Source: Janthinobacterium sp. PC23-8 (GTDB taxonomy: Bacteria; Pseudomonadota; Gammaproteobacteria; Burkholderiales; Burkholderiaceae_D). Taken from it: 64,000 bases of DNA. Location of the stretch: the NCBI RefSeq assembly GCF_002250505.1, contig NZ_NJGY01000002.1, positions 586,634 through 650,633 of the forward strand. Direction: 5' to 3'. The position numbers were made by a program, and so were the translations under genes. Below the pieces are notes generated by a model, which was not told where the DNA came from, made no database searches, and was given only the letters and a program-made list of their open reading frames with translations. Below are positions 1 to 64,000 of this stretch, piece by piece. How positions within the stretch are numbered: position 1 is the first letter of the stretch; each line of letters begins with the position of its first letter.

Positions 1-1
1 C

Positions 2-3000
2 GCCAACTTCACGGCCGGCGCAAGCACCTCGCTGGCCAACTATAGCCTGCCAACCGTCGCCACCGGCAGCGCCGCCATTACGCCAAAGGCACTTGGCGCC
101 AGCCTGAGCGGCGTGGGCAAGGTCTACGACGGCAGCACGACCGCCGTGCTGAACGGCGCCAACTATCTGCTGACGGGCCTGGTCACCGGCGAGTCGGCCA
201 GCGTCAGCCAGACGGCCGGCCTGTACAACTCGGCCGATGTGCTGGGCGCGAACAGCGTCAGCGCCAGCCTGTCCGGCGCCAACTTCACGGCCGGCGCAAG
301 CACCTCGCTGGCCAACTATAGCCTGCCAAGCGTCGCCACCGGCAGCGCCAGCATCACGGCCAAGGCCCTTAGCGCCACCCTGAGCGGCGTGGGCAAGGTC
401 TACGACGGCAGCACGGCCGCCACGCTGACCGGCGCCAATTATCAGCTGACAGGCCTGGTCGCAGGCGAATCGGCCAGCGTCAGCCAGACGGCCGGCCTGT
501 ACAACTCCGCCGATGTGCTGGGCGCGAACAGCGTCAGCGCCAGCCTGTCCGGTGCCAACTTCACGGCCGGCGCAAGCACCTCGCTGGCCAACTATAGCCT
601 GCCAACCGTCGCCACCGGCAGCGCCGCCATTACGGCCAAGCCACTCGCCGCCAGCCTGAGCGGCGTGGGCAAGGTCTATGACGGCAACAACAGCGCCTTG
701 CTGGGCGCTGGCAACTTCAACCTGTCGGGTTTTGTCGGCACGCAGTCGGCCAGCGTCACGCACACTGGCGGGGTCTACAACGGCGTCAATGTGGCCACGG
801 CCAACAGCGTCACGACCAGCCTGTCGGCCGGCGACTTTACTGCCGGCGCGGCCACCACGCTGTCCAACTACAGCCTGCCAACCGTTGCCACCGGCAGCGC
901 CAGCATCACGGCCAAGTCCCTGGGCGCCACCATTAGCGGCGTGAGCAAGGTCTACGACGGCGGCACGGCCGCCGCGCTGACCGGCGCCAACTATCAGCTG
1001 ACGGGCCTGGTCGGCGGCGAATCGGCCAGCGTCAGCCAGACGGCCGGCCTGTACAACTCGGCCGATGTGCTGGGCGCGAACAGCGTCAGCGCCAGCCTGT
1101 CCGGCGCCAGCTTCACGGCCGGCGCCAGCACCTCGCTGGCCAACTATAGCCTGCCGACTGTCGCCACCGGCAGCGCCGCCATTACGCCAAAGCCACTTGC
1201 CGCCAGCCTGACGGGAACCATCAGCAAGACCTATGATGGCGGCAACAGCGCCTTGCTGGGCGCAGGCAACTTCAGCCTGACCGGTTTTGTCGGCACGCAG
1301 TCGGCCAGCGTCACGCACACTGGCGGGGTCTACAACGCCGTCAATGTGGCCACGGCCAACAGCGTCACGGCCAGCCTGTCGGCCGGCGACTTTACTGCCG
1401 GTGCGGCCACCACGCTGTCCAACTACAGCCTGCCAACCGTCGCCACCGGCAGCGCCAGCATCACGGCCAAGGCCTTGGGCGCCACCCTGACGGGCGCACT
1501 GGGCCGCAGCTACGACGGTACGGCGCTGGCCAGTCTGACGGGCAGCAACTTCGTACTAAGCGGTCTGGCAGCGGGCGAGTCCATCAATGTCGCCCCCCTC
1601 AATGGCAGCTATGACAGCCGCAATGCGGGCACGCGCACGGTCAGCGCGACCCTGGCTGGCAGCGACTTCACTGCCGGTTCAGGCACCGTGCTGGGCAACT
1701 ACGTGCTGCCGACCAGCGCTGCAGGAACGGCCGTCATCACGCCAAAAGCCATCACACTGAGCGCCCCTGTGGTCAGCAAGGTCTACGACGGCACGCTGGC
1801 CTATTCGGCCAGCGCGGGCGATTTGTCCACCCTGTCGGCGGCGCTGGTGCAAGGCGACACCGTCAGCGGCGCCACCTTCAGCTATGCCGACAAGAACGCC
1901 GGCAATGGCAGCAAGGCGGTCAACCTGACGCAAGCGCAAATCAGCGACGGCAATGGCGGCGCCAACTACAGCGTCAGCCTGGCCGGCAACAGCAACAGCA
2001 CGATTACCCCACGCGTGCTCAACGCCAGCGCCACCGGCGCCAATCGCGTGTACGACACCTCGACCAACGCCAGCGTCAGCCTGATTGACGACCGTATCGC
2101 CGGCGACGTGCTGACCTTGTCGAACAGCTCGGCCAGCTTTGCCGACAAGAATGCGGGCAGCAACAAGCTCGTCACCGTCAGCGGCATCGCCGCCGGCGGC
2201 GCGGATGCGGGCAATTACACGCTCGCCTCCGGCACCGCGACCACCACTGCCAGCATTACCCCGGCCACCTTGCAGGTGACGGGCGTGTCGGCGCAGGACC
2301 GTGCCTACGATACCTCGCTTGCCGCCGGCCTGAGCGGCACCGCAGTGGTCACAGCCCTGGGCAGCGATATCGTCAAGGTCACCGGCACCGGCATCGGCCA
2401 GTTCCTTGATAAAAACGCCGGCAGCGGCAAGGCGATCACCGTCACCGGCTACGCCTCCAGCGACAGCAACTATGTGCTGGCGCAGCCGACCGGCTTGAGC
2501 GCCACCGTCACGCCGGCCGTGCTGGCCTTGTCGGGCCTGAACCCGGGCGTCTCGAAAACCTATGACGGCAGCACCAGGGTGACGATCACGGGCGCGCCGA
2601 CCGTCAGCGGCTTCGGCAATGAAGTGGTGACGGTGGGCGGCGTCGGCAGCGGCCAGTTCGCCGACAAAAATGCCGGCACCGGCAAGACCATCACGGTGTC
2701 CGGCTTGACCGCCAGCGACAGCAACTACGCCATCGGCCAGCAGGCCGGCCTGACGGGCACCATTGCGCCGGCCCAGCTGACCCTGGCCCCGGTCACTGCC
2801 GCCACGCGCAGCTACGACGGCACCAGCAATGCGCAGATCAATGCCGCCAGCTATGCCTTCACGGGCCTGGTCAGCGGCGATTCGGTGAATGTGGTCAAGA
2901 CAACAGGCAGCTTCGACAGCCGCAATGCGGGCAACCGCACGGTCAGCATCGGCCTGGCGGCCGGCGACTATACGGCTGGCAACGGTACCGTGCTCGCCAA

Positions 3001-6000
3001 CTACCTGCTGCCGACCCTGGCAACAGGCAGCGGCGTGATCACCGCCAAAACCATCACGCTCAATGCCCCTTCCATCAGCAAGGTCTACGACGGCACCCTG
3101 GCCTATTCGGCCAGCGCGGGCGATTTGTCCGCCCTGTCGGCGGCGCTGGTGCAAGGCGACACCGTCAGCGGCGCCGCCTTCAGCTATGCCGACAAGAACG
3201 CCGGCAATGGCAACAAGGCAGTCAACCTGACGCAAGCGCAAATCAGCGACGGCAATGGCGGCGCCAACTACAGCGTCACCCTGGCCGGCAACAGCAACAG
3301 CACGATTACCCCACGCGTGCTGAACGCCAGCGCCACCGGCGCCAATCGCGTGTACGACACCTCGACCAACGCCAGCGTCAGCCTGATTGACGACCGTATC
3401 GCCGGCGACGTGCTGACCTTGTCGAACAGCTCGGCCAGCTTTGCCGACAAGAATGCAGGCAGCAACAAGGCCGTCACCGTCAGCGGCATCGCCGCCGGCG
3501 GCGCGGATGCGGGCAATTACACGCTCGCCTCCGGCACCGCGACCACCACTGCCAGCATTACCCCGGCCACCTTGCAGGTGACGGGCGTGTCGGCGCAGGA
3601 CCGTGCCTACGATACCTCGCTTGCCGCCGGCCTGAGCGGCACCGCAGTGGTCACAGCCCTGGGCAGCGATATCGTCAAGGTCACCGGCACCGGCATCGGC
3701 CAGTTCCTTGATAAAAACGCCGGCAGCGGCAAGGCGATCACCGTCACCGGCTACGCCTCCAGCGACAGCAACTATGTGCTGGCGCAGCCGACCGGCTTGA
3801 GCGCCACCGTCACGCCGGCCGTGCTGGCCTTGTCGGGCCTGAACCCGGGCGTCTCGAAAACCTATGACGGCAGCACCAGGGTGGCGATCACGGGCGCGCC
3901 GACCGTCAGCGGCTTCGGCAATGAAGTGGTGACGGTGGGCGGCGTCGGCAGCGGCCAGTTCGCCGACAAAAATGCCGGCACCGGCAAGACCATCACGGTG
4001 TCCGGCTTGACCGCCAGCGACAGCAACTACGCCATCGGCCAGCAGGCCGGCCTGACGGGCACCATTGCGCCGGCCCAGCTGACCCTGGCCCCGGTCACTG
4101 CCGCCACGCGCAGCTACGACGGCACCAGCAATGCGCAGATCAATGCCGCCAGCTATGCCTTCACGGGCCTGGTCAGCGGCGATTCGGTCACCGTGAACAA
4201 GACGGCGGGCACCTTCGACAGCCGCAATGCGGGCAACCGCAGCGTAAGCATCGGCCTGGCGGCCGGCGACTATACGGCTGGCAACGGTACCGTGCTCGCC
4301 AACTACCTGCTGCCGACACTGGCAACAGGCAGCGGCGTGATCACCGCCAAAACCATCGTGCTCAATGCCCCTTCCATCAGCAAGGTCTACGATGGCACGC
4401 TGGCCTATTCGGCCAGCGCGGGCGATTTGTCCGCCCTGTCGGCGGCGCTGGTGCAAGGCGACACCGTCAGCGGCGCCGCCTTCAGCTATGCCGACAAGAA
4501 CGCCGGCAATGGCAACAAGGCAGTCAACCTGACGCAAGCGCAAATCAGCGACGGCAATGGCGGCGCCAACTACAGCGTCACCCTGGCCGGCAACAGCAAC
4601 AGCACGATTACCCCACGCGTGCTGAACGCCAGCGCCACCGGCGCCAATCGCGTGTACGACACCTCGACCAACGCCAGCGTCAGCCTGATTGACGACCGCA
4701 TCGCCGGCGACGTGCTGACCTTGTCGAACACTGCGGCCAGCTTTGCCGACAAGAATGCAGGCAGCAACAAGGTCGTCACCGTCAGCGGCATCGCCGCCGG
4801 CGGCGCAGATGCGGGCAATTACACGCTCGCCTCCGGTACCGCGACCACCACCGCCAGCATTACCCCGGCCACCTTGCAGGTGACGGGCGTGTCGGTACTG
4901 CAGCGCAGTTATGACCGCAGCCTGAACGCGGTATTGGGCGGCGCACCGACCGTCACGGCGCTGGGCACTGACGTGGTCAGCGTGGTGGGCACGGCCAGCG
5001 GCAGCTATGCCGACAAGAACGTGGGCAGCGGGAAGGCGGTGACGGTCAACGGGTATCGCTCCAGCGACAGCAACTACGTGCTGCTGCAGCCGACCGGCCT
5101 GACGGGTACCGTTACGCCAGCCGTGCTGCAGGTCAGCGGCTTGACCCTGGCGGCGGCCAAGACCTATGACGGCACGCGCAACGTGACGCTGTCGGGCACG
5201 GCGAGCGTCACGGGTCTGGACGGCGAAGTGGTGACGGTGGGCGGCAATGGCAGCGGCCAGTTCGCCGACAAAAATGTCGGCACGGGCAAGGTCATCACCC
5301 TGGTCGGCTACACCGCGAGCGACAGCAATTACGCCATCGGCCAGGAGCCGGGGCTGGTGGGCAGCATCACGCCTGCCGCGATCACGGTGACCGGCGTGCG
5401 CGCCAACGGCAAGAGCTTCGACGGCAACACCAGCGCCACCCTCAGCGGCGTGGGCGCCATCAATGTGATCGGCGCAGACGTGGTGACCCTGGGCGGCACC
5501 GCCAGCGCCAGCTTTGCCGACGCCACGGCCGGCACGGCCAAGCCGGTGACCGTCAGCGGCTATGCGCTCGCTGGCGCCGACGCCGGCAACTATGCCCTGC
5601 GCCAGCCGCAGGGCCTATCCGCCGATATCGCCGACACCGCCGTGCAAGTGCCGCCACCGGCGGTAGTGACGCCGCCACCGCTGCCGAGTCTGCCGCTGGC
5701 CGCACAGCGGGCGGCACCGGGCCTGAGCATGCCACCGCTCGGCAACTTGCCAGGCACCGGCACGGGCCTGAGCAGCGCGGCGCCGGCCGCCACGCCGGCC
5801 CCATCCAGCGCTGCGCCGGCCCCGTCCAGCGCAACATCGGCCACCACGCCGGCCCCAGCCAGCGCCACGCCGGCCCCGTCCAGCGCAGCATCGGCCGCCA
5901 CGCCGGCCCCAGCCAGCGACACGCCAGCCCCGTCCAGCGCAGCATCGGCCGCCACGCCGGCCCCAGCCAGCGACACGCCGGCCGCCACGCCAGCCCCGGC

Positions 6001-6352
6001 CAGCGCCACGCCGGCGGCGCAAGCCAATACGGCCGGCATCACGGTCGCGCTGGTACGTCCGCCGTCGTTGCAGCAAGGCGGCGCGATTACGGTGTCGGTG
6101 CCCAAGCAGATCGTCGACGCCGGCAATGGCTTCGGCTTCCCGCTGCCGGCGCAGGTAGTCGAAGCGGCCGCCGTCAACCGCGTGCCGGTGCAGGCGCAGC
6201 TGGCCGACGGCAGCGCGCTGCCGTCGTGGATCAGCTACAACACCGACAGCAAGTCGTTTGTGGTCACGCAGGTGCCCGGCGGCGCATTGCCGGTGCAGAT
6301 CGTGCTGGTGATCGGCGCCCAGCGCACCACCATGGTGGTCGCCGAACGCTGA
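2..6352 (+). CDS. Giant YDG-repeat secreted adhesin-like protein, 3' part
   Basis: The frame is open at the left edge, so the start and any secretion signal lie outside the window; about 2115 residues are seen. The visible part is almost wholly repetitive: roughly 92-residue units carrying a K-x-YDG motif near their start (VGKVYDG, ISKTYDG), then 434-residue higher-order units with YDG and ADKNAG motifs. These resemble the YDG/MBG-type domains of filamentous-haemagglutinin-like exoproteins, which form long beta-rich stalks on the cell surface. A low-complexity Pro/Ala/Ser linker (about 5.64-6.02 kb, built on TPAPAS and APSSA) precedes a compact non-repetitive end of about 110 residues finishing TTMVVAER. 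The role is probably adhesion or biofilm, exported by two-partner secretion; that rests on family resemblance because no partner gene is visible. A strong terminator follows the stop. Confidence 0.85.
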   Translation, partial: ANFTAGASTSLANYSLPTVATGSAAITPKALGASLSGVGKVYDGSTTAVLNGANYLLTGLVTGESASVSQTAGLYNSADVLGANSVSASLSGANFTAGASTSLANYSLPSVATGSASITAKALSATLSGVGKVYDGSTAATLTGANYQLTGLVAGESASVSQTAGLYNSADVLGANSVSASLSGANFTAGASTSLANYSLPTVATGSAAITAKPLAASLSGVGKVYDGNNSALLGAGNFNLSGFVGTQSASVTHTGGVYNGVNVATANSVTTSLSAGDFTAGAATTLSNYSLPTVATGSASITAKSLGATISGVSKVYDGGTAAALTGANYQLTGLVGGESASVSQTAGLYNSADVLGANSVSASLSGASFTAGASTSLANYSLPTVATGSAAITPKPLAASLTGTISKTYDGGNSALLGAGNFSLTGFVGTQSASVTHTGGVYNAVNVATANSVTASLSAGDFTAGAATTLSNYSLPTVATGSASITAKALGATLTGALGRSYDGTALASLTGSNFVLSGLAAGESINVAPLNGSYDSRNAGTRTVSATLAGSDFTAGSGTVLGNYVLPTSAAGTAVITPKAITLSAPVVSKVYDGTLAYSASAGDLSTLSAALVQGDTVSGATFSYADKNAGNGSKAVNLTQAQISDGNGGANYSVSLAGNSNSTITPRVLNASATGANRVYDTSTNASVSLIDDRIAGDVLTLSNSSASFADKNAGSNKLVTVSGIAAGGADAGNYTLASGTATTTASITPATLQVTGVSAQDRAYDTSLAAGLSGTAVVTALGSDIVKVTGTGIGQFLDKNAGSGKAITVTGYASSDSNYVLAQPTGLSATVTPAVLALSGLNPGVSKTYDGSTRVTITGAPTVSGFGNEVVTVGGVGSGQFADKNAGTGKTITVSGLTASDSNYAIGQQAGLTGTIAPAQLTLAPVTAATRSYDGTSNAQINAASYAFTGLVSGDSVNVVKTTGSFDSRNAGNRTVSIGLAAGDYTAGNGTVLANYLLPTLATGSGVITAKTITLNAPSISKVYDGTLAYSASAGDLSALSAALVQGDTVSGAAFSYADKNAGNGNKAVNLTQAQISDGNGGANYSVTLAGNSNSTITPRVLNASATGANRVYDTSTNASVSLIDDRIAGDVLTLSNSSASFADKNAGSNKAVTVSGIAAGGADAGNYTLASGTATTTASITPATLQVTGVSAQDRAYDTSLAAGLSGTAVVTALGSDIVKVTGTGIGQFLDKNAGSGKAITVTGYASSDSNYVLAQPTGLSATVTPAVLALSGLNPGVSKTYDGSTRVAITGAPTVSGFGNEVVTVGGVGSGQFADKNAGTGKTITVSGLTASDSNYAIGQQAGLTGTIAPAQLTLAPVTAATRSYDGTSNAQINAASYAFTGLVSGDSVTVNKTAGTFDSRNAGNRSVSIGLAAGDYTAGNGTVLANYLLPTLATGSGVITAKTIVLNAPSISKVYDGTLAYSASAGDLSALSAALVQGDTVSGAAFSYADKNAGNGNKAVNLTQAQISDGNGGANYSVTLAGNSNSTITPRVLNASATGANRVYDTSTNASVSLIDDRIAGDVLTLSNTAASFADKNAGSNKVVTVSGIAAGGADAGNYTLASGTATTTASITPATLQVTGVSVLQRSYDRSLNAVLGGAPTVTALGTDVVSVVGTASGSYADKNVGSGKAVTVNGYRSSDSNYVLLQPTGLTGTVTPAVLQVSGLTLAAAKTYDGTRNVTLSGTASVTGLDGEVVTVGGNGSGQFADKNVGTGKVITLVGYTASDSNYAIGQEPGLVGSITPAAITVTGVRANGKSFDGNTSATLSGVGAINVIGADVVTLGGTASASFADATAGTAKPVTVSGYALAGADAGNYALRQPQGLSADIADTAVQVPPPAVVTPPPLPSLPLAAQRAAPGLSMPPLGNLPGTGTGLSSAAPAATPAPSSAAPAPSSATSATTPAPASATPAPSSAASAATPAPASDTPAPSSAASAATPAPASDTPAATPAPASATPAAQANTAGITVALVRPPSLQQGGAITVSVPKQIVDAGNGFGFPLPAQVVEAAAVNRVPVQAQLADGSALPSWISYNTDSKSFVVTQVPGGALPVQIVLVIGAQRTTMVVAER
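113..1490 (+). repeat. Tandem 276-bp (92-residue) YDG units
   Basis: The GVGKVYDG-type motif recurs with starts at about 113, 389, 665 and 941, exactly 276 bp apart, then near 1220 with one extra codon. Units alternate between two subtypes, one with YNSADVLGANSVSASL and one with YNGVNVATANSV. Several copies are almost identical at DNA level, which indicates recent duplication or gene conversion. Confidence 0.9.
1771..4893 (+). repeat. 1302-bp near-perfect tandem repeat, about 2.4 copies
   Basis: Copy 1 runs from about 1771, copy 2 from about 3073, and a partial copy 3 from about 4375 to 4893. Matching landmarks (for example the short antisense frames at 1966, 3268 and 4570) are spaced exactly 1302 bp, or 434 codons. 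The copies differ by only scattered substitutions such as AGC/GCC swaps. Being in frame, gain or loss of a unit would change protein length without breaking the reading frame. Short-read assemblies could also collapse it. Confidence 0.92.
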
Positions 6353-6373
6353 TAGGGAGTAGCGGCATGAAGG

Positions 6374-6403
6374 GCGCGTCCTGCAAGGGACGCGCTTTTT
6401 TTT
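6374..6403 (+). terminator. Rho-independent terminator of the YDG-repeat gene
   Basis: GCGCGTCC, a 6-nt loop (TGCAAG) and GGACGCGC form a perfect 8-bp stem followed by eight T residues, about 20 nt after the stop codon. Confidence 0.93.
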
Positions 6404-6742
6404 CCGCCGGGATGAACTGCCCACGCTCGGCCCTGGCCCACGGAGGCGGCCGCATGTACGGCGCCGGCTGGGCCGCCGATTCGGCCGGCGAAGCCAGGCG
6501 CATGGTCATCGCGCGCGCAGGAATATCGACCACGCCGTGCTGGCCGATCTTTTCCGTGAAGCGCGCCCTGGCTTGCTCGGTAATTGGCGGCATTGCGGTT
6601 GCTGGCCTCGCCCCAATCGGGGTTTCCTTCCTGGCGGTGTTGGCGAGCTAAAACGGCCAATATCGGCGAGCACCGCGGCACTGTCAATCGAGCGGGGAAA
6701 GACGCACTGGCCGCCCTCCCCCTGCTTTACGACAGTTCGCTA
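6404..6742. other. Intergenic stretch, no supported gene
   Basis: This lies between the adhesin terminator and the convergent glycosidase gene. A minus-strand frame beginning near 6593 (MPPITEQARARF) has reasonable codon use for about 60 residues. However, it has no Shine-Dalgarno sequence, runs through the terminator hairpin and resembles nothing I recognise, so I do not call it. Confidence 0.4.
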
Positions 6743-8752
6743 TCAGTACGACAGGCCGTAGCCGAATTTGTACAGCGGCCGCGCCGTGTCATACGGCACG
6801 TCGGACTTCTGCGCCTGCACTTCGCCCATAGCCGATGGCAGCTCGAACGGCAGCTTGCCTTCCGGCTTGGCCTTGCCGGTCAACACGTCGAACAGCGCAC
6901 CGTCGCTGACGCCGAAGTTGCCGATAATGGCGCTGGCCTTGTCCTGCACGTTGCCGAGAATGGCCGGGCGGTCCAGGTAGACCGTAACCACGGTTTTCGG
7001 CGCCAATCTGGCGGCATTCTTGATCGCCTCGTAGCCGGCGTCGCCATCGATGAAATTGAGGCGGCCTTCGTGCTGCATGCTGCCGAAGATGTAGTTCGGG
7101 TGCAGGATTTCATACGGCGCAGCCACGCGCAGCAGGGCCACGTCGGCTTCCTGCGGGGTCGCCACCACAGTGTAGCCGTACTGGCGGGCGACGGCCGCGT
7201 CGATGCCGTACAAGTACACCTTCTTGACGGTGGCGGCCAGCGGCAGCACCTTGTCCTTGTTTTCCAGCAGCACCAGCGAACGGCGCTGGGCGTCCAGGCC
7301 GGCCGCGACAAAGTCGGCCTTGCCCACCGTGGCGGCGGCTTTTACCGTGTCGACAAACGGATGCTCGAACAGGCCCTGCCTGAATTTCTGCAACAGGATG
7401 CGACGCGCCGAAGCGTTGATGCGTGCCTCCGTCAGCTGGCCGCGCTGCACGGCTTGCGTCAGGTAAGGCGCTTCCGTCACGCCGCCGAACTGGTCCATGC
7501 CGGCATTGACGGCCTTGACATAGCGCTCGGCCTTGGTGGCGTTTTCCATGCCCCAAGGTGTGCCGAAACCGAAAAACGACGGCGCCACGCCGGCTGCGGT
7601 GCCGTTACGGCAGTTGGCGTCGCAGTCGGACGTGATGCCCCAGTCGGACAGGATCACGCCTTCGAAGCCGTATTTGCCGCGCAGCAGGTCGGTCAGCAGG
7701 GCCTTGCTGAAGCCGGCCCCCACCTGCTCCAGGGTGATGCCGTCGATGGTGACATTGCCGTCCGGCATGGCATAGGTCGGCATCACGGAGGCGGCCCTGG
7801 CGTTGAAGGCGCCCTCGAACGGTTTCACGTGATACGCAAAATTATTGCCCGGGTAGCTCATGTAGCGGCCATAGTAATTGTGGCCGTCAAAGCCCTCTTT
7901 GGTGGCGCCATAGCCGACCCAGTGCTTGACGACGGCCACCACGCTGCCGTCGTGCAGGCCGGTGTTGCCGTCCTGGAAGCCTTCGATATAATTCTGCACC
8001 ATGCGCTTGGCCAGTTCGGCGTCTTCCCCAAACGTGCCGTTGATGCGCGACCAGCGCGGCTCGGTGGCCAGGTCCGCCTGTGGCGACAGCGCCTGCGTGA
8101 TGCCGACGGCCAGGTATTCCTGGCGCGCGATATCGCCGAAGCGGCGCACCAGCGCGTTGTCGCCAATGGCCGCCAGGCCCAGGGTTTCAGGCCACTGCGA
8201 AAAGCCGTTGGTCGAGGTGCTGGCGCCCACCGAGTACTGGAAGTGGTGGCGCGGGTCGGTGCTGATCGACACCGGGATGCCGTGGCGCGTGGTTTCGCTC
8301 AGCGCCTGCACCTTGTTGTACTGCGCCGCCATATTGGCCGAGTCGCCGGCCATGCGGGTAATAAACGTATTGATGTACTGCTTGACGATCAGCTCTTGCA
8401 GGGCGGTGAGGTCGTAGCCGCTGCCCTGGCCGATGCCGGTCGGATCCGCCACGGTGGGCGCCGTGCCGTGCATCATCAGGCCGGCTTTTTCGTCGAGAGT
8501 CATGCGCGCGATCAGGTCGTCGGCGCGCGCCTCGGCCGTCAGGCGCCAGTCCTCGTAGGGGTCGATCTTGCCATTGCGGTTCATGTCCTTGAAGGTATAG
8601 CTGTCGACCTTGAGCTGGTTGTAGGTCGTGGTGCCGAATACGGGCTGGGTGTAGCCTGGGCCGTCGCTGTCGCTGCTGCCGCAGGCGGCAAGGGCGAGCG
8701 TGGCAACGCATCCGGCGACCACGCGGGTCATCGGTTTCAAAGTGCAATGCAT
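6743..8752 (-). CDS. Glycoside hydrolase family 3 lipoprotein (beta-glucosidase-like)
   Basis: Hydrolyses terminal beta-linked sugars from oligosaccharides, probably in the periplasm or anchored to the outer membrane. I start it at MHCTLKPM (669 residues) because AGGAG stands 6 nt upstream and it opens with a lipoprotein signal ending in the lipobox LAAC, lipidated Cys at residue 24. A longer reading from 8812 would bury the signal. A short MNRNGKIDPYEDWR segment, typical of this GH3 subgroup, follows near residues 57-70. The TIM-barrel domain carries the KH motif (about 276-277) and the nucleophile in GVILSDWG (Asp about 370). The C-terminal domain extends to KFGYGLSY. The length fits GH3 enzymes without a fibronectin III tail. 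It is divergent from an AraC regulator that probably controls it; the exact sugar is not predictable. Confidence 0.9.
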   Translation of the reverse strand: MHCTLKPMTRVVAGCVATLALAACGSSDSDGPGYTQPVFGTTTYNQLKVDSYTFKDMNRNGKIDPYEDWRLTAEARADDLIARMTLDEKAGLMMHGTAPTVADPTGIGQGSGYDLTALQELIVKQYINTFITRMAGDSANMAAQYNKVQALSETTRHGIPVSISTDPRHHFQYSVGASTSTNGFSQWPETLGLAAIGDNALVRRFGDIARQEYLAVGITQALSPQADLATEPRWSRINGTFGEDAELAKRMVQNYIEGFQDGNTGLHDGSVVAVVKHWVGYGATKEGFDGHNYYGRYMSYPGNNFAYHVKPFEGAFNARAASVMPTYAMPDGNVTIDGITLEQVGAGFSKALLTDLLRGKYGFEGVILSDWGITSDCDANCRNGTAAGVAPSFFGFGTPWGMENATKAERYVKAVNAGMDQFGGVTEAPYLTQAVQRGQLTEARINASARRILLQKFRQGLFEHPFVDTVKAAATVGKADFVAAGLDAQRRSLVLLENKDKVLPLAATVKKVYLYGIDAAVARQYGYTVVATPQEADVALLRVAAPYEILHPNYIFGSMQHEGRLNFIDGDAGYEAIKNAARLAPKTVVTVYLDRPAILGNVQDKASAIIGNFGVSDGALFDVLTGKAKPEGKLPFELPSAMGEVQAQKSDVPYDTARPLYKFGYGLSY

Positions 8753-8910
8753 GATTGTCTCCTGTATTTTTGTAGGTATCAAGGTCCGCCGTGCAGGCCG
8801 GCCTTGATGCAATATAACGTGAGAGTCCGTGAGTTTTTTGACTGCACGGAACAGCGTTTATACCGCCGAGAACAATTTTTGGCATTGATGTACGGTAAGC
8901 AACAAACAAC

Positions 8911-8932
8911 AGCACTTTCCAACAAAAGTGCT
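8911..8932. promoter_or_regulatory. Inverted repeat between the GH3 and AraC genes
   Basis: AGCACTTT and AAAGTGCT, perfect 8-bp arms with a 6-nt spacer, lie about 47 bp upstream of the AraC start in the shared divergent promoter region. This is a plausible regulator site. Being a palindrome rather than a direct repeat it is not the classic AraC layout, so the binding protein is uncertain. Confidence 0.5.
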
Positions 8933-8978
8933 AGTATTTGTGAAAAATTACTACAAGTGCGCAGACACTGGAGACACC

Positions 8979-10016
8979 ATGCATAAACCCGACACGCGGA
9001 CGGTTTCAAACCGCATTGCGCAGCAATGTGCGCGCGCCATGCAGGCCGACGGCCACGATCCCTTTGACTTTTTCCGGCAAACGGGCATCACGCCAGCGCA
9101 GCTGGACGAGCCTGGCGGGCGCATCAACGCCGAGCGGCACCGCCGCATGCTCGGCTACGCGCATCAGTTGCCGCCCCAGCGCGGCATCCTCGACATGGAC
9201 GTGACGCACTGGTTCGCGCATTTTTCCGGCCTGGCCCACGTCTGCTTCAACCGCCCTACCCTGCGCGGCGCGCTGTACGAGTTCCTGCGGCTGCGCGGCC
9301 TGATCGGCCAGTTCGATTTCATGCTGATGAACGAAAACGGCTTGTGGATAGAGATCGAGTACCTGTCCGAATTCTGCCCGGCCGGCGGCGCCATCCAGGC
9401 GCTGGCCAATTTTCGCTTGCTGTCCCTGGTCACGCGCGCCTATGACCAGGGCGCGACTACCGTGTTCCAGGCCGGCTTTCGCGGCGCCGCGCCGCACTTC
9501 GCGCGCGCCATCTCGGAATGCCTGGGTGCCCCCGCCACCTTCGGCCAGGCGCGCAACACCTTGCGCTTCCAGGCGTCCATGCTCGATGTACCGTTCGGCC
9601 AGTTCAACGCCACCGTGGCGCCGCACGCACTGCGCCACGCCCAGGCGCAGCTGCAAACGCTACAGGGCGCGCAGCTGTTTTCTGCGCGCGTGGAGCAGGC
9701 CATCATCGATTTGCTGGGCCAGCAGGACGGCGCCGCCGCCGACGGCACGCGGCTGCTGCCGGCCCTGTGCGACGGCCTGGCGATGAATCACTGGACCTTG
9801 CGGCGCCAGTTGCAACAGGAACAGACCTCGTTTCGCGCCCTGGAGCTGCGCGCCAAAAGCCGCGAGTCGCGCCGCCTGCTGCGCGAAACGACCTTGAGCG
9901 TGGCCGAAATCGGCGACCGCCTGGGCTTTTCCTCGCAAAGCGCATTCACCCGCTTTTTCAAGAACCAGTTCGAACTGCCGCCGGCGCGCTACCGCCAGGA
10001 TACGGCCGGGACCTAG
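8979..10016 (+). CDS. AraC-family transcriptional regulator
   Basis: A DNA-binding regulator of 345 residues. The start at MHKPDTRTVS is preferred over an upstream in-frame start because GGAG lies 5 nt before it. The N-terminal region, about residues 20-200, resembles the arabinose-binding-like ligand domain of the AraC subgroup that includes OruR/ArgR-like activators. The C-terminal 80 residues hold two helix-turn-helix units, with the diagnostic second one around LGFSSQSAFTRFFKNQF. It is transcribed away from the GH3 glycosidase with a 226-bp shared region, which suggests it senses a sugar or breakdown product and controls that gene. The inducer cannot be read from the sequence. Confidence 0.9.
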   Translation: MHKPDTRTVSNRIAQQCARAMQADGHDPFDFFRQTGITPAQLDEPGGRINAERHRRMLGYAHQLPPQRGILDMDVTHWFAHFSGLAHVCFNRPTLRGALYEFLRLRGLIGQFDFMLMNENGLWIEIEYLSEFCPAGGAIQALANFRLLSLVTRAYDQGATTVFQAGFRGAAPHFARAISECLGAPATFGQARNTLRFQASMLDVPFGQFNATVAPHALRHAQAQLQTLQGAQLFSARVEQAIIDLLGQQDGAAADGTRLLPALCDGLAMNHWTLRRQLQQEQTSFRALELRAKSRESRRLLRETTLSVAEIGDRLGFSSQSAFTRFFKNQFELPPARYRQDTAGT

Positions 10017-10220
10017 ACAAAAAGATACGAGAAAAGCAACAAGAAAACCGGAAAACCAGGAAACGGCCCAAATCAAGGAGACAGGCTCCATAGGCCAAAC
10101 CGGCCCGCTGTTCTCAAGCTGTACTACTTGCCCTTCCCCAAAATCAAAAAGCAGCAATCAGCGGGCAAGAAGGCGCCAGATGCGCTAAGCTCCTGAGCCC
10201 ACCCTCATACAAGGAATCCC

Positions 10221-10508
10221 ATGACCCTGATCGTCGTCGCCACCATCGATGCCCAAGCCGACCATATCGCCGCCGTGCGCGCCGCGCTCGAAGCGGTGGT
10301 GCCGCCCAGCCGCGCGGAGAGCACCTGCCTGCGCTACGAGCTGCACCTGGACAATAAAATCCCCACCCGCTTCATCATGCTGGAAGAATGGGCAGACGAA
10401 GCCGCCTTGAGGGCGCATGAAGCGACGCCGCATTTCAGGCAACTGGTGGCCGCCGTCGGCGACAAGGTGGTCAAGATCGACGTGGCGGAACTGAGCAAGC
10501 TGGCCTGA
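10221..10508 (+). CDS. Antibiotic biosynthesis monooxygenase-domain protein (YgiN-like)
   Basis: A 95-residue single-domain protein of the ABM dimeric alpha/beta-barrel family. The start MTLIVVATIDA, the central LRYELHLD strand and the MLEEWADEAALRAHEATPHF segment match the fold of small quinol monooxygenases such as YgiN. These proteins act as dimers without metal or flavin cofactors on quinols or similar aromatics, although many members have no proven reaction. AAGGA stands 6 nt before the start. It appears to be monocistronic: 204 nt from the AraC gene, with the next gene 88 nt downstream. Confidence 0.85.
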   Translation: MTLIVVATIDAQADHIAAVRAALEAVVPPSRAESTCLRYELHLDNKIPTRFIMLEEWADEAALRAHEATPHFRQLVAAVGDKVVKIDVAELSKLA

Positions 10509-10596
10509 TTGGCGTCAACGCTGCCGCAGGCGCCAATCGCGCGCGCCTGCCGAAAGGTTGCCGTATAGAATGTGGCAACTTTTCTCTCCATTCGCC

Positions 10597-11163
10597 ATGA
10601 CCACTCTCTCTATCCTGCGCACCGCCGCCACACTGGCCGCCCTGACCTTCAGCCTTGGCGCTTCGGCGCAAGCCTTGACGCCCAATCTGGTGGGCGACTA
10701 CAATCTGGCCTCGTCGAGCACGGTGCCGGCCAGCACCTGGGGCTATTCCAAGGGCCGCATCGCCATCCGGCAGCTCGATGACAAGCACTTGCTGATCGTC
10801 CTGTCGTGCGAATGGAAACGCGAGCCGAAAGCCGTCTGCGGCGATTATTTCCATGCCCAGTGGCGCGACGACGGCCTGTACCTGCAGGACATGAATACCT
10901 TCGCCATGCGCCTGTACTTCGATCCGGCATCGCACAAGCTGACCATCATTTCGCGCGGTGCGGACGCCAGGGCCAGCGTGCGCCACGACGTGTTCGCCGC
11001 CACCACCGCGCCGTTGACCGATACAGCCCTGGTGCGGCGCATGAAGCGCGAGCAGGGCAATGCCGACAGCAAGGAAAACCGCCGCGTCTTCGGTCCCTAC
11101 AACAAGTGGGATTACAAGGAGAACCGCATCGAATTCCAGCATCAGGCACCCGTGCAGCCATGA
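10597..11163 (+). CDS. Secreted protein of unknown function
   Basis: 188 residues, with a Sec signal peptide (MTTLSILRTAATLAALTF, cleavage probably after GASAQA near residue 24). The start at MTTLSIL is chosen because upstream in-frame Met codons would precede the signal. The mature part has regular alternating beta-type segments (GRIAIRQLDDKHLLIVLSC, LYLQDMNTFAMRLYF), two Cys that could form a disulfide, and a basic C-terminal third. This suggests a small periplasmic beta-rich protein. I do not recognise the family. Its stop codon overlaps the start of a 27-codon frame (ATGA). Confidence 0.7.
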   Translation: MTTLSILRTAATLAALTFSLGASAQALTPNLVGDYNLASSSTVPASTWGYSKGRIAIRQLDDKHLLIVLSCEWKREPKAVCGDYFHAQWRDDGLYLQDMNTFAMRLYFDPASHKLTIISRGADARASVRHDVFAATTAPLTDTALVRRMKREQGNADSKENRRVFGPYNKWDYKENRIEFQHQAPVQP

Positions 11164-11243
11164 AGCGGCGCCAGTTGCTGCGCCTGGCCGGCACCCTTTT
11201 GTGCTCGCCCTTGCTGGTGGCGCGGCTGAGCATGCGGGCCTGA
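11160..11243 (+). CDS. 27-residue Tat-leader-like stub
   Basis: An ATGA overlap with the preceding secreted protein opens a frame MKRRQLLRLAGTLLCS and ends at TGA after 27 codons. The twin-arginine RRQLLRLAG start followed by a hydrophobic stretch looks like the first part of a Tat signal peptide with no cargo. It may be a small translated leader, or the beginning of a gene destroyed by a frameshift or deletion. No cargo domain is visible in the following 100 bases in any frame. Confidence 0.3.
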   Translation: MKRRQLLRLAGTLLCSPLLVARLSMRA

Positions 11244-11307
11244 GGCGCAATACCGGCTGCCAGGCCAGCCTGCCTTCCGGCAGGTGTGCAAGATGCGGCA
11301 GGCGGTT

Positions 11308-11326
11308 AAGATGGTGTCACCATCTT
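11308..11326. promoter_or_regulatory. Perfect 19-bp palindrome upstream of the M17 N-domain gene
   Basis: AAGATGGTG T CACCATCTT has fully complementary 9-bp arms around one base and ends 18 bp before the ATG of the next gene. It has no T-run, so it is not a terminator. The position fits an operator overlapping the 5' untranslated region, or a hairpin that could affect translation. Confidence 0.55.
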
Positions 11327-11344
11327 GTGCCAGGAAACGCCACC

Positions 11345-11980
11345 ATGAGCAAGCAGCCGTCCGACAAACTCCCCATACGCCACCCGATCGGCATCGCCCA
11401 CTGCGTCAGCTTCGACGTGGCGGCCTGGGGCCCGGCCATGGCCGACGTCGACCTGAGCGTGGCCTGCATGTTCGAACACGAAGTCGGCGACGCGCCGATT
11501 GCCGGCGGCCTGCTGGCACTGGACCAGGCGCTGGACGGCCAATTGACGCGGCTGCGCGCCAGCGGCGCCTTTCGCGCGCAGCCGATGGAAACCGTGCTGA
11601 TCACCACACCCGCGCCCGGCATGGCGCCGCGCGCAATACTGCTCATTGGCCTGGGCGACCCTGGCGAGCTCAGCTCCGACGTGCTGCGCCGCGCCACCCG
11701 CGTCGCCATGCGCGAGGCGATACGCCATGGCGCGCGCACGATGGCGTTTGCGCCCAGCGTGCTCGACGCGGGGCATACGGACAATGCCGCGCTGAACATG
11801 CCAGAGGTCATGCTGGACGGCATGCTGGGCGCGCTGGCCGCCGACTTGCTGCTGGCCGAAACCGGCCTGGCCAGCGAGCCGCTGCTGCAACATTGCACGT
11901 TCGACGTGGGCGCGCCGCGCATCGAATCGGCCGCCCTGGCGTTCCAGGCAGCGTTTGCCAAGCTGCATGATGCCAGATAG
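11345..11980 (+). CDS. Stand-alone peptidase M17 N-terminal domain protein
   Basis: 211 residues that resemble only the N-terminal macro-like domain of leucyl aminopeptidases (family M17). The indicators are the ETVLITTPAPGMAPRAILLIGLGDP core and the RATRVAMREAIRHGA helix. The C-terminal metallopeptidase domain with its two-metal site is absent and the next genes do not supply it, so peptidase activity is not expected. In full-length enzymes this domain helps hexamer assembly and in some cases binds DNA; here it might bind a ligand or regulate. AGGAAA stands 7 nt upstream of the ATG, and the perfect palindrome at 11308-11326 precedes it. Confidence 0.75.
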   Translation: MSKQPSDKLPIRHPIGIAHCVSFDVAAWGPAMADVDLSVACMFEHEVGDAPIAGGLLALDQALDGQLTRLRASGAFRAQPMETVLITTPAPGMAPRAILLIGLGDPGELSSDVLRRATRVAMREAIRHGARTMAFAPSVLDAGHTDNAALNMPEVMLDGMLGALAADLLLAETGLASEPLLQHCTFDVGAPRIESAALAFQAAFAKLHDAR

Positions 11981-12087
11981 CAAAATTACTCACAGGTGAG
12001 TCAACGAACGGTGGTTCAGCGCCGCCTCCGCCACTCTTGATCGGGCCAACACTCAAGCCCACGCATGTTTTCAAGAAAGGTCACACC

Positions 12088-12309
12088 ATGGACGCTGACA
12101 ATACCAAGCGCTCGCGCCGTCAGTTCGTCGGCGTCGCCGCCAGCGGCACCCTCGCCTCGGTCGTGGCACCGGCAATGGCCCAATCCAGCGCCACGTGCCC
12201 CGCCCACGGCGAAACCAGCTACGAAGGTTCTGGACGCCTGGCGGGTCGGCGCGCCAGTTCTTCGCAGCCGATCATCTTTGGCGGCGAAGGACTGTTTCTG
12301 CGGGTATGA
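12088..12309 (+). CDS. Short Tat-signal protein, probably a truncated gene
   Basis: 73 residues. The first 32 form a clear Tat signal (KRSRRQFVGVAASGTLASVV, cleavage probably after APAMA). The start is MDADNTK, preceded by AAGAAAGG. After the signal only about 40 residues follow (SYEGSGRLAGRRASS, then IIFGGEGLFLRV), with no recognisable cofactor or catalytic motif and overlap with a minus-strand frame. Tat cargo is normally a folded redox enzyme, so this looks like a gene that lost its body. A genuine small Tat substrate is the alternative. Confidence 0.4.
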   Translation: MDADNTKRSRRQFVGVAASGTLASVVAPAMAQSSATCPAHGETSYEGSGRLAGRRASSSQPIIFGGEGLFLRV

Positions 12310-12497
12310 ACAAGAACCCGCAGGGCGATCCGCAATGGCACTTGCTGCTGGCTCAAGTACCTGGCTGCGGTAGACGTACCGAGCATCTCCTGGAAAATAA
12401 TCGCGACATCTATTTTCTGCGCCATTAACGCATCCGTGCGCCGCTGCGTTTCAGATTTGCCCTCATGCTGCCACGAAACCGCATTGTCAGTTTTCAT
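12219..12497 (-). CDS. Small hypothetical protein
   Basis: 92 residues from MKTDNAVSWQHEG. AGGTGA lies 8 nt upstream, which is why this start is preferred over the one at 12527. The middle part (VAIIFQEMLGTSTAARYL, then QQQVPLRIALRVL) reads like a compact helical domain with sensible codon use. I have the impression, unconfirmed, that similar short proteins occur in Massilia and Duganella. The last 25 residues are Pro/Arg-rich and overlap the Tat fragment on the other strand, so the true end may have been altered. Function unknown. Confidence 0.45.
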   Translation of the reverse strand: MKTDNAVSWQHEGKSETQRRTDALMAQKIDVAIIFQEMLGTSTAARYLSQQQVPLRIALRVLVHTRRNSPSPPKMIGCEELARRPARRPEPS

Positions 12498-13048
12498 AAG
12501 CCGCTTCACCTGTTCACACCTTTCCACGTTGCTCCCTGTTCCGCTGTTGCAGCGTCCCTTTGAATAAATCTCTGCCCAGCACTTTCCCGCAGCCGAACGA
12601 TTTCCTTTAACAACGGCGGTATTTCACGATGCTGTCGATGATTTCCGCTTCCTGTTCTTTGACCTTCTTGACGTGACATTTCATGGACATTACTGCGATT
12701 GAAAGGGCCATAGGAAAAATGACGGTTCATCGGGAAAATTTTTCCATCCTTGATATGCATTTTAAAAAATGGGCGGCATCAAGTGCTCTATATCTTGCTG
12801 ATTTTTAAGCTCGAATCTTATCAGCAAGAATTTTCTTCTTATCTACAAGCCCAATAATATTGACTTACATCAATATCAGCGATGCGAACAGATTTCGCCT
12901 ATTTTTTAACATTTATACAATCAAATTTCCATAACAAAACATTATTTACCATAAAAATACTAATAATAAAACATTCTCAATTACCATTGTCGCGTGCGTG
13001 CCATAAAATTTTTATGTAGTAATATTAAAAACACACCACTCTCAGCCG
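12498..13048. other. AT-rich intergenic stretch
   Basis: Base composition drops sharply from about 12750 to 13030, unlike the GC-rich flanks. The minus strand at 12540-12690 shows two short frames that look like one broken small gene: a charged segment VKKVKEQEAEIIDSIVKYRR, then LLKEIVRLRES in the next frame. This could be the remnant of an upstream partner of the small minus-strand protein. No complete gene can be supported. Confidence 0.4.
12857..12876. promoter_or_regulatory. FNR/CRP-type box
   Basis: ATATTGA and TCAATAT form perfect 7-bp arms around CTTACA. The inner TTGAC-N4-ATCAA matches the FNR/Anr consensus TTGAT-N4-ATCAA with one mismatch. It sits in AT-rich DNA about 175 bp before the next plus-strand gene. 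The target is unclear. Confidence 0.4.
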
Positions 13049-13306
13049 ATGAAGAAATGCCGGTCCATGTATATTATTGAATTTACGCAACGTACAACGC
13101 GCGTGCTGCGTGTGATTGACACCGCATCGGGCAGGATGAAAATTGATATAAAGCACAGCGCGACACCTTTCGATACCCTGATCGTCGATGCCTGGGTGAA
13201 TATCGAAAACGGGGTACTGTGGCTGGAGTATGAAACCGGGGGCAGGCAGACCGTCAGAGTGCGGCTGGCCAAAGCCTTGCGCTGGTCACGCCAGCCGAAG
13301 TGGTAG
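13049..13306 (+). CDS. Small hypothetical protein
   Basis: 85 residues, or 79 if translation begins at the second Met (MYIIEFTQRT). Alternating beta-like segments (TRVLRVIDTASGRMKIDI, GVLWLEYETGGRQTVRVRL) suggest a small beta-sheet domain. There is no signal peptide or membrane segment. Codon use is closer to the chromosome than to the AT-rich DNA just upstream. No family is recognised. The neighbours (an FNR-like box and a convergent penicillin-binding protein gene) give no functional hint. Confidence 0.5.
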   Translation: MKKCRSMYIIEFTQRTTRVLRVIDTASGRMKIDIKHSATPFDTLIVDAWVNIENGVLWLEYETGGRQTVRVRLAKALRWSRQPKW

Positions 13307-13450
13307 CGCGCCTGCTTGCGGCCAAGGCATATGGTTACCCTGCCAGTTTGTCATTTTTGGCAAGGAAATGACGATGTTTCCATCAGTATAAAATGGCCGA
13401 CAAGATAGTCAACTTTGACGGTGGCGCGCGCGTACTCGCAACGGACACCC

Positions 13451-13549
13451 TCAGATCACGTAGTAAAACGGTTCCACGCCCTCGAGCGCAATCATTTCCA
13501 GCACCCCACCCGCCTGCCGCAGTTCCTGCAAGGCGCCATCGTCATGCTC
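13451..13549 (-). other. Coding-like tail just after the PBP stop, in another frame
   Basis: Directly after the PBP stop, an alternative minus-strand frame continues for about 33 codons (AEHDDGALQELRQAGG, then VLEMIALEGVEPFYYVI) to a stop at 13451. Codon use is normal and it reads like an authentic protein C-terminus. No start codon with a ribosome site belongs to it. It may be the original end of the PBP separated by a frameshift in the proline-rich tail. Confidence 0.35.
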
Positions 13550-16007
13550 AGCCTTGCGGAGGCGGTGGCGTGAACGGCGCTGGCGAGGCCGGTGGTGCGG
13601 GCGGCGCCGCCGGTTCCTGGGGCACGGCGCGACCGTTCGATTCCTGTGCGCCATTTTCTTCCGCCGGCATGGCCAGCGGCGCCGGCGGCGCGCCCGTCTG
13701 CTGCATATCGCCGCCCTGTTCCACGGCCTCGTTTTCCGGCTCCATCGCTTCGCTGCGGCGTGGCGGCGGCGGTGGCTTGCCGCCAGCGAAGATGGCGTCG
13801 CGCGCCAGCTTGCCGGTGTCGAGCGCCGTCTTGAAGAAGTCGCCCACCACCAGCACGGCGTTGTGGCCGCCCTGGCCCCAGTAATTGCTGCGCATGGTGA
13901 CGCGCGCGTCGTTGAAGCCCACCCAGGCGCCGCCCACCAGTTGCGGGTGCATCATGATGAACCAGCCGTCGGCGTTATTTTGCGTGGTGCCGCTCTTGCC
14001 GGCCACGTCGGAACGGATGCCGAAACGGTTGCGGATGGCCGTGCCCGTGCCACGGTCGATCACGCCGCGCATCATGTCGGTGAGGGTATTGGCAGATTCG
14101 AGCGTCATCGCCCGCACCGGTTTGGCCTGGTCGAAACGGGCGATGACTTTGCCGTCGCGGTCGGTGATATGCGTGACCACATAGGGCGTGCGCGCCTGGC
14201 CCTGGGCGGCGATGCTGGCATAGGCGTTGACCATTTCCAGCAAGGTGACGGGGCTGGTGCCCAGCGCCAGCGACGGCACGGCGGCGAGTTTGCTGTCACG
14301 CACGCCCAGCGCGCGCGCCAGCTTGATAATGGGCGGCAAGCCGACATCCTGCATCACCTGCGCCGTAATCGTGTTCTTGGAATACACGAGGCCGTCGCGC
14401 ATGGTCATGTCGCGCCCGGTGGTGCCGCTCATGTCGGTCGGGCGCCATTTGGTGCCGTCGGCCGCCTTGATGTCCATCACTTCATCGCGATAAACATGTT
14501 CGGGGCTCAGGCCCTTTTCCAGCGCTGCGCCATACACGATGGGCTTGAAGGTGGAGCCGGGCTGGCGCGCCGCTTGCGCCACGTGGTCGAACTGCTCGCG
14601 CGCAAAGTCGCGGCTGCCGACCCAGGCCCGCAAGGCGCCAGTGGCCGGGTCCATCGCCACAAAACCGGCCTGCAAGCGCGTCTTGGACTTGCGCAAGGCG
14701 GAGATAAAAGCGCGGTCGCCCTTCAGCTGAGCCAGCGCCTGGTCGGCCGTGCCGCCAGCCGCCACCAGCTTGCGGTAGTCTGCGGATTCTTTGACGAAAG
14801 CGTCGACCAGCGCCGGGTGCGACTTCCAGAAATAATCGAACGGCACGCTGCCCGACTGCATCGAGGCATACATGCCGGTCGAGGTCGACGACGGCACGCC
14901 GGCGCGGCTCCATTCCACGTCGGCAATCGCCTGCAAGGCATTGGCTTGACGTTCGACGGCGCGCTCGGCCGCCTGCTGCAAATCGCTGTCGAGCGTGGTG
15001 TGCACGATCAGGCCGTCCAGTTCCAGGTTATAGTCGTTTTCGTCGGCCCAGTCGATCAGCCATTTGCGCACATAGGCGGTAAAGTGGCTGTCGGTCTGCG
15101 CGCGTTCGCTCTGGCGCTCGAAGTGCAGGCGCAGCGGACGCTTGACCAGCTGATTGTAGCGTTTGTCGTCGATCACCTCGTGCTTGCGCATCTGGCCCAG
15201 CACCACGTTGCGGCGCTGCAGCGAGCGTTCCGGGTTGCCGACCGGATTGTAGTAATTTGTCCCCTTGAGCATGCCGACCAGGGTCGCGCTTTCCAGGATA
15301 TCGAGGCGCGCGGCCGGTTTGTCGAAATAGGTGCGGGCCGCCATTTCGATGCCGAAAGTGTTGTACAGGAAAGGCACCGTATTCAGGTAGGCTTCGAGGA
15401 TCTCCGTCTTGCTGTAGGTGGCCTCGATCTTCAGGGCCGTGACCAGCTCCTTGAGCTTGCGGTTCAGGTTGCGCGAGCGCCCTATTTCCGCCGGAAACAT
15501 ATTGCGCGCCAACTGCTGGGTAATCGTCGAGCCGCCCTGCGGGTCGCCGGCGAGGCTGTGGACGATGGCGCCGGCCAGGCGCTTGAAGTCGACGCCGTGG
15601 TGTTCATAAAAACGGTGGTCTTCCGTGGCGATCAGGGCGCTGACGACATTGGGCGAAATCTGCTGCAAGGTCACGCGCTCCTGCAGGCCCTGGTCGAAGC
15701 GCGCCAGTTCCTTGCCGCCGGCCGCCACCATGGTGCTGGGCGCGGCCGCGCGCGCCTGGCGCAGGTCGTGGATGCTGGGCGTCAACGGTATCAGCAGCAG
15801 CAAATAAGCCACCAGCAGCGCCAGCAAGGCGATAAAGGACCACAGCGCCATCACGGCGGCACGCCGCCCCGGTGGCAAGGTCATCAGGTAGGCATGGCCG
15901 CGCCGGTACATGGCCGCCAGGCGCGCTCCGCCATGCCGGCCCAGCCGCGCCGCACTATCCTTGCCGCGCGCCATCCATTGTTTCGCCGTTGCCCGTAACT
16001 GCTCCAT
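13548..16007 (-). CDS. Class A penicillin-binding protein (transglycosylase/transpeptidase)
   Basis: A bifunctional peptidoglycan synthase anchored in the inner membrane and acting in the periplasm, 819 residues from MEQLRATAK (AGGAG 12 nt upstream). There is a cytoplasmic Arg-rich start and a membrane helix at about 50-73. The GT51 transglycosylase domain has EDHRFYEHHGVD (catalytic Glu about 129) and GGSTITQQLARNMF (158-171). The transpeptidase domain has QPGSTFK (nucleophile Ser485, Lys488), SKN (543-545) and KSGT (671-674). The C-terminus is a Pro/Ala-rich tail that may be frame-altered at its very end. It is close to PBP1A-type enzymes, although the exact subclass is uncertain. It stands alone, with no divisome or MreB-type neighbours. 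Confidence 0.92.
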   Translation of the reverse strand: MEQLRATAKQWMARGKDSAARLGRHGGARLAAMYRRGHAYLMTLPPGRRAAVMALWSFIALLALLVAYLLLLIPLTPSIHDLRQARAAAPSTMVAAGGKELARFDQGLQERVTLQQISPNVVSALIATEDHRFYEHHGVDFKRLAGAIVHSLAGDPQGGSTITQQLARNMFPAEIGRSRNLNRKLKELVTALKIEATYSKTEILEAYLNTVPFLYNTFGIEMAARTYFDKPAARLDILESATLVGMLKGTNYYNPVGNPERSLQRRNVVLGQMRKHEVIDDKRYNQLVKRPLRLHFERQSERAQTDSHFTAYVRKWLIDWADENDYNLELDGLIVHTTLDSDLQQAAERAVERQANALQAIADVEWSRAGVPSSTSTGMYASMQSGSVPFDYFWKSHPALVDAFVKESADYRKLVAAGGTADQALAQLKGDRAFISALRKSKTRLQAGFVAMDPATGALRAWVGSRDFAREQFDHVAQAARQPGSTFKPIVYGAALEKGLSPEHVYRDEVMDIKAADGTKWRPTDMSGTTGRDMTMRDGLVYSKNTITAQVMQDVGLPPIIKLARALGVRDSKLAAVPSLALGTSPVTLLEMVNAYASIAAQGQARTPYVVTHITDRDGKVIARFDQAKPVRAMTLESANTLTDMMRGVIDRGTGTAIRNRFGIRSDVAGKSGTTQNNADGWFIMMHPQLVGGAWVGFNDARVTMRSNYWGQGGHNAVLVVGDFFKTALDTGKLARDAIFAGGKPPPPPRRSEAMEPENEAVEQGGDMQQTGAPPAPLAMPAEENGAQESNGRAVPQEPAAPPAPPASPAPFTPPPPQG

Positions 16008-16128
16008 GCTTGCCCCACTCCTTGCCTGTTGCCGGATGATCCGTTTCGGCAAGTATACAGGGCGCAGGCTTAGCCTGGCGGAAATTGCGGCCGCCGGCAA
16101 GCATCGACGGCGGCCTTGCCGGCGCGCC

Positions 16129-16302
16129 TCAGTCGCGCTCTTGCGGCGAGCGCCGCGGTTTCAGGCGCTCTTCCTCGAGTTCGCCCATGCCCATTTTTTC
16201 TTCGTCGAGCAAATCATGTTCGCGCCGTTCGCGCTCTAGGTCCGCTTCCACTGCATCATTTGCCTGGTCCAGGTCCGGTTCGCCATTGTTGTGCGCCATC
16301 AT
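16129..16302 (-). CDS. 57-residue highly charged small protein
   Basis: A short gene with an excellent ribosome site (AAGGAGG ending 4 nt before ATG). It reads MMAHNNGEPDLDQANDAV, then a run of Glu/Arg/Asp residues (LERERREHDLLDEEKMGMG) and an end in RRSPQERD. About half the residues are charged, so it is likely helical or disordered and soluble. It lies between alkB and the PBP gene on the same strand, 90 nt after alkB. It could be co-transcribed with alkB or have its own promoter. No family or function is recognised; the strong Shine-Dalgarno and coherent codon use are the evidence that it is real. Confidence 0.65.
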   Translation of the reverse strand: MMAHNNGEPDLDQANDAVEADLERERREHDLLDEEKMGMGELEEERLKPRRSPQERD

Positions 16303-16392
16303 TGACCTCCTTCGTTTGAATGAAAACCAGTGTAGACGGAAATTGAATCATTCCAGGCTTTTTCTGCTCGCCAAAGCGAGGCGACCTCAGCT

Positions 16393-17055
16393 TTAAAGCG
16401 CCTTGCGGAAGGTCAGGTTGAAGCGCTGCGCACCGAACAGATCATGCTGGCCGTCCTTCAGCGGCGCCACACCGTGGTAACGCAGGCGGTCCGCGCCGCC
16501 CCATACCACCACGTCGCCATGCAGCAGCACGATACGCGCGGCGCGGTCGGCGCGCAGCGCACCGCCGAACAGGAAAGTGGCGGGCAAACCCAGCGAGACG
16601 GAGACGATGGGCGCCGTAAAGTCGCACTCATCCTTGTCCTGGTGCAGCGCCATGCGCGCGCCGGGCACATAACGGTTGAGCAGGCAGGCGTCCGGCACAA
16701 AGCCCGCGTAGCCGGCGGCCTCGGCCGCATCCCGGGCCAATTGCAAAAACACGGGCGGCATGGCGGGCCACGGCGTGCTGTCCACGGGATCTTGCCGCAC
16801 ATAGCGGTAGCCGCGCGTATCGGTCACCCAGCCCAGCTGGCCGCAATTGCTCATCGCCACCGACATGCGCAAGCCGCCCGGGGTAGCCATATGGCGCAGC
16901 GGCGCCGCCCGCACGATGGCGTCCATGGCACAGAGCAATTGCTCCACCCTGGGCAAGGCAAAGCCGCGCAGCAGCACGGAGGCGGTGCTGCCCGGCACCA
17001 GCGGCGCAGGGCCGATGGCGTCGTAGTCATCGTCGGCAAACAGGGACAGGTTCAT
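16393..17055 (-). CDS. alkB: AlkB-family DNA/RNA oxidative demethylase
   Basis: An Fe(II)/2-oxoglutarate dioxygenase that repairs 1-methyladenine and 3-methylcytosine by oxidative demethylation in the cytoplasm. 220 residues from MNLSLFADDDY; the longer upstream reading is antisense to the neighbouring gene and is rejected. The iron ligands are H138-x-D140 (ALHQDKDE) and H194 (LRYHGVAPL). The 2OG-binding arginines are R211 and R217 (QRFNLTFR). The nucleotide-lid region contains NRYVPGARM. Length and motif spacing match AlkB (about 216 residues in E. coli). It is divergent from a UPF0303 protein. No Ada gene is adjacent, so regulation by Ada cannot be inferred. Confidence 0.9.
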   Translation of the reverse strand: MNLSLFADDDYDAIGPAPLVPGSTASVLLRGFALPRVEQLLCAMDAIVRAAPLRHMATPGGLRMSVAMSNCGQLGWVTDTRGYRYVRQDPVDSTPWPAMPPVFLQLARDAAEAAGYAGFVPDACLLNRYVPGARMALHQDKDECDFTAPIVSVSLGLPATFLFGGALRADRAARIVLLHGDVVVWGGADRLRYHGVAPLKDGQHDLFGAQRFNLTFRKAL

Positions 17056-17145
17056 GCTGTATTCTAGCCCGGCGTGAAAAAAGGCGTGGCGTCGGTTACA
17101 GTAGCGCTTCCAACCACTTAACAGCTTCTTGCCTGGATCATTACG

Positions 17146-17619
17146 ATGGATCAATACGCCGATTTGCTCAACACCCTGGCGCAGCAGGAAGCAAGCCTGC
17201 AGTTCGACCGCTTCGACAACGACACCGCGCTGGCCGTCGGCCTGTGGATCGTCGAGGAAGTGCGCAAGCGCGGCCGTGCCGTCACCGTCGATATCACGCG
17301 CAACGGCCAGGTGCTGTTCCATTACGCCATGAGCGGCGCTACCCTCGACCAGGCCGATTGGATACGGCGCAAGAACAACACGGTGCAGCGCTTTGCGCGC
17401 AGTTCCTACGCGATGGGCATTTCCTATAAAAACAAGGGTGCGGCGTTCGAAGACGTGACGTATCTGGACAGCCTGGAATACGCGGGCCACGGCGGCGCGT
17501 TTCCCCTGCTGATACGGGGCGTGGGCATGGTGGGCACGGTCACGGTGTCGGGCCTGGCACAGGCCGATGACCATGCGCTGGTGGTGGCGGCACTGCAGGC
17601 GCAGCTGGACGCGCATTGA
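17146..17619 (+). CDS. UPF0303 / HbpS-like heme-degrading-domain protein
   Basis: 157 residues of the UPF0303 family, which shares the GlcG/HbpS-like fold. Family-typical segments are AVGLWIVEEVRKRG near 28-41, the DWIRRKNNTVQRF block near 70-82 and GHGGAFPL near 118. Relatives are annotated as heme-degrading-domain proteins, but a biochemical role for this subgroup is not firmly established. It is cytoplasmic, with no signal peptide. The start ATG has only a weak Shine-Dalgarno sequence. It is divergent from alkB with about 90 bp between them, and no operon partners follow. Confidence 0.8.
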   Translation: MDQYADLLNTLAQQEASLQFDRFDNDTALAVGLWIVEEVRKRGRAVTVDITRNGQVLFHYAMSGATLDQADWIRRKNNTVQRFARSSYAMGISYKNKGAAFEDVTYLDSLEYAGHGGAFPLLIRGVGMVGTVTVSGLAQADDHALVVAALQAQLDAH

Positions 17620-18129
17620 GCGTAGCTCTGGTCAAGTCTGCCTCGCCAACGCTGTGCCTGCCGTACGCGATGCGTATGCAACATGAGCAACGCACACCTG
17701 GCCCAGCAAAGATACCGCGTCCTCGGCAACAAAGTCATTGATCGGACGCTGAGGGAGCATCAATCTCCCGCATTACTCCACAAGTCCATACCAACCTTGA
17801 TCGGGCGCCACATTCCCGTGGCCGCCGATTCAGACACGTCCAGCCCTTATTGCGATCAGCAGTCTGGTCAAAAAATGATCGACTGTGCGCTGAACTTGGC
17901 AAACGTGCTTGAAACCAGCGCGTTAGTCTTTCCAGCATGAAAAATTTCTTGCACAATCGAAATTCTTTACGATATTATTCCTTAAATTGTCAATCTGAAA
18001 ATATATGCGACGTGTTACGGACGATTTTCTGCGAAGTGAATTTTCAAGCAGACTGCAGAAATACCGCCAAAACATCATACATTTCATTATTGACCATATA
18101 AATATCAATGACTTTTTTTGAGGCTGGTC
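17620..18129. other. Intergenic stretch leading into the AT-rich patch
   Basis: About 300 bp of mixed composition without a credible gene (short frames on both strands lack ribosome sites and recognisable content), followed by about 190 bp of strongly AT-rich DNA just before the LuxR-type gene. No tRNA, direct repeat or integrase is visible at the composition change near 17940. Confidence 0.4.
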
Positions 18130-19140
18130 TTGAACGAATTACATAAAACAATATTGGAAATATATCGAACAGCGCAATCAACCTCCGCGTCAGATTTTTC
18201 AGAAAAAATATTTTCACAAGTGAAATGTTTTCTCAATTTTGACTCAGGCGGCTTCTGCGATTTTGTTCAAATTCCACATGCTGGGCTGAAGTTGGTGGCT
18301 GCTGTTGCGCATAATGTTTCGACAGCAGACAAGCTACGGCTGCGAGAAGAATATATAGGCGGAGAGAATATCGTTGATACCAATTCTCTTGCCACTGAAG
18401 ATCCAAGTCTGCTACAAGCATTTCATCGAAAAGGAACAGCCGTCACTTTTTCCGTTGCCAGTGGCAATCATGTCAAACCAAATGTCGCCGCCTATGGCGT
18501 AAAGACGGAGAGCTTGCAAACGCTGACCATGATACAAGGCGTATCTGACGAGAAATCGTTCCAGATCCTGTCATTGTGGAGAGCAAAGGCAGATCATGAT
18601 TACACAAAGAGCGATGAATCTGTCGCCAACATTATTCTGCCGCATGTTTTTCAGGCTTTTTCCATTCATCGACAATTACATGCCAACACCGGGCACGCCG
18701 CCCCTGCTGCAGGCACCGCAATTTGTTCACTTTCACGGCAGATCAGCTTTATTGATGATGCCGCTGTCAAATTCCTGCATGATGAGTTCCCTGACTGGCT
18801 GCCGCCCTTTATTCCTGAAAAGCTGATGGACGGACTACGAAGCACCTCGGAAAAGGTTTATGTTGGCAAGAAATTTACTGTCATCGTGTTGTTGAAAAAT
18901 GACTCAATATTGTTACGCTTCCGGCCCTCGGCACCTCAAACGAAGTTATCCGCAACGGAATTGGTCGTCGCGGAAATGCTTGCTAAAAATGCGAGCTATA
19001 AAGAAATAGCGAGACAGTTAGGCAGCCAACCTGCCACCGTCAGAAATCAGGCCCACAGCGTCTACACGAAGTTCGGCATTTCAGGCAAGGCTGAACTGTC
19101 AAAAATGATGCAGAATTTAAAAGAAAGAGATTTTTCATGA
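18130..19140 (+). CDS. LuxR-family transcriptional regulator, AT-rich
   Basis: 336 residues from TTG (MNELHKTILEIYRTA), chosen because GAGG lies 6 nt upstream; an in-frame TTG at 18118 would add four residues. The C-terminal 65 residues are a LuxR/GerE helix-turn-helix: LSATELVVAEMLAKNASYKE, IARQLGSQPATVRN, then KFGISGKAEL. The first about 200 residues look like a GAF-type sensory domain (LNFDSGGFCDF near 35) rather than a classical acyl-homoserine-lactone domain. There is no receiver Asp motif. Base composition is much more AT-rich than the surrounding chromosome, suggesting horizontal acquisition. The next gene in the patch encodes a secreted protein and could be a target. Confidence 0.8.
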   Translation: MNELHKTILEIYRTAQSTSASDFSEKIFSQVKCFLNFDSGGFCDFVQIPHAGLKLVAAVAHNVSTADKLRLREEYIGGENIVDTNSLATEDPSLLQAFHRKGTAVTFSVASGNHVKPNVAAYGVKTESLQTLTMIQGVSDEKSFQILSLWRAKADHDYTKSDESVANIILPHVFQAFSIHRQLHANTGHAAPAAGTAICSLSRQISFIDDAAVKFLHDEFPDWLPPFIPEKLMDGLRSTSEKVYVGKKFTVIVLLKNDSILLRFRPSAPQTKLSATELVVAEMLAKNASYKEIARQLGSQPATVRNQAHSVYTKFGISGKAELSKMMQNLKERDFS

Positions 19141-19527
19141 ATTCCATTTCATATTATTGACCTGACTGGCTTCCAGTCTGAACTCCCGGATGCTCCCCGC
19201 ATCGATTGTTGGCAAGCAGTTTCAATGCAATTTTTCACATGAAGCACCAATCCGCCAGTTTTTCAAGTTTTTTTACTACAACTCATCCTTGCATATAGAA
19301 CACCTGTTCTATGGATTTCGCAGCTTGCCATCTGTATTATGGGAATGGAAAAATCATCGCTACCGCAGCAAGATTTAATTTTTAAAAATATCATTTCCTC
19401 AACAAAGAAAAAGCGATGAGAGCTACCACCCGATTCATCATCCGCCAGCCCATGCTGCCATGAGCGAAACTCATCAGTATTCGTACCCAACGAATACTGG
19501 CAAATTCAACCATTTTCTGGAAAATAA
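19141..19527. other. AT-rich intergenic stretch
   Basis: Between the LuxR-type gene and the secreted protein gene. Short frames on both strands lack ribosome sites and domain content. The stretch probably carries the promoter of the downstream gene, but I cannot place it confidently. Confidence 0.4.
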
Positions 19528-20394
19528 ATGAAATTTACACACTTGACGGCGTGCATATTATTCTTTGCATCAAATCTGACGTTCGGGCAGTCGAGTCAGA
19601 TGACCGATCCGGATGTTCTGGGAATCAAGATCGGAATGAAAAAAGCCGATGCTTTGACTATAATCAAGGACAAGTTCCAAAAATCCAACGTAACGGTTAC
19701 AAAAAAAGAAATAGGCATTGGCGCTGCGTATCTGACATACGAAACTCAGCACAAGATCTTGCTGAACAAGTCCAAACCAAGCATATCCGAGGATAATTTA
19801 TTTCTCAACTTTTTACCTGATGACACCATTATCAGTATCAGGCGTCTGATACGCTACTTCCCGAACAAGCAGACCACTTTCGACATAGGAAATGCACTAC
19901 AGGAAAAACATGGCTTCCCCGTTTACTTTGTCCATGATGACAAAACCAGATTTGCAGACCATACCATGTGGTCCGACAGAATGCTGCCAGGGCTGAGTTT
20001 GGTTGGCATGGATTATGTTCAGGGTGGAAATATTTCGAGTGGTGATTTTGGTAGCGTCACGCCCTACCCTTACTGCTGGAGCGAAATGCTGCAATATGCA
20101 GGAGAGCAATACGATCCCAAGAGCCTGTATAGCCAGATGACCGAACGTAACAGCGTTGCACTGAGCACGGCAAAAAAATGGAAAGTATGCGGAAAAGCGC
20201 TGTGGGTCGCGAATGGCCACGAAACGCGCTTGACTTATAATGCGACGCAAACCGAAATTATCCTTGCCGATCTGTCAAAGGCACCTGATTTGATACTCGA
20301 CATGAAAAATATGCTGAGCAACAATCCAAAAACAGTTTACGCAACAGTCCCCGTCGAACAACCGAAGCGATCGACGAATACACCGGATTTCTGA
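19528..20394 (+). CDS. Secreted protein of unknown function, AT-rich
   Basis: 288 residues with a Sec signal peptide (MKFTHLTACILFFASNLTFG, cleavage near residue 20-22). Early in the mature protein, VLGIKIGMKKADALTIIK recalls the small repeat found in some periplasmic proteins where a GI-x-IGMK-x-A turn precedes a helix. The rest is a mixed alpha/beta region with two Cys (PYCWSEM; KWKVCGKAL) that may pair. The C-terminus is Pro/Thr-rich. Composition matches the LuxR-type gene 390 bp upstream and contrasts with the flanks. I do not recognise a family. A periplasmic or exported role is the only firm statement. Confidence 0.7.
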   Translation: MKFTHLTACILFFASNLTFGQSSQMTDPDVLGIKIGMKKADALTIIKDKFQKSNVTVTKKEIGIGAAYLTYETQHKILLNKSKPSISEDNLFLNFLPDDTIISIRRLIRYFPNKQTTFDIGNALQEKHGFPVYFVHDDKTRFADHTMWSDRMLPGLSLVGMDYVQGGNISSGDFGSVTPYPYCWSEMLQYAGEQYDPKSLYSQMTERNSVALSTAKKWKVCGKALWVANGHETRLTYNATQTEIILADLSKAPDLILDMKNMLSNNPKTVYATVPVEQPKRSTNTPDF

Positions 20395-20470
20395 TATCGA
20401 GCATGTATTGATGCCGGCATGCATATGATTTCGAAAAGAAAGTGGCCTGACACGGCATCAAACGGGCAGG

Positions 20471-20944
20471 TCATTGAGATCTTGGTGTCGTCGACAACGT
20501 CACGATCGCAATCCCCGCCGCGACGATCAGCGCGTCCTCGATCAGGCCGCTCCTGGTCTGGCCGATACGCGCCATCGCCTGCTTGCGCCCAGCCAGGGTC
20601 AGGTAGGCCAGCGGCACGGCGGTCGCCACCGCAACGGCCGCGCCGGTCTTTTCACGGCCTTCGGGCGCCAAGGCCGCGCCAGCAATGCCGGCGCTCAGCA
20701 CGCGCGCCAGCAGGCCCAGGAACACGGTGCGGTCCGGCGCCGTCGCCATCTTGTCGCCATACAGTTCCGCAGCGCCCATCAGCAGCGCGCCGGCCTTGAA
20801 CACGGGACGGTCGAGCAGCACCAGCTGGCCCGTCGTATGGCGCCCGGCCAGGCGCGCGGCGGCGATGGTAGCCATCGGCGTCATCGAACGGGCGCTGGCG
20901 ACGGCGCCGATCAGCATGGAAGAAAGCAGGCTGCGTAGATTCAT
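20471..20944 (-). CDS. DUF4126-like inner-membrane protein
   Basis: 157 residues with several hydrophobic segments (LLSSMLIGAVASARSMTP at the start, then about 50-65, 80-105, 108-125 and 135-150). The ARSMTP signature near the N-terminus and the LYGDKMATAPDR loop match the small DUF4126-type membrane proteins. Function unknown. AGGAG stands upstream of ATG. It ends close to the edge of the AT-rich patch, so chromosome-like composition resumes here. No operon partner is adjacent. Confidence 0.65.
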   Translation of the reverse strand: MNLRSLLSSMLIGAVASARSMTPMATIAAARLAGRHTTGQLVLLDRPVFKAGALLMGAAELYGDKMATAPDRTVFLGLLARVLSAGIAGAALAPEGREKTGAAVAVATAVPLAYLTLAGRKQAMARIGQTRSGLIEDALIVAAGIAIVTLSTTPRSQ

Positions 20945-21070
20945 CTTGTGGACTCCTGTGCAAGTGGACGGTCGCGACGCGGGGCTGCAGGCGCAGCCTG
21001 GTCATGTAAGATTGTTATTGTATCCAGCCCTCATTTTAGTGTCGCCTGCTACGTCAAGATCGTATGACAG

Positions 21071-21140
21071 CTGCGGGCAGACCCACGCGAGCGTCGCCGC
21101 AGAGCTTAGTATTGGCGGCGTTGAGGGTCGGCCCCCAGCC
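21071..21140. repeat. Diverged copy of a GGGTCTGACCC-type dispersed element
   Basis: GGGCAGACC and GGTCGGCCC form an imperfect inverted repeat about 45 bp apart. The interior (GAGCTTAGTATTGGCGGC, then GTTGAGGGTC) parallels the element at 57690-57791. It is intergenic, between the DUF4126-like and SDR genes. Confidence 0.5.
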
Positions 21141-21188
21141 ATTCGCATTTCGTGGGAAACGCTCCGACTCCTGGCTTCTGTCATGCCA

Positions 21189-21944
21189 CTAGATGCGCTG
21201 CCCGCCATCGATGGGAATTTCGGCGCCGGTAATATACGAGGCGCGCTCGCTGCACAGAAATTCCACCAGGTCGGCCACTTCGGCCGTGGTGCCCAGGCGG
21301 CGTAGCGGGATCTGCGTGTCGACGATATGCGAGGTGCCGGGCGACAGGATGGCCGTGTCGATTTCGCCGGGCGCAATCGCATTGACGCGCACATTCATCG
21401 GCGCCATGTCGTTGGCCATTTCGCGCGTCAGCGAGGCCAGCGCCGCCTTGGAACTGGCGTAGGCCGAGCCGGCAAATGGATGCACGCGATAGCCGGCAAT
21501 CGAACACAGGTTGACCACCGCGCCGCGCGCGTTCGACAGTTCTTCGGCAAAGCCGCGCGTCAGCGCCAGCGGCGCAAAGAAGTTGGTGTTGTACATCGCT
21601 TGCCAGGTCTGCATGTCGGTCGTCAAGGAATTGACGCGCGCGCCGCCCGGCCCTTTCGGCGACACGCCAGCATTGTTGACCAGCGCGTGCAGCTTGCCGT
21701 CTGGCAGCATGGGGCGCAGCATGTCGACCATCTGGCCGATCTGGCTCAGGTCCGACAAGTCCATGCAAAAGTGCGTGTTGTGTTCGGCGCTGCGCGGGCA
21801 GCCCAGCGGTATCGGGCTGCGCGAGACGGTGATCACGCGCCAGCCCAGGCTGCGGAAGCGCTCGGCGACGGCGTGGCCGATGCCGCGGCTGGCACCCGTG
21901 ACGATGGCGGTTTTCTGTTCGGTCTCATGTTCCACGTTATTCAT
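21189..21944 (-). CDS. Short-chain dehydrogenase/reductase
   Basis: 251 residues, NAD(P)-dependent oxidoreductase with a Rossmann fold. TGASRGIG (16-23) binds the cofactor, NNAG lies at 90-93, and the catalytic Ser148 (CSIAG), Tyr162 and Lys166 (YASSK) are present. The C-terminus ITGAEIPIDGG is typical. The start MNNVEHETE is preferred because AAGGA is 5 nt upstream and its ATGAATAA overlaps the stop of the GntR gene, indicating translational coupling. A longer start at 21959 is possible. The substrate is unknown; linkage to a GntR regulator and a divergent amino-acid permease suggests a small catabolic unit. Confidence 0.88.
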   Translation of the reverse strand: MNNVEHETEQKTAIVTGASRGIGHAVAERFRSLGWRVITVSRSPIPLGCPRSAEHNTHFCMDLSDLSQIGQMVDMLRPMLPDGKLHALVNNAGVSPKGPGGARVNSLTTDMQTWQAMYNTNFFAPLALTRGFAEELSNARGAVVNLCSIAGYRVHPFAGSAYASSKAALASLTREMANDMAPMNVRVNAIAPGEIDTAILSPGTSHIVDTQIPLRRLGTTAEVADLVEFLCSERASYITGAEIPIDGGQRI

Positions 21945-22644
21945 CGCTGTCCTTGTCATCTACGTTGGTTGCTCTCGTTTGCGCCATCTGCCGCACATAC
22001 GCCAGCAGTTGCGCGCCGCCGTCCAGAATGTCGCTTTGCATGGCCTTCCGTGCAGCAGCGCCATCGCGCGCATGCAGGGCGTCGACGATGGCGCGGTGGT
22101 GGCCGACCCGCATGGTGGGCGTAAAGGCCGCGTAGCCGGCGGCGATCAGCGGCGCGATCTGCATCCACAGATGGTCGACAAAGCGTTTCAAGGTCGGCAT
22201 GCCGGACGCCTGCGCCAGCCCCAGGTGGAAGGCCTGGTTGCACTGCAGGGCGCCGGCCAGGTCCTGGCGCGCGATCGCCGCCTCGTTGGCCTGCAGCAGC
22301 TGTTCCAGCCGCGCCAGGCCGGCGGCGTCGATCTGCTGCGCCGCCATCGCCGCGCCCAGGCCTTCGAGTTCCACCCGCAGCGCGCGTATCTCCAGGTAGC
22401 GCGCCTCGCTCAGCACGGGCACGCGAAAGTCGCGCGGCGAGCGCAGCACCAGCGCTTCTTCCTGCACCAGCTGCAGCATGGCGTCGCGCACCGGCGTCAC
22501 GCTGGTGCCCAGCTGCAGCGCCAGTTCGCGGATGCGCAGGCGGTCGTTGGGCCGGAAGCGCCCCGCCGCCAGTGCCTCGCGCAAGCGCGCATGCACCGAT
22601 TTGCCCAGGTTGGCGTGCGCAAGTTGATCGAGCTGATAGGCCAT
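21937..22644 (-). CDS. GntR-family transcriptional regulator (FCD subfamily)
   Basis: 235 residues. The N-terminal winged helix (about 10-75) includes LRIRELALQLGTSVTPVRDA. The C-terminal all-helical FCD ligand domain (about 85-220) has the metal-type histidines in AFHLGLAQ and GHHRAIVDAL. Such regulators respond to carboxylates or amino-acid breakdown products. It is the first gene of an operon with the SDR (8-nt overlap) and divergent from the permease. A perfect 14-bp palindrome sits 18 bp upstream of its start and is the likely autoregulatory operator. Confidence 0.9.
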   Translation of the reverse strand: MAYQLDQLAHANLGKSVHARLREALAAGRFRPNDRLRIRELALQLGTSVTPVRDAMLQLVQEEALVLRSPRDFRVPVLSEARYLEIRALRVELEGLGAAMAAQQIDAAGLARLEQLLQANEAAIARQDLAGALQCNQAFHLGLAQASGMPTLKRFVDHLWMQIAPLIAAGYAAFTPTMRVGHHRAIVDALHARDGAAARKAMQSDILDGGAQLLAYVRQMAQTRATNVDDKDSDE

Positions 22645-22661
22645 GCGATTCCTCGTTTATT

Positions 22662-22675
22662 TATGATGCATCATA
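22662..22675. promoter_or_regulatory. Palindromic operator candidate between gntR and the permease gene
   Basis: TATGATGCATCATA is a perfect 14-bp palindrome in the 118-bp divergent region. FCD-type GntR proteins bind short palindromes of this kind, so the site could control both directions. Confidence 0.65.
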
Positions 22676-22762
22676 CATCAATATGTTTTTCCCTGCTGTT
22701 CCTGCCTTTCATGGATTAGAATCACTGGCCTTGGCCACCCCATGAAAACAGGATAAAAGAAG

Positions 22763-24127
22763 ATGACGGCAGTGAACGGCACTGAAACGACGGAACTCAA
22801 GCGCGGACTGAAAAGCCGGCATATCCAGTTGATCGCCTTGGGTGGCGCGATCGGCACCGGCCTGTTCCTGGGCATCGCGCAAACCATCAAGATGGCCGGA
22901 CCATCGGTGCTGCTCGGCTACGGCATCGCCGGCGTGATCGCCTTTCTGATCATGCGCCAGCTCGGCGAGATGGTGGTCGACGAACCGGTGGCCGGTTCCT
23001 TCAGCTATTTTGCCGACAAGTACTGCGGCCACCTGCCCGGCTTTTTGTCGGGCTGGAATTACTGGGTGCTGTATGTATTGGTCAGCATGGCCGAACTGAC
23101 GGCCGTCGGCATCTATGTGCAGTACTGGTGGCCGGACGTGCCGACCTGGGTCTCGGCACTGGCATTCTTCTGCGCCATCAACGCCATCAGCCTGTTGAAC
23201 GTCAAGGCGTTTGGGGAAATGGAATTCTGGTTCGCGCTGATCAAGGTGGTGGCGATTGTCGGCATGATCGTCTTCGGCGCGTATCTGCTGGCGTCCGGCG
23301 ACGCCGGCCCGCAGGCTTCGGTGGCCAACCTGTGGCAGCACGGCGGCTTTTTCCCGAATGGCTGGCAGGGCCTGGTGATGGCGATGGCCGTCATCATGTT
23401 CTCGTTCGGCGGGCTGGAACTGGTGGGCATCACGGCGGCCGAAGCGGACGACCCGCAAACCACCATCCCGCGCGCCACCAACCAGGCGATTTACCGCATC
23501 CTGATCTTTTATATCGGCGCGCTGGGCATTTTATTGTCGCTGTACCCGTGGCAGAAGGTAGTCACCGGCGGCAGCCCTTTTGTACTGATCTTCCACGCGC
23601 TCGACAGCAACCTGGTGGCCACGGCGCTGAACGTGGTGGTGCTGACGGCCGCCCTGTCCGTCTACAACAGCGGCGTGTACTGCAACACGCGCATGCTGTT
23701 TGGCCTGGCCAAGCAGGGCAATGCGCCGCGCGCGCTGCTGCACCTGAACCGCCGCGGCGTGCCGCTGGTCGCCCTGGGCGTGTCGGCGCTGGCGACCGGC
23801 CTGTGCGTGGTGGTCAATTACGTCATGCCGGGCGATGCGTTTGAAATGCTGATGGGACTGGTGGTCTCGGCGCTGATCATCAACTGGGGCATGATCAGCT
23901 GGATTCATTTGCGCTTTCGCGCGCAGAAGAAAATCGACGGCAAGACTACCTTGTTCCAGAGCCTGGGCTATCCATTCACCAACTACCTGTGCCTGGCGTT
24001 TTTGGCCGGCATCCTGGCGATCATGTTTTTCACGCCGGGCCTGCGCATTTCCGTGTACTTGATCCCGGTCTGGCTGGGCGTACTGGGCATCGGATACGCG
24101 ATCAGGCAAAGCCGCGCCAGAGCCTAG
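22763..24127 (+). CDS. Amino-acid permease (APC superfamily, AAT family)
   Basis: 454 residues with about 12 transmembrane helices; imports amino acids by proton symport across the inner membrane. The first helix carries the family signature IALGGAIGTGLFLG (about 28-41), and the segment FSFGGLELVGITAAEADDP (about 213-231) is typical of AroP/PheP/ProY/LysP-like porters. The conserved loop VYNSGVYCNTRML is present. The exact substrate cannot be fixed. An AGGA site precedes the ATG. It is divergent from the GntR-SDR operon, suggesting uptake and catabolism under one regulator. It converges with the orphan gene, only 4 nt between stops. Confidence 0.9.
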   Translation: MTAVNGTETTELKRGLKSRHIQLIALGGAIGTGLFLGIAQTIKMAGPSVLLGYGIAGVIAFLIMRQLGEMVVDEPVAGSFSYFADKYCGHLPGFLSGWNYWVLYVLVSMAELTAVGIYVQYWWPDVPTWVSALAFFCAINAISLLNVKAFGEMEFWFALIKVVAIVGMIVFGAYLLASGDAGPQASVANLWQHGGFFPNGWQGLVMAMAVIMFSFGGLELVGITAAEADDPQTTIPRATNQAIYRILIFYIGALGILLSLYPWQKVVTGGSPFVLIFHALDSNLVATALNVVVLTAALSVYNSGVYCNTRMLFGLAKQGNAPRALLHLNRRGVPLVALGVSALATGLCVVVNYVMPGDAFEMLMGLVVSALIINWGMISWIHLRFRAQKKIDGKTTLFQSLGYPFTNYLCLAFLAGILAIMFFTPGLRISVYLIPVWLGVLGIGYAIRQSRARA

Positions 24128-24131
24128 AACT

Positions 24132-25718
24132 TTATCTGCCCGCTGTCGCCGTCAGGAACACCTGATCGTTCAGCGCCGACAGCATCTGCGTGCGCTGCTG
24201 CGCCTTCTGCTCCTGGTTCAGCTGCGCCTGGCCAGCCTGGTACGGCCCCAGAGCAGCCACCAGGTCGCGCGTCAGCGAGTTGACGCTCGGGCTGGCAAGG
24301 TCGGACTTGAGCTTGCCCATTTCATAGCGCTGCACGCGCGTGTTCTGGCTTGACGACTGCTCCAGGCTGGCCTTGGCCAGCTTGCCGTCCTGGTAGGCGA
24401 TGCTGGCCAGGCTGCTGGCCGTGTCATCGATCTGATGGTAGGTATAGTTCTGTGATTCCGGCTGCCCCGTCAGGCGCAGCGTGGTGCCGGCCACCAGCGG
24501 CATATGGAAGCTGGCGCTCAGGCTGGCGCTCTGCTGCTGCGCAATCGATCGCTCGTCATAACTGCGCCCGCCCAGGCTGGTAGCCTGCCCCACTTCATAG
24601 CTGAACGCATCCTGCTCGGACAAGCGCATCGGATTGTCCATCTTCGGCGTTTGCACTACCTTCGCGGAAAAATCGGCCAGGCCCGTCAGCATGGCGCGGT
24701 CCTCGGCCGCCAGCGCCCATTTGCCGGGAGTCGTGCCACCGGTGGACAACCGGGCCGCCTCGCCCACCGGGCTGTGCAGGGTGCTGAAGGTCTCCTTGAA
24801 CAAGCTCATCAAAGCGCCATCGGCATGGCCGCGCGTGGCCGCCTGGTCGAACTGGCGCATGTAGCTTTTCATGGCGCGCGCCTGCTGCTCCGGTCCGCCC
24901 AGGCTGGCGGCCTTGCTGGCGTCGACCTTGACGTCCAGGCTGCCGGCCGCGCCACTGAAAGCAACCTTGCGCTGCATGGCGTCGGCCTGGAATGACAGCG
25001 TCTGCACGCTGGGCGGCGTGGTGTTCAGGCCCACCTGCGCGCGCAGCTCGACCGAGGCCAGCTGCTTTGCATCGAACTGCATCAGGCCGCCCAGCCTGAG
25101 CTGCGGCGGATCCTGCGCCATGCCGTCAATGGCTTGCTGGAAGGCTTTCGACAACTGGCCCAGCGCGTGAGTCTCCTCGTCGCTCAAGGCGCCGCTGGCC
25201 GTCAGTTGCACGCCCAGCGCGTCGCCATCGCTGTCGAGCGACAGTTTTACTTCAACCCCGCTTCTGGTGGTGATGCCCAGGCTGAAGCGGTCGTCGCCCA
25301 TGCCGTGCAGGGCGCCCGAGACGCCACCGGCGAGGGCCGCGTAGGTACCGGCCTGGACGCCGCCTGCGCTGCGCTGCGCAGTCTGCGACAGTTGCGTCAC
25401 GCCACCCCTCACCTGGTCGAGCAGGGCCGCGCCCAGTCCTTTGAAGCGCCCGGCGCTGGCGCCGGCGGCAAAATTGTTCGCCATCAACGCGCTGACGGCG
25501 TCGCGCGAAGCGCGCTCCCATTGCAAGGGCGGAGCATGGCCCGGATCACTGGCAGCCTTGGCCGCCGAGGGGCCGATATTGTCGCTGAGGGCGACGATGG
25601 CCGATGGTGACGACACTGGCGCATCAGCAAGGTCGCTCGCGTCCATCGGCGCTGCTGCTGTGCGCGACAGGCTCGGGGTCCACGCTGAAGCGGAAGAAAC
25701 GGCGCGCATGTTGCTCAT
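24132..25718 (-). CDS. Large orphan protein
   Basis: 528 residues from MSNMRAVSSAS; an upstream start at 25823 is less likely because its added segment is AT-rich. No signal peptide or membrane helix. The N-terminal 90 residues are Ser/Ala-rich and low complexity. The middle contains a GVEVKLSLDSDGDALGVQLT strand pair and several amphipathic helices. The C-terminal third is Gln-rich (QAQLNQEQKAQQRTQML). The overall look recalls secreted or flagellar-associated regulatory proteins of Oxalobacteraceae, but I do not recognise a domain and give no function. The adjacent AT-rich upstream region may hold its promoter. Confidence 0.7.
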   Translation of the reverse strand: MSNMRAVSSASAWTPSLSRTAAAPMDASDLADAPVSSPSAIVALSDNIGPSAAKAASDPGHAPPLQWERASRDAVSALMANNFAAGASAGRFKGLGAALLDQVRGGVTQLSQTAQRSAGGVQAGTYAALAGGVSGALHGMGDDRFSLGITTRSGVEVKLSLDSDGDALGVQLTASGALSDEETHALGQLSKAFQQAIDGMAQDPPQLRLGGLMQFDAKQLASVELRAQVGLNTTPPSVQTLSFQADAMQRKVAFSGAAGSLDVKVDASKAASLGGPEQQARAMKSYMRQFDQAATRGHADGALMSLFKETFSTLHSPVGEAARLSTGGTTPGKWALAAEDRAMLTGLADFSAKVVQTPKMDNPMRLSEQDAFSYEVGQATSLGGRSYDERSIAQQQSASLSASFHMPLVAGTTLRLTGQPESQNYTYHQIDDTASSLASIAYQDGKLAKASLEQSSSQNTRVQRYEMGKLKSDLASPSVNSLTRDLVAALGPYQAGQAQLNQEQKAQQRTQMLSALNDQVFLTATAGR

Positions 25719-26106
25719 GTTCTGGTCAATATTGGTATATGTAACGTCTATAACGGCAAATGCGGGAAAAACATGAGTTCGCCTGAATAATTCCGGAATG
25801 AAGCGAATCGACAATATACACACTTTCTAACACTGATAATATCCGGCTTGAATTGCAGCGCAATTATCCTCGCAAGTCAACAAAAAAATTAATACTATAT
25901 CTTCCAAATTAAATAACTAATCATGCTATGCATCCTGGACCACCTGAACGCGTCGTATATTTTCAACAATAATGATGCAACCATGATTCCAGGTGATGTT
26001 TTTTTAAATTTGAATTAATATACATGCTCCATGCAAGCCCGAATCTGCCAAGCGCGGCCGGGCGGTGCCATGTCGTTTTTCATTCAAAATAAAAGGGGCA
26101 ATCAAT
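25719..26106. other. AT-rich divergent promoter region
   Basis: 388 bp between the orphan protein gene and the first collar gene, strongly AT-rich from about 25800 to 26030. No gene is supported. It probably contains promoters for both directions and marks the left edge of the collar/modification cluster. Confidence 0.4.
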
Positions 26107-26802
26107 ATGGATTCATTTATCGGCACCATCATGAGCGTGGGCTTTTCCTTTGTTCCGCGCGGCTGGATGAGCTGCAACGGCCAGTTAATAAGCATCAATC
26201 AGAACCAGGCCTTGTACTCCGTGCTCGGCACGCAATACGGCGGCGACGGCCAGAATACCTTTGGCCTGCCCGACCTGCGCGGGCGCGTGGCCGTCGGCGC
26301 CTCCGTCGGCGCAGCGGGACGCATCAACGCCACGATGGGCGTCGCCGGCGGCAACGCGGCCACCACCATCAGCACGCAAGGCAATGGCACGGCCAGCGTC
26401 ACCCTGGGCGTGGCCAACCTGCCGCCCCACAACCATGTGGCCACGTTTTCGGCTTCCGGCGGCACCCCGTCCACGGTGGAGATCAAGGTCAGCAACGACG
26501 CGGCGACCTCGGAAGCGCCGCTGGCCGGCGGCTATCTGGCGACGGGCGCGAGCGGCGGCAACAGCCAGCCCATGCTGTATGCGGCCACCGTCGACCAGGG
26601 CACCACCAAACTCAATGCGGCCACCGCCACCATCACCGGTGGCGGCGGCAGTGGCAGCGTGACCATCGGCAACACCGGTAGCGGCCAGACGCTGGCGGCG
26701 CCAGTCACGGTCAACACCATTTTCTCCGCGCCCGCCGTGCCGCCATTCCAGGGGGTGCAGTACATCATCTGCGTCGAGGGCATCTACCCGACCAGGAATT
26801 GA
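26107..26802 (+). CDS. Phage-tail-collar (microcystin-dependent type) protein A
   Basis: 231 residues. The first 60 form a tail-collar domain: GTIMSVGFSFVPRGWMSCNG, then LYSVLGTQYGGDGQNTFGLP and DLRGRVAVG. This domain occurs at the tips of phage tail fibres and in bacterial MdpB-like proteins. The middle is Gly/Thr/Ala-rich with LPPHNHVATF, and the end PPFQGVQYIICVEGIYPTRN is typical. No signal peptide. An AAGGGG site precedes ATG. It is the first of two tandem paralogues beside a methyltransferase, GNAT, hydroxylase and sulfotransferase. The length is normal for stand-alone bacterial collar proteins. The role is unknown; no other tail genes are present, so it is not a prophage remnant in the usual sense. 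Confidence 0.88.
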   Translation: MDSFIGTIMSVGFSFVPRGWMSCNGQLISINQNQALYSVLGTQYGGDGQNTFGLPDLRGRVAVGASVGAAGRINATMGVAGGNAATTISTQGNGTASVTLGVANLPPHNHVATFSASGGTPSTVEIKVSNDAATSEAPLAGGYLATGASGGNSQPMLYAATVDQGTTKLNAATATITGGGGSGSVTIGNTGSGQTLAAPVTVNTIFSAPAVPPFQGVQYIICVEGIYPTRN

Positions 26803-26906
26803 TTGACCAGTCCGCGATGCGTAACGCAGCAAGAACAGTCATGCCACCAGATTCCATGGTGGCGCAAACGCCCCGTTGCAGTACCTCACAATGAAAGGCG
26901 ACAAAC

Positions 26907-27602
26907 ATGGACCCATTGCTCGGCAGCATTATCGCCGTCGGCTTTAATTTCGTTCCCCGCGGCTGGATGAGCTGCGCGGGCCAATTACTCAGCATTAACG
27001 GGTACAGCGCCCTGTACGCCCTGCTCGGCACGCAATACGGCGGCGACGGCCAGAATACCTTTGCCCTGCCCGACCTGCGCGGGCGCGTGCCCGTCGGCAC
27101 CGCCCTGGGCATAGGGGGACGCATCAATGCCGCCATGGGCACGACCGGCGGCGTGGCGGGGGCAAGCATCACCAGCACCGGCACCGGCAGCGCCGCCGTC
27201 ACTCTGGCCGTGGCCAACCTGCCCTCGCACAACCATGCGGCGACCTTTTCGGCTACGGGCGGCAGCGCCTCCACGGTAGAGTTCAAGGTCAGCAACGACG
27301 CGGCGACCTCGGAAATGCCGCTGGCCGGCGGCTACCTGGCGACAGGCGCGAGCGGCGGCAACAGTCAGCCCATGCTGTATGCAAGCACGGTCGATCAGGG
27401 CACCACCACACTCAACGCGGCCACCGCCACCCTCAGCGGCGGTGGCGGCAGTGGCAGCGTGAGCGTTGCCAATACGGGCACCGGCGCCACGCTGAACGCA
27501 CCGGTCACTGTCACCAGCACCGCTTCCGTGCCCACGGTGCCGCCGTTCCAGGGGGTGCAGTACATCATTTGCGTGGAGGGGGTCTTTCCGAGCCGTAACT
27601 GA
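26907..27602 (+). CDS. Phage-tail-collar protein B, tandem paralogue
   Basis: 231 residues, colinear with protein A throughout. The collar domain (FVPRGWMSCAGQLLSINGYS, YGGDGQNTFALPDLRGRV), LPSHNHAATF motif and PPFQGVQYIICVEGVFPSRN end are all conserved. The central stretch FKVSNDAATSEMPLAGGYLA is near-identical to its partner at DNA level, suggesting gene conversion. Differences cluster in the early Gly/Ala/Thr-rich segment (residues about 65-95), where surface specificity may lie. It starts 104 bp after protein A and converges on the methyltransferase gene, 94 bp away. Confidence 0.88.
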   Translation: MDPLLGSIIAVGFNFVPRGWMSCAGQLLSINGYSALYALLGTQYGGDGQNTFALPDLRGRVPVGTALGIGGRINAAMGTTGGVAGASITSTGTGSAAVTLAVANLPSHNHAATFSATGGSASTVEFKVSNDAATSEMPLAGGYLATGASGGNSQPMLYASTVDQGTTTLNAATATLSGGGGSGSVSVANTGTGATLNAPVTVTSTASVPTVPPFQGVQYIICVEGVFPSRN

Positions 27603-27696
27603 TTTTTGGCGATGGGGCGCGCCGACGCCGCCCTGGCTGGCGATGCAATACCTGAGCGCCACCGAGGGCGATTACCCGATGCGCAAGGCAAGCCGC

Positions 27697-28686
27697 TCAG
27701 CCGCGCACGACGCAGGCCAGTCCCGGCGCGCGTCCCAGCCGGTACGAAAAGTCCAGCGTTTCACCGCCCTTGAGCTGCGGCTTGCCGGGCAGGTGCAAGG
27801 GCAGGTTCAGGCTGCAATCGTAGTCGTGCAGCACGATCTGGCCACGCACGCGGATGCGCGTGAGCAGTTTCGCGGCCGTGCCCGCCTGCGCCGGCACGGC
27901 AACGCTGGCGGCCGGCAGGAACGTCTCTTGCCGATCCCGCCATGCCAGGATGGCGGCCGCATCGATCTCGAAAATGCGGCCCCAGTCGGCGCAAGGCTGG
28001 TCCGGCTGCTTGCGCGCCGCGCCCAGGTGCACGGCGATCGCCTCGGGCACCAGCGCCGCCGCCGGCGCCTGCACGTACAGATTGCGCATGATGGCCACCT
28101 GCGGCTCCTTGCCCAGCGCCGTGTTCATGGTCTCGCTGACGATCACGTCGGGCGTGGCGTCCGGCGCGATGCGGTAGCTGGCGGCGTCACAGCAGAGATA
28201 CTGCGCCACGTGCGCCTGGTAACCGAGGTCATGGATCAGGGCGCGCGCATCATCGAGCGCCGCCTGGTGCACTTCGAGCAGGGTAAATTGCACCTGTTGC
28301 GGCGAAAACAGCGCCATCAGCGGCAGCGCCAGCAAGGCGAACGGGCCGCAGCCGGCGTACAGCACCGACACCGGCCGGCCCTGCGCCAGTTCAAGCGCGG
28401 CGCTGATGGCCGACGCCAGGCCCTGGACAAAGGCGGCCGTGCGCAGCGGTTCGCGCGCACACAGCGCCGCCTGCACCGGCGAGATCGCCCAGCCGCTGTC
28501 GAGCGTGCTCTCACCGTCGGTCATGCGGCCGGAAGGCTCCATCGACAGGCGCGAATGGCGCTCGACAAACACGCGCAACTGGCCGGTTTCGGCGATCAGG
28601 GAGGTGAGCGGGCGAGCCGGATCGGCGATGGCGCGGGCGATGGCCGCCAGTTCGTCCCGCTCCTTGCGCAAGACGGCGCCGTTCAT
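27697..28686 (-). CDS. PRMT-like SAM-dependent methyltransferase
   Basis: 329 residues from MNGAVLRKERD; the start overlaps the upstream gene's stop (ATGA). The class I Rossmann methyltransferase core has motif I VLYAGCGPFALLALPLMA (about 109-126), an acidic residue after the second strand (LLEVHQAAL, Glu138) and SETMNTALGKE (184-194). The two glutamates, E185 and E194, are nine residues apart in the same setting as the double-E loop of protein arginine methyltransferases. A C-terminal beta-rich part (about 230-329) also fits the PRMT layout. It probably methylates a protein or peptide; arginine specificity is inferred. The operon partner is a DUF6916-like protein and the neighbours are collar proteins and other modifying enzymes. 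Confidence 0.75.
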   Translation of the reverse strand: MNGAVLRKERDELAAIARAIADPARPLTSLIAETGQLRVFVERHSRLSMEPSGRMTDGESTLDSGWAISPVQAALCAREPLRTAAFVQGLASAISAALELAQGRPVSVLYAGCGPFALLALPLMALFSPQQVQFTLLEVHQAALDDARALIHDLGYQAHVAQYLCCDAASYRIAPDATPDVIVSETMNTALGKEPQVAIMRNLYVQAPAAALVPEAIAVHLGAARKQPDQPCADWGRIFEIDAAAILAWRDRQETFLPAASVAVPAQAGTAAKLLTRIRVRGQIVLHDYDCSLNLPLHLPGKPQLKGGETLDFSYRLGRAPGLACVVRG

Positions 28687-28994
28687 GACAACGATACCTG
28701 ATAGCACTGCTTGCCCAACTCGATTTGCCTGGGCGGCTGCGGTGTGCTGATCGGCCACAGATACAGTTCCAGCCGCCCCAGTTGCGGGTGGTCGAGAAAA
28801 TAATTGCCTTCGGCCAGCAGCAGTTCGGCGGGACCGGCAAACACCATGCTCAGCGGCGTGCGGAATTGCTCCGGCAGCCCGCGCCGCGGCAATTCCTTCA
28901 CTTCGCTCAGCGCCAAAGGCACCAGGCCGGCGGCGGTATGCGCCATGAAAACGGTCTCGGCAAAGGGGCCGAGCAGGTCGAGGGTAATATTCAT
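28683..28994 (-). CDS. Small DUF6916-like protein
   Basis: 103 residues from MNITLDLLGPFAE (GGA 7 nt upstream; an in-frame ATG at 29006 is possible). The pattern FAETVFMAHTAAGLVPLALS, then SMVFAGPAELLLAEGNYFLD and LGRLELYLWPI is that of a small beta-barrel-like domain. I recall it as DUF6916, found beside tail-collar proteins, but this name is from memory. Function unknown; it may be a chaperone, scaffold or recognition partner. The stop overlaps the methyltransferase start by ATGA, so the two are translationally coupled. It is divergent from the GNAT-hydroxylase-sulfotransferase operon with a 94-bp shared region. Confidence 0.6.
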   Translation of the reverse strand: MNITLDLLGPFAETVFMAHTAAGLVPLALSEVKELPRRGLPEQFRTPLSMVFAGPAELLLAEGNYFLDHPQLGRLELYLWPISTPQPPRQIELGKQCYQVSLS

Positions 28995-29088
28995 CGGGAA
29001 ATCCATGAAATGTGATTGCAAGACGAGGTGAATGTTGGCAGCATAGCAAATAGACCACCATTTGAACCACCCTTTTTTTGGAGCACCG

Positions 29089-29580
29089 GTGTATTTCCTC
29101 CCCTCCCCTTTCCACTTGCGCGAAGTCGATCGCGCCAGCGACGACGACCGGGCGTTCGTGCGCGCGCTATATCACGCCAGCCGCGACGACTTGCGGCAGC
29201 TGCAAGCCGATCCCGCCATCATCGAGCAGTTGATCACGATGCAGCAAAACGTGCAGGAACATGGTTGTCAGCAGGCTTATCCGCAAGCGCGCCAGTGGCT
29301 GATCGAACGGCACGGCGCACCGATCGGCCGCCTGATCGTCGATCCGGGCGAGCAGGCGCTGCGCGTGGTCGACATCACGCTGCTGCCGCAAGCGCAGGGC
29401 CAGGGCGCCGGCGCCGTCGTGCTCGCAGGCTTGCAAGCGCATGCGGCGGCGCAGGGCTGCGCCGTCAGCCTGGCCGTCAACCAGCACAATGCGCCAGCGC
29501 GCCGGCTGTATGCGCGCCTGGGCTTCGCCCTCGACAGCGAGGACGAGGTCCAGCAAGAACTGCGCTGGAGCGCGCCATGA
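29089..29580 (+). CDS. GNAT-family N-acetyltransferase
   Basis: 163 residues from a GTG start (MYFLPSPFHLREVDRASDDD), chosen because GGAG lies 5 nt upstream; an earlier in-frame TTG lacks a site. The GNAT fold is shown by strand VVDITLLPQAQGQGAGAVVL (motif A with the Q-G-Q-G-A acetyl-CoA loop, about 95-114) and the late helix NAPARRLYARLGF (about 140-152). It transfers an acetyl group to an amine; the acceptor is unknown. It is the first gene of a tight operon whose stop overlaps the next start (ATGA), with a hydroxylase and a sulfotransferase following. Confidence 0.85.
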   Translation: MYFLPSPFHLREVDRASDDDRAFVRALYHASRDDLRQLQADPAIIEQLITMQQNVQEHGCQQAYPQARQWLIERHGAPIGRLIVDPGEQALRVVDITLLPQAQGQGAGAVVLAGLQAHAAAQGCAVSLAVNQHNAPARRLYARLGFALDSEDEVQQELRWSAP

Positions 29581-30290
29581 CCGCGCCCAGCACCTGGCTG
29601 CGGCTGCCGCTGCGCTTCGACGTAGCGCGCATGCAACAGGAAAGCGACCAGTTCACCTCCACCGACTGGATCAGCCACTTCAATACCGGCGCGTATGAAA
29701 ACGGCTGGAGCTGCCTGCCGCTGCGCTCGCACGGCGGCGACCCGCTGCATATCATGCCGCTCGACGACGCCGTCTACGCCGACACGCCGCACCTGGCGCG
29801 CTGCCCTTGCCTGCGGCAAGCGATCGCCGGCATGGACTGCGAGGTAGGCGCGGCCCGCCTGATGGCGCTCGACGCCGGCGCCGTGATCCGCGAACACCGC
29901 GACGCCGGCACGGCGCTGGCCGACGGCGTCACGCGCATCCATATTCCCATCCATACCTCGCCGCAAGTGCTGTTTCGCATCGATGGCGAGCAGGTGCACT
30001 TTTACGCCGGCCATGCCTGGTATATGGACGCCAGTTGCCGCCACGCCGTGGAAAACCGTGGCGATGCAGCGCGCGTGCACCTGGTGCTCGACTGCGTCAC
30101 CAACGACTGGCTCGAAAGCTTGTTTGCCAGCGCCGGCTTCGTGCCGAAAGCGCCGCCCAAGTATGGCGACCCCAGCATCAACGACGGCAATGTGCGGGAA
30201 ATCATCGCCCGCCTGCGCGCCAGCGGCGAGCCGGCAGCGCTGGCCGTGGCCGAACGGCTCGCCGCGCTCGAGCGCGGCGCGGTGCCATGA
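29577..30290 (+). CDS. Aspartyl/asparaginyl beta-hydroxylase-like dioxygenase
   Basis: 237 residues, a cupin-type Fe(II)/2-oxoglutarate oxygenase related to the AspH domain that hydroxylates Asp or Asn side chains in proteins. Visible ligands are H107 and D109 (IREHRDAG) and H156 (DASCRHAVEN). R166 (ARVHLVLDC) is in place to bind 2-oxoglutarate. The N-terminal part (TDWISHFNTGAYENGWSCL) is family-typical. The iron motif here is H-R-D, whereas animal AspH is known for lacking the carboxylate; many bacterial relatives have it. It is soluble, with no signal. ATGA overlaps on both sides couple it to the GNAT and the sulfotransferase. The substrate is probably a protein or peptide. Confidence 0.82.
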   Translation: MTAPSTWLRLPLRFDVARMQQESDQFTSTDWISHFNTGAYENGWSCLPLRSHGGDPLHIMPLDDAVYADTPHLARCPCLRQAIAGMDCEVGAARLMALDAGAVIREHRDAGTALADGVTRIHIPIHTSPQVLFRIDGEQVHFYAGHAWYMDASCRHAVENRGDAARVHLVLDCVTNDWLESLFASAGFVPKAPPKYGDPSINDGNVREIIARLRASGEPAALAVAERLAALERGAVP

Positions 30291-31342
30291 CCGCGCACCA
30301 GGGTTTCGCGCTGCAGGAGCGCCAGCTGACCAGGGGCGAACAGGTGGCCTGGCGCGAGGGCATGGACCTGCGCCACTGGTATCCGCTCACCGCCACCTGC
30401 CACGATGGCGACATCACGCTGGCCTGGCGCGACATGACGGACATCTCCTTTACCGACTCCTTCTTTGAAAATACCCTGGCGCGCCAGCCGCGCGAACAGC
30501 GCCGCGTCTGCCATGCGCCGGCGCGGGCGCTGGCGCAATTCGCCCAAGGCGAGGCGGCGCTGGCGCCGAGCGCCTTCGTCTTCCATGTCTCGCGCTGCGG
30601 CTCGACCCTGCTGACGCAGTTGCTGGCGTTGCTGCCGCAGTGCATCGTCATGTCCGAGCCGCCCATCATCGACTCGCTGCTGCGCCTGCACCATGAGGCG
30701 GGCGCCGCCGCTGCCGGCGACACCGTGGCGCTGCTGCGCCAGGCCATGCTGGCCATGGGCCAGCGCCGCACGGGGCGCGAAAGCCATTTTGTCATCAAGT
30801 TCGACTGCTGGCATCTGCACAGCCTGGACTTGCTGCGCCAGGCCTTCCCCGGCACGCCCTGCCTGTTCCTGTACCGCGCGCCGCTGGCGGTGCTGTCCTC
30901 GCACCACCGCCAGCGCGGCCCGCAGATGGTGCCAGGCCTGATCCATCCTGCCCTGCTGCCGCTGCCGGCCAGCAGGCTTGCGCCCGGCGACCTCGACGCC
31001 TACACGGCCCTGGTGCTGGAAGGTTTTTATCGGCAGGCGCGCGTCCATGCGGTGGCCGGGCGGCTGAGGTTGGTCAACTACAGCCAGTTGCCCGCCATCG
31101 TATTCACGGAACTGCTGGACTTGCTGGGGCTAGCCTGCACTGCCCGGCAACGCGACGCGATGCGCCAGCGTTCGCAATCTCACTCCAAATATACGGGCAA
31201 CGCCTACCGCGGCGATCCGGGGCTGCGGCAACCGGAACACGAAGCGCGGCTGGCCCAACTGGCGGCCAGCCTGGCGCCGGCGTATGCGGCGCTGGAACAG
31301 GGCAGATTGGGTGGCGCCAGCACAAATGTCATGGAAATATAA
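30287..31342 (+). CDS. Sulfotransferase family protein
   Basis: 351 residues, PAPS-dependent sulfotransferase. The 5'-phosphosulfate loop is FHVSRCGSTLLTQLL (SRCGSTLL at 102-109), and the 3'-phosphate region is LYRAPLAVLSSHHRQRG near 200-217. The C-terminal QSHSKYTGNAYRG is typical of the bacterial subgroup. The first 90 residues form an extra N-terminal part (LRHWYPLTATCHDGDITLAW) that may recognise the substrate. It transfers sulfate to a hydroxyl group, such as tyrosine or a carbohydrate. It is the last gene of the GNAT-hydroxylase-sulfotransferase operon (ATGA overlap). The hydroxylase could in principle create the hydroxyl that is sulfated; this is inference. Confidence 0.85.
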   Translation: MTAHQGFALQERQLTRGEQVAWREGMDLRHWYPLTATCHDGDITLAWRDMTDISFTDSFFENTLARQPREQRRVCHAPARALAQFAQGEAALAPSAFVFHVSRCGSTLLTQLLALLPQCIVMSEPPIIDSLLRLHHEAGAAAAGDTVALLRQAMLAMGQRRTGRESHFVIKFDCWHLHSLDLLRQAFPGTPCLFLYRAPLAVLSSHHRQRGPQMVPGLIHPALLPLPASRLAPGDLDAYTALVLEGFYRQARVHAVAGRLRLVNYSQLPAIVFTELLDLLGLACTARQRDAMRQRSQSHSKYTGNAYRGDPGLRQPEHEARLAQLAASLAPAYAALEQGRLGGASTNVMEI

Positions 31343-31405
31343 ATATTTCAATTATTTTCATAATGAACAGTTGATGTGCGGCGCTGGATTGTCCATTAGA
31401 ATGCA

Positions 31406-32728
31406 ATGATGCACACCATCATTCGCGCCCCCATGGCCAGTTTCGCCGACCTGCTGTTAGATGCCATCTGCATGGTCGATGCCGACGGGCGCTTTGTGTT
31501 TGTCAGCGCTGCCTGTGAAAGCATTTTCGGCTACACGCAACAGGAAATGATCGGTCGGGTCATGCTCGACATGGTGGCGCCGGCCGACCGCCAGCGCACC
31601 CTGGCGGCGGCGCGCGCCATCATGGACGGACACGCCCATACGCATTTCGAAAACCGCTATATCCGCAAAGACGGCAGCCTGGTGCACATCATGTGGTCGG
31701 CCCGCTGGTCCGAAGCCGACCAGCTGCGCGTGGCGGTGGCGCGCGACATTACCGTCTTGAAGCAAACCCGGCAAATGCAGGCGGCGCTGTACGCGATTTC
31801 CGAGGCGGCCCATGCGTCCGAAGACCTGGCGACCTTGTTTCACCACATCCACCAGATCCTCGGCGAACTGCTGGCGGCGGCCGGTTTGTGCATGACCTTG
31901 CTGGACCAGCACGGCCAGCCTGAAGAGTTTTCCTCGCGCGCCGAAGCGGGCCACGCGGCGCCGCCGTCCGACTTGGCGCGCCAGCTGGCCGGCGAAGTGC
32001 TCGCCAGCGGCCTGCCCTTGCAGATCGGTCCCGGCAAGCTTGCCGGCAGGTTCGCGATCGACAGCGAAGAGCACTGGCTGGCCGTGCCCCTGACGACGGC
32101 GCGGCGCACCATCGGCGCGCTGTTGCTGCGCAGCGGCAGCGACCTGGCCGGCTATACGGCGCAGGACCAGGAACTGCTGCAGTTCGTTGCCAAGCAGATC
32201 GCCACCGTCATCGAACGCAAGCAGCTGAACGCCCACATGCAGTTCATCGCCATGCACGACGAGCTGACCGGCCTGCCGAACCGCCGGCTGTTCCTCGACC
32301 GCCTGCAAACCGCGTTTGCGCGCGTCCAGCGCCGACGCGAACGCTTGTCGCTGCTGTTTCTGGACCTCGATGATTTCAAGCTGGTCAATGACGAGCACGG
32401 CCATGCGTGTGGCGACCTGCTGCTGCAGGCGGTAGCCAAGCGGGTGCGGCAATGCCTGCGCGAAACCGACACCCTGGCGCGCCTGGGCGGCGACGAGTTC
32501 GTGGTGCTGCTCGATAACGACGCGCATGGCGACGACGTGCTGCTGGTCGAGCAGAAGATCCATGCGGCGCTGGCGCTGTCCTTCGCGCTCGATAACGGCC
32601 ACTGCCTGCGCATGACTGCGAGCATCGGCTGTGCCCACTATCCCGAGCATGGCGACAGCACGCAGCAGTTGCTGCGCCATGCCGACCAGGCCATGTATGC
32701 GGCCAAGGCGCGGGCGGGCAAGCAATAA
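31406..32728 (+). CDS. PAS-GAF-GGDEF diguanylate cyclase
   Basis: 440 residues making c-di-GMP from two GTP in the cytoplasm. The PAS domain spans about 10-120 (DAICMVDADGRFVFVSAACE). A GAF-like domain spans about 135-265. The GGDEF domain runs from about 275 (DELTGLPNRRLFLDRL) to the end. The catalytic GGDEF is intact at 361-365, and the inhibitory RxxD site (RETD) stands five residues before it, so product inhibition is expected. There is no membrane helix. It is a separate unit 60 bp after the sulfotransferase; no strong ribosome site is visible before ATGATG. The terminator hairpin of the convergent icd gene overlaps its stop. Confidence 0.92.
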   Translation: MMHTIIRAPMASFADLLLDAICMVDADGRFVFVSAACESIFGYTQQEMIGRVMLDMVAPADRQRTLAAARAIMDGHAHTHFENRYIRKDGSLVHIMWSARWSEADQLRVAVARDITVLKQTRQMQAALYAISEAAHASEDLATLFHHIHQILGELLAAAGLCMTLLDQHGQPEEFSSRAEAGHAAPPSDLARQLAGEVLASGLPLQIGPGKLAGRFAIDSEEHWLAVPLTTARRTIGALLLRSGSDLAGYTAQDQELLQFVAKQIATVIERKQLNAHMQFIAMHDELTGLPNRRLFLDRLQTAFARVQRRRERLSLLFLDLDDFKLVNDEHGHACGDLLLQAVAKRVRQCLRETDTLARLGGDEFVVLLDNDAHGDDVLLVEQKIHAALALSFALDNGHCLRMTASIGCAHYPEHGDSTQQLLRHADQAMYAAKARAGKQ

Positions 32729-32758
32729 AAACGCCGCCGGGATCACTCCCGGCGGCGT
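32725..32758 (-). terminator. Terminator of icd
   Basis: ACGCCGCCGGGA and TCCCGGCGGCGT form a perfect 12-bp stem with a TCAC loop. The T-run (TTTTTATT) follows on the minus strand, which assigns it to icd. It overlaps the stop codon of the convergent cyclase gene and may also affect that transcript. Confidence 0.9.
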
Positions 32759-32805
32759 CCTGATGCGGCGCCTTTGCTGACGGCGCCGCACGATTTTCTA
32801 CACAA

Positions 32806-35037
<2,232 letters not shown>

Positions 35038-35322
35038 GTTCATTCCCTTGTATGCGGTGATGCTTGGTGGTTAACTTTCTTCGTTCCAAACACAGGGTGG
35101 TTGACCTTGCTTTGGACGGCTAGTGTACCGGCGGTGACGCCGTGCTTGGCCCACCACGTATTTTAGACTGTCCTGCCGCCGTTTGTGTACCCGATGGCGC
35201 GGAATCTTATATAAGACAGCAAATTAGGCGGCCAGGCCAGTGCACAAGCGCCAATTTCATGCAATAAAACGAAATTTCACCTGTTGAAATGCAATAGTGA
35301 CAATATCAACATGCAAACAAGC

Positions 35323-35790
35323 TCAGTTCAGGACGGCCTCGATGCGTGCTGCGGCGGCAAACAGCTGCGCTTCCGCGCCCGGTGCGCACATCACGGATAT
35401 GCTCGGCGGCAGGCCGCTGGCCGGGTCCGTGAATTTCCAGGCTGGAATGGCAAGCGCCGGCAAATCGAGGTAATTACCCAGGGTGTGGGCGGTAAACCAG
35501 CCATTGACGCCAGGCTTCAACGACAGCCGGTTCATCTGTCCATGAAGGGGCGCCAGCAGCCCCAGTGTCGGCAAGACCAGCACGCCATCGCTGCCCAGCA
35601 GCGCCTGGTAGCGCATCCGGGCCTCGGCAAACCGCGCCGCGATCGCGTTCACCTTGACCGCGCTGCGCGCTTTCACCAGCGGCGCAATCAGCATCCAGCG
35701 CAGCAGGCCTTCGTCGATGCTCGCCTTGCCCGTGAACTGGCGCAGCAGCTCGGCCCACGGCGAAAAGCGGCCTGCCATCATAAAAATCAT
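35323..35790 (-). pseudogene. Amidase C-terminal remnant
   Basis: The frame encodes only the last about 150 residues of an amidase-signature enzyme (KARSAVKVNAIAARFAEARM, DGVLVLPTLG, LALPALAIPAW-type end). The amidase signature region with the Ser-cisSer-Lys triad is missing, and a GST gene lies immediately upstream on the same strand. The first residues (MIFMMAGRFSPW) seem to be the last intact part of the old frame. No ribosome site is visible. Such a tail alone cannot be catalytic, so I call it a pseudogene left by a 5' deletion. Confidence 0.75.
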
Positions 35791-35826
35791 CGAGGATCAG
35801 CTTGGGTATCTGCTTGTGATGGCTGA

Positions 35827-36435
35827 TTAACCTTCGGTGGCGGCCATGGCCTTCTGCCAGGCCGGGCGCGCTTCGATGGCGCGCACAAACGCTTGCAGCT
35901 TCGGCCAGCGCGCGCCTTCCGGCTGTTTGACAGCAATGCTGACGGGAAAGCTGAGCATGATGTCGGCGCCGCTGAGACCCTCGCCGATAAAATGGCCGCA
36001 AGGCTGCATGATGCTTTCCAGATAGTCAAAATGGCTGACCACTTCGCCATCGATGCGCCCGTGCAGCGGCGCGCCGCCGTCGCCCAAGCGTGACACATAA
36101 ATACGCAGCAGCAGCGGGATCATGGCCGAGCCTTCGGCAAAATGCATCAGCTGCAGATGGCGCAGCGCCTCGGGCGAGCCGGCCGGCGGCAGGAACTGCC
36201 CGTGCTGTTCGCACAGGTACTGCACGATGGCGCCCGACTCTTCGATCAGCACGCCATCGACTTCCAGCAGCGGCGACTTGCCCAGCGGGTGGATGGCTTT
36301 CAGTTCCGGTGGCGCGAAATGGGTGACGGCGTCACGCTGGTAGCGCACCAGTTCATAGTCCAGTCCCAGTTCCTCGAGCAGCCAGACGATGCGCTGCGAG
36401 CGGCTTTGATTCAGATGATGTATGCGGATGGCCAT
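35827..36435 (-). CDS. Glutathione S-transferase
   Basis: 202 residues, cytosolic. The N-terminal thioredoxin-like domain (about 1-80) has SRSQRIVWLLEELGLDYELV and the glutathione-contact ESGAIVQYL (cis-Pro before it in GKSPLLEVDG). The C-terminal helical domain (about 88-200) has GLSGADIMLSFP. It conjugates glutathione to electrophiles or acts as a reductase; the substrate is unknown. The start MAIRIHH has AGGAG 5 nt upstream; a longer reading from 36519 is rejected. It lies 45 bp after the LysR gene on the same strand, so they may be co-transcribed. Confidence 0.9.
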   Translation of the reverse strand: MAIRIHHLNQSRSQRIVWLLEELGLDYELVRYQRDAVTHFAPPELKAIHPLGKSPLLEVDGVLIEESGAIVQYLCEQHGQFLPPAGSPEALRHLQLMHFAEGSAMIPLLLRIYVSRLGDGGAPLHGRIDGEVVSHFDYLESIMQPCGHFIGEGLSGADIMLSFPVSIAVKQPEGARWPKLQAFVRAIEARPAWQKAMAATEG

Positions 36436-36479
36436 GGTCGCTCCTGACAAGTAAAACGCCATAGTAATGCACAGGTCGT

Positions 36480-37385
36480 TTATTCGGCGAACGTTTCTGC
36501 CAGCAAGGTGCGCAGCCACTGGTTGCCCGCATCCTGGGTATAGCGCCGGTGCCAGAAGATATTCGTCTGCAGCGTCGGCAGCGCCAAAGGCGGGCGCAGG
36601 TATTCCAGATTGAACGGCGCGGCGGCGCGCTGCGCCAGCTTTTCGGGCACCGTCACCACCAGGTCGGTGCCGCCGACGATATACGGCACGGCCGTGAAAT
36701 GCGGCACCTGGCAGCTGGCGGCGGCGCGCACACCGGCTTTTTCCAGCAGCGCATTGACTTTATCGTAAGGACTGTCGGACGAGGCCACAAGCAGATGCTC
36801 ACACGCCAGGAAGCGTGTCAGGGTCGGCTGGCCGTTGCCCAGCGCATGGCCCTTGCGAAACATCGTCACATAGGCCTGCTCGAACAGGCGCCGCTGGTAC
36901 AGCGCGCCCGAGACATCGTCAAACGCGCCGATCGCCAGGTCCACCCGGCCTGCCTCCATTTCCGTCTTGATATCGATGGCGCCGGCGCGCACGGTACTGA
37001 GCTGCACCTGTGGCGCCTGCTGGCGCAGCAGTTCCACCAGCACCGGCATGAAATACACTTCACCGACGTCGCTCATGGCCAGGCGAAAATGGCGCGCGCT
37101 GCTGGCGGCGTCAAACGCCTGCGGTGGCTTGAACGCTTCGGCCAGCGTGGCCAGGGCGCCGGCCACCGGCTCGGCCAGCAGCAGCGCATAGGGCGTCGGC
37201 TGCATGCCCTGCGCCGTACGCACGAACAGTTCGTCATTGAAGGTGCGCCGCAGCCGGCCCAGCGCATTGCTGACGGCCGACTGGCTCAGGTGCAAGCGCC
37301 TGGCCGCCATGGAAATCTGGCGCTCGCGGTACACCTCGTGGAATACCACCAGCAGGTTCAGGTCGATATTGCGGATGTCGATCAT
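36480..37385 (-). CDS. LysR-family regulator divergent from hmgA
   Basis: 301 residues. The N-terminal winged helix (about 1-65) has [20 protein letters not shown] and [14 protein letters not shown]. The substrate-binding domain (about 90-295) is of periplasmic-binding-protein type. It is transcribed away from homogentisate dioxygenase with 122 bp between starts and a perfect inverted repeat in the gap, so it probably senses a tyrosine-pathway aromatic and controls hmgA. The assignment to that pathway comes from position only. Confidence 0.9.
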
Positions 37386-37421
37386 GGTGCGGGCCTCAAG
37401 GGCAAAGAATTATTCACGCTG

Positions 37422-37438
37422 TAAATACTCTGTATTTA
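37422..37438. promoter_or_regulatory. LysR-type operator between lysR and hmgA
   Basis: TAAATAC TCT GTATTTA has perfect 7-bp arms and contains the T-N11-A pattern of LysR boxes. It lies 37 bp upstream of the LysR start and 70 bp from hmgA. Confidence 0.65.
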
Positions 37439-37507
37439 GCTATTTATCTCGTCAAATATTATCCCACGTTCTACAGTGAAGCCTGCTATCGCACTGGAGA
37501 TAAAACA

Positions 37508-38803
37508 ATGAATCCACCCTACCAATCCGGCTTTGCCAATGAATTTGCCACCGAGGCCCTGCCCGGCGCCCTGCCCGCCCACCGCAATTCGCCGCAGCGC
37601 GCCGCCTACGGCCTGTATGCAGAGCAGGTGTCGGGCACGGCGTTTACCGCGCCGCGCAGCCATAACCGCCGCTCCTGGCTGTACCGCATCCGCCCGGCCG
37701 CCATGCACCGGCCGTTCCAGCGCCTGACCAATGGCCGTATCGCGGCCGACTTCGAGCACGTCGAGGCGCCACCGAACCAGCTGCGCTGGGACCCGCTGCC
37801 TATGCCAGTTGATGCCACCGACTTTATCGACGGCTGGGTGACGATGGCCGGCCACGGTTCGGCGGCGGCCCAATCGGGCTGCGCCATCCACCTGTACGCG
37901 GCCAACCGCGACATGCAGGGACGCTATTTCTACTCGGCCGACGGCGAATTGCTGATCGTGCCGCAGCAGGGCCGCTTGCAGCTGCGCACGGAACTGGGCG
38001 TGATCGATATTGAGCCACAGGAAATTGCCGTGATCCCGCGCGGCATCCGCTTCCAGGCCCTGCTGCCCGACGGCGAGGCGCGCGGCTATATCTGCGAAAA
38101 CTTCGGCGCCCTGCTGCGCCTGCCCGACCTGGGCCCGATCGGCTCGAACGGTCTGGCCAATCCGCGCGACTTTTTGACGCCCTGCGCCGCCTATGAAGAC
38201 GTGGAAGGCGCGTTCGAACTGGTCGCCAAGTTCTGCGGCAACTTGTGGACGGCGCAGATCGGCCATTCGCCGCTCGACGTCGTCGCCTGGCATGGCAATT
38301 ACGCACCCTGCAAATACGATCTGCGCCACTTCAACACCATCGGCTCGATCAGCCACGACCACCCGGACCCGTCGATTTTTCTGGTGCTGCAGGCGCCCAG
38401 CGACACGCCCGGCGTCGACACGCTGGACTTCGTGATCTTCCCGCCGCGCTGGCTGGTGGCCGAAGACACCTTCCGCCCACCCTGGTTCCACCGCAACGTG
38501 GCCAGTGAATTCATGGGCCTGATCCACGGCCAGTACGACGCCAAGTCCGCCGGTTTTCGCCCCGGCGGCGCCAGCCTGCACAACTGCATGAGTGGCCACG
38601 GTCCCGACGCGGGCACCTTCGACAAGGCCAGCAGCATCGACACCACGGTGCCGCAAAAGGTCGACAACACCATGGCCTTCATGTTCGAAACGCGCAGCGT
38701 GCTGTGCCCCACCGCCCACGCGCTGGCGTCGCCGCAATTGCAGGGCAATTATTTCGAGTGCTGGATGGGCATAGGCAAGCATTTCGATCCGGCCAGGCCT
38801 TGA
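37508..38803 (+). CDS. hmgA: Homogentisate 1,2-dioxygenase
   Basis: 431 residues; opens the ring of homogentisate to maleylacetoacetate with Fe(II) and O2 in phenylalanine/tyrosine breakdown. It matches the family from end to end: [19 protein letters not shown] at the start, [12 protein letters not shown], the cupin region around [34 protein letters not shown] and the Asn/His-rich [16 protein letters not shown] stands 8 nt before ATG. Fumarylacetoacetase and maleylacetoacetate isomerase are not adjacent, although the GST two genes away on the other strand is of the same superfamily as the isomerase. Control by the divergent LysR protein is likely. Confidence 0.96.
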
Positions 38804-38893
38804 TGCATGGCTCCCGGCTGGTGCCAGCCAATCTCGTTCGGGTCCTGCTCCATCCCGGCCTATAATGCGGATCGATCCATAGGGAGATTTGCA

Positions 38894-39973
38894 ATGAAAA
38901 CTGGCCTGGCCATCATGTTGTTGAGCGGCGCGTCCACCCTTCCCGGTCTCGGCCTTGCCGCCGACAAGGCGGGCGTGAGTTTTTCGCACAAGGACTGGGA
39001 ACTGGCTTGCGACAACACCGGCACCTGCCGCGCCGCCGGCTACCAGGTCGACGGCGCCGAGCCGGCCGTGTCCCTGCTGCTGGTGCGCGACGCCGGCGCA
39101 AGACAGCCAGTGAGCGCAAGGGTACAGCTCGGCTCCTACGCCGAGAGCGATGTCGCGCTGGCCGCCAACGTCAGTCACCTGGTGATCAAGTCCGGCGCAC
39201 GCAAGCTCGGGACCATCGACCTGGTCCCTGGCGCCCAGTCCAGCCCCCTGAACGGCGCAACGCTGGCCGTCATCCTGCCGGCCCTGCTGCAGGCGTCGAG
39301 CGTGGTATTTTCCAGCGGCAAGCACGACTGGACCTTGTCCACCGCCGGCGCCAGCGCCGTGCTGCTGAAAATGGACGAAGCCCAGGGCCGCATCGGCACG
39401 GTGGGCGCCCTGGTGCGCAAAGGCGGCAAGAGCGAAAATGAGGTCGGAAAGTCCACGCTGGCGCCGGTCATCGCCGCCGCTGCCGTACCGCGCGAAAGCC
39501 GGCAAGACATTGTGCTGGCGCCAGGACAGCGTGGCGACTTGTTGCAAGCACTGCGGCAAGTTGCCAGCCGCGACGACTGTCCCGGGATGTACCCGTCCGC
39601 AGGCCAGCAGGCAGAAGACGACCTGCGCGTGCATCGTTTGTCACCCGACAAACTGCTCGCGTCCATGGTCTGCGAGACCTATGCCTACAACCAGTCCGCC
39701 ATGTTCTGGGTGATCAATCCGCAGGCGCCGTTCGCGCCGGTCAGCGCCGGCGGCGATGCCAGCAGCTACAGCGGCGGCGAGATTTCAGCGTCCCACAAAG
39801 GGCGCGGCCTGGGCGACTGCTGGAGTTCGTCGGTGCACACCTGGGATGGCAAGCAATTCGTCTGGACAAAGGAATCGACCACCGGCATGTGCCGCCTGGT
39901 CGCACCGGGCGGCGCGTGGGAGTTGCCGACCTATGTAACAAGCGTGCGCAAGAGCGACGGCACGCTGCGCTGA
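38894..39973 (+). CDS. DUF1176-type secreted protein
   Basis: 359 residues with a signal peptide (MKTGLAIMLLSGASTLPGLG, cleavage near LAADK). The mature start HKDWELACDNTGTCRAAGY is characteristic of the DUF1176 family of periplasmic proteins. Conserved Cys pairs (CDNTGTC; DDCPGM with VCETYAYN; LGDCWSS with GMCRLV) suggest disulfides. Function unknown. AGGGAG stands 7 nt before ATG; the longer upstream frame is rejected because it would precede the signal. It follows hmgA by 90 bp and is probably independent. Confidence 0.85.
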   Translation: MKTGLAIMLLSGASTLPGLGLAADKAGVSFSHKDWELACDNTGTCRAAGYQVDGAEPAVSLLLVRDAGARQPVSARVQLGSYAESDVALAANVSHLVIKSGARKLGTIDLVPGAQSSPLNGATLAVILPALLQASSVVFSSGKHDWTLSTAGASAVLLKMDEAQGRIGTVGALVRKGGKSENEVGKSTLAPVIAAAAVPRESRQDIVLAPGQRGDLLQALRQVASRDDCPGMYPSAGQQAEDDLRVHRLSPDKLLASMVCETYAYNQSAMFWVINPQAPFAPVSAGGDASSYSGGEISASHKGRGLGDCWSSSVHTWDGKQFVWTKESTTGMCRLVAPGGAWELPTYVTSVRKSDGTLR

Positions 39974-40295
39974 AACAGGCGCAAGGCGTTCTTGCGTCAG
40001 CGGGCGTCAGGATCTTTCGTGCATGCGCGGGCGCACCGGCAAGTGGCGCCGGCAAAGCGTGGCGCCAGCACTACACTCTCATGTTGATAGTCCTGGCCCG
40101 GCGTCTTCCCCTGGAAGCGCAGGCGTGAAAACTTGCACGCGACGTTGTAAAAGCGCCCGGCACAAAAAAAATTGTTGCATGAGTGCATGATCATGCTGAC
40201 ATCGCGCTACTATGAAACATCGGCATTCCGATAGGCGCTACCTTATCGCGCCGGCCTGCGCCGGCTTTCCAATACGCACCATGAAGGAGACTGCA

Positions 40296-40763
40296 ATGTC
40301 CAAGTTCGCCCCTGCTTTTTGCCTGTCGCTCATCCTTGCCGCCAGCGCGCTGCCGCAAGCCGGCACCGCCGCCGAAGGAGGCGCCACGCGCGCCGATGCC
40401 GAAACCATGGTCAAGAAAGGCGTGGCCTACATCAAGAGCGCTGGCGATGCCAAGGCATATGCCGACTTCACCGCCAAGACGCCGCAATTCATCCTGCATG
40501 ACCTGTACCTGGTGGTCTACAAGCTCGACGGCACCGTCGTCGCGCATGGCGCCAATCCCAAGATGGTGGGCAAGAATTTGATCGAACTGAAGGATATCGA
40601 TGGCAAGGCCTTCGTCAAGGAGCGCGTTGATCTGGCCAAGAGCAAAGGCAGCTTCTGGCAGGAATACAAATTCACGAATCCCGAGAACAAGAAGATCGAA
40701 CCGAAGGCGATGTACTGCGAAAAGCTGAACGATACCGTCGTCTGCGGCGGTATCTACCTGTAG
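40296..40763 (+). CDS. Secreted single-Cache-domain sensor protein
   Basis: 155 residues: signal peptide (MSKFAPAFCLSLILAASALP, cleavage near AGTAAE) followed by one single-Cache (sCache_2-type) domain. The segment ADAETMVKKGVAYIKSAG is the long first helix, FILHDLYLVVYKLDGTVVAH the core sheet and WQEYKFTNPENKKIEPKAMY the typical last part. No membrane helix follows, so it is a free periplasmic ligand-binding protein. AAGGAG is 6 nt upstream of ATG. It lies 61 bp before a chemoreceptor gene on the same strand, suggesting it presents a ligand to that receptor; this is inferred from linkage. Confidence 0.85.
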   Translation: MSKFAPAFCLSLILAASALPQAGTAAEGGATRADAETMVKKGVAYIKSAGDAKAYADFTAKTPQFILHDLYLVVYKLDGTVVAHGANPKMVGKNLIELKDIDGKAFVKERVDLAKSKGSFWQEYKFTNPENKKIEPKAMYCEKLNDTVVCGGIYL

Positions 40764-40824
40764 CCGGCCTGCGCGCCGCCCGTGCCGGGACCACGCACAG
40801 CTCTTTTAACAATATGGGTCTCCT

Positions 40825-42375
40825 GTGAAAATTGCACACAAGATGTTGATCGTCCCGGTGGTGGCGCTGGCTTGCCTGCTCGCCATGGGAGCGATGTCCT
40901 ATTTCGCCATGCAGCAGGACGAGCGGCGCATGCACGAATTGAAACATGTCACGCTGACGGCGGAAAGGTTGGCCAACCGGCAAGCCATCGACCTGGGCCA
41001 GGTGCATGCCGGGGTGTATGCCAAGATCGCCATCGCCGCCAGTCTGTCCGAAGCACAATTCAAGGAGTTCGGCACGCAAACCGATAGCCAGCTCAACAGC
41101 ATCAGGCAAGGTTTGACCGAGCTGCAAAGCTTTGCCGGCGCCGCTGCCGAAGCGGCGCAAGCGCTACCTGCCATCGAACGTTACCGGGCCAGCATCGCGC
41201 AGGCCCTGGATCTGGCGTCGATGGACCCCAACACGGGCGTGGCGGCCATGCAGGGCGCGACCACGCACTATCAGCTGGTGCGCAAGCAGCTCAATCAGGT
41301 ATTGCTCAACCTGGACCAGCGCACGGGCGATGCACTGCAAGAGACCAGGCACGCGGGCCAGCGCGCCGCCTGGCTCTCGCTGGGCACGATGGCCATCGGC
41401 TTTGCCGTGCTGGCGGCGATCGCCACCTGGATGGCGCGCGCCGTGGTGCGGCCCATCGACGACGCCTGCCGCGCGGCCGAGTCGCTGGCCGCCGGCGACC
41501 TGACGATGCGCATCCATGCCGACAGCGACGACGAAGTGGGCAAGCTGTCGCGCGCGCTGGTGACGGTGGTGCAAAACTGGAATACCCTGCTGAGCGACAT
41601 CAAGCAGGCCGGCACCACCATCACGGTGGAGGCGAGCGAAATCGCACTGGGCAATGCCGACCTGTCGGCGCGCACGGAATCGCAGGCCCAATCGCTGCAG
41701 GAAACGGCGTCATCGATGCATCAGTTAACCGATACCGTGCGTGAAAATGCCAGCCATGCGCACCAGGCCAACCAGATGGTGCTGTCAACCTCGGACGTGG
41801 CACTGGAAGGCGGCCGCGTGGTCGGCCAGGTGGTCGAGACCATGGGCTCGATCAAGGCCAGCTCAGGGCGCATCGTCGACATCATCGCCGTCATCGACGG
41901 CATCGCTTTCCAGACCAATATCCTGGCCTTGAACGCGGCCGTGGAAGCGGCGCGCGCCGGCGAGCAGGGACGCGGCTTCGCCGTTGTCGCCACCGAAGTG
42001 CGCGGCCTGGCCCAGCGCTCGGCCACGGCGGCGCGGGAAATCAAGCAACTGATCGAGGATTCCGTGGCCAGGATAGAAACGGGCAGCCAGTTGGCCGACA
42101 GCGCCGGGCGCACCATGGGCGATATCGTCGCCTCGGTCAGGCAGGTGACGGAGATCATGAACGACATCACGGCGGCCAGCCAGCGCCAGAGCAAGGGCAT
42201 CGAGGAAGTCAACAGTGCCATCACTGAAATGGATGAACTGACGCAGCGCAATGCCGCCCTCGTCGAGCAATCGGCGGCGGCCGCGCAAAGCATGCAGGAC
42301 CAGGCGCACGAACTGCTCAGGGTGGTGGGCGCCTTCCGCCTCAATGATGGGGCGCCGCAGTTGCCGCAGCGTTAG
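40825..42375 (+). CDS. Methyl-accepting chemotaxis protein
   Basis: 516 residues from a GTG start. TM1 at about 7-28, a periplasmic helical sensor region at about 29-188 (four-helix-bundle type), TM2 at about 190-212, HAMP at about 213-265 ([20 protein letters not shown]), then the cytoplasmic signalling domain. The hairpin tip [20 protein letters not shown], then [14 protein letters not shown], is canonical for CheA/CheW contact. There is no C-terminal CheR-docking pentapeptide. The periplasmic part is small and lacks a Cache fold, which makes the upstream secreted Cache protein an attractive ligand carrier. Confidence 0.93.
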
Positions 42376-42914
42376 CGCAAGCCGGGCATGGTGGCCCAGC
42401 CAGGCCAGTTCGTCCCGGTTGGCCCTGGCCGCCACGGCATACGCCCCGGCCTTGATTTGCAGTTGCGTTTGCTACAGGGGCAGATAGAATGCCGATGGGG
42501 CGGCTGCCCGCTTGCACAGGTCTGTTGCCCTGCCTCGCCACATTCCCGGCGGCGCCCATGCTTATAGCCTGTCCCGGTAAATGAATACAGCTCCTGCTGG
42601 CACCCATCAGAAGCGGGGACGGGCCGTCATAGATGACTTGCTTCGTCGTTGCATGGCTTGCCATGCGGCCTCCTCACACCTTGTCCGCGCTCCTGATGAG
42701 CTGCAAGCAGAAGACGCTCACTACTGCAATAGACTTCTGGCACGGCCACTGCATGCCGTAGCCCCAGGGACTGCTGGCGGGGATTAGTGCAACGCAGGCA
42801 TTTCGCTGGTTCCCCGATTAAAATTCCCCCAGCCGCTCTGGCCGGAAGTAAAGACGGCGGCCTTGGCCGGCGCTGAAAATGCTCGCGCTGCGGTTTGGGC
42901 TGAAGCGCGGCTGC
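42376..42914. other. Intergenic stretch between two chemoreceptor genes
   Basis: About 540 bp between the intact chemoreceptor and the truncated one on the other strand. One short plus-strand frame near 42581 (MNTAPAGTHQKRG) has no ribosome site or known motif. I see no terminator with a T-run and no RNA gene. Confidence 0.4.
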
Positions 42915-43616
42915 CTACATGGCGAGCGCCGGCGCCGTTGTACGCAGCGGCGCGGCCAGGGCCGGCTGTCCGGCCAGCTTGAACACGCTGACCGCTTGCG
43001 CCAGCAGGTCCGCCTGTTCGCGCATGCTTTGCGCGGCGGCGCCGGCTTCTTCCACCAGCGCGGCGTTCTGCTGGGTCACATCGTCGATCGAGACGATGGC
43101 CTGGTTGACCTGCTCGATACCGGCACTCTGCTCGCTGCTGGCAGCGCTGATCGCTGTCATGATATCGGCCACCTGCCTGATCGAGGTGACGATGCTGTCC
43201 ATGGTTGTGCCGGCCTGATCGACCAGCAAGGTACCGGCGCTGACGGTTTCCACCGAGCGGCCGATCAGTTCCTTGACCTCCCTGGCGGCGCTGGCCGAAC
43301 GCTGCGCCAGGGTGCGCACTTCGGAGGCGACCACCGCGAAACCGCGTCCCTGCTCGCCGGCGCGCGCCGCTTCCACTGCGGCATTGAGCGCGAGAATGTT
43401 GGTCTGAAACGCGATGCCGTCGATCACACTGATGATATCGACAATCTTGCCTGAACTTTCCTTGATCTCGCCCATGGTCGTCACCACCTGGCTCACCACC
43501 TGGCCGCCCCTGGTGGCGAACTGCGATGCGGCCACTACCAGGGTGGTGGCCTTGCGCGCGTTCTCGGCGTTTTGCCTGACGGCGCCTGCAGCGACGACGT
43601 GCAGTTCCATCACCAT
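42915..43616 (-). pseudogene. 5'-truncated methyl-accepting chemotaxis protein
   Basis: About 230 residues holding only the signalling domain of a chemoreceptor: [11 protein letters not shown], then [20 protein letters not shown] and the following Glu/Gln-rich heptads, ending in a Pro/Ala tail. The first residues ([11 protein letters not shown]) are a decayed version of the usual SSMEEL-T segment. Upstream DNA shows no HAMP, membrane or sensor region. No ribosome site is present. It is a remnant with an N-terminal deletion; a soluble expressed fragment cannot be fully excluded. It is paralogous to the intact gene at 40825-42375. Confidence 0.75.
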
Positions 43617-43727
43617 CGGCCCCGCCCATCGACCTTGCCCATTCTGCTCGGCGTGGTCAGCACAGACGTGGCCACTTCCCCTCCGGCTTCACGGCCGGAT
43701 TTTTCACACCCACCAAAAGGAAATAAA

Positions 43728-43997
43728 ATGTCTGATTATTACGTATGGCTCGAATACTTCGCCGCTGCTCCGGTGAGTAAAAACGTCAAGTCCGATGAGC
43801 TGAGGTATGCCTCCGGGCACAAGCATGGTGTCCAACCTTCGCAGATCCAGGTCGACGGGCTGCAGCCTTCTCTGACGACCTATGTCTCAGCGGCGTACGC
43901 GAGCTACAACAAGGCGCATCCAGCGGCCGTGGTTGCGGTTCCGACCAACACCGCGATAACGGCGGCGCGCACCATCAAGACTCGATCGGCTCACTAG
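43728..43997 (+). CDS. Small hypothetical protein
   Basis: 89 residues starting MSDYYVWLEYFAAAPVSKN, with a good AAAAGGA site 6 nt upstream. It is rich in Tyr, Ala and Val with no Cys, no signal peptide and no membrane helix. The segment VDGLQPSLTTYVSAAYASY is mildly hydrophobic, and the end is Thr/Ala-rich. I recognise no family. It sits between a chemoreceptor remnant and a non-coding stretch, so context offers nothing. The ribosome site and AT-rich leader are the main support. Confidence 0.45.
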   Translation: MSDYYVWLEYFAAAPVSKNVKSDELRYASGHKHGVQPSQIQVDGLQPSLTTYVSAAYASYNKAHPAAVVAVPTNTAITAARTIKTRSAH

Positions 43998-44519
43998 CCC
44001 GAAAGCCATACCATGCGTGCTGCCACCACTCCCCCCGGTGGACGCGACACCTGCGTTTCACGCTCGCTTCGGCGCCGCCGTCAGCCTTCCTCGTTATGAT
44101 GGCGAGTCGGCATCCACGACGATGTTTCGAGGCCTGCTCAGTGTTCACTCACCTTGCGGCCCGCATGGCTCGCCGCCTCCCAAAGAGGCCTTTTCACGAA
44201 GTGCTTCAGTCCATTCGTTACCGCCTGAACCGCCCCTTGTGCTTGTGGCCGGAGCACGAGCTAGCCAGATCGGAATTTCACCGACTGATTAATCGTGCCT
44301 TAGCAAGGCACACACACACACAACAACTCCATCAAAAACGCCATCCGAACCATTGTCATCGGCAAAAATTATGCTCGGTTAGCGATTATGCAAAGTTTGT
44401 CGTGAACAGGCCATAGTTGCGGCGCTTTTGGATTTACGAGCACAATAGAATAAACGGTGGCGTCCTATAGACGCCAAACACGCTTGAGCCGAACTTTTCA
44501 TACTTTTTTCATACCCAAC
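43998..44519. other. Intergenic stretch of uncertain origin
   Basis: About 520 bp before the tRNA terminator. Overlapping short plus-strand frames at 44017-44416 carry no recognisable domain and look like decayed sequence. A perfect 7-bp hairpin TGGCGTC CTATA GACGCCA lies near 44459-44477 without a T-run. No gene is supported. Confidence 0.4.
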
Positions 44520-44553
44520 AAAAAAAGGCCTACACTAGATCAGTGTAAGCCTT
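44518..44553 (-). terminator. Terminator downstream of tRNA-Val
   Basis: Read on the minus strand, AAGGCTTACACT, a 5-nt loop and AGTGTAGGCCTT form an 11-12-bp stem with one mismatch, followed by a T-run. It is positioned about 20 bp after the tRNA end. Confidence 0.85.
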
Positions 44554-44571
44554 TGATATTAAACGAATTCT

Positions 44572-44646
44572 TGGTGGGAAGTGCAAGTTTCGAACTTGCG
44601 ACCCCTGCAGTGTGAATGCAGTGCTCTACCCCTGAGCTAACCTCCC
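44572..44646 (-). tRNA. tRNA-Val (anticodon CAC)
   Basis: 75 nt including an encoded CCA. On the minus strand the acceptor arm is GGGAGGT paired with ACTTCCC. The D arm is around AGCTCAGGGGTAGAGC. The anticodon stem CTGCA/TGCAG encloses loop TTCACAC, giving anticodon CAC (codon GUG, valine). The T arm is GCAAG-TTCGAAA-CTTGC. All arms fold without mismatches apart from one G-U pair in the acceptor stem. A terminator follows. Confidence 0.95.
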
Positions 44647-44730
44647 GAAGCGAGGCGAATTATCGCATACGTATTGCGCCATCCGCAAGGGCCGGGGCAA
44701 GAAAAAATGCACCGGCCATTCTTTTTCTGT

Positions 44731-45444
44731 TCAGGCCGCAGACTGGGTGCTGACGGCGGTCCAGATGCACTGGCCTTTGACAGCCTTGTCGAGGCCGGCG
44801 ATGGTCGCTGCGTGGGCGGCGATTTCGTCGGCGCTGGCGGCCTGGAAGATGACTTCGGCCAGCGGCACGATTTCCAGTATGGCGCCGTCGACGGGAGCTG
44901 CCACTTCTTCTTCCATGCTGAGACTGTTCTGGCCGCGCGTCATGGCCAGGTAGACGTCGGCCAGCAGTTCCGAGTCGAGCAGCGCGCCGTGCAGTTTGCG
45001 GTGGGCATTCGACACGCCGTAGCGGTCGCACAGGGCGTCGAGCGAGTTGCGCTTGCCGGGGTGCATTTCCTTGGCTTGCACCAGGGTGTCGATCACGCCG
45101 TGTACCTGTTCGTGCACGGGCGGCAGGTTCAGGCGCTTGAATTCGGCGTTCAGAAAGCCGATGTCGAACGGGGCATTGTGGATGATCAGTTCGGCGCCGG
45201 CAATATAGGCGCGGAACTCGTCGGCGATATCGGCGAACTTGGGTTTGTCGCTGAGAAACTCGGTGGTCAGGCCGTGGACGGCCAGCGCACCCTCTTCCGA
45301 ATCGCGTTCGGGATTGATGTAGTGGTGAAAATTATTACCGGTCAGCATGCGGTTGTTCAGCTCGACCGCACCGATTTCCAGGATGCGGTCGCCCGTGCGC
45401 GGGTTCAGGCCGGTGGTTTCAGTATCGAGAACAATTTGACGCAT
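44731..45444 (-). CDS. dnaQ: DNA polymerase III epsilon subunit (proofreading exonuclease)
   Basis: 237 residues; the 3'-5' exonuclease of the replicative polymerase core. DEDDh motifs: DTETTG (Asp7, Glu9), HNAPFDIGFLN (about 98-108) and the late HGALLDSELLADVY with the catalytic His and Asp. The C-terminal about 60 residues are less conserved and would include the alpha-subunit contact. The start MRQIVLDTE is the conserved one; a longer in-frame reading is antisense. It sits downstream of rnhA on the same strand, with a 100-bp gap, in an arrangement common in proteobacteria, and tRNA-Val follows. Confidence 0.96.
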   Translation of the reverse strand: MRQIVLDTETTGLNPRTGDRILEIGAVELNNRMLTGNNFHHYINPERDSEEGALAVHGLTTEFLSDKPKFADIADEFRAYIAGAELIIHNAPFDIGFLNAEFKRLNLPPVHEQVHGVIDTLVQAKEMHPGKRNSLDALCDRYGVSNAHRKLHGALLDSELLADVYLAMTRGQNSLSMEEEVAAPVDGAILEIVPLAEVIFQAASADEIAAHAATIAGLDKAVKGQCIWTAVSTQSAA

Positions 45445-45544
45445 GAGGCACTCACATAAAAGCAAAAAAGCGAAGGACGCAGTATAGCAAACCTGCGTCC
45501 TTCGATTGCGCGCTGTCGCTGGCTGCGACAAACCGTGCGCGAAC

Positions 45545-45982
45545 TTATGCGCGCACGGTTTCCACGCCCAGGTTGGCCAACTGGTCGGCCCGTTCGTTGC
45601 CCGGATGGCCGTTGTGGCCGCGCACCCAGCGCCATTCCACCTGATGCACGGACTGGGCCAGGTCGAGCGCCTGCCACAGGTCGACATTTTTCACCGGCGC
45701 CTTGGCGGCCGTTTTCCAGCCGCGCGCCTTCCAGCCGTGGATCCACTCGCTGATGCCCTTTTGCACATACTGGCTGTCGGTGTACATCACCACCTGGCAC
45801 GGGCGCTTGAGCGCCGTCAGGGCTTCGATCACGGCCTGCAATTCCATGCGGTTGTTGGTCGTGTTCAGTTCTCCGCCGTAAATTTCCTTCCTGGCGCCAT
45901 CGGCTACCATCAGTGCGCCCCAGCCGCCGGTGCCGGGGTTGCCCTTGCATGCGCCATCGGCGTAAATCTCAACCTTATCCAT
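45545..45982 (-). CDS. rnhA: Ribonuclease HI
   Basis: 145 residues; cleaves the RNA strand of RNA-DNA hybrids. The active-site carboxylates are visible: Asp9 ([11 protein letters not shown]), Glu47 ([13 protein letters not shown]), Asp69 (YTDSQYV) and Asp133 (NERADQLAN), with His123 in [11 protein letters not shown]. The handle region [16 protein letters not shown] is present. Length is normal. Its start overlaps the end of the upstream methyltransferase by 8 nt, so they form an operon. Confidence 0.97.
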
Positions 45983-46751
45983 GTTCCTGTTCCCGACTCT
46001 TGTTGGTCACCGGTGCGCCTGCGGGCGCCGTCGCCGGTTTCTTGGTCCACGCCGGACCGATCAGGCGCATCCCTTTGACGCGCTTGATGGCCTGCACTAT
46101 ATACACTGCGCCCAGATAAGGCCACCAGCGCGCGCCGGCCTTGTCCATGTAGGCGTGGCGGCGCAGCCATTTATCGGTCTTGCAGGCCGGCGCGTAGCAG
46201 CCGAAATGGCTGCGGCTCACGCCCATGTTCAATAATTTCAGCCAGTCCTTTACTCGCGGCATGGAAATCAGCTCGCCGGCCCTGGGCAGGTAATGGCGGC
46301 CCGTCAGGCGGGCCAGTACCTGCCGCGCGCCCCACAGGCTGGCCGGGTTGAAGCCGCAGATGATGAGCTGGCCTTCGGGGATCAGCACGCGCTCGACTTC
46401 GCGCAGCACCTGGTGCGGCTCGGCCGCAAATTCGAGCACATGCGGCAGCACTACGAGGTCCAGGCTGTGTGAATCGAAGGGCAGCTCGTCGAAAGCGGAG
46501 ACCAGCTTGAGCGCACTACCCTGCGGCTGATTGCCCGGCAGGCGCGCATCGATCTGCCATTTGTTGGGCATGCGGCTGGCGGCCAGCGCGTCGAACTGGG
46601 GCAAGCCCAGTTGCACGGCGTTAAAGCCGAAGATATCGACCGTCAGGCTGTCCAGGCATTGCTGTTCCCATTGACGCACGTACAGGCCAGCCGGCGTCTG
46701 CAACCAGCCATCAAGCGCTATAATGGATTTTTCGGATGCCGCACTGTCCAT
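45975..46751 (-). CDS. Class I SAM-dependent methyltransferase (rnhA-linked)
   Basis: 258 residues. A methyltransferase of the type commonly found between gloB and rnhA. The usual glycine-rich motif I is weak, and the best-preserved core is [20 protein letters not shown] with [18 protein letters not shown] (motifs II-III). The C-terminal about 70 residues are basic and Pro/Ala-rich. The substrate is unknown. It is divergent from gloB with only 19 bp between starts, and overlaps rnhA by 8 nt, so it is coupled to the rnhA operon. Confidence 0.85.
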
Positions 46752-46770
46752 TCAGTTTTCTCTCTTACAC

Positions 46771-47580
46771 ATGATCAACTCCCCTGAACACGCCTTATCG
46801 GTACTTGCCGTGCCCGCTTTTAACGACAATTACCTGTGGCTGATTCATGACGGCAAGCAAGCCGCCGTGGTCGACCCCGGCGACGCCAAACCCATACTCG
46901 AAGCGCTCAAGGCCAACAATCTGAACTTGTGCGCCATTCTACTGACGCATCACCACGCCGACCACACCGGTGGCGTGCCTGAATTGTTACAGCATTTCGC
47001 CGTTCCCGTCTTCGGTCCGCGCAACGAGGCTATCACAACCATCACGGAACCGCTGGCCGGCAATGAGGTCGCCGTGGTCGCCGAACTGGGCCTGCAGCTG
47101 ACCGTGGTCGACGTGCCCGGCCATACCAAGGGCCATATCGCCTATGTGCGCCAGCGCGGCGACGCGAACGGCGCACCTTGGCTGTTTTGCGGCGACACCC
47201 TGTTTGCCGGCGGTTGCGGCCGCTTATTCGAAGGTACGCCAGGCCAGATGGCCGATTCGCTTGCCAAGCTGGCGGCCCTGCCCGACGACACGCTGGTCTA
47301 TTGCGCCCACGAGTATACCCTGTCCAACTTGCGCTTTGCCAGCGCAGTCGAGCCCGGCAACCTGGCGCTGCGGGAACGGGTGGCCGTCGACACGGAAAAG
47401 CGCCGGCAGGACCTGCCGACGGTGCCGTCGACGATCAAGCTGGAAAAAGCCACCAATCCCTTCCTGCGCTACCGCGAACCGGCCATCCTGAGCAGCCTGA
47501 AAGTGGCTGGCAAACTGGGCCATGATGCGTCGCCGGTGGAGGCTTTTGCGGCGCTGCGCATGTGGAAAAACCATTTTTAA
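46771..47580 (+). CDS. gloB: Hydroxyacylglutathione hydrolase (glyoxalase II)
   Basis: 269 residues; hydrolyses S-lactoylglutathione to lactate and glutathione in methylglyoxal detoxification. Metallo-beta-lactamase fold with the metal site THHHADH (59-65), [24 protein letters not shown] and CAHEYTLSN. The C-terminal helical part ([20 protein letters not shown]) is the glutathione-binding region of true GloB. The start MINSPEH is chosen because the longer reading overlaps the divergent methyltransferase's start; there is no clear Shine-Dalgarno sequence, so it may be leaderless. A perfect palindromic terminator follows. Confidence 0.95.
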
Positions 47581-47608
47581 GTTGCCGCCACGCTTGGCGC
47601 AACCACGT

Positions 47609-47636
47609 AAAAAATCCCGGCATGCCGGGATTTTTT
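47609..47636. terminator. Bidirectional terminator between gloB and aceB
   Basis: A perfect 28-bp palindrome: A6, TCCCGGCATGCCGGGA, T6. It works in both directions for the convergent gloB and aceB genes. Confidence 0.92.
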
Positions 47637-47655
47637 GTTTGATTCAAGACAATAA

Positions 47656-49254
47656 TCAGATTTCTTCGTACAGTGGCAAGGTCAGGAACTCGGCAAACGA
47701 TTCCGAGGTCGACATTTCCTCGAAAATCTGGCCGGCGCGCACATAGGTCGGGCCGTCGCCGCCCGGCGCATCGCGCTGCACCTTGGCCAGCTCTTCCGGA
47801 ATCATGGCGCGCACCATCTCGGCCGTGACCTTGCGGCCGTCTTCCAGCACGCCCTTGCTCGAACGAATCCACTGCCACACCTGCGAGCGGCTGATCTCGG
47901 CCGTAGCCGCGTCTTCCATCAGGTTGTGGATCGGCACGCAACCGTTGCCAGCCAGCCAGCTGCCCAGGTAGTGAATGCCGACGTTGATGTTGTAGCGCAA
48001 GCCCGCTTCCGTGATCGGCGCTTCCGGCTGGAAATTCAACAAGTCGGCCGCCTTGACGTCGATGTCGGGGCGCTGCTTGTCGATCTGGTTCGGTTTGTCG
48101 CCGAGCACCTTGGTGAATTCGCCCATGGCCAGTTCCACCAGGCCAGGATGGGCGACCCAGCCGCCGTCGTAGCCGTCGGTGGCGTCGCGCGCCTTGTCGT
48201 TGCGCACACCGCCCATGGCAATATCGTTCTTTTCCGGGTCGTTCTTGATCGGAATCAAGGCCGCCATGCCGCCAATGGCTGGCGCACCGCGCTTGTGGCA
48301 GGTTTTCAGCAGCAGCAAGGCATAGGCGCGCATGAAGGGCGCCGTCATGGTGACCTTGGCGCGGTCGGCCAGGCAGAAATCCTTGTCAAGCTTGAATTTC
48401 TTGATACACGAGAAGATGTAATCCCAGCGCCCCGCGTTCAGGCCCGAGCTGTGTTCTTTCAGCTCGTACAGGATTTCATCCATTTCAAAGGCGGCCAGGA
48501 TGGTTTCGATCAGCACGGTCGCCTTGATGGTGCCTTGTGGCAAGCCCAGCTCGTTTTGCGTCATGACGAAGATATCGTTCCACAGGCGCGCTTCCAGGTG
48601 CGATTCCATCTTGGGCAGATAGAAATACGGGCCGGCGCCGCGCGCCAGCTGTTCCTTGGCGTTATGAAACATGAACAGGGCGAAATCAAAAATACCGCCC
48701 GAAATGCGCTTGCCGTCGACCAGCACGTGTTTTTCATCGAGGTGCCAGCCGCGCGGACGCACGACCAGGGTGGCTATCTTGTCGTTGAGCTTGTACGACT
48801 TGCCGTTTTGTTCCAGCGAAATGGTCTTGCGCACGGCATCGAACATATTGATCTGGCCCGTCAGCTGGTTGTCCCAGTTCGGCGTGTTCGAGTCTTCGAA
48901 GTCGGTCATGTAGCTGTCGGCGCCCGAGTTGAAGGCGTTGATGACCATCTTGCGCTCGACCGGGCCGGTAATTTCCACGCGGCGGCATTCCAGCGCTTTC
49001 GGAATCGGCGCGATCGTCCAGTCGCCATCGCGGATATGCGCCGTTTCCGGCAGAAAATCAGGGCGCTCGCCCGCATCGAGACGCCTGGCGCGCTCGACGC
49101 GCACGGCCAGCAATTCCTGGCGGCGCGGCTCGAAAGCGCGCGTCAGCTTGAGCACCAGCGCCAGCGCCTCCGGTGTCAGGATCTGTTCGTATCCAGGCTG
49201 GATCTCGCCCGTGATTTGCATGCCTTCCGGCAAAACGATGGGGGACTGCGTCAT
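47656..49254 (-). CDS. aceB: Malate synthase A
   Basis: 532 residues; condenses glyoxylate with acetyl-CoA to malate in the glyoxylate bypass. Length and sequence match the A isoform: [20 protein letters not shown] at the start, [31 protein letters not shown], and the late [19 protein letters not shown] with [15 protein letters not shown]. Isocitrate lyase is not adjacent. It is divergent from a LysR regulator with a palindromic site between them, so control by carbon source through that regulator is plausible. Confidence 0.96.
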
Positions 49255-49343
49255 GATGTTCTCCGTTATTAATAAAAGTAATCTGGCAGGCTAAGTATAA
49301 GCGCCAGCGATGTCTGGCAGATGCGTATCGGGTGCTGTTGTTC

Positions 49344-49361
49344 TATAGTATATTCACTATA
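49344..49361. promoter_or_regulatory. LysR-type operator between aceB and lysR
   Basis: TATAGT ATATTC ACTATA has perfect 6-bp arms around 6 bp in the 170-bp divergent region. AT-rich dyads of this size are typical LysR-binding sites. Confidence 0.6.
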
Positions 49362-49424
49362 AGGCATAAAACGAGATTAAAAATCACTTCATCCATGCGT
49401 TTTTGTCACAAGTGAAAGAGCATC

Positions 49425-50336
49425 ATGGGACAATTCAAACAAATTTCAACCTTCGTGGAAGTAGTCGCCAGAGGCAGTTTGTCGGCCGCCGCGCGCGCCG
49501 AGGGCATCGCGCCGGCCATGATCGGCCGCCGCCTCGATGCGCTCGAGCAGCGCCTGGGCGTGAAACTCCTGCAGCGCACCACGCGCAAGCTGGCCTTGAC
49601 GAATGAAGGCGCGGCGTTCCTGGAAGACTGCCAGCGCATCCTGGCCGAACTCGAGGAAGCGGAACTGGCGGTGGCCGAACGCAGCGTGAAAGCCAGCGGC
49701 CACCTCTTGATTTCCGCGCCGGCCGGCTTCGGCCGCCAGCACGTGGCGCCGCTGATCCCCTCTTTCGTGGCCGAGCACCGCGAGGTGACGGTGGCGCTGA
49801 ACCTGAACGACCGCCTGGTAGACCTGATCGGCGAAGGCATCGACGTGGCGATCCGCATTGCCAGCCTGTCCGATTCTTCCCTGGTCAGCACCAAGCTGGC
49901 CGACAATCACCGCGTGGTGGTGGGCGCGCCCGGCTACCTGAAACGGGCCGGCATGCCGCGGGTGCCAAACGACCTGATCAAGCACAATTGCCTGGCAATC
50001 AGCGGCGAAGGCAGCCAGCGCGGCTGGACCTTCCGTGAAAACGGCAAGAACGTGACCTTGAAAGTGTCGGGCAATATGGTCTGCAACGACGGCGAGGTGC
50101 TGCACGACTGGGCGCTGGCCGGCAAAGGGCTGGCCTGGCGGTCAATGTGGGAAGTGGGGGCGGAGATTGAATCGGGGCAACTGGTGACGATGCTCGATCA
50201 GTTCGCGGCGCCTGGCAACGATATTTATGCGGTGTTTGCACAGCGCCGGCATTTGCCGCTACGCATACGCGCTTTCGTCGATTTTCTGCGGCACAGCTAT
50301 TCGCAAGCCGATTATTGGCGGGAGCGGGCGATATAG
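49425..50336 (+). CDS. LysR-family regulator divergent from aceB
   Basis: 303 residues. The N-terminal winged helix has RGSLSAAARAEGIAPAMIGR and RLDALEQRLGVKLLQRTTR. The effector domain (about 90-290) has GHLLISAPAGFGRQHVAPLI and GIDVAIRIASLSDSSL, typical of the large DmlR-like subgroup. It probably regulates aceB or itself through the dyad at 49344-49361. The effector is unknown. It converges on the cold-shock gene, whose terminator lies just downstream. Confidence 0.9.
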   Translation: MGQFKQISTFVEVVARGSLSAAARAEGIAPAMIGRRLDALEQRLGVKLLQRTTRKLALTNEGAAFLEDCQRILAELEEAELAVAERSVKASGHLLISAPAGFGRQHVAPLIPSFVAEHREVTVALNLNDRLVDLIGEGIDVAIRIASLSDSSLVSTKLADNHRVVVGAPGYLKRAGMPRVPNDLIKHNCLAISGEGSQRGWTFRENGKNVTLKVSGNMVCNDGEVLHDWALAGKGLAWRSMWEVGAEIESGQLVTMLDQFAAPGNDIYAVFAQRRHLPLRIRAFVDFLRHSYSQADYWRERAI

Positions 50337-50356
50337 GTGATTACAAAAATTCAGGC

Positions 50357-50386
50357 GAAAAAAAATCCCCGGAAACCGAGGATTTC
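50357..50386 (-). terminator. Terminator of the cold-shock gene
   Basis: On the minus strand AATCCTCGG TTT CCGGGGATT forms a 9-bp stem with one G-U pair, followed by an uninterrupted T-run. Confidence 0.85.
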
Positions 50387-50409
50387 TTTATTTCGTTTGA
50401 TCCAGCGTA

Positions 50410-50613
50410 TTAGATTGGCTGAATGTTCGAAGCTTGCTTGCCTTTAGGGCCAGCGGTCACTTCAAAAGAAACGCGTTGGTTCTCTTGCAGGGACTTGAAG
50501 CCGTTCGACTGGATAGCCGAGAAGTGAGCGAACAGATCTTCGCCGCCTTCGTCAGGGGTAATAAAGCCGAAGCCCTTCGAATCATTGAACCATTTTACGA
50601 TGCCAGTTGCCAT
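50410..50613 (-). CDS. CspA-family cold-shock protein
   Basis: 67 residues, a single OB-fold cold-shock domain that binds single-stranded RNA/DNA and melts RNA structure. RNP1 is KGFGFIT (about 13-19) and RNP2 is DLFAHFSAI (about 26-34). The start [10 protein letters not shown] is universal for the family. Expression is probably controlled through its 5' untranslated region, as in other csp genes; the AT-rich leader upstream would fit, but I cannot define its structure. Confidence 0.96.
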
Positions 50614-50923
50614 TACAATTTCCTATTTCAGTTAAGTTGGGCTTGCGCCCGTTATATCGTTTGAAGCAAGAAAGAAATGACAGACAAACTGCACTACTAC
50701 CTCGAATCCAACGATGCCCAATTATACCAACAAAACTGGGAAAAACCATTTTTTCGCAAAATAAACTTGCGAGGCCTACTTTTATAGTCAAAACAGCCAA
50801 AGATCCCGGTCTTGCGGCGCCGCTGAAGCAGCGGCATGGACACACTATATCCTAATCCGAGTCGCGTACGCTTTGCGTTGTATCAAATATATCATTTGAA
50901 CCACGCTTTCCGATCATTGTCGC
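50614..50923. other. Cold-shock gene leader and intergenic stretch
   Basis: About 310 bp, AT-rich near the csp start (on the minus strand), which probably contains the csp promoter and long leader. No gene is supported on either strand. Confidence 0.45.
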
Positions 50924-51286
50924 TCAGGCCGAAAAATGCGTGGCCGCCGCGTCGCGCGCGGCCCAGCTCAGCAAGGCGCCGACATGCGTGCTCAACAATG
51001 GCCACTCTGCCAGCACATTGCCCGGCTCGTTCAACAAGTGGCGCGCCAGTTGTTCCAGGCGACGGCATTCCTGGCCCAGGGTGGCAAAGCCGAAGGTGGC
51101 GGCCGAGCCGGCCACCGCGTGCAGGGCGTGGTGCAAGGCGGTCAGCTGCGCCAGGCGCGGGCCTTCGGTGTCGCAACGCGCATGGGCATCGGCGATCGCC
51201 TGCATCAGCGCCGGCACGCCGGCCGCGTATTTGTCATTCAGGGCACGCAAGCGGGTGCGGAAATCGGGATCGATCAAGGTTGCCAT
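50924..51286 (-). CDS. Hpt-domain protein
   Basis: 120 residues forming a histidine-containing phosphotransfer helical bundle. The phosphorylation motif is LHHALHAVAGSAATFGF (about residues 51-67); by family pattern the phospho-accepting His is the one followed by Ala-Val-Ala-Gly. It shuttles phosphate between hybrid kinases and response regulators. No kinase is adjacent. It lies 21 bp downstream of upp on the same strand and may be read through from it, although a functional link is not obvious. Confidence 0.82.
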   Translation of the reverse strand: MATLIDPDFRTRLRALNDKYAAGVPALMQAIADAHARCDTEGPRLAQLTALHHALHAVAGSAATFGFATLGQECRRLEQLARHLLNEPGNVLAEWPLLSTHVGALLSWAARDAAATHFSA

Positions 51287-51307
51287 GGGGTGCTAGCCGT
51301 GAGTCAA

Positions 51308-51958
51308 TTATTTGGTGCCGAAGATGCGATCGCCCGCGTCGCCCAGGCCCGGCACGATATAGGCGTGCTCGTTCAGGTGCGAGTCGAGCGCGGCGGCAAA
51401 CATTTTCACGTTCGGATGAGCGTTCTGGAACACCGTCACGCCTTCCGGTGCGGCCACCAGCGCCAGGAAGATAATCTGCTCATCGGAAACGCCGCGCTTT
51501 TTCAGCACGTCGACGGCGTACACGGCCGAGTTGCCGGTGGCGACCATCGGATCGCACAGGATGAAGGTACGCTCGCTCGGGTCCGGCAGGCGCACCAGGT
51601 ATTCCACCGGCATATGGGTGGCCGGGTCACGGTACACACCGATATGGCCGACGCGCGCCGACGGCACCAGGTTCAGCAAGCCGTCGCTCATGCCGATGCC
51701 GGCGCGCAAGATGGGCACGATGGCCAGTTTCTTGCCCGCGATAACGGGCGCATCGACGGTCATCAACGGGGTGGTGATTTCGCGCGTGGTCAGCGGCAGG
51801 TCGCGCGTGATTTCATAGCCCATCAGCAGGGTGATTTCCTTGAGCAATTCGCGGAAGGTGCGCGTCGAGGTATCGTGCTCGCGCATATGGCTCAGCTTGT
51901 GCTGGATCAGCGGGTGATCGGTGATGAACAGATTGGGAAAGCGTGGGTCTTGTTTCAT
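51308..51958 (-). CDS. upp: Uracil phosphoribosyltransferase
   Basis: 216 residues; converts uracil and PRPP to UMP in pyrimidine salvage. Family features are [20 protein letters not shown] at the N-terminus, [13 protein letters not shown] and the PRPP-binding loop [11 protein letters not shown] (about 134-144). The C-terminal [14 protein letters not shown] is diagnostic. Length is normal for bacteria. No uracil permease is next to it; the Hpt gene follows. Confidence 0.96.
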
Positions 51959-52101
51959 GTCGTTGTACTCTTTCGTCAGGCGAGGCGCAACTGGCCATGC
52001 CCGCGCATGGATATCGATTGGCGGTATAGGACCGCATTATCCCAGCCTCAAGCAGTGCTGTGGCTGGAATTTTCGAAATAATTGCAGCGCGCTGCCGTGC
52101 G

Positions 52102-53814
52102 CTATTGACGCAGGGCGCGCGCCAGGATGGCGGCGCAATCGGTGCCGACCGGCAAGCGGCCATAGGCGCCGCCCGGCGCCTGCGCCAGCCGGGAAGCGAC
52201 AAACGCGCTCGACACGAAGCACGGCGCATGGCGCAGCAGCAGAGCCGCCTGCACCGCCAGCACGATGCGCTCGGACCAGGCACGCGCGCCAAACTCGTCA
52301 GGCTCGCCCTGCTCCAGCGCCAGCAGCAGCCGCGCGCGATACGCCACGAAGGTCGCGTCGCCGTCACCGGCCAGCGCCAGCTCGGCCGCCAGCGCTGCGC
52401 GCGCGGCGGGCGACCTGGCCAGCGCGCGCAGCACGTCCAGGCACATCACATTGCCGGAACCCTCCCAGATCGAGTTGACGGGCAGTTCGCGATACAGCCG
52501 CGCCAGCGGCGCCTCTTCCACATAGCCGTTGCCACCGAGCACTTCCATCGCTTCGGCACCAAAGCCGGGACCGCGCTTGCAGATCCAGTACTTGCCGGCC
52601 GGGGTCAGCACACGCGCCAGCGCGGCTTGTCCTTCGTCATCTTTTTCATCGAAGCAGCGCGCCAGGCGCATGGCGAACACGGTGGCCGCTTCCGATTCCA
52701 GCGCCAGGTCAGCCAATACGTTCTGCATCAACGGCTGTTCAGCCAGCACCTTGCCGAACGCCATGCGCTGGCGCGCGTGATGCAGCGCCTGGGCGAGTGC
52801 GGCGCGCATGATGCCGGTGCTGCCCAGTACGCAATCGAGCCGCGTATGGCTGGCCATTTCGATAATCGTCGCAATCCCCCTGCCCGCCTCGCCGACCAGC
52901 CAGCCATACGCGCCGGCAAACTCCACTTCGGCCGACGCATTCGAGCGGTTGCCCAGCTTGTCCTTAAGGCGCTGCACGCGGATGGCATTGCGGCTGCCGT
53001 CGGGCAGGTAGCGCGGCAGGAAGAAGCACGACAGGCCCGCGCCGCCGGCATCCTGCGCCAGGATCAGATGGGCGTCGCTTTGCGGCACCGAGAAAAACCA
53101 TTTATGGCCGACGATGCGGTAGGCATTGTCCGCCTCGGCGCCGAACAGCGCCTGCGCCTCAGGCAGCGGCAGCGCCTCGGCGCGGGTGGTATTGCTGCGC
53201 ACATCGGTGCCGCCCTGTTTTTCCGTCATGCCCATGCCGATCAGCGCGCCGCGTTTGTGCTCGACCGGCAAGGAACGCGGATCGTACTCACCGGACAGGA
53301 TTTTCGGCAGCCAGCGCGCCAGGATCTGCGGCAAGCCCGCCGCCTGGCGCAGCACCGGCACCGACGCGAACGTCATCGTCAGCGGGCATTGCACGCCGTT
53401 TTCCAGCTGCCCTGCCAAGATATAGGCGGCGGCGCGCGCCACGTGGGTCCCGGTCCAGGTCCCGGCCCCGGTCCCGGCGCCCGGCCCTGGCGCCACCCAC
53501 GGCGCCGCATGCAGGCCCGCCTTGACCAGCACCGCCATCAAGCCATGCCAGGCCGGGTGAAATTCCACTTCGTCGATGCGCCGCCCGCTGCGGTCGAACT
53601 GCCGCAGTTGCGGCCCATGCGCATTGGCCAGGTGCGCCAGCGCGATGAGCTCGGCGCTGCCCAGGCGCTCGCCAAGCAATTCAAGCTCGGCCGATGCGGC
53701 ACCGCCACCCTCGCGCAGCAAGGCCTCCTGCAGCACGGGATCGCAGGCAAACAGGTTGACGTTCTCGAATGGCGTGGCCTGGTTGAAAACTTCATGCGTA
53801 TCGCAAGCATTCAT
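52102..53814 (-). CDS. AidB-like acyl-CoA dehydrogenase
   Basis: 570 residues, an FAD flavoprotein of the acyl-CoA dehydrogenase superfamily, AidB subgroup. Typical features: THEVFNQATPFENVNLFACD at the start, MGMTEKQGGTDVRSNTT (flavin site), GHKWFFSVPQSDAHL, and the late NSIWEGSGNVMCLDVLRAL that marks AidB relatives. E. coli AidB responds to alkylation damage; whether this one does is unknown, although alkB is in the same window. The start MNACDTHEV is chosen; the longer frame to 54201 is an artefact. A Gly/Pro/Thr stretch near residues 110-125 (PGPGAGTGAGTWTGT) is encoded by a GTCCCG-type hexanucleotide repeat. Confidence 0.9.
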   Translation of the reverse strand: MNACDTHEVFNQATPFENVNLFACDPVLQEALLREGGGAASAELELLGERLGSAELIALAHLANAHGPQLRQFDRSGRRIDEVEFHPAWHGLMAVLVKAGLHAAPWVAPGPGAGTGAGTWTGTHVARAAAYILAGQLENGVQCPLTMTFASVPVLRQAAGLPQILARWLPKILSGEYDPRSLPVEHKRGALIGMGMTEKQGGTDVRSNTTRAEALPLPEAQALFGAEADNAYRIVGHKWFFSVPQSDAHLILAQDAGGAGLSCFFLPRYLPDGSRNAIRVQRLKDKLGNRSNASAEVEFAGAYGWLVGEAGRGIATIIEMASHTRLDCVLGSTGIMRAALAQALHHARQRMAFGKVLAEQPLMQNVLADLALESEAATVFAMRLARCFDEKDDEGQAALARVLTPAGKYWICKRGPGFGAEAMEVLGGNGYVEEAPLARLYRELPVNSIWEGSGNVMCLDVLRALARSPAARAALAAELALAGDGDATFVAYRARLLLALEQGEPDEFGARAWSERIVLAVQAALLLRHAPCFVSSAFVASRLAQAPGGAYGRLPVGTDCAAILARALRQ

Positions 53815-54443
53815 GGCGACTCCGTGCAGGTTTGGCGGGGGCTGCCAAAAAGCTGGCATGCGAACCAGACTAGCGCAAAGTGAAACAAGCGGCAAGCGCG
53901 CCTTTTGTGCCCGGCCGGGGCCCGGCAGAAAGTGAGTAGTTTTTTGCCTGCACCTGGGTGAAAAAACACCGCGTACCGGGCAAGCGTCACCATGATCGAC
54001 GGGGACAACGGCATGCGCAGGAACGACGCCAGACCTGATGTTCGCGGCGCGCATTCCTGGCAACTCCCCGCCACGGTTTGCTATCATGCTGAACTTGTCT
54101 GGTACGCCATTGTCAAAAGCCGGCGGCCCCGCCACTGATCCACAAAGGCGAGTCGGGTGCAGGCCTTGTGGCGAAACCCGACATGGCACGTCAGGAGGCA
54201 CAGCAATATTTCCACCTTATGAACAAATGTTGCTCAATTTCATGTTTTCACCTGGTTTTCAATGATACATTTCCTCTAAATCGGAGTCATCAGGCAGGCA
54301 GCGGCGATTTTGTTGCAGGCCTGCCATGATGATTCCACTGACCAGGCGCGCTACCGATCGGGCGGCGCGCCATGCGCAATGATGTTGCTTGCCGCCATGC
54401 GCATAGCTGGGCGGCAGCACTGATAAAGGTAAAAGCCAGCACG
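53815..54443. other. Intergenic stretch upstream of the GGDEF-EAL gene
   Basis: About 630 bp with no supported gene. A hairpin with GTCGGGT and ACCCGAC arms (54152-54182) is the only clear structure; it has no T-run and does not match a riboswitch I know. Promoters for both flanking genes should lie here. Confidence 0.45.
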
Positions 54444-56183
54444 ATGTTTTCCAGTACCCCATCCGCCGCCCACCGCGAGGCCCGCCACGAGTTGGACAAC
54501 CTCATGGAAGAGGCCGGCGATATCGTGTTCCGGCTCGATGCGGACGGCCTGATCCTGTTTGCCAGCAAGCGCGCCACCGCCCTGTTCGCCGCGCCGGCCG
54601 GCCTGGTCGGCCATTTGCTGCTGCAGCTGGCAGCCGAGGCCTCGCGCGCCGCGCTGCAGGCGGCGCTGCAGGACGCGCTCGAAGAACCGGGCCGCCTGGA
54701 AGTGCGGCTGCACACAGCGGAACAGGAAATCTGGTTCGAGTTGCGCTTGTCCTCGTACATGAGCAACGAAGGCCTGGCCGAATTGCTGGTGGTCGGGCGC
54801 GATACCTCGGCCCAGCACAATACGGAAGAGCGGCTGCGCCATATGGCCACCCACGACGCCCTGACGGGGCTGCCAAACCGGCTGCTGCTGTCGGACCGCA
54901 TCCGCATGGTGATCGCCCAGGCGGCGCGCTCGGGCCAGGGCTTTTCGGTGGCCACCATCGGTCTTGATGGTTTCAAGAAAGTCAACGACGGCCTGGGCCA
55001 TCCGGTGGGCGACGCCGTCTTGCGCCTGGCCGCCGCCCGCCTGCGCAAGACCTTGCGCGACAGCGACACCCTGGCCCGCGTCGGCGGCGACGAGTTCGTC
55101 GCCGTACTGCCCGGCAGCGCCACCGACGCGCAGATCAAGCTCGTCACGGGCCGCCTGCTGGCCACCCTGCAGGCGCCGTTCGAAGTCGACGGCCACAAGA
55201 TCTATGTGGGCGCCTCGGTCGGCGTGGCGATCTATCCGCTGCATGCGGAAGACGAGGTGCGCCTGGTGGCGCTGGCCGACGCGGCCATGTCGCGCGCCAA
55301 GGAAACCGGCAAGGCGCGCTGCCTGATCTACAGCCCGCGCCTGAACGGCCCGTCCGAGCACGATATCTCGCTCGAAGCGGCGATGTTCCAGGCCGTGCGC
55401 GAAGGCGAATTCCTGCTGTACTACCAGCCCATCGTCAACGCGCGCACGCGCCAGATCCAGGGCTTTGAAACCCTGATGCGCTGGAAACACCCGACCCTGG
55501 GCCTGGTGCCTCCGGTGCGCTTTATCCCGATCGCCGAAGCCAATGGCCTGATCAACCTGCTGGGCGCTTGGGCGCTGAAATCGGCTTGCGTGCAGCTGCG
55601 GCAATTCCAGGAGGCGGCGCAGCGCCCTCTGTACATGTCGGTCAATATCAGTCCGCGCCAGTTTCGCAACGACAAATTTCTCGACGTGCTCGACGATGCA
55701 CTGGCCTTTTCCGGCCTGTCGGGCGAGCATTTGGTGCTGGAAATTACCGAAGGCACGCTGATGATCGACCCGGTGCATGCCGAAGCCATCCTCGTGAAAA
55801 TGACGGAACGCCGCGCGCGCATCGCCATCGACGACTTCGGCACCGGCTACTCCTCGCTGGCTTACCTGAAACGTTTTCCCATCTCGGTACTGAAGATCGA
55901 CCGTACTTTTATCAAGGACTTGCCCGAATCGAGCAAGGACGCCGCCATCTGCAACACCATACTCGACCTGGCCAAACACCTGAACCTGTCAGTGGTGGCC
56001 GAAGGCGTGGAAACTGAAGAACAAATGCATTTCATCGAATCACGCGGCTGCCACTATGTGCAGGGCTATCTGACGGGCAAGCCGATGCCCGCCCATGCGG
56101 CACTGGCGGCCTTGAGCGAGAAAACCTATGCGGCGCTGGTTACCGGACTATCATCGACTGATCTGCGCGGAGGCGTGCAATGA
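54444..56183 (+). CDS. PAS-GGDEF-EAL c-di-GMP protein
   Basis: 579 residues from MFSSTPSAAHREA; the frame extends upstream to 54372 but that part looks non-coding. A PAS-like sensor spans about 20-130, GGDEF about 140-300 with an intact GGDEF at 214-218 and RDSD inhibitory site, and EAL about 315-560. The EAL motif is ETL (342-344): the metal-binding Glu is kept and only the small middle residue changes. DDFGTGYSSLAYL and KIDRTF are intact, so phosphodiesterase activity is likely and cyclase activity possible. No membrane helix. The stop overlaps the HDOD gene start (ATGA), so the two proteins are made together. Confidence 0.92.
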   Translation: MFSSTPSAAHREARHELDNLMEEAGDIVFRLDADGLILFASKRATALFAAPAGLVGHLLLQLAAEASRAALQAALQDALEEPGRLEVRLHTAEQEIWFELRLSSYMSNEGLAELLVVGRDTSAQHNTEERLRHMATHDALTGLPNRLLLSDRIRMVIAQAARSGQGFSVATIGLDGFKKVNDGLGHPVGDAVLRLAAARLRKTLRDSDTLARVGGDEFVAVLPGSATDAQIKLVTGRLLATLQAPFEVDGHKIYVGASVGVAIYPLHAEDEVRLVALADAAMSRAKETGKARCLIYSPRLNGPSEHDISLEAAMFQAVREGEFLLYYQPIVNARTRQIQGFETLMRWKHPTLGLVPPVRFIPIAEANGLINLLGAWALKSACVQLRQFQEAAQRPLYMSVNISPRQFRNDKFLDVLDDALAFSGLSGEHLVLEITEGTLMIDPVHAEAILVKMTERRARIAIDDFGTGYSSLAYLKRFPISVLKIDRTFIKDLPESSKDAAICNTILDLAKHLNLSVVAEGVETEEQMHFIESRGCHYVQGYLTGKPMPAHAALAALSEKTYAALVTGLSSTDLRGGVQ

Positions 56184-57676
56184 GCCCAGGCCACTACACG
56201 GCGCCGACGCAACTCGGCAGCAACACCCTGGAACTGCTATGGTCACGCACGCGCCAGCAGGGCGACATGCCCGGTTTTGCCAAGGCCATCGGCGCCATCC
56301 TGGGCGCCATGCGCGGCGAGGACGATCATGCGTTCGACATGACGCAAACCGTGCTGACGGATCCCGTCCTCACGCACAAGGTATTGCGCCTGGCCAACAG
56401 CGGCATGTACTCGGCGTTTGGCCAGCGCGTCAACACGGTGTCGAAAGCCGTGCTGGTGCTGGGCCTGGACGCCATCGGCCACCTGGCGCTGGGACTGAAA
56501 CTGATCGAAGAATTGTCGCAGGCGACGCCGGACTCGGTCAGCGCCCACGTCGAAATGGAAAAGGCCGTGCTGGCCGGCATGGTGGCGCAGCAAGTGGCCA
56601 CCAGCGCCGGCAGCCTGCAGGCCGAACAGGCCGTGGTGTGCTCGATGCTGCACACCCTGGGCCGCATGATGGTCACCTTCTACCTGACCGATTACTGGGC
56701 GCGGCTGCAGGCGCATGGCGGCCCCGGCAACGAAGCGGCGGCGGCGCCGGAAATCCTCGGCTTGAGCCTGACTGAAGTAGGTTATGCGACGGCAGCCCAC
56801 TGGGGCTTGCCGCAGCACCTGATCGATGGCATGCGCCCGCTGGCGCCGATGCAGCCCGACGAAGTCGTCAGCGGCGCCGACTGGATGGCCGGCCTGTCGA
56901 CCATGGCGGCGCGCTGCGCCGATTCGCTGTGGCACGACGACGCCAACGCTGCGGCCGAAGTGCAGGTGCTGATCGGCAATTATGCAGGCATGCTGGGCAT
57001 GCAGCCTGAAACGGTGCTCGAAGCGGTGGAAAAAGCCAGGGCCATGGCCGCAGCCGACCTCACCATCGCGCCGTTGTCGAAACCGATGGAACGGCGCGCG
57101 CGCCAGTTGGCCTCGACGCGCCTGCGCGCCGAAGGCAACCGCATCCTGACCGGCGGCCTGCTGGACCTGCGTGGCGCCATCGGCACGGCCAAGCCGGGCC
57201 AGATGGTGTCGATGGCGCTGGAAACCCTGCACCGGGGCTTCGACTTTTCGCGCTCGGTGGCCTTTGTGCGCAACCACAAGGACCATCTGTATGCGGCGCG
57301 CATCTGCATGGGCGAAGGCGCGGCCGCGCTGCAAAACCTGATGGTGTTTGGCGATGCCTACGAACCGAATGTGTTCCACGCGGCGCTCAATAGCGACCGC
57401 GTGATCTTCATCGACAACGCGCGCGACCCGAAATTCGCCGCCAAGCTGCCGCAATGGTGGAAGACCACCCTGTCGGACGCACGCAGCTTCGTGGTGCTGC
57501 CGCTGTCGGCCAACGGCCAGCCGACAGGATTTTTATATGGCGACTGGGACGACAGTTTCCCGCCAATCCAGCTGAACCAGACAGAATTTAATCTGATTAA
57601 CGATATCAGGGCCTTGCTGGTGCAGTCGGTGGAGACGCGGCATCAGCTGGAACTGGTGGCCAATAAAGTGGCTTGA
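56180..57676 (+). CDS. HDOD-domain signalling protein
   Basis: 498 residues. The HDOD domain (about 25-230) carries the pattern MTQTVLTDPVLTHKVLRLAN and VNTVSKAVLVLGLDAIGHLA. HDOD proteins are relatives of HD phosphohydrolases that usually lack the catalytic residues and act as regulators, often in c-di-GMP or motility circuits. The C-terminal part (about 320-490) looks GAF-like. Translational coupling to the GGDEF-EAL gene (ATGA) suggests a shared pathway. It ends just before a repeat element and the convergent aroC. Confidence 0.88.
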   Translation: MSPGHYTAPTQLGSNTLELLWSRTRQQGDMPGFAKAIGAILGAMRGEDDHAFDMTQTVLTDPVLTHKVLRLANSGMYSAFGQRVNTVSKAVLVLGLDAIGHLALGLKLIEELSQATPDSVSAHVEMEKAVLAGMVAQQVATSAGSLQAEQAVVCSMLHTLGRMMVTFYLTDYWARLQAHGGPGNEAAAAPEILGLSLTEVGYATAAHWGLPQHLIDGMRPLAPMQPDEVVSGADWMAGLSTMAARCADSLWHDDANAAAEVQVLIGNYAGMLGMQPETVLEAVEKARAMAAADLTIAPLSKPMERRARQLASTRLRAEGNRILTGGLLDLRGAIGTAKPGQMVSMALETLHRGFDFSRSVAFVRNHKDHLYAARICMGEGAAALQNLMVFGDAYEPNVFHAALNSDRVIFIDNARDPKFAAKLPQWWKTTLSDARSFVVLPLSANGQPTGFLYGDWDDSFPPIQLNQTEFNLINDIRALLVQSVETRHQLELVANKVA

Positions 57677-57689
57677 TACGTTTGCTTTC

Positions 57690-57791
57690 ACCCAACGGCA
57701 AAATCTGGGGTCTGCCCCCCCCTCGCCCGTCAGCAATGAACTCTGCGTTTGCGGCATTGAGGGTCTGACCCCGGCAGTTACGCCGTTGGGT
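57690..57791. repeat. MITE/REP-like element with nested inverted repeats
   Basis: Outer arms ACCCAACGGC (57690-57699) and GCCGTTGGGT (57782-57791) are perfectly complementary. Inner CTGGGGTC and GACCCCGG add a second pairing level, with a C8 run inside the left part. The element fills the gap between the convergent HDOD and aroC genes and resembles the diverged copy at 21071-21140. It could act as a bidirectional terminator or be a small dispersed element. Confidence 0.7.
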
Positions 57792-57795
57792 AAAA

Positions 57796-58890
57796 TTACG
57801 TCAACTTCGGCGTCGAAACAAGCACATCCCCACACTGTGCCCGATGCATCAGCGCATGGTCGATCAGCACCAGCGCCAGCATGGCTTCGGCGATCGGCGT
57901 GGCGCGGATGCCGACGCAGGGATCGTGGCGGCCGAAGGTTTCCACCATCACGGGATTACCCGCCTTATCGATCGAACGGCGCGGCGTGCGGATCGAGGAG
58001 GTCGGCTTGATGGCGATCGAGACGCTGATATCCTGCCCCGTGGAAATCCCCCCCAGCACGCCGCCGGCGTTATTGCCGACAAAGCCTTGCGGCGTCAGCT
58101 CGTCGCCATGTTCGGAACCCTTTTGCGCCACCGAATCGAAACCGGCGCCGATTTCCACGCCTTTGACGGCATTGATGCCCATCATCGCATAGGCGATGTC
58201 GGCGTCGAGCTTGTCGTAGATCGGCTGGCCCAGGCCTACCGGCACATTCTGTGCAATCACGTCGATACGGGCACCGATGGAATCGCCGTCGCGGCGCAGC
58301 TGGTCCATCGCCTCTTCCATGCTGGCGATCAGCGCGGCGTCAGCGCTGGCGGCAAAGAAGGGGTTGGTGTGCACATGGTCCCAGGACTGAAACGGCACGG
58401 CGATGTCGCCCAGTTGGCTCATGCAGCCCTTGAAGGTGGTGCCGTATTGCTGCAGCAGCCATTTTTTGGCGATCGCTGCCGCGCCCACCACCGGCGCCGT
58501 CAACCGCGCCGACGAGCGGCCGCCGCCGCGCGGATCGCGCACGCCATATTTGTGCCAGTAGGTATAGTCGGCGTGGCCGGGGCGGAAACTGTCGGCGATA
58601 TTGCCGTAGTCCTTGCTGCGCTGGTCTTCATTGCGTATCAGCAAAGCGATCGGCGTACCGGTAGTCACGCCCTGGTAGACGCCCGATAAAATTTCCACGG
58701 TGTCCGATTCCTGGCGCTGCGTCACATGGCGCGAGGTGCCCGGCTTGCGGCGGTCCAGTTCGGGCTGGATATCGGCCTGCGACAACACCAGCCCAGGCGG
58801 GCAGCCATCGATCACGCAGCCGATGGCCGCACCATGCGATTCGCCGAAAGTGGTAACAGTAAACAGCTTGCCAAAAGAGTTGCCGGACAT
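57796..58890 (-). CDS. aroC: Chorismate synthase
   Basis: 364 residues; makes chorismate from 5-enolpyruvylshikimate 3-phosphate with reduced FMN, the last step of the shikimate pathway. Signatures are [20 protein letters not shown] at the N-terminus, [20 protein letters not shown] and [31 protein letters not shown], and the C-terminal [17 protein letters not shown]. Length is normal. It is a single-gene unit, convergent with the HDOD gene. Confidence 0.97.
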
Positions 58891-59171
58891 AGTAGGGAAT
58901 ATGAAAGACTGGAAAACGCCATTCTACCAGCCCACGCCACGCCCCACAGCGCCAGCAGGCCAATGCCACAGACTTTCTGCAGAAAATGTGGAGCAACAGT
59001 TACAATCAAGCAAAACTGAAAATATTGCTGCAATGATTAATCCTAAAAAGTACTTTCGGCTTGTTAAATCGCTATATACTTGGATCAAGACACGTGGAGA
59101 GATATCCTGTTTGATGTCGTGCCCTACATCCCGATACGCCTGCCTCATTGCGCCCTGGAGAAGTAAACTAC

Positions 59172-61433
59172 ATGCCTGAACCGATCACTCCCCTTGATGC
59201 AGACAAGGACGATCACGACGACCTGGTATTCCTTGATGAGCAACCTGCCGCGCCGGCCAGCACCAGCGCGCGCAGTGTGTGGCGAGTGATGATCATCGAC
59301 GATGACGAAGATGTCCATTCCACCACCACCTTTGCCCTCGGCAACCTGGAGATGCAGCACCGTCCGCTCGAGTTCGTGCACGCCTATTCGGCTGGCCAGG
59401 CGCGCGAGCTGCTCAAGCATGAACGCGATATCGCCGTCATCCTGCTCGACGTGGTGATGGAGCAGGACGACGCCGGCCTGCACCTGGTGCGCCATATCCG
59501 CGAAACGCTGAAAATGAGCGACGTGCGCATCATCCTGCGCACCGGCCAGCCCGGCTATGCGCCGGAAATCGACGCCATCCGCGATTTTGACATCAACGAC
59601 TATAAAACCAAGTCCGAGCTGACCCGCATCAAGCTGTTTACCACCGTGACGGCGGCGATCCGCTCCTACGAACAGATTCGCTCGATCAGCAACAGCCGGC
59701 TCGGCCTGGACCGCATCGTGCACGCCAGCACCCAGCTGATGGCCTTGCACGGCGTGCAGAACTTTTCGGCCGGCGTGCTGGCGCAAGTAGCCGACCTGCT
59801 GCATCTGCGCGCCGACGGTGTGCTATGCACCCAGGAAATCAATGACCAGGGCAAGCGCAGCCTGCTCGTCTGCGCCCATGCGGGCTGCTTTTCCGGCGTG
59901 GCGCACGGCACCCTGTGCGGCATCGAGAACCCGCAGATCGTCGGCGCCATCGAACACGCGCTGGCGCAGCGGCGCAATGTCTACGCGCACGATCACGCCA
60001 CCCTGTATTTCGCCGGCAAGTCCAGCCGCGACTCGGCCGCCTACCTGCTGCTGCCGCGCCCCTTGACAGCCATCGAGGAAAGCCTGCTCGAAGTGTTTTG
60101 CAGCAATGTCGCCGTTGGCCTCGACAATGTGGAACTGGTCAGCCACCTGCATAACGCGGCGTTTTATGACCAACTGTCAAAGTTGCCGAACCGCACGCGC
60201 CTGGTGGAAATCCTCGATGCAGCCCTGGCCGGTCCGGCCCGCGACGACGCCACGCTGTGCCTGGTCGACCTCGACCATTTTGCCGAAACCAATGATGCGC
60301 TGGGCCACAAGTTCGGCGACCTGCTGCTGGTCGCCGTGGCCGAGCGGCTGCAAACCCGGCTGGGCCCGCAACTGACGGTAGCGCGCCTGGGCGGCGATAT
60401 CTTCTGCGTGCTCGGCGACGCCAGCGAGGTCAATCCGGCGCAGGTCCTGGCGCTGTTCCAGACCCCGTTCAGCATCGACGGCCAGGACGTGCAATTGTCG
60501 GCCACCCTGGGTCTGGTGCGCCTGGGCGAACATGCGGGCACCGGCGCCGATGCGCTGAAGGATGCCGATATCGCCCTGAAACGCGCCAAGACCCAGCAGC
60601 GCACCGGCCACTTCTATTTTTCGCGCAGCATGGGCATCGAGATCCGCGAGCGCGTGCGCATGATGCACGCGCTGCGCACCGGTTTTGCGCAGGGCCAGCT
60701 GTTTGTCGTCTACCAGCCGCAGATCGACCTGTCGACGCGCCGCCCGGTGGGCGCCGAAGCGCTGCTGCGCTGGCAGACGCCGGACGGCAAGTTCATCTCG
60801 CCCGACCGCTTCATTCCGATCGCCGAGTATTCAGGCATTATCATCGACCTCGGCGAATGGGTGCTGCGCACGGCCTGCCGCGAACTGGTGCGGCTGCGCG
60901 AACAGGGCAACCGCCATTTCGTCATGTCGGTCAATGTGTCACAGGTGCAGTTCCGCCATCCGCTGTTCCTCGACATGCTGCGCACGGCGCTGGAAGACAC
61001 GCAGGCGCCGCCAGAATTCGTCGAACTGGAAATCACCGAATCGATGGCGATGGAAGAGCCTGACCTGCTGATCAAGATGCTGTGGCAGATCAAGCAGACG
61101 GGCGTGAGCATCGCCATCGACGACTTCGGCACCGGCTTTTCCTCGCTGTCCTATTTGCAGCGGCTGCAGGTGGACAGGCTGAAGATCGACCGCGCGTTCG
61201 TCACCGAAATCACCAACTCGGCGCGCGGCAGCAGCATCGCCGAAATGGTCATCCAGCTCGGCCGCAACCTGGGCCTGGCCGTGATCGCCGAAGGCGTGGA
61301 AGACGAGCGCCAGGCGCAGATTTTGCAGTCGCTGGGCTGCCCGATCGCCCAGGGATTTTTGTTCGCCCGGCCGATGACGGCCGATGCGCTGGTCAGTTGG
61401 CTCAGCAACGCGGCGCTGGAGGGTGTGGCCTGA
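59172..61433 (+). CDS. DUF3369 response regulator with degenerate GGDEF and EAL
   Basis: 753 residues from MPEPITPLDADKDD (GGAG upstream). The receiver domain (about 36-165) has phospho-acceptor Asp93 (VILLDVVMEQDDAGLH) and the DUF3369-type continuation RIILRTGQPGYAPE with NDYKTKSELTRIKLF. DUF3369 spans about 170-320. The GGDEF domain has GGDIF at 407-411, losing the catalytic Glu, so it is probably inactive as a cyclase. The EAL domain is intact: EALLRW from 529, ITESMAMEE and DDFGTGFSSLSYL, indicating an active c-di-GMP phosphodiesterase controlled by phosphorylation. No sensor kinase is adjacent. A terminator follows. Confidence 0.93.
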   Translation: MPEPITPLDADKDDHDDLVFLDEQPAAPASTSARSVWRVMIIDDDEDVHSTTTFALGNLEMQHRPLEFVHAYSAGQARELLKHERDIAVILLDVVMEQDDAGLHLVRHIRETLKMSDVRIILRTGQPGYAPEIDAIRDFDINDYKTKSELTRIKLFTTVTAAIRSYEQIRSISNSRLGLDRIVHASTQLMALHGVQNFSAGVLAQVADLLHLRADGVLCTQEINDQGKRSLLVCAHAGCFSGVAHGTLCGIENPQIVGAIEHALAQRRNVYAHDHATLYFAGKSSRDSAAYLLLPRPLTAIEESLLEVFCSNVAVGLDNVELVSHLHNAAFYDQLSKLPNRTRLVEILDAALAGPARDDATLCLVDLDHFAETNDALGHKFGDLLLVAVAERLQTRLGPQLTVARLGGDIFCVLGDASEVNPAQVLALFQTPFSIDGQDVQLSATLGLVRLGEHAGTGADALKDADIALKRAKTQQRTGHFYFSRSMGIEIRERVRMMHALRTGFAQGQLFVVYQPQIDLSTRRPVGAEALLRWQTPDGKFISPDRFIPIAEYSGIIIDLGEWVLRTACRELVRLREQGNRHFVMSVNVSQVQFRHPLFLDMLRTALEDTQAPPEFVELEITESMAMEEPDLLIKMLWQIKQTGVSIAIDDFGTGFSSLSYLQRLQVDRLKIDRAFVTEITNSARGSSIAEMVIQLGRNLGLAVIAEGVEDERQAQILQSLGCPIAQGFLFARPMTADALVSWLSNAALEGVA

Positions 61434-61452
61434 AACCAGGACTTCCAAAGAC

Positions 61453-61476
61453 AACGCCGGCGATGCCGGCGTTTTT
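61453..61476 (+). terminator. Terminator of the DUF3369 regulator gene
   Basis: AACGCCGGC GAT GCCGGCGTT, a perfect 9-bp stem, is followed by further T residues, 20 nt after the stop. Confidence 0.9.
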
Positions 61477-61496
61477 CATACCGCGTTCAAGCGTGT

Positions 61497-61943
61497 TCAG
61501 TCCGGCGTTTCAGCCGGCCAGTCGCGGATATAGGCTTTGAGCATCTGGTTTTCAAAGCTTTGCGCTTCGAGCACGGCGCGCGCCACGTCATAGAAGGAAA
61601 TGACGCCAAGCAAGGTCTTGGCGTTCATCACGGGCAGGTAGCGCGCGTGCTTTTCCAGCATGATGCGGCGCACTTCGTTCACTTCCGTATCGGGAGTCAC
61701 GGTGATCGGGTGGTCGTCCATATGCTTGCGCACGGTGCCGCCGCCGATCTGGCCCGCGTTTTCGTGCAGGGCATTGAGCACCTCACGGAAAGTCAGCATG
61801 CCGACCAGGTCGCCAAATTCCATGACCACCAGCGAACCGATGTCTTTTTCCGCCATGGTGTTGGCCGCATCAAGCAAAGGCTGATCAGGCGTTACCGTAT
61901 AGAGGATGTTGCCCTTGACTTGAAGAATTTCAGATACTTTCAT
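61497..61943 (-). CDS. CBS-domain pair protein
   Basis: 148 residues consisting of two CBS motifs (about 10-65 and 75-135) that together bind an adenine nucleotide. Features are ILYTVTPDQPLLDAANTMAE, KDIGSLVVMEFGDLVGMLTF and HARYLPVMNAKTLLGVISF. The stand-alone form is usually regulatory and cytoplasmic. The partner is unknown. It is convergent with the DUF3369 regulator, without an obvious shared role. Confidence 0.92.
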   Translation of the reverse strand: MKVSEILQVKGNILYTVTPDQPLLDAANTMAEKDIGSLVVMEFGDLVGMLTFREVLNALHENAGQIGGGTVRKHMDDHPITVTPDTEVNEVRRIMLEKHARYLPVMNAKTLLGVISFYDVARAVLEAQSFENQMLKAYIRDWPAETPD

Positions 61944-62076
61944 AATGGCCGTCCTGTCCGCGTGAGTGGTATTGTAGTTGTTCTGAGCCCTGATTGGGAC
62001 TGTAGCCTATGCCTGCCAAAAAATCCAGTCTTGCGGTCAATCAAATCCCACAGGAAAGCCTGGAACACCCACTTGC

Positions 62077-62682
62077 TTAGCCACGCCGGCGGAACCAGCC
62101 GGCCAGCGACAGGCGCTCGCGGGCGGTGGGCAGCACCTCGTGCAACATTTCGGCCGACAGGAACATCACCATGCGGCCCGCTTCGGGCAAGATATCGATG
62201 GGGCTTTCCCCCTCGGGATGCAGGCGCAGCGCGCCGCCCTGGCCAGGCAGCCAGCCGTCATTAAGGTACATCACCACCGACACCGTGCGCTGGTCGTCGT
62301 CGCGAAAACGGTCGAGGTGGGTGCAGTAAAAGGCGCCCGGCGCATACAGCGCGAAGTGGCTTTCGTACTCGTCCAGCCCCAGGAACAGTTCACGGTTCAG
62401 CCGTTGGCGCAACCCTTCCATCAAGCCAAGATACTGGTCGCAAGCCTCGGACTGCCCTTCTTCCAGCCAGGCGATGCTGTCGCTGCGGATGCTGCTGTGC
62501 ACGCCGGGAGTGCGGCCGCTGCCGGTGCCGGCCGCCTTCATGCGCCCGTCGTGGCGCGCCTGCACGCATTGCGCCGCCAGCTGGCCGGCGAGTGCCGACG
62601 AAAGAAAGCCATCGTGCCGCGACCAGCCATGGCGGTGCAAATCATCGAACGACAGGTCGCATGCAGTGGGCGAAGTTAGCAT
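62077..62682 (-). CDS. 2OG-Fe(II) oxygenase (SM-20/prolyl-hydroxylase-like)
   Basis: 201 residues from MLTSPTACDLSFDD. The double-stranded beta-helix has the H-x-D motif in FYCTHLDRFRDDDQR, the second His in EMLHEVLPT and the 2OG-binding Arg in ERLSLAGWF. This layout fits the SM-20-like subgroup of prolyl-4-hydroxylase-type enzymes, which hydroxylate proline in proteins; the substrate is unknown. The ATG is directly preceded by eight C residues (minus strand) and only a weak AAGAG further up. Length variation of that tract would change the ribosome-site spacing. No operon partner. Confidence 0.85.
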   Translation of the reverse strand: MLTSPTACDLSFDDLHRHGWSRHDGFLSSALAGQLAAQCVQARHDGRMKAAGTGSGRTPGVHSSIRSDSIAWLEEGQSEACDQYLGLMEGLRQRLNRELFLGLDEYESHFALYAPGAFYCTHLDRFRDDDQRTVSVVMYLNDGWLPGQGGALRLHPEGESPIDILPEAGRMVMFLSAEMLHEVLPTARERLSLAGWFRRRG

Positions 62683-62848
62683 GGGGGGGGCAACTCTTTT
62701 CTGGTGGAATGGTTGCAAGGGGCGGTGAAACCGCAGTCACAGATCGCGCACGTGGACATCCTACCATCCATGCACCCTGCACGGCCACTCTTCTATTGCC
62801 TGGCTAATCGGGTTACGATCTGGGCACGAAAATAATGACGGAGATATC

Positions 62849-64000
62849 ATGAGCGGTCCGAAGTACCTCGGTTTCGATACGCTTTCCCTGCATGCGGGCG
62901 CCGCGCCCGATCCGGCCACCGGCGCGCGCGCCACGCCGATTCATTTCACGTCCTCGTTCGCCTTCAAGAGCTCGGACCACGCCGCCTCGCTGTTCAATAT
63001 GGAGCGCGCCGGCCATGTCTATACACGCATATCGAATCCCACCAACGCCGTGCTCGAAGAGCGCATTGCCGCCCTCGAAGGCGGCGTGGCCGGCATCGCC
63101 ACGGCCAGCGGCCAGGCTGCCATGCACCTGGGCCTGTGCACGATTGCCGGCGCCGGCTCGCACGTGGTCGCTTCGCGCGCCCTGTACGGCGGCTCGCACA
63201 ACCTGCTCGCCTACACCCTGAAACGCTTCGGCATCGCCACCACCTTTGTCGATCCGCGCGATATCGACGCCTGGCGCGCCGCGATCCGGCCTGAAACGAA
63301 AGTGCTGTTCGCCGAAACGCTGGGCAACCCCGGCCTCGATGTGCTCAACATTCCACAAGTGGCAAGCCTGGCGCACGAACACCATCTGCCGCTGATGCTG
63401 GACTCGACCTTTACCACGCCCTACCTGCTCAAGCCTTTTGACCATGGCGCCGACCTGGTGTTCCACTCGGCCACCAAGTTTTTATGCGGTCACGGCACGG
63501 CCATCGGTGGCCTGCTGGTCGACGGCGGCACGTTTGACTGGCAAGCCGCCTACGACAAGACCGGCCGCTTTGCCGAGCTGTGCGAGCCGTATGACGGTTT
63601 TCACGGCATGGTGTTTGCCGAAGAATCGACCGTCGCGCCGTTCTCCCTGCGTGCGCGGCGCGAGGGCTTGCGCGATTTTGGCGCCGTGATGAGTCCGCAT
63701 AATGCGTTTGCCGTGCTGCAAGGTATCGAAACCCTGGGCCTGCGCATGGACCGCCATGTGGCCAACACGCGCAAGGTCATCGATTTTCTATTGTCCAACC
63801 CGGCGGTGGAATCGGTGTCCTACCCCGAGCTGACCAGCCACCCCGACTACGAACTGGCCAAGACCCTGCTGCCCAAGGGCGCGGGCGCCGTGTTCACCTT
63901 CAACCTGCGCGGCGACCGCGCGGCCGGCCAGCGCTTCGTCGACAGCCTGAGCATTTTTTCTCACCTGGCCAATGTGGGCGACGCCAAGTCGCTGGTGATC
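62849..64000 (+). CDS. metY: O-acetylhomoserine sulfhydrylase, 5' part
   Basis: 384 residues are seen and the frame is open at the right edge; full-length enzymes are about 430. A PLP enzyme that makes homocysteine from O-acetylhomoserine and sulfide. Signatures are YTRISNPTNAVLEERIAALE (PLP phosphate contacts), ASGQAAMHLGL, MLDSTFTTPYLLKPFDHGAD and the PLP-lysine in FHSATKFLCGHG (Lys210). HLANVGDAKSL near the edge is typical of the Cys/Met-metabolism class. A GGAG site precedes ATG by 5 nt. O-succinylhomoserine sulfhydrylase (metZ) is a close alternative. Confidence 0.9.
   Translation, partial: MSGPKYLGFDTLSLHAGAAPDPATGARATPIHFTSSFAFKSSDHAASLFNMERAGHVYTRISNPTNAVLEERIAALEGGVAGIATASGQAAMHLGLCTIAGAGSHVVASRALYGGSHNLLAYTLKRFGIATTFVDPRDIDAWRAAIRPETKVLFAETLGNPGLDVLNIPQVASLAHEHHLPLMLDSTFTTPYLLKPFDHGADLVFHSATKFLCGHGTAIGGLLVDGGTFDWQAAYDKTGRFAELCEPYDGFHGMVFAEESTVAPFSLRARREGLRDFGAVMSPHNAFAVLQGIETLGLRMDRHVANTRKVIDFLLSNPAVESVSYPELTSHPDYELAKTLLPKGAGAVFTFNLRGDRAAGQRFVDSLSIFSHLANVGDAKSLVI

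What the first reader, a model, noticed from the sequence alone, without database searches (positions are those of the whole stretch)
26107..31342. Putative modification cassette built around tail-collar proteins
Two tandem collar proteins are flanked by four enzymes that normally modify proteins or peptides (PRMT-like methyltransferase, GNAT, AspH-like hydroxylase, sulfotransferase) and a small DUF6916-like protein. Start-stop overlaps (ATGA) tie DUF6916 to the methyltransferase and the GNAT, hydroxylase and sulfotransferase to one another, with a 94-bp divergent promoter between the two operons. No other phage genes are present. A system that methylates, acetylates, hydroxylates and sulfates a surface or secreted collar protein would be new to me. 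A small-molecule product is the alternative.
Basis: partly seen in the sequence, partly recalled or inferred. Interest (0 to 1): 0.78.

Follow-up and report, generated by a model that had tools for sequence, protein, structure and literature searches.

The report
Modifying enzymes paired with tail-tip proteins
A bacterium carries small proteins that resemble the tip of a virus tail, next to a set of enzymes that add chemical groups, and the same pairing recurs in distant bacteria, which suggests that the enzymes finish or tune these proteins, although no modification has been shown.

Summary
Gene content, coordinates and ATGA overlaps are as described. Tested on relatives, the linkage is real and old. 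In 299 Pseudomonadota genomes, 40 of 43 strong hits of this GNAT subfamily and 34 of 37 DUF6916 hits lie within 3 kb of a collar gene. A collar-collar-GNAT fusion exists. A Pseudoalteromonas replicon carries AspH, the window-type methyltransferase, GNAT, DUF6916 and three collars in a row. In the genus, all 23 genomes with strong collars have the GNAT, although in 15 it lies at least 98 kb away or on another contig; 4 of 17 others have it. In 20 loci chosen by collar alone, 11 of 11 with leaderless collars and 0 of 8 with signal-like leaders have GNAT or DUF6916. I read this as a phage-free locus in which a dedicated GNAT, probably an N-terminal acetyltransferase, and optional hydroxylase, sulfotransferase and methyltransferase mature leaderless collars. 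Against it: enzyme clusters without collars at the same chromosomal site, AspH-sulfotransferase pairs without collars, nearest solved AspH relatives that hydroxylate proline, and no direct evidence of any modification. Partly supported.

The parts
26107..26802 (+). Collar protein 1, 231 aa, no leader peptide, HxH motif
   Evidence: PF07484 E 7e-28; start at the domain (MDSFIGTI); profile A4 matches T4 gp12 chains 1ocy/1pdi at E 4e-8 to 1e-7
26907..27602 (+). Collar protein 2, 231 aa, 74% identical to collar 1, no leader peptide
   Evidence: PF07484 E 4e-27; alignment A4
27697..28686 (-). Class I methyltransferase-like protein, 329 aa (PRMT-like not established)
   Evidence: Methyltransf_25 E 0.005, below cut-off; relatives next to collars in L099, L120, L133
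28683..28994 (-). DUF6916 protein, 103 aa, near-constant neighbour of collars elsewhere
   Evidence: PF21880 E 4e-16; 34 of 37 hits in 299 genomes within 3 kb of a collar
28995..29088 (.). 94-bp divergent gap between the two operons; promoter not identified
   Evidence: sequence; scan found no promoter-like site
29089..29580 (+). GNAT acetyltransferase, 163 aa, GTG start with GGAG upstream
   Evidence: PF00583 E 3e-12 (on the frame from 29062); the two best solved matches of profile A1 are named N-terminal acetyltransferases
29577..30290 (+). Asp/Asn (or Pro) hydroxylase-like 2-oxoglutarate oxygenase, 237 aa, HxD...H kept
   Evidence: PF05118 E 9e-19; invariant H107, D109, H156 in A5; nearest solved: proline hydroxylases
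30287..31342 (+). Sulfotransferase, 351 aa, SRCGSTL loop kept
   Evidence: PF13469 27.9 bits; invariant SRCGSTL in A6

Best explanation
This is a chromosomal, phage-free locus for making a modified tail-tip-like protein. Shown: the collars start directly at their domain, without a leader; the GNAT subfamily and DUF6916 accompany such leaderless collars in most loci examined and none of the signal-type collars examined; AspH, methyltransferase and sulfotransferases are optional additions. Inferred: the GNAT acetylates the collar N-terminus in the cytoplasm, because the collars are Lys-poor and mostly begin with M-A/S/T/D/E, and the GNAT's best solved relatives are N-terminal acetyltransferases. 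AspH adds a hydroxyl that the sulfotransferase then sulfates, an order suggested by their fusion in some genomes. The methyltransferase adds a further mark. DUF6916 is an adaptor or chaperone for collars that do not use Sec. The product acts outside the cell, often with a giant exoprotein, as a binding or adhesion tip; in the window genome the giant would have to be encoded elsewhere. My estimates: enzymes functionally coupled to the collars 0.8; GNAT acting on the collars 0.55; all four enzymes acting on the collars 0.3.
For: Linkage: 40 of 43 GNAT hits of 95 bits or more and 34 of 37 DUF6916 hits within 3 kb of a collar in 299 genomes. Fusions: collar-collar-GNAT, 559 aa, L085; AspH-ST in L153 and L037. 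Whole set conserved: L133 Pseudoalteromonas has AspH-MTase-GNAT-DUF6916-collar x3; 7 of 40 genus genomes have collar+MTase+DUF6916+GNAT+AspH+ST together (window, L143, L145, L146, L147, L148, L163). Co-occurrence: in 40 genus genomes all 23 with strong collars have the GNAT against 4 of 17 others (Fisher 2e-7); in 11 of the 23 the two are at least 98 kb apart and in 4 on other contigs. Leader test in 20 loci chosen by collar hit alone: 11 of 11 leaderless have GNAT or DUF6916, 0 of 8 with signal-like leaders. Decay: in G403 (L162), without strong collars, GNAT, AspH, ST and MTase all appear broken. N-termini A/S/T/G/D/E/N in 104 of 110 collars against 299 of 602 other genes; all collars Lys-free in 5 of 52 GNAT loci. 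APS kinase, which makes the sulfate donor, sits in cassettes L155 and L157.
Against: No modification of any collar has been observed. Enzyme sets stand without collars at the same chromosomal site in the genus: MTase-GNAT-AspH-ST in G092, G417, G426, G407 and G048 (GNAT of G048 seen at ORF level only), GNAT-AspH-ST in G402, broken MTase plus the others in G419. G407, G393 and G400 have the GNAT without strong collars. Six of 61 leaderless-collar loci have neither GNAT nor DUF6916 (L004, L060, L099, L120, L123, L130). AspH+ST occur in G097 with no collar found in the genome (L096), away from the collars in G306 (L097), and fused beside an IPTL-CTERM protein with no collar within 12 kb in Diaphorobacter (L132). 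Only 4 of 11 strong AspH hits are within 3 kb of a collar, three more within about 10 kb. The methyltransferase is rare: 4 of 150 genomes, window included. Nearest solved AspH relatives hydroxylate proline. Second residues of related collars are not independent. Profiles A1, A3 and A5 were built from collar-linked members.
Confidence: 0.5

Rival explanations
1. The enzymes modify the giant exoprotein (DUF4347/cadherin, TPS-type or autotransporter), and the collars are co-encoded tip or accessory proteins of that exoprotein.
For: A giant Thr/Ser-rich frame lies in 37 of 52 GNAT-bearing loci by my filter; four giants tested give DUF4347+cadherin, TPS+ESPR+YDG, TIG/Ig+autotransporter, and one with no Pfam match. 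An AspH-ST fusion sits beside an IPTL-CTERM protein without a collar (L132).
Against: The window has no giant next to the cassette; the nearest seen, a 4517-codon frame, ends about 20 kb upstream. Collars with signal-like leaders sit beside giants yet have no GNAT or DUF6916 (L048, L049, L050, L054). Six cassettes have lasso-type genes and no giant by my filter. The one GNAT fusion seen is to collars; fusions of GNAT to giants were not searched for.
Confidence: 0.2
2. The enzymes make a small molecule, such as a hydroxylated, sulfated and acetylated amino acid or peptide, that the collars bind, carry or display.
For: Nearest solved AspH relatives are proline hydroxylases. The enzyme set occurs without collars at its site. 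Six collar cassettes adjoin lasso-type genes: asparagine synthase, PqqD, sulfotransferase and HprK-like.
Against: No biosynthetic core enzyme, carrier protein or transporter was found among the window cassette's genes. Such a role does not explain the fusion of GNAT to collars or the retention of the GNAT with strong collars genome-wide.
Confidence: 0.2
3. A remnant of a prophage, tailocin or contractile injection system that kept only its fibre tips, with unrelated enzymes beside it.
For: The collar domain is of phage type: the profile matches T4 gp12 and PHROGs tail families.
Against: No other tail gene among the window cassette or its tested neighbours. The set recurs in another class, and collars plus GNAT on a Deinococcus plasmid. 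The window collar found no close relative in viral contigs, and window DUF6916 no match in 50,697 phage records.
Confidence: 0.05

Closest known systems
Bacteriophage T4 short tail fibre gp12 (collar domain PF07484)
   Same: Profile A4 of these collars matches the gp12 chains 1ocy, 1pdi, 5iv5 (E 4e-8 to 1.5e-7) after a long tail fibre, 8kec (E 1e-11); HxH motif in 119 of 120 collars.
   Different: Stand-alone chromosomal or plasmid genes, 1 to 3 in a row, no fibre shaft and no other tail genes seen; the leaderless form usually has GNAT or DUF6916 nearby (55 of 61 loci, biased sample).
Microcystin-dependent protein / 'tail fiber protein' annotations (COG4675, name recalled)
   Same: Public records label such genes 'tail fiber protein' (S. 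meliloti, Deinococcus, Comamonas).
   Different: That label is an annotation; no tested function was found in the searches made. The GNAT, DUF6916 and giant partners are not part of it.
N-terminal acetyltransferases (RimI and archaeal/eukaryotic Nat types)
   Same: Of 27 solved matches to the GNAT profile at E 1e-6 or better, 8 are named N-terminal, N-alpha, amino-terminal or ribosomal-protein-alanine acetyltransferases, including the two best.
   Different: The GNAT is linked to or fused with collars; it is far below the RimI equivalog cut-off (33.9 against 86.4 bits).
Dedicated maturation enzymes of secreted proteins (HlyC of RTX toxins, HMW1C of HMW adhesins; recalled, not tested)
   Same: Modifying enzymes encoded beside an exported surface protein.
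   Different: Different enzymes, several chemistries at once, and the leaderless collar is the constant partner.
Lasso peptide clusters with PqqD, transglutaminase-like protease, asparagine synthase, HprK-like kinase and sulfotransferase
   Same: Such genes adjoin the collar cassette in six loci.
   Different: None was found among the window cassette's genes.

Membership tests
Phage tail, tailocin or contractile injection system | Other tail genes (tube, sheath, baseplate) in the cluster | tested here: not met
   Pfam of ten proteins and PHROGs of the seven cassette proteins give only collar matches among tail families
Collar-domain proteins (PF07484) | Match to PF07484 above its cut-off | tested here: met
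   96.8 and 94.2 bits against 24
N-terminal acetyltransferase | GNAT sequence with closest solved relatives among Nat enzymes | tested here: met
   Profile A1 best hits 6wqb, 6wqc (E 4e-16); RimI 9mto 8e-10; 8 of 27 matches so named
N-terminal acetyltransferase | Acetylation of a protein N-terminus | not testable with these tools
   needs mass spectrometry
Protein arginine methyltransferase | Significant match to PRMT sequences or fold | tested here: inconclusive
   PRMT7 E 0.11; structure model unusable, pLDDT 32.7
Aspartyl/asparaginyl hydroxylase family (PF05118) | Pfam match and HxD...H metal ligands | tested here: met
   68.3 bits against 22.6; invariant H107, D109, H156 in nine sequences
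Aspartyl/asparaginyl hydroxylase family (PF05118) | Acts on Asp/Asn of a protein | not testable with these tools
   nearest solved relatives are proline hydroxylases
Sulfotransferase | Pfam match and PAPS-binding loop | tested here: met
   27.9 against 27 bits; SRCGSTL invariant in 8 sequences (motif meaning recalled)
RiPP or lasso cluster | Precursor peptide with PqqD/RRE, protease and cyclase beside it | tested here: not met
   no such enzyme among the cassette's genes and tested neighbours; ORFs under 80 aa were not surveyed in the window
Known anti-phage defence system | PADLOC models for the components | tested here: not met
   only a weak MTase hit to mads_2, E 3e-6, 24.5 bits

The most novel reading that the evidence does not exclude
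A widespread bacterial surface system, derived from a phage tail tip, in which leaderless collar proteins are N-terminally acetylated by a dedicated GNAT and, in lineages like this one, also hydroxylated, O-sulfated and methylated by interchangeable cassette enzymes, then leave the cell by a route that uses DUF6916 instead of Sec and are displayed with giant exoproteins as tunable recognition tips. Some DUF6916 proteins carry Tat-like leaders, which would let folded collars hitch-hike on Tat.
Probability: 0.25. Interest if true: 0.88.

Novelty: categorically new. Interest (0 to 1): 0.72.

Why it matters
If right, many 'tail fiber proteins' in bacterial genomes are not phage debris but parts of a conserved surface system with its own acetyltransferase and a swappable set of modifying enzymes. 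It would give DUF6916 a role, explain the pairing of a hydroxylase with a sulfotransferase, and make the chemistry of bacterial surface tips testable. The novelty label rests on failed membership tests and on ten searches of an open-access library; subscription papers were not covered.

Tried and rejected
Prophage, tailocin or injection-system remnant: rejected. Chance neighbourhood: rejected for GNAT and DUF6916, less firmly for AspH and ST, which also occur alone. Lysine acetylation of collars as the general rule: disfavoured, since every collar is Lys-free in 5 of 52 GNAT loci. Defence system: no PADLOC support.

Limits of counts: one search scored at most 11 candidates per genome and cut its list of matches, so a collar may be missed. 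The 20 loci left out the collar hits of four genomes of genus g6 (G006, G049, G073, G093; 2 to 21 hits each) and one further hit in G063. L046 was counted as leaderless because an internal ATG at 7404 starts the domain, although the gene caller chose an earlier start. Leaders were judged by a crude hydropathy rule; two of the eight signal-like cases (L047, L052) look doubtful by eye. The 55 of 61 against 0 of 12 locus table includes loci picked because they had a GNAT. The 52 GNAT loci include the window (L115) and one locus twice (L100, L125). Of the 23 genus genomes with strong collars, 13 were read and their collars start at the domain; the other 10 were not read. Gene calls come from my own script, with known misses (the GNAT in L139 and DUF6916 in L145 were found at ORF level only). 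Of 26 family genomes with the hydroxylase, 20 were examined by stretch or coordinates: 11 have a collar in the cassette, 9 do not (8 of them in the window's genus); 6 were not examined.
Full report
What is there. Two tandem collar genes (26107-26802, 26907-27602) are followed by a DUF6916-methyltransferase pair on the other strand (28994 down to 27697), and a GNAT-hydroxylase-sulfotransferase operon runs away from it (29089-31342). All three start-stop overlaps are in the sequence. The divergent gap is 94 bp if the GNAT starts at GTG 29089, which has a GGAG ahead of it; no promoter-like site was found. The nearest neighbours are an AroP-type permease, a protein without Pfam match and a PAS-GAF-GGDEF protein. 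The window genome has two collars and one strong hit each for GNAT, hydroxylase, DUF6916, methyltransferase and sulfotransferase.

Is the linkage conserved? Yes. I built profiles of the collars (A4), GNAT (A1), DUF6916 (A3), hydroxylase (A5) and sulfotransferase (A6) and searched 299 Pseudomonadota genomes (239 for A6). Collars occur in 76 of 299, the GNAT subfamily (E at or below 1e-15) in 57, DUF6916 in 32, the hydroxylase (E at or below 1e-8) in 19, the sulfotransferase (E at or below 1e-10) in 11 of 239. Of 43 GNAT hits of 95 bits or more, 40 lie within 3 kb of a collar (misses in G260, G167, G363); of 18 weaker ones, 2 by eye (G114, G126). Of 37 DUF6916 hits, 34 lie within 3 kb of a collar (misses in G167, G147 and G213). 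The hydroxylase is linked less tightly: of 11 hits of 180 bits or more, 4 lie within 3 kb (G000, G154, G235, G297), 2 within 6 kb (G120, G284), 1 at 10 kb (G288) and 4 elsewhere. Still, 10 of the 11 genomes hold a collar somewhere (G097 does not); a random draw would give 10 or more with probability 6e-6 if kinship is ignored. Of 9 sulfotransferase hits of 226 bits or more, 6 lie within 5 kb of a collar (G000, G120, G154, G235, G284, G288, by eye), and all 9 genomes also have the strong hydroxylase. The window's methyltransferase is rare: 4 of 150 genomes match, the window included, one of them (G148) within 2 kb of a collar, G213 with two copies on contigs without one, G115 marginal.

The cassette beyond the window. 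Many loci hold 1 to 3 collars, DUF6916, the GNAT and, beside them, a giant Thr/Ser-rich, Arg-poor protein. Of 52 GNAT-bearing loci in my collection (the window and one duplicate included), 43 have DUF6916 and 37 a giant by my filter. Four giants were scanned: one is DUF4347 plus cadherin, one TPS-secreted with ESPR and YDG domains, one TIG/Ig repeats with an autotransporter domain, one without a match. Named examples with collars and GNAT are Sinorhizobium meliloti pB, Azospirillum lipoferum, Comamonas antarctica and, in another phylum, Deinococcus sp. KNUC1210. Six loci have a lasso-type gene set (asparagine synthase, PqqD, sulfotransferase, HprK-like kinase) and no giant by my filter.

The enzymes. 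In L133 (Pseudoalteromonas sp. NC201) the order is hydroxylase, methyltransferase of the window kind (E 6e-33), GNAT, DUF6916, three collars, a subtilase, a giant, all on one strand. In L099 two such methyltransferases, a second 2-oxoglutarate oxygenase, the hydroxylase and a formyltransferase precede a collar and a giant; in L120 a sulfotransferase, a methyltransferase and a gene that resembles the formyltransferase by eye do. Neither of these two has the GNAT or DUF6916, so they count against a fixed set; a formyltransferase could stand in for the GNAT, which is a guess. Two cassettes of the family carry an APS kinase (PF01583, E 3e-53 and 6e-48), the enzyme that makes the sulfate donor. The hydroxylase and sulfotransferase are fused in L153 (545 aa, both domains by Pfam) and L037. 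In L085 two collars and the GNAT form one 559-aa protein. These fusions are the strongest hints that GNAT works with collars and that the sulfotransferase works after the hydroxylase.

Genus test. In 40 genomes of the window's genus, 23 have strong collars (140 bits or more), and all 23 have the GNAT; of the other 17, 4 have it (Fisher 2e-7). In the 13 of these 23 genomes that I read, the collars start at the domain. Nine genomes have only weaker collar hits, and one of the nine (G403) has the GNAT. In 11 of the 23 the GNAT is 98 to 183 kb from the collars and in 4 on another contig, so the pairing is not mere proximity. The full linked set (collar, methyltransferase, DUF6916, GNAT, hydroxylase, sulfotransferase) is in 7 of 40: the window, L143, L145, L146, L147, L148 and L163 (six further methyltransferase genomes are excluded by the distances). 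In others the enzymes stand at a site beside a GMC-type dehydrogenase without collars (L139-L142, L159), without or with a broken methyltransferase (L149, L150), or the GNAT stands alone there (L164, L165). In the five such genomes whose collar locus I read, the collars and DUF6916 lie elsewhere beside a giant and without a GNAT (L043, L044, L167, L168, L170). L163 shows the same site with collars and DUF6916 present. Of the four GNAT genomes without strong collars, G403 has a cluster in which GNAT, hydroxylase, sulfotransferase and methyltransferase all appear broken (L162), G407 has the whole enzyme set in a 210-contig assembly, and G393 and G400 have a lone GNAT. For the methyltransferase, 17 of 18 genomes with a strong hit have strong collars against 6 of 22 without (Fisher 2e-5).

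Leader test. Collars fall into two kinds. In 20 loci chosen only by a PF07484 hit, 11 hold collars that start at the domain and all 11 have GNAT or DUF6916; 8 hold collars with a 25-34 residue extension that my rule calls signal-like and none has either; one phage-like collar has neither. In the whole, biased collection 55 of 61 leaderless loci and 0 of 12 signal-type loci have one of the two; of the six leaderless exceptions, one (L060) lies in a genome whose GNAT is 2.5 Mb away, and one (L123) on a 4-kb contig. Signal-type collars can still sit beside a giant (L048, L049, L050, L054). So a giant does not predict the GNAT, leaderless collars do. The rule is a crude hydropathy test, and two of the eight cases (L047, L052) look doubtful by eye.

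How it may work. The GNAT alignment keeps what I recall as the acetyl-CoA loop, and the two best solved relatives of its profile are named N-terminal acetyltransferases. In GNAT loci 104 of 110 collars have A, S, T, G, D, E or N at position 2 (299 of 602 other genes do), with Asp or Glu in 29%; collars are Lys-poor (0.98% against 3.3%), and in 5 of 52 loci every collar lacks Lys. The N-terminal amine is therefore the likelier target; the sequences are related, so this is a hint, not a test. A cytoplasmic N-terminal acetyltransferase could not mark collars whose leader is cut off, which fits the leader test. DUF6916 stays with the collars even where the GNAT has moved away (L043, L044, L167, L168, L170). 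Some DUF6916 proteins carry Tat-like leaders (L035, L036, L071, L081; L072), a possible route for leaderless collars. The window's own DUF6916 has no leader, so this step is the least certain.

Against the reading. No modification is shown. The hydroxylase and sulfotransferase occur without collars in G097, away from them in G306, and fused beside an IPTL-CTERM protein in Diaphorobacter. Of 20 family genomes with the hydroxylase that I examined (26 found), 9 have no collar in the cassette, 8 of them in the window's genus. Lower-scoring hydroxylases sit in other settings (L101-L104, L134). The nearest solved hydroxylases act on proline. The methyltransferase cannot be placed among PRMTs. The giant exoprotein and a small molecule remain candidate substrates.

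Verdict. That the enzymes modify the collars is the best single explanation, more so for the GNAT than for the others. I found no described system of this kind, within the limits of the library searched (listings only).

Noticed in passing
window -7201 to 6349 (L112 plus window): A 4517-codon Thr/Ser-rich open frame with a POTRA/FhaC-looking gene (recalled by eye) at L112 10866-12410 ends about 20 kb upstream of the cassette; it may be the exoprotein partner of this genome.
   Followed up: partly
L005, L058, L063, L075, L077, L085: Lasso-type gene sets (asparagine synthase, PqqD, sulfotransferase, HprK-like kinase, in L075 a transglutaminase-like protein) adjoin collar cassettes that lack a giant by my filter; short ORFs in L005 (12799-12951) and L075 (7135-7320) both end in GY.YGS.
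   Followed up: partly
L035 6697-7113, L036 6914-7291, L071 8803-9255, L081 7078-7482, L072 8072-8521: DUF6916 proteins with Tat-like twin-arginine leaders, in L035, L072 and L081 together with a second DUF6916 gene.
   Followed up: partly
L105 7036-7308, L106 6807-7079: Stand-alone DUF6916 genes without a collar nearby, next to what look by eye like 2-oxoacid dehydrogenase genes, in G147 and G167.
   Followed up: no
L134 (Asticcacaulis sp. DW145) 3905-9979: A TonB-dependent receptor, a sulfotransferase, an Asp/Asn hydroxylase and a larger sulfotransferase annotated in a row: the hydroxylase-sulfotransferase pairing in a different setting.
   Followed up: no
L162 (G403) 5198-7575: All four enzyme genes appear broken in a genome that has only a weaker collar hit (110 bits), whose leader was not examined.
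   Followed up: partly
L098 and L067 (G223): Hydroxylase and sulfotransferase follow the end of a giant at one contig edge, while collar, DUF6916 and GNAT lie near a giant that runs off another contig edge; possibly one locus split by the assembly.
   Followed up: no
window 27697-28686: Weak match of the methyltransferase to PADLOC mads_2 (E 3e-6).
   Followed up: no
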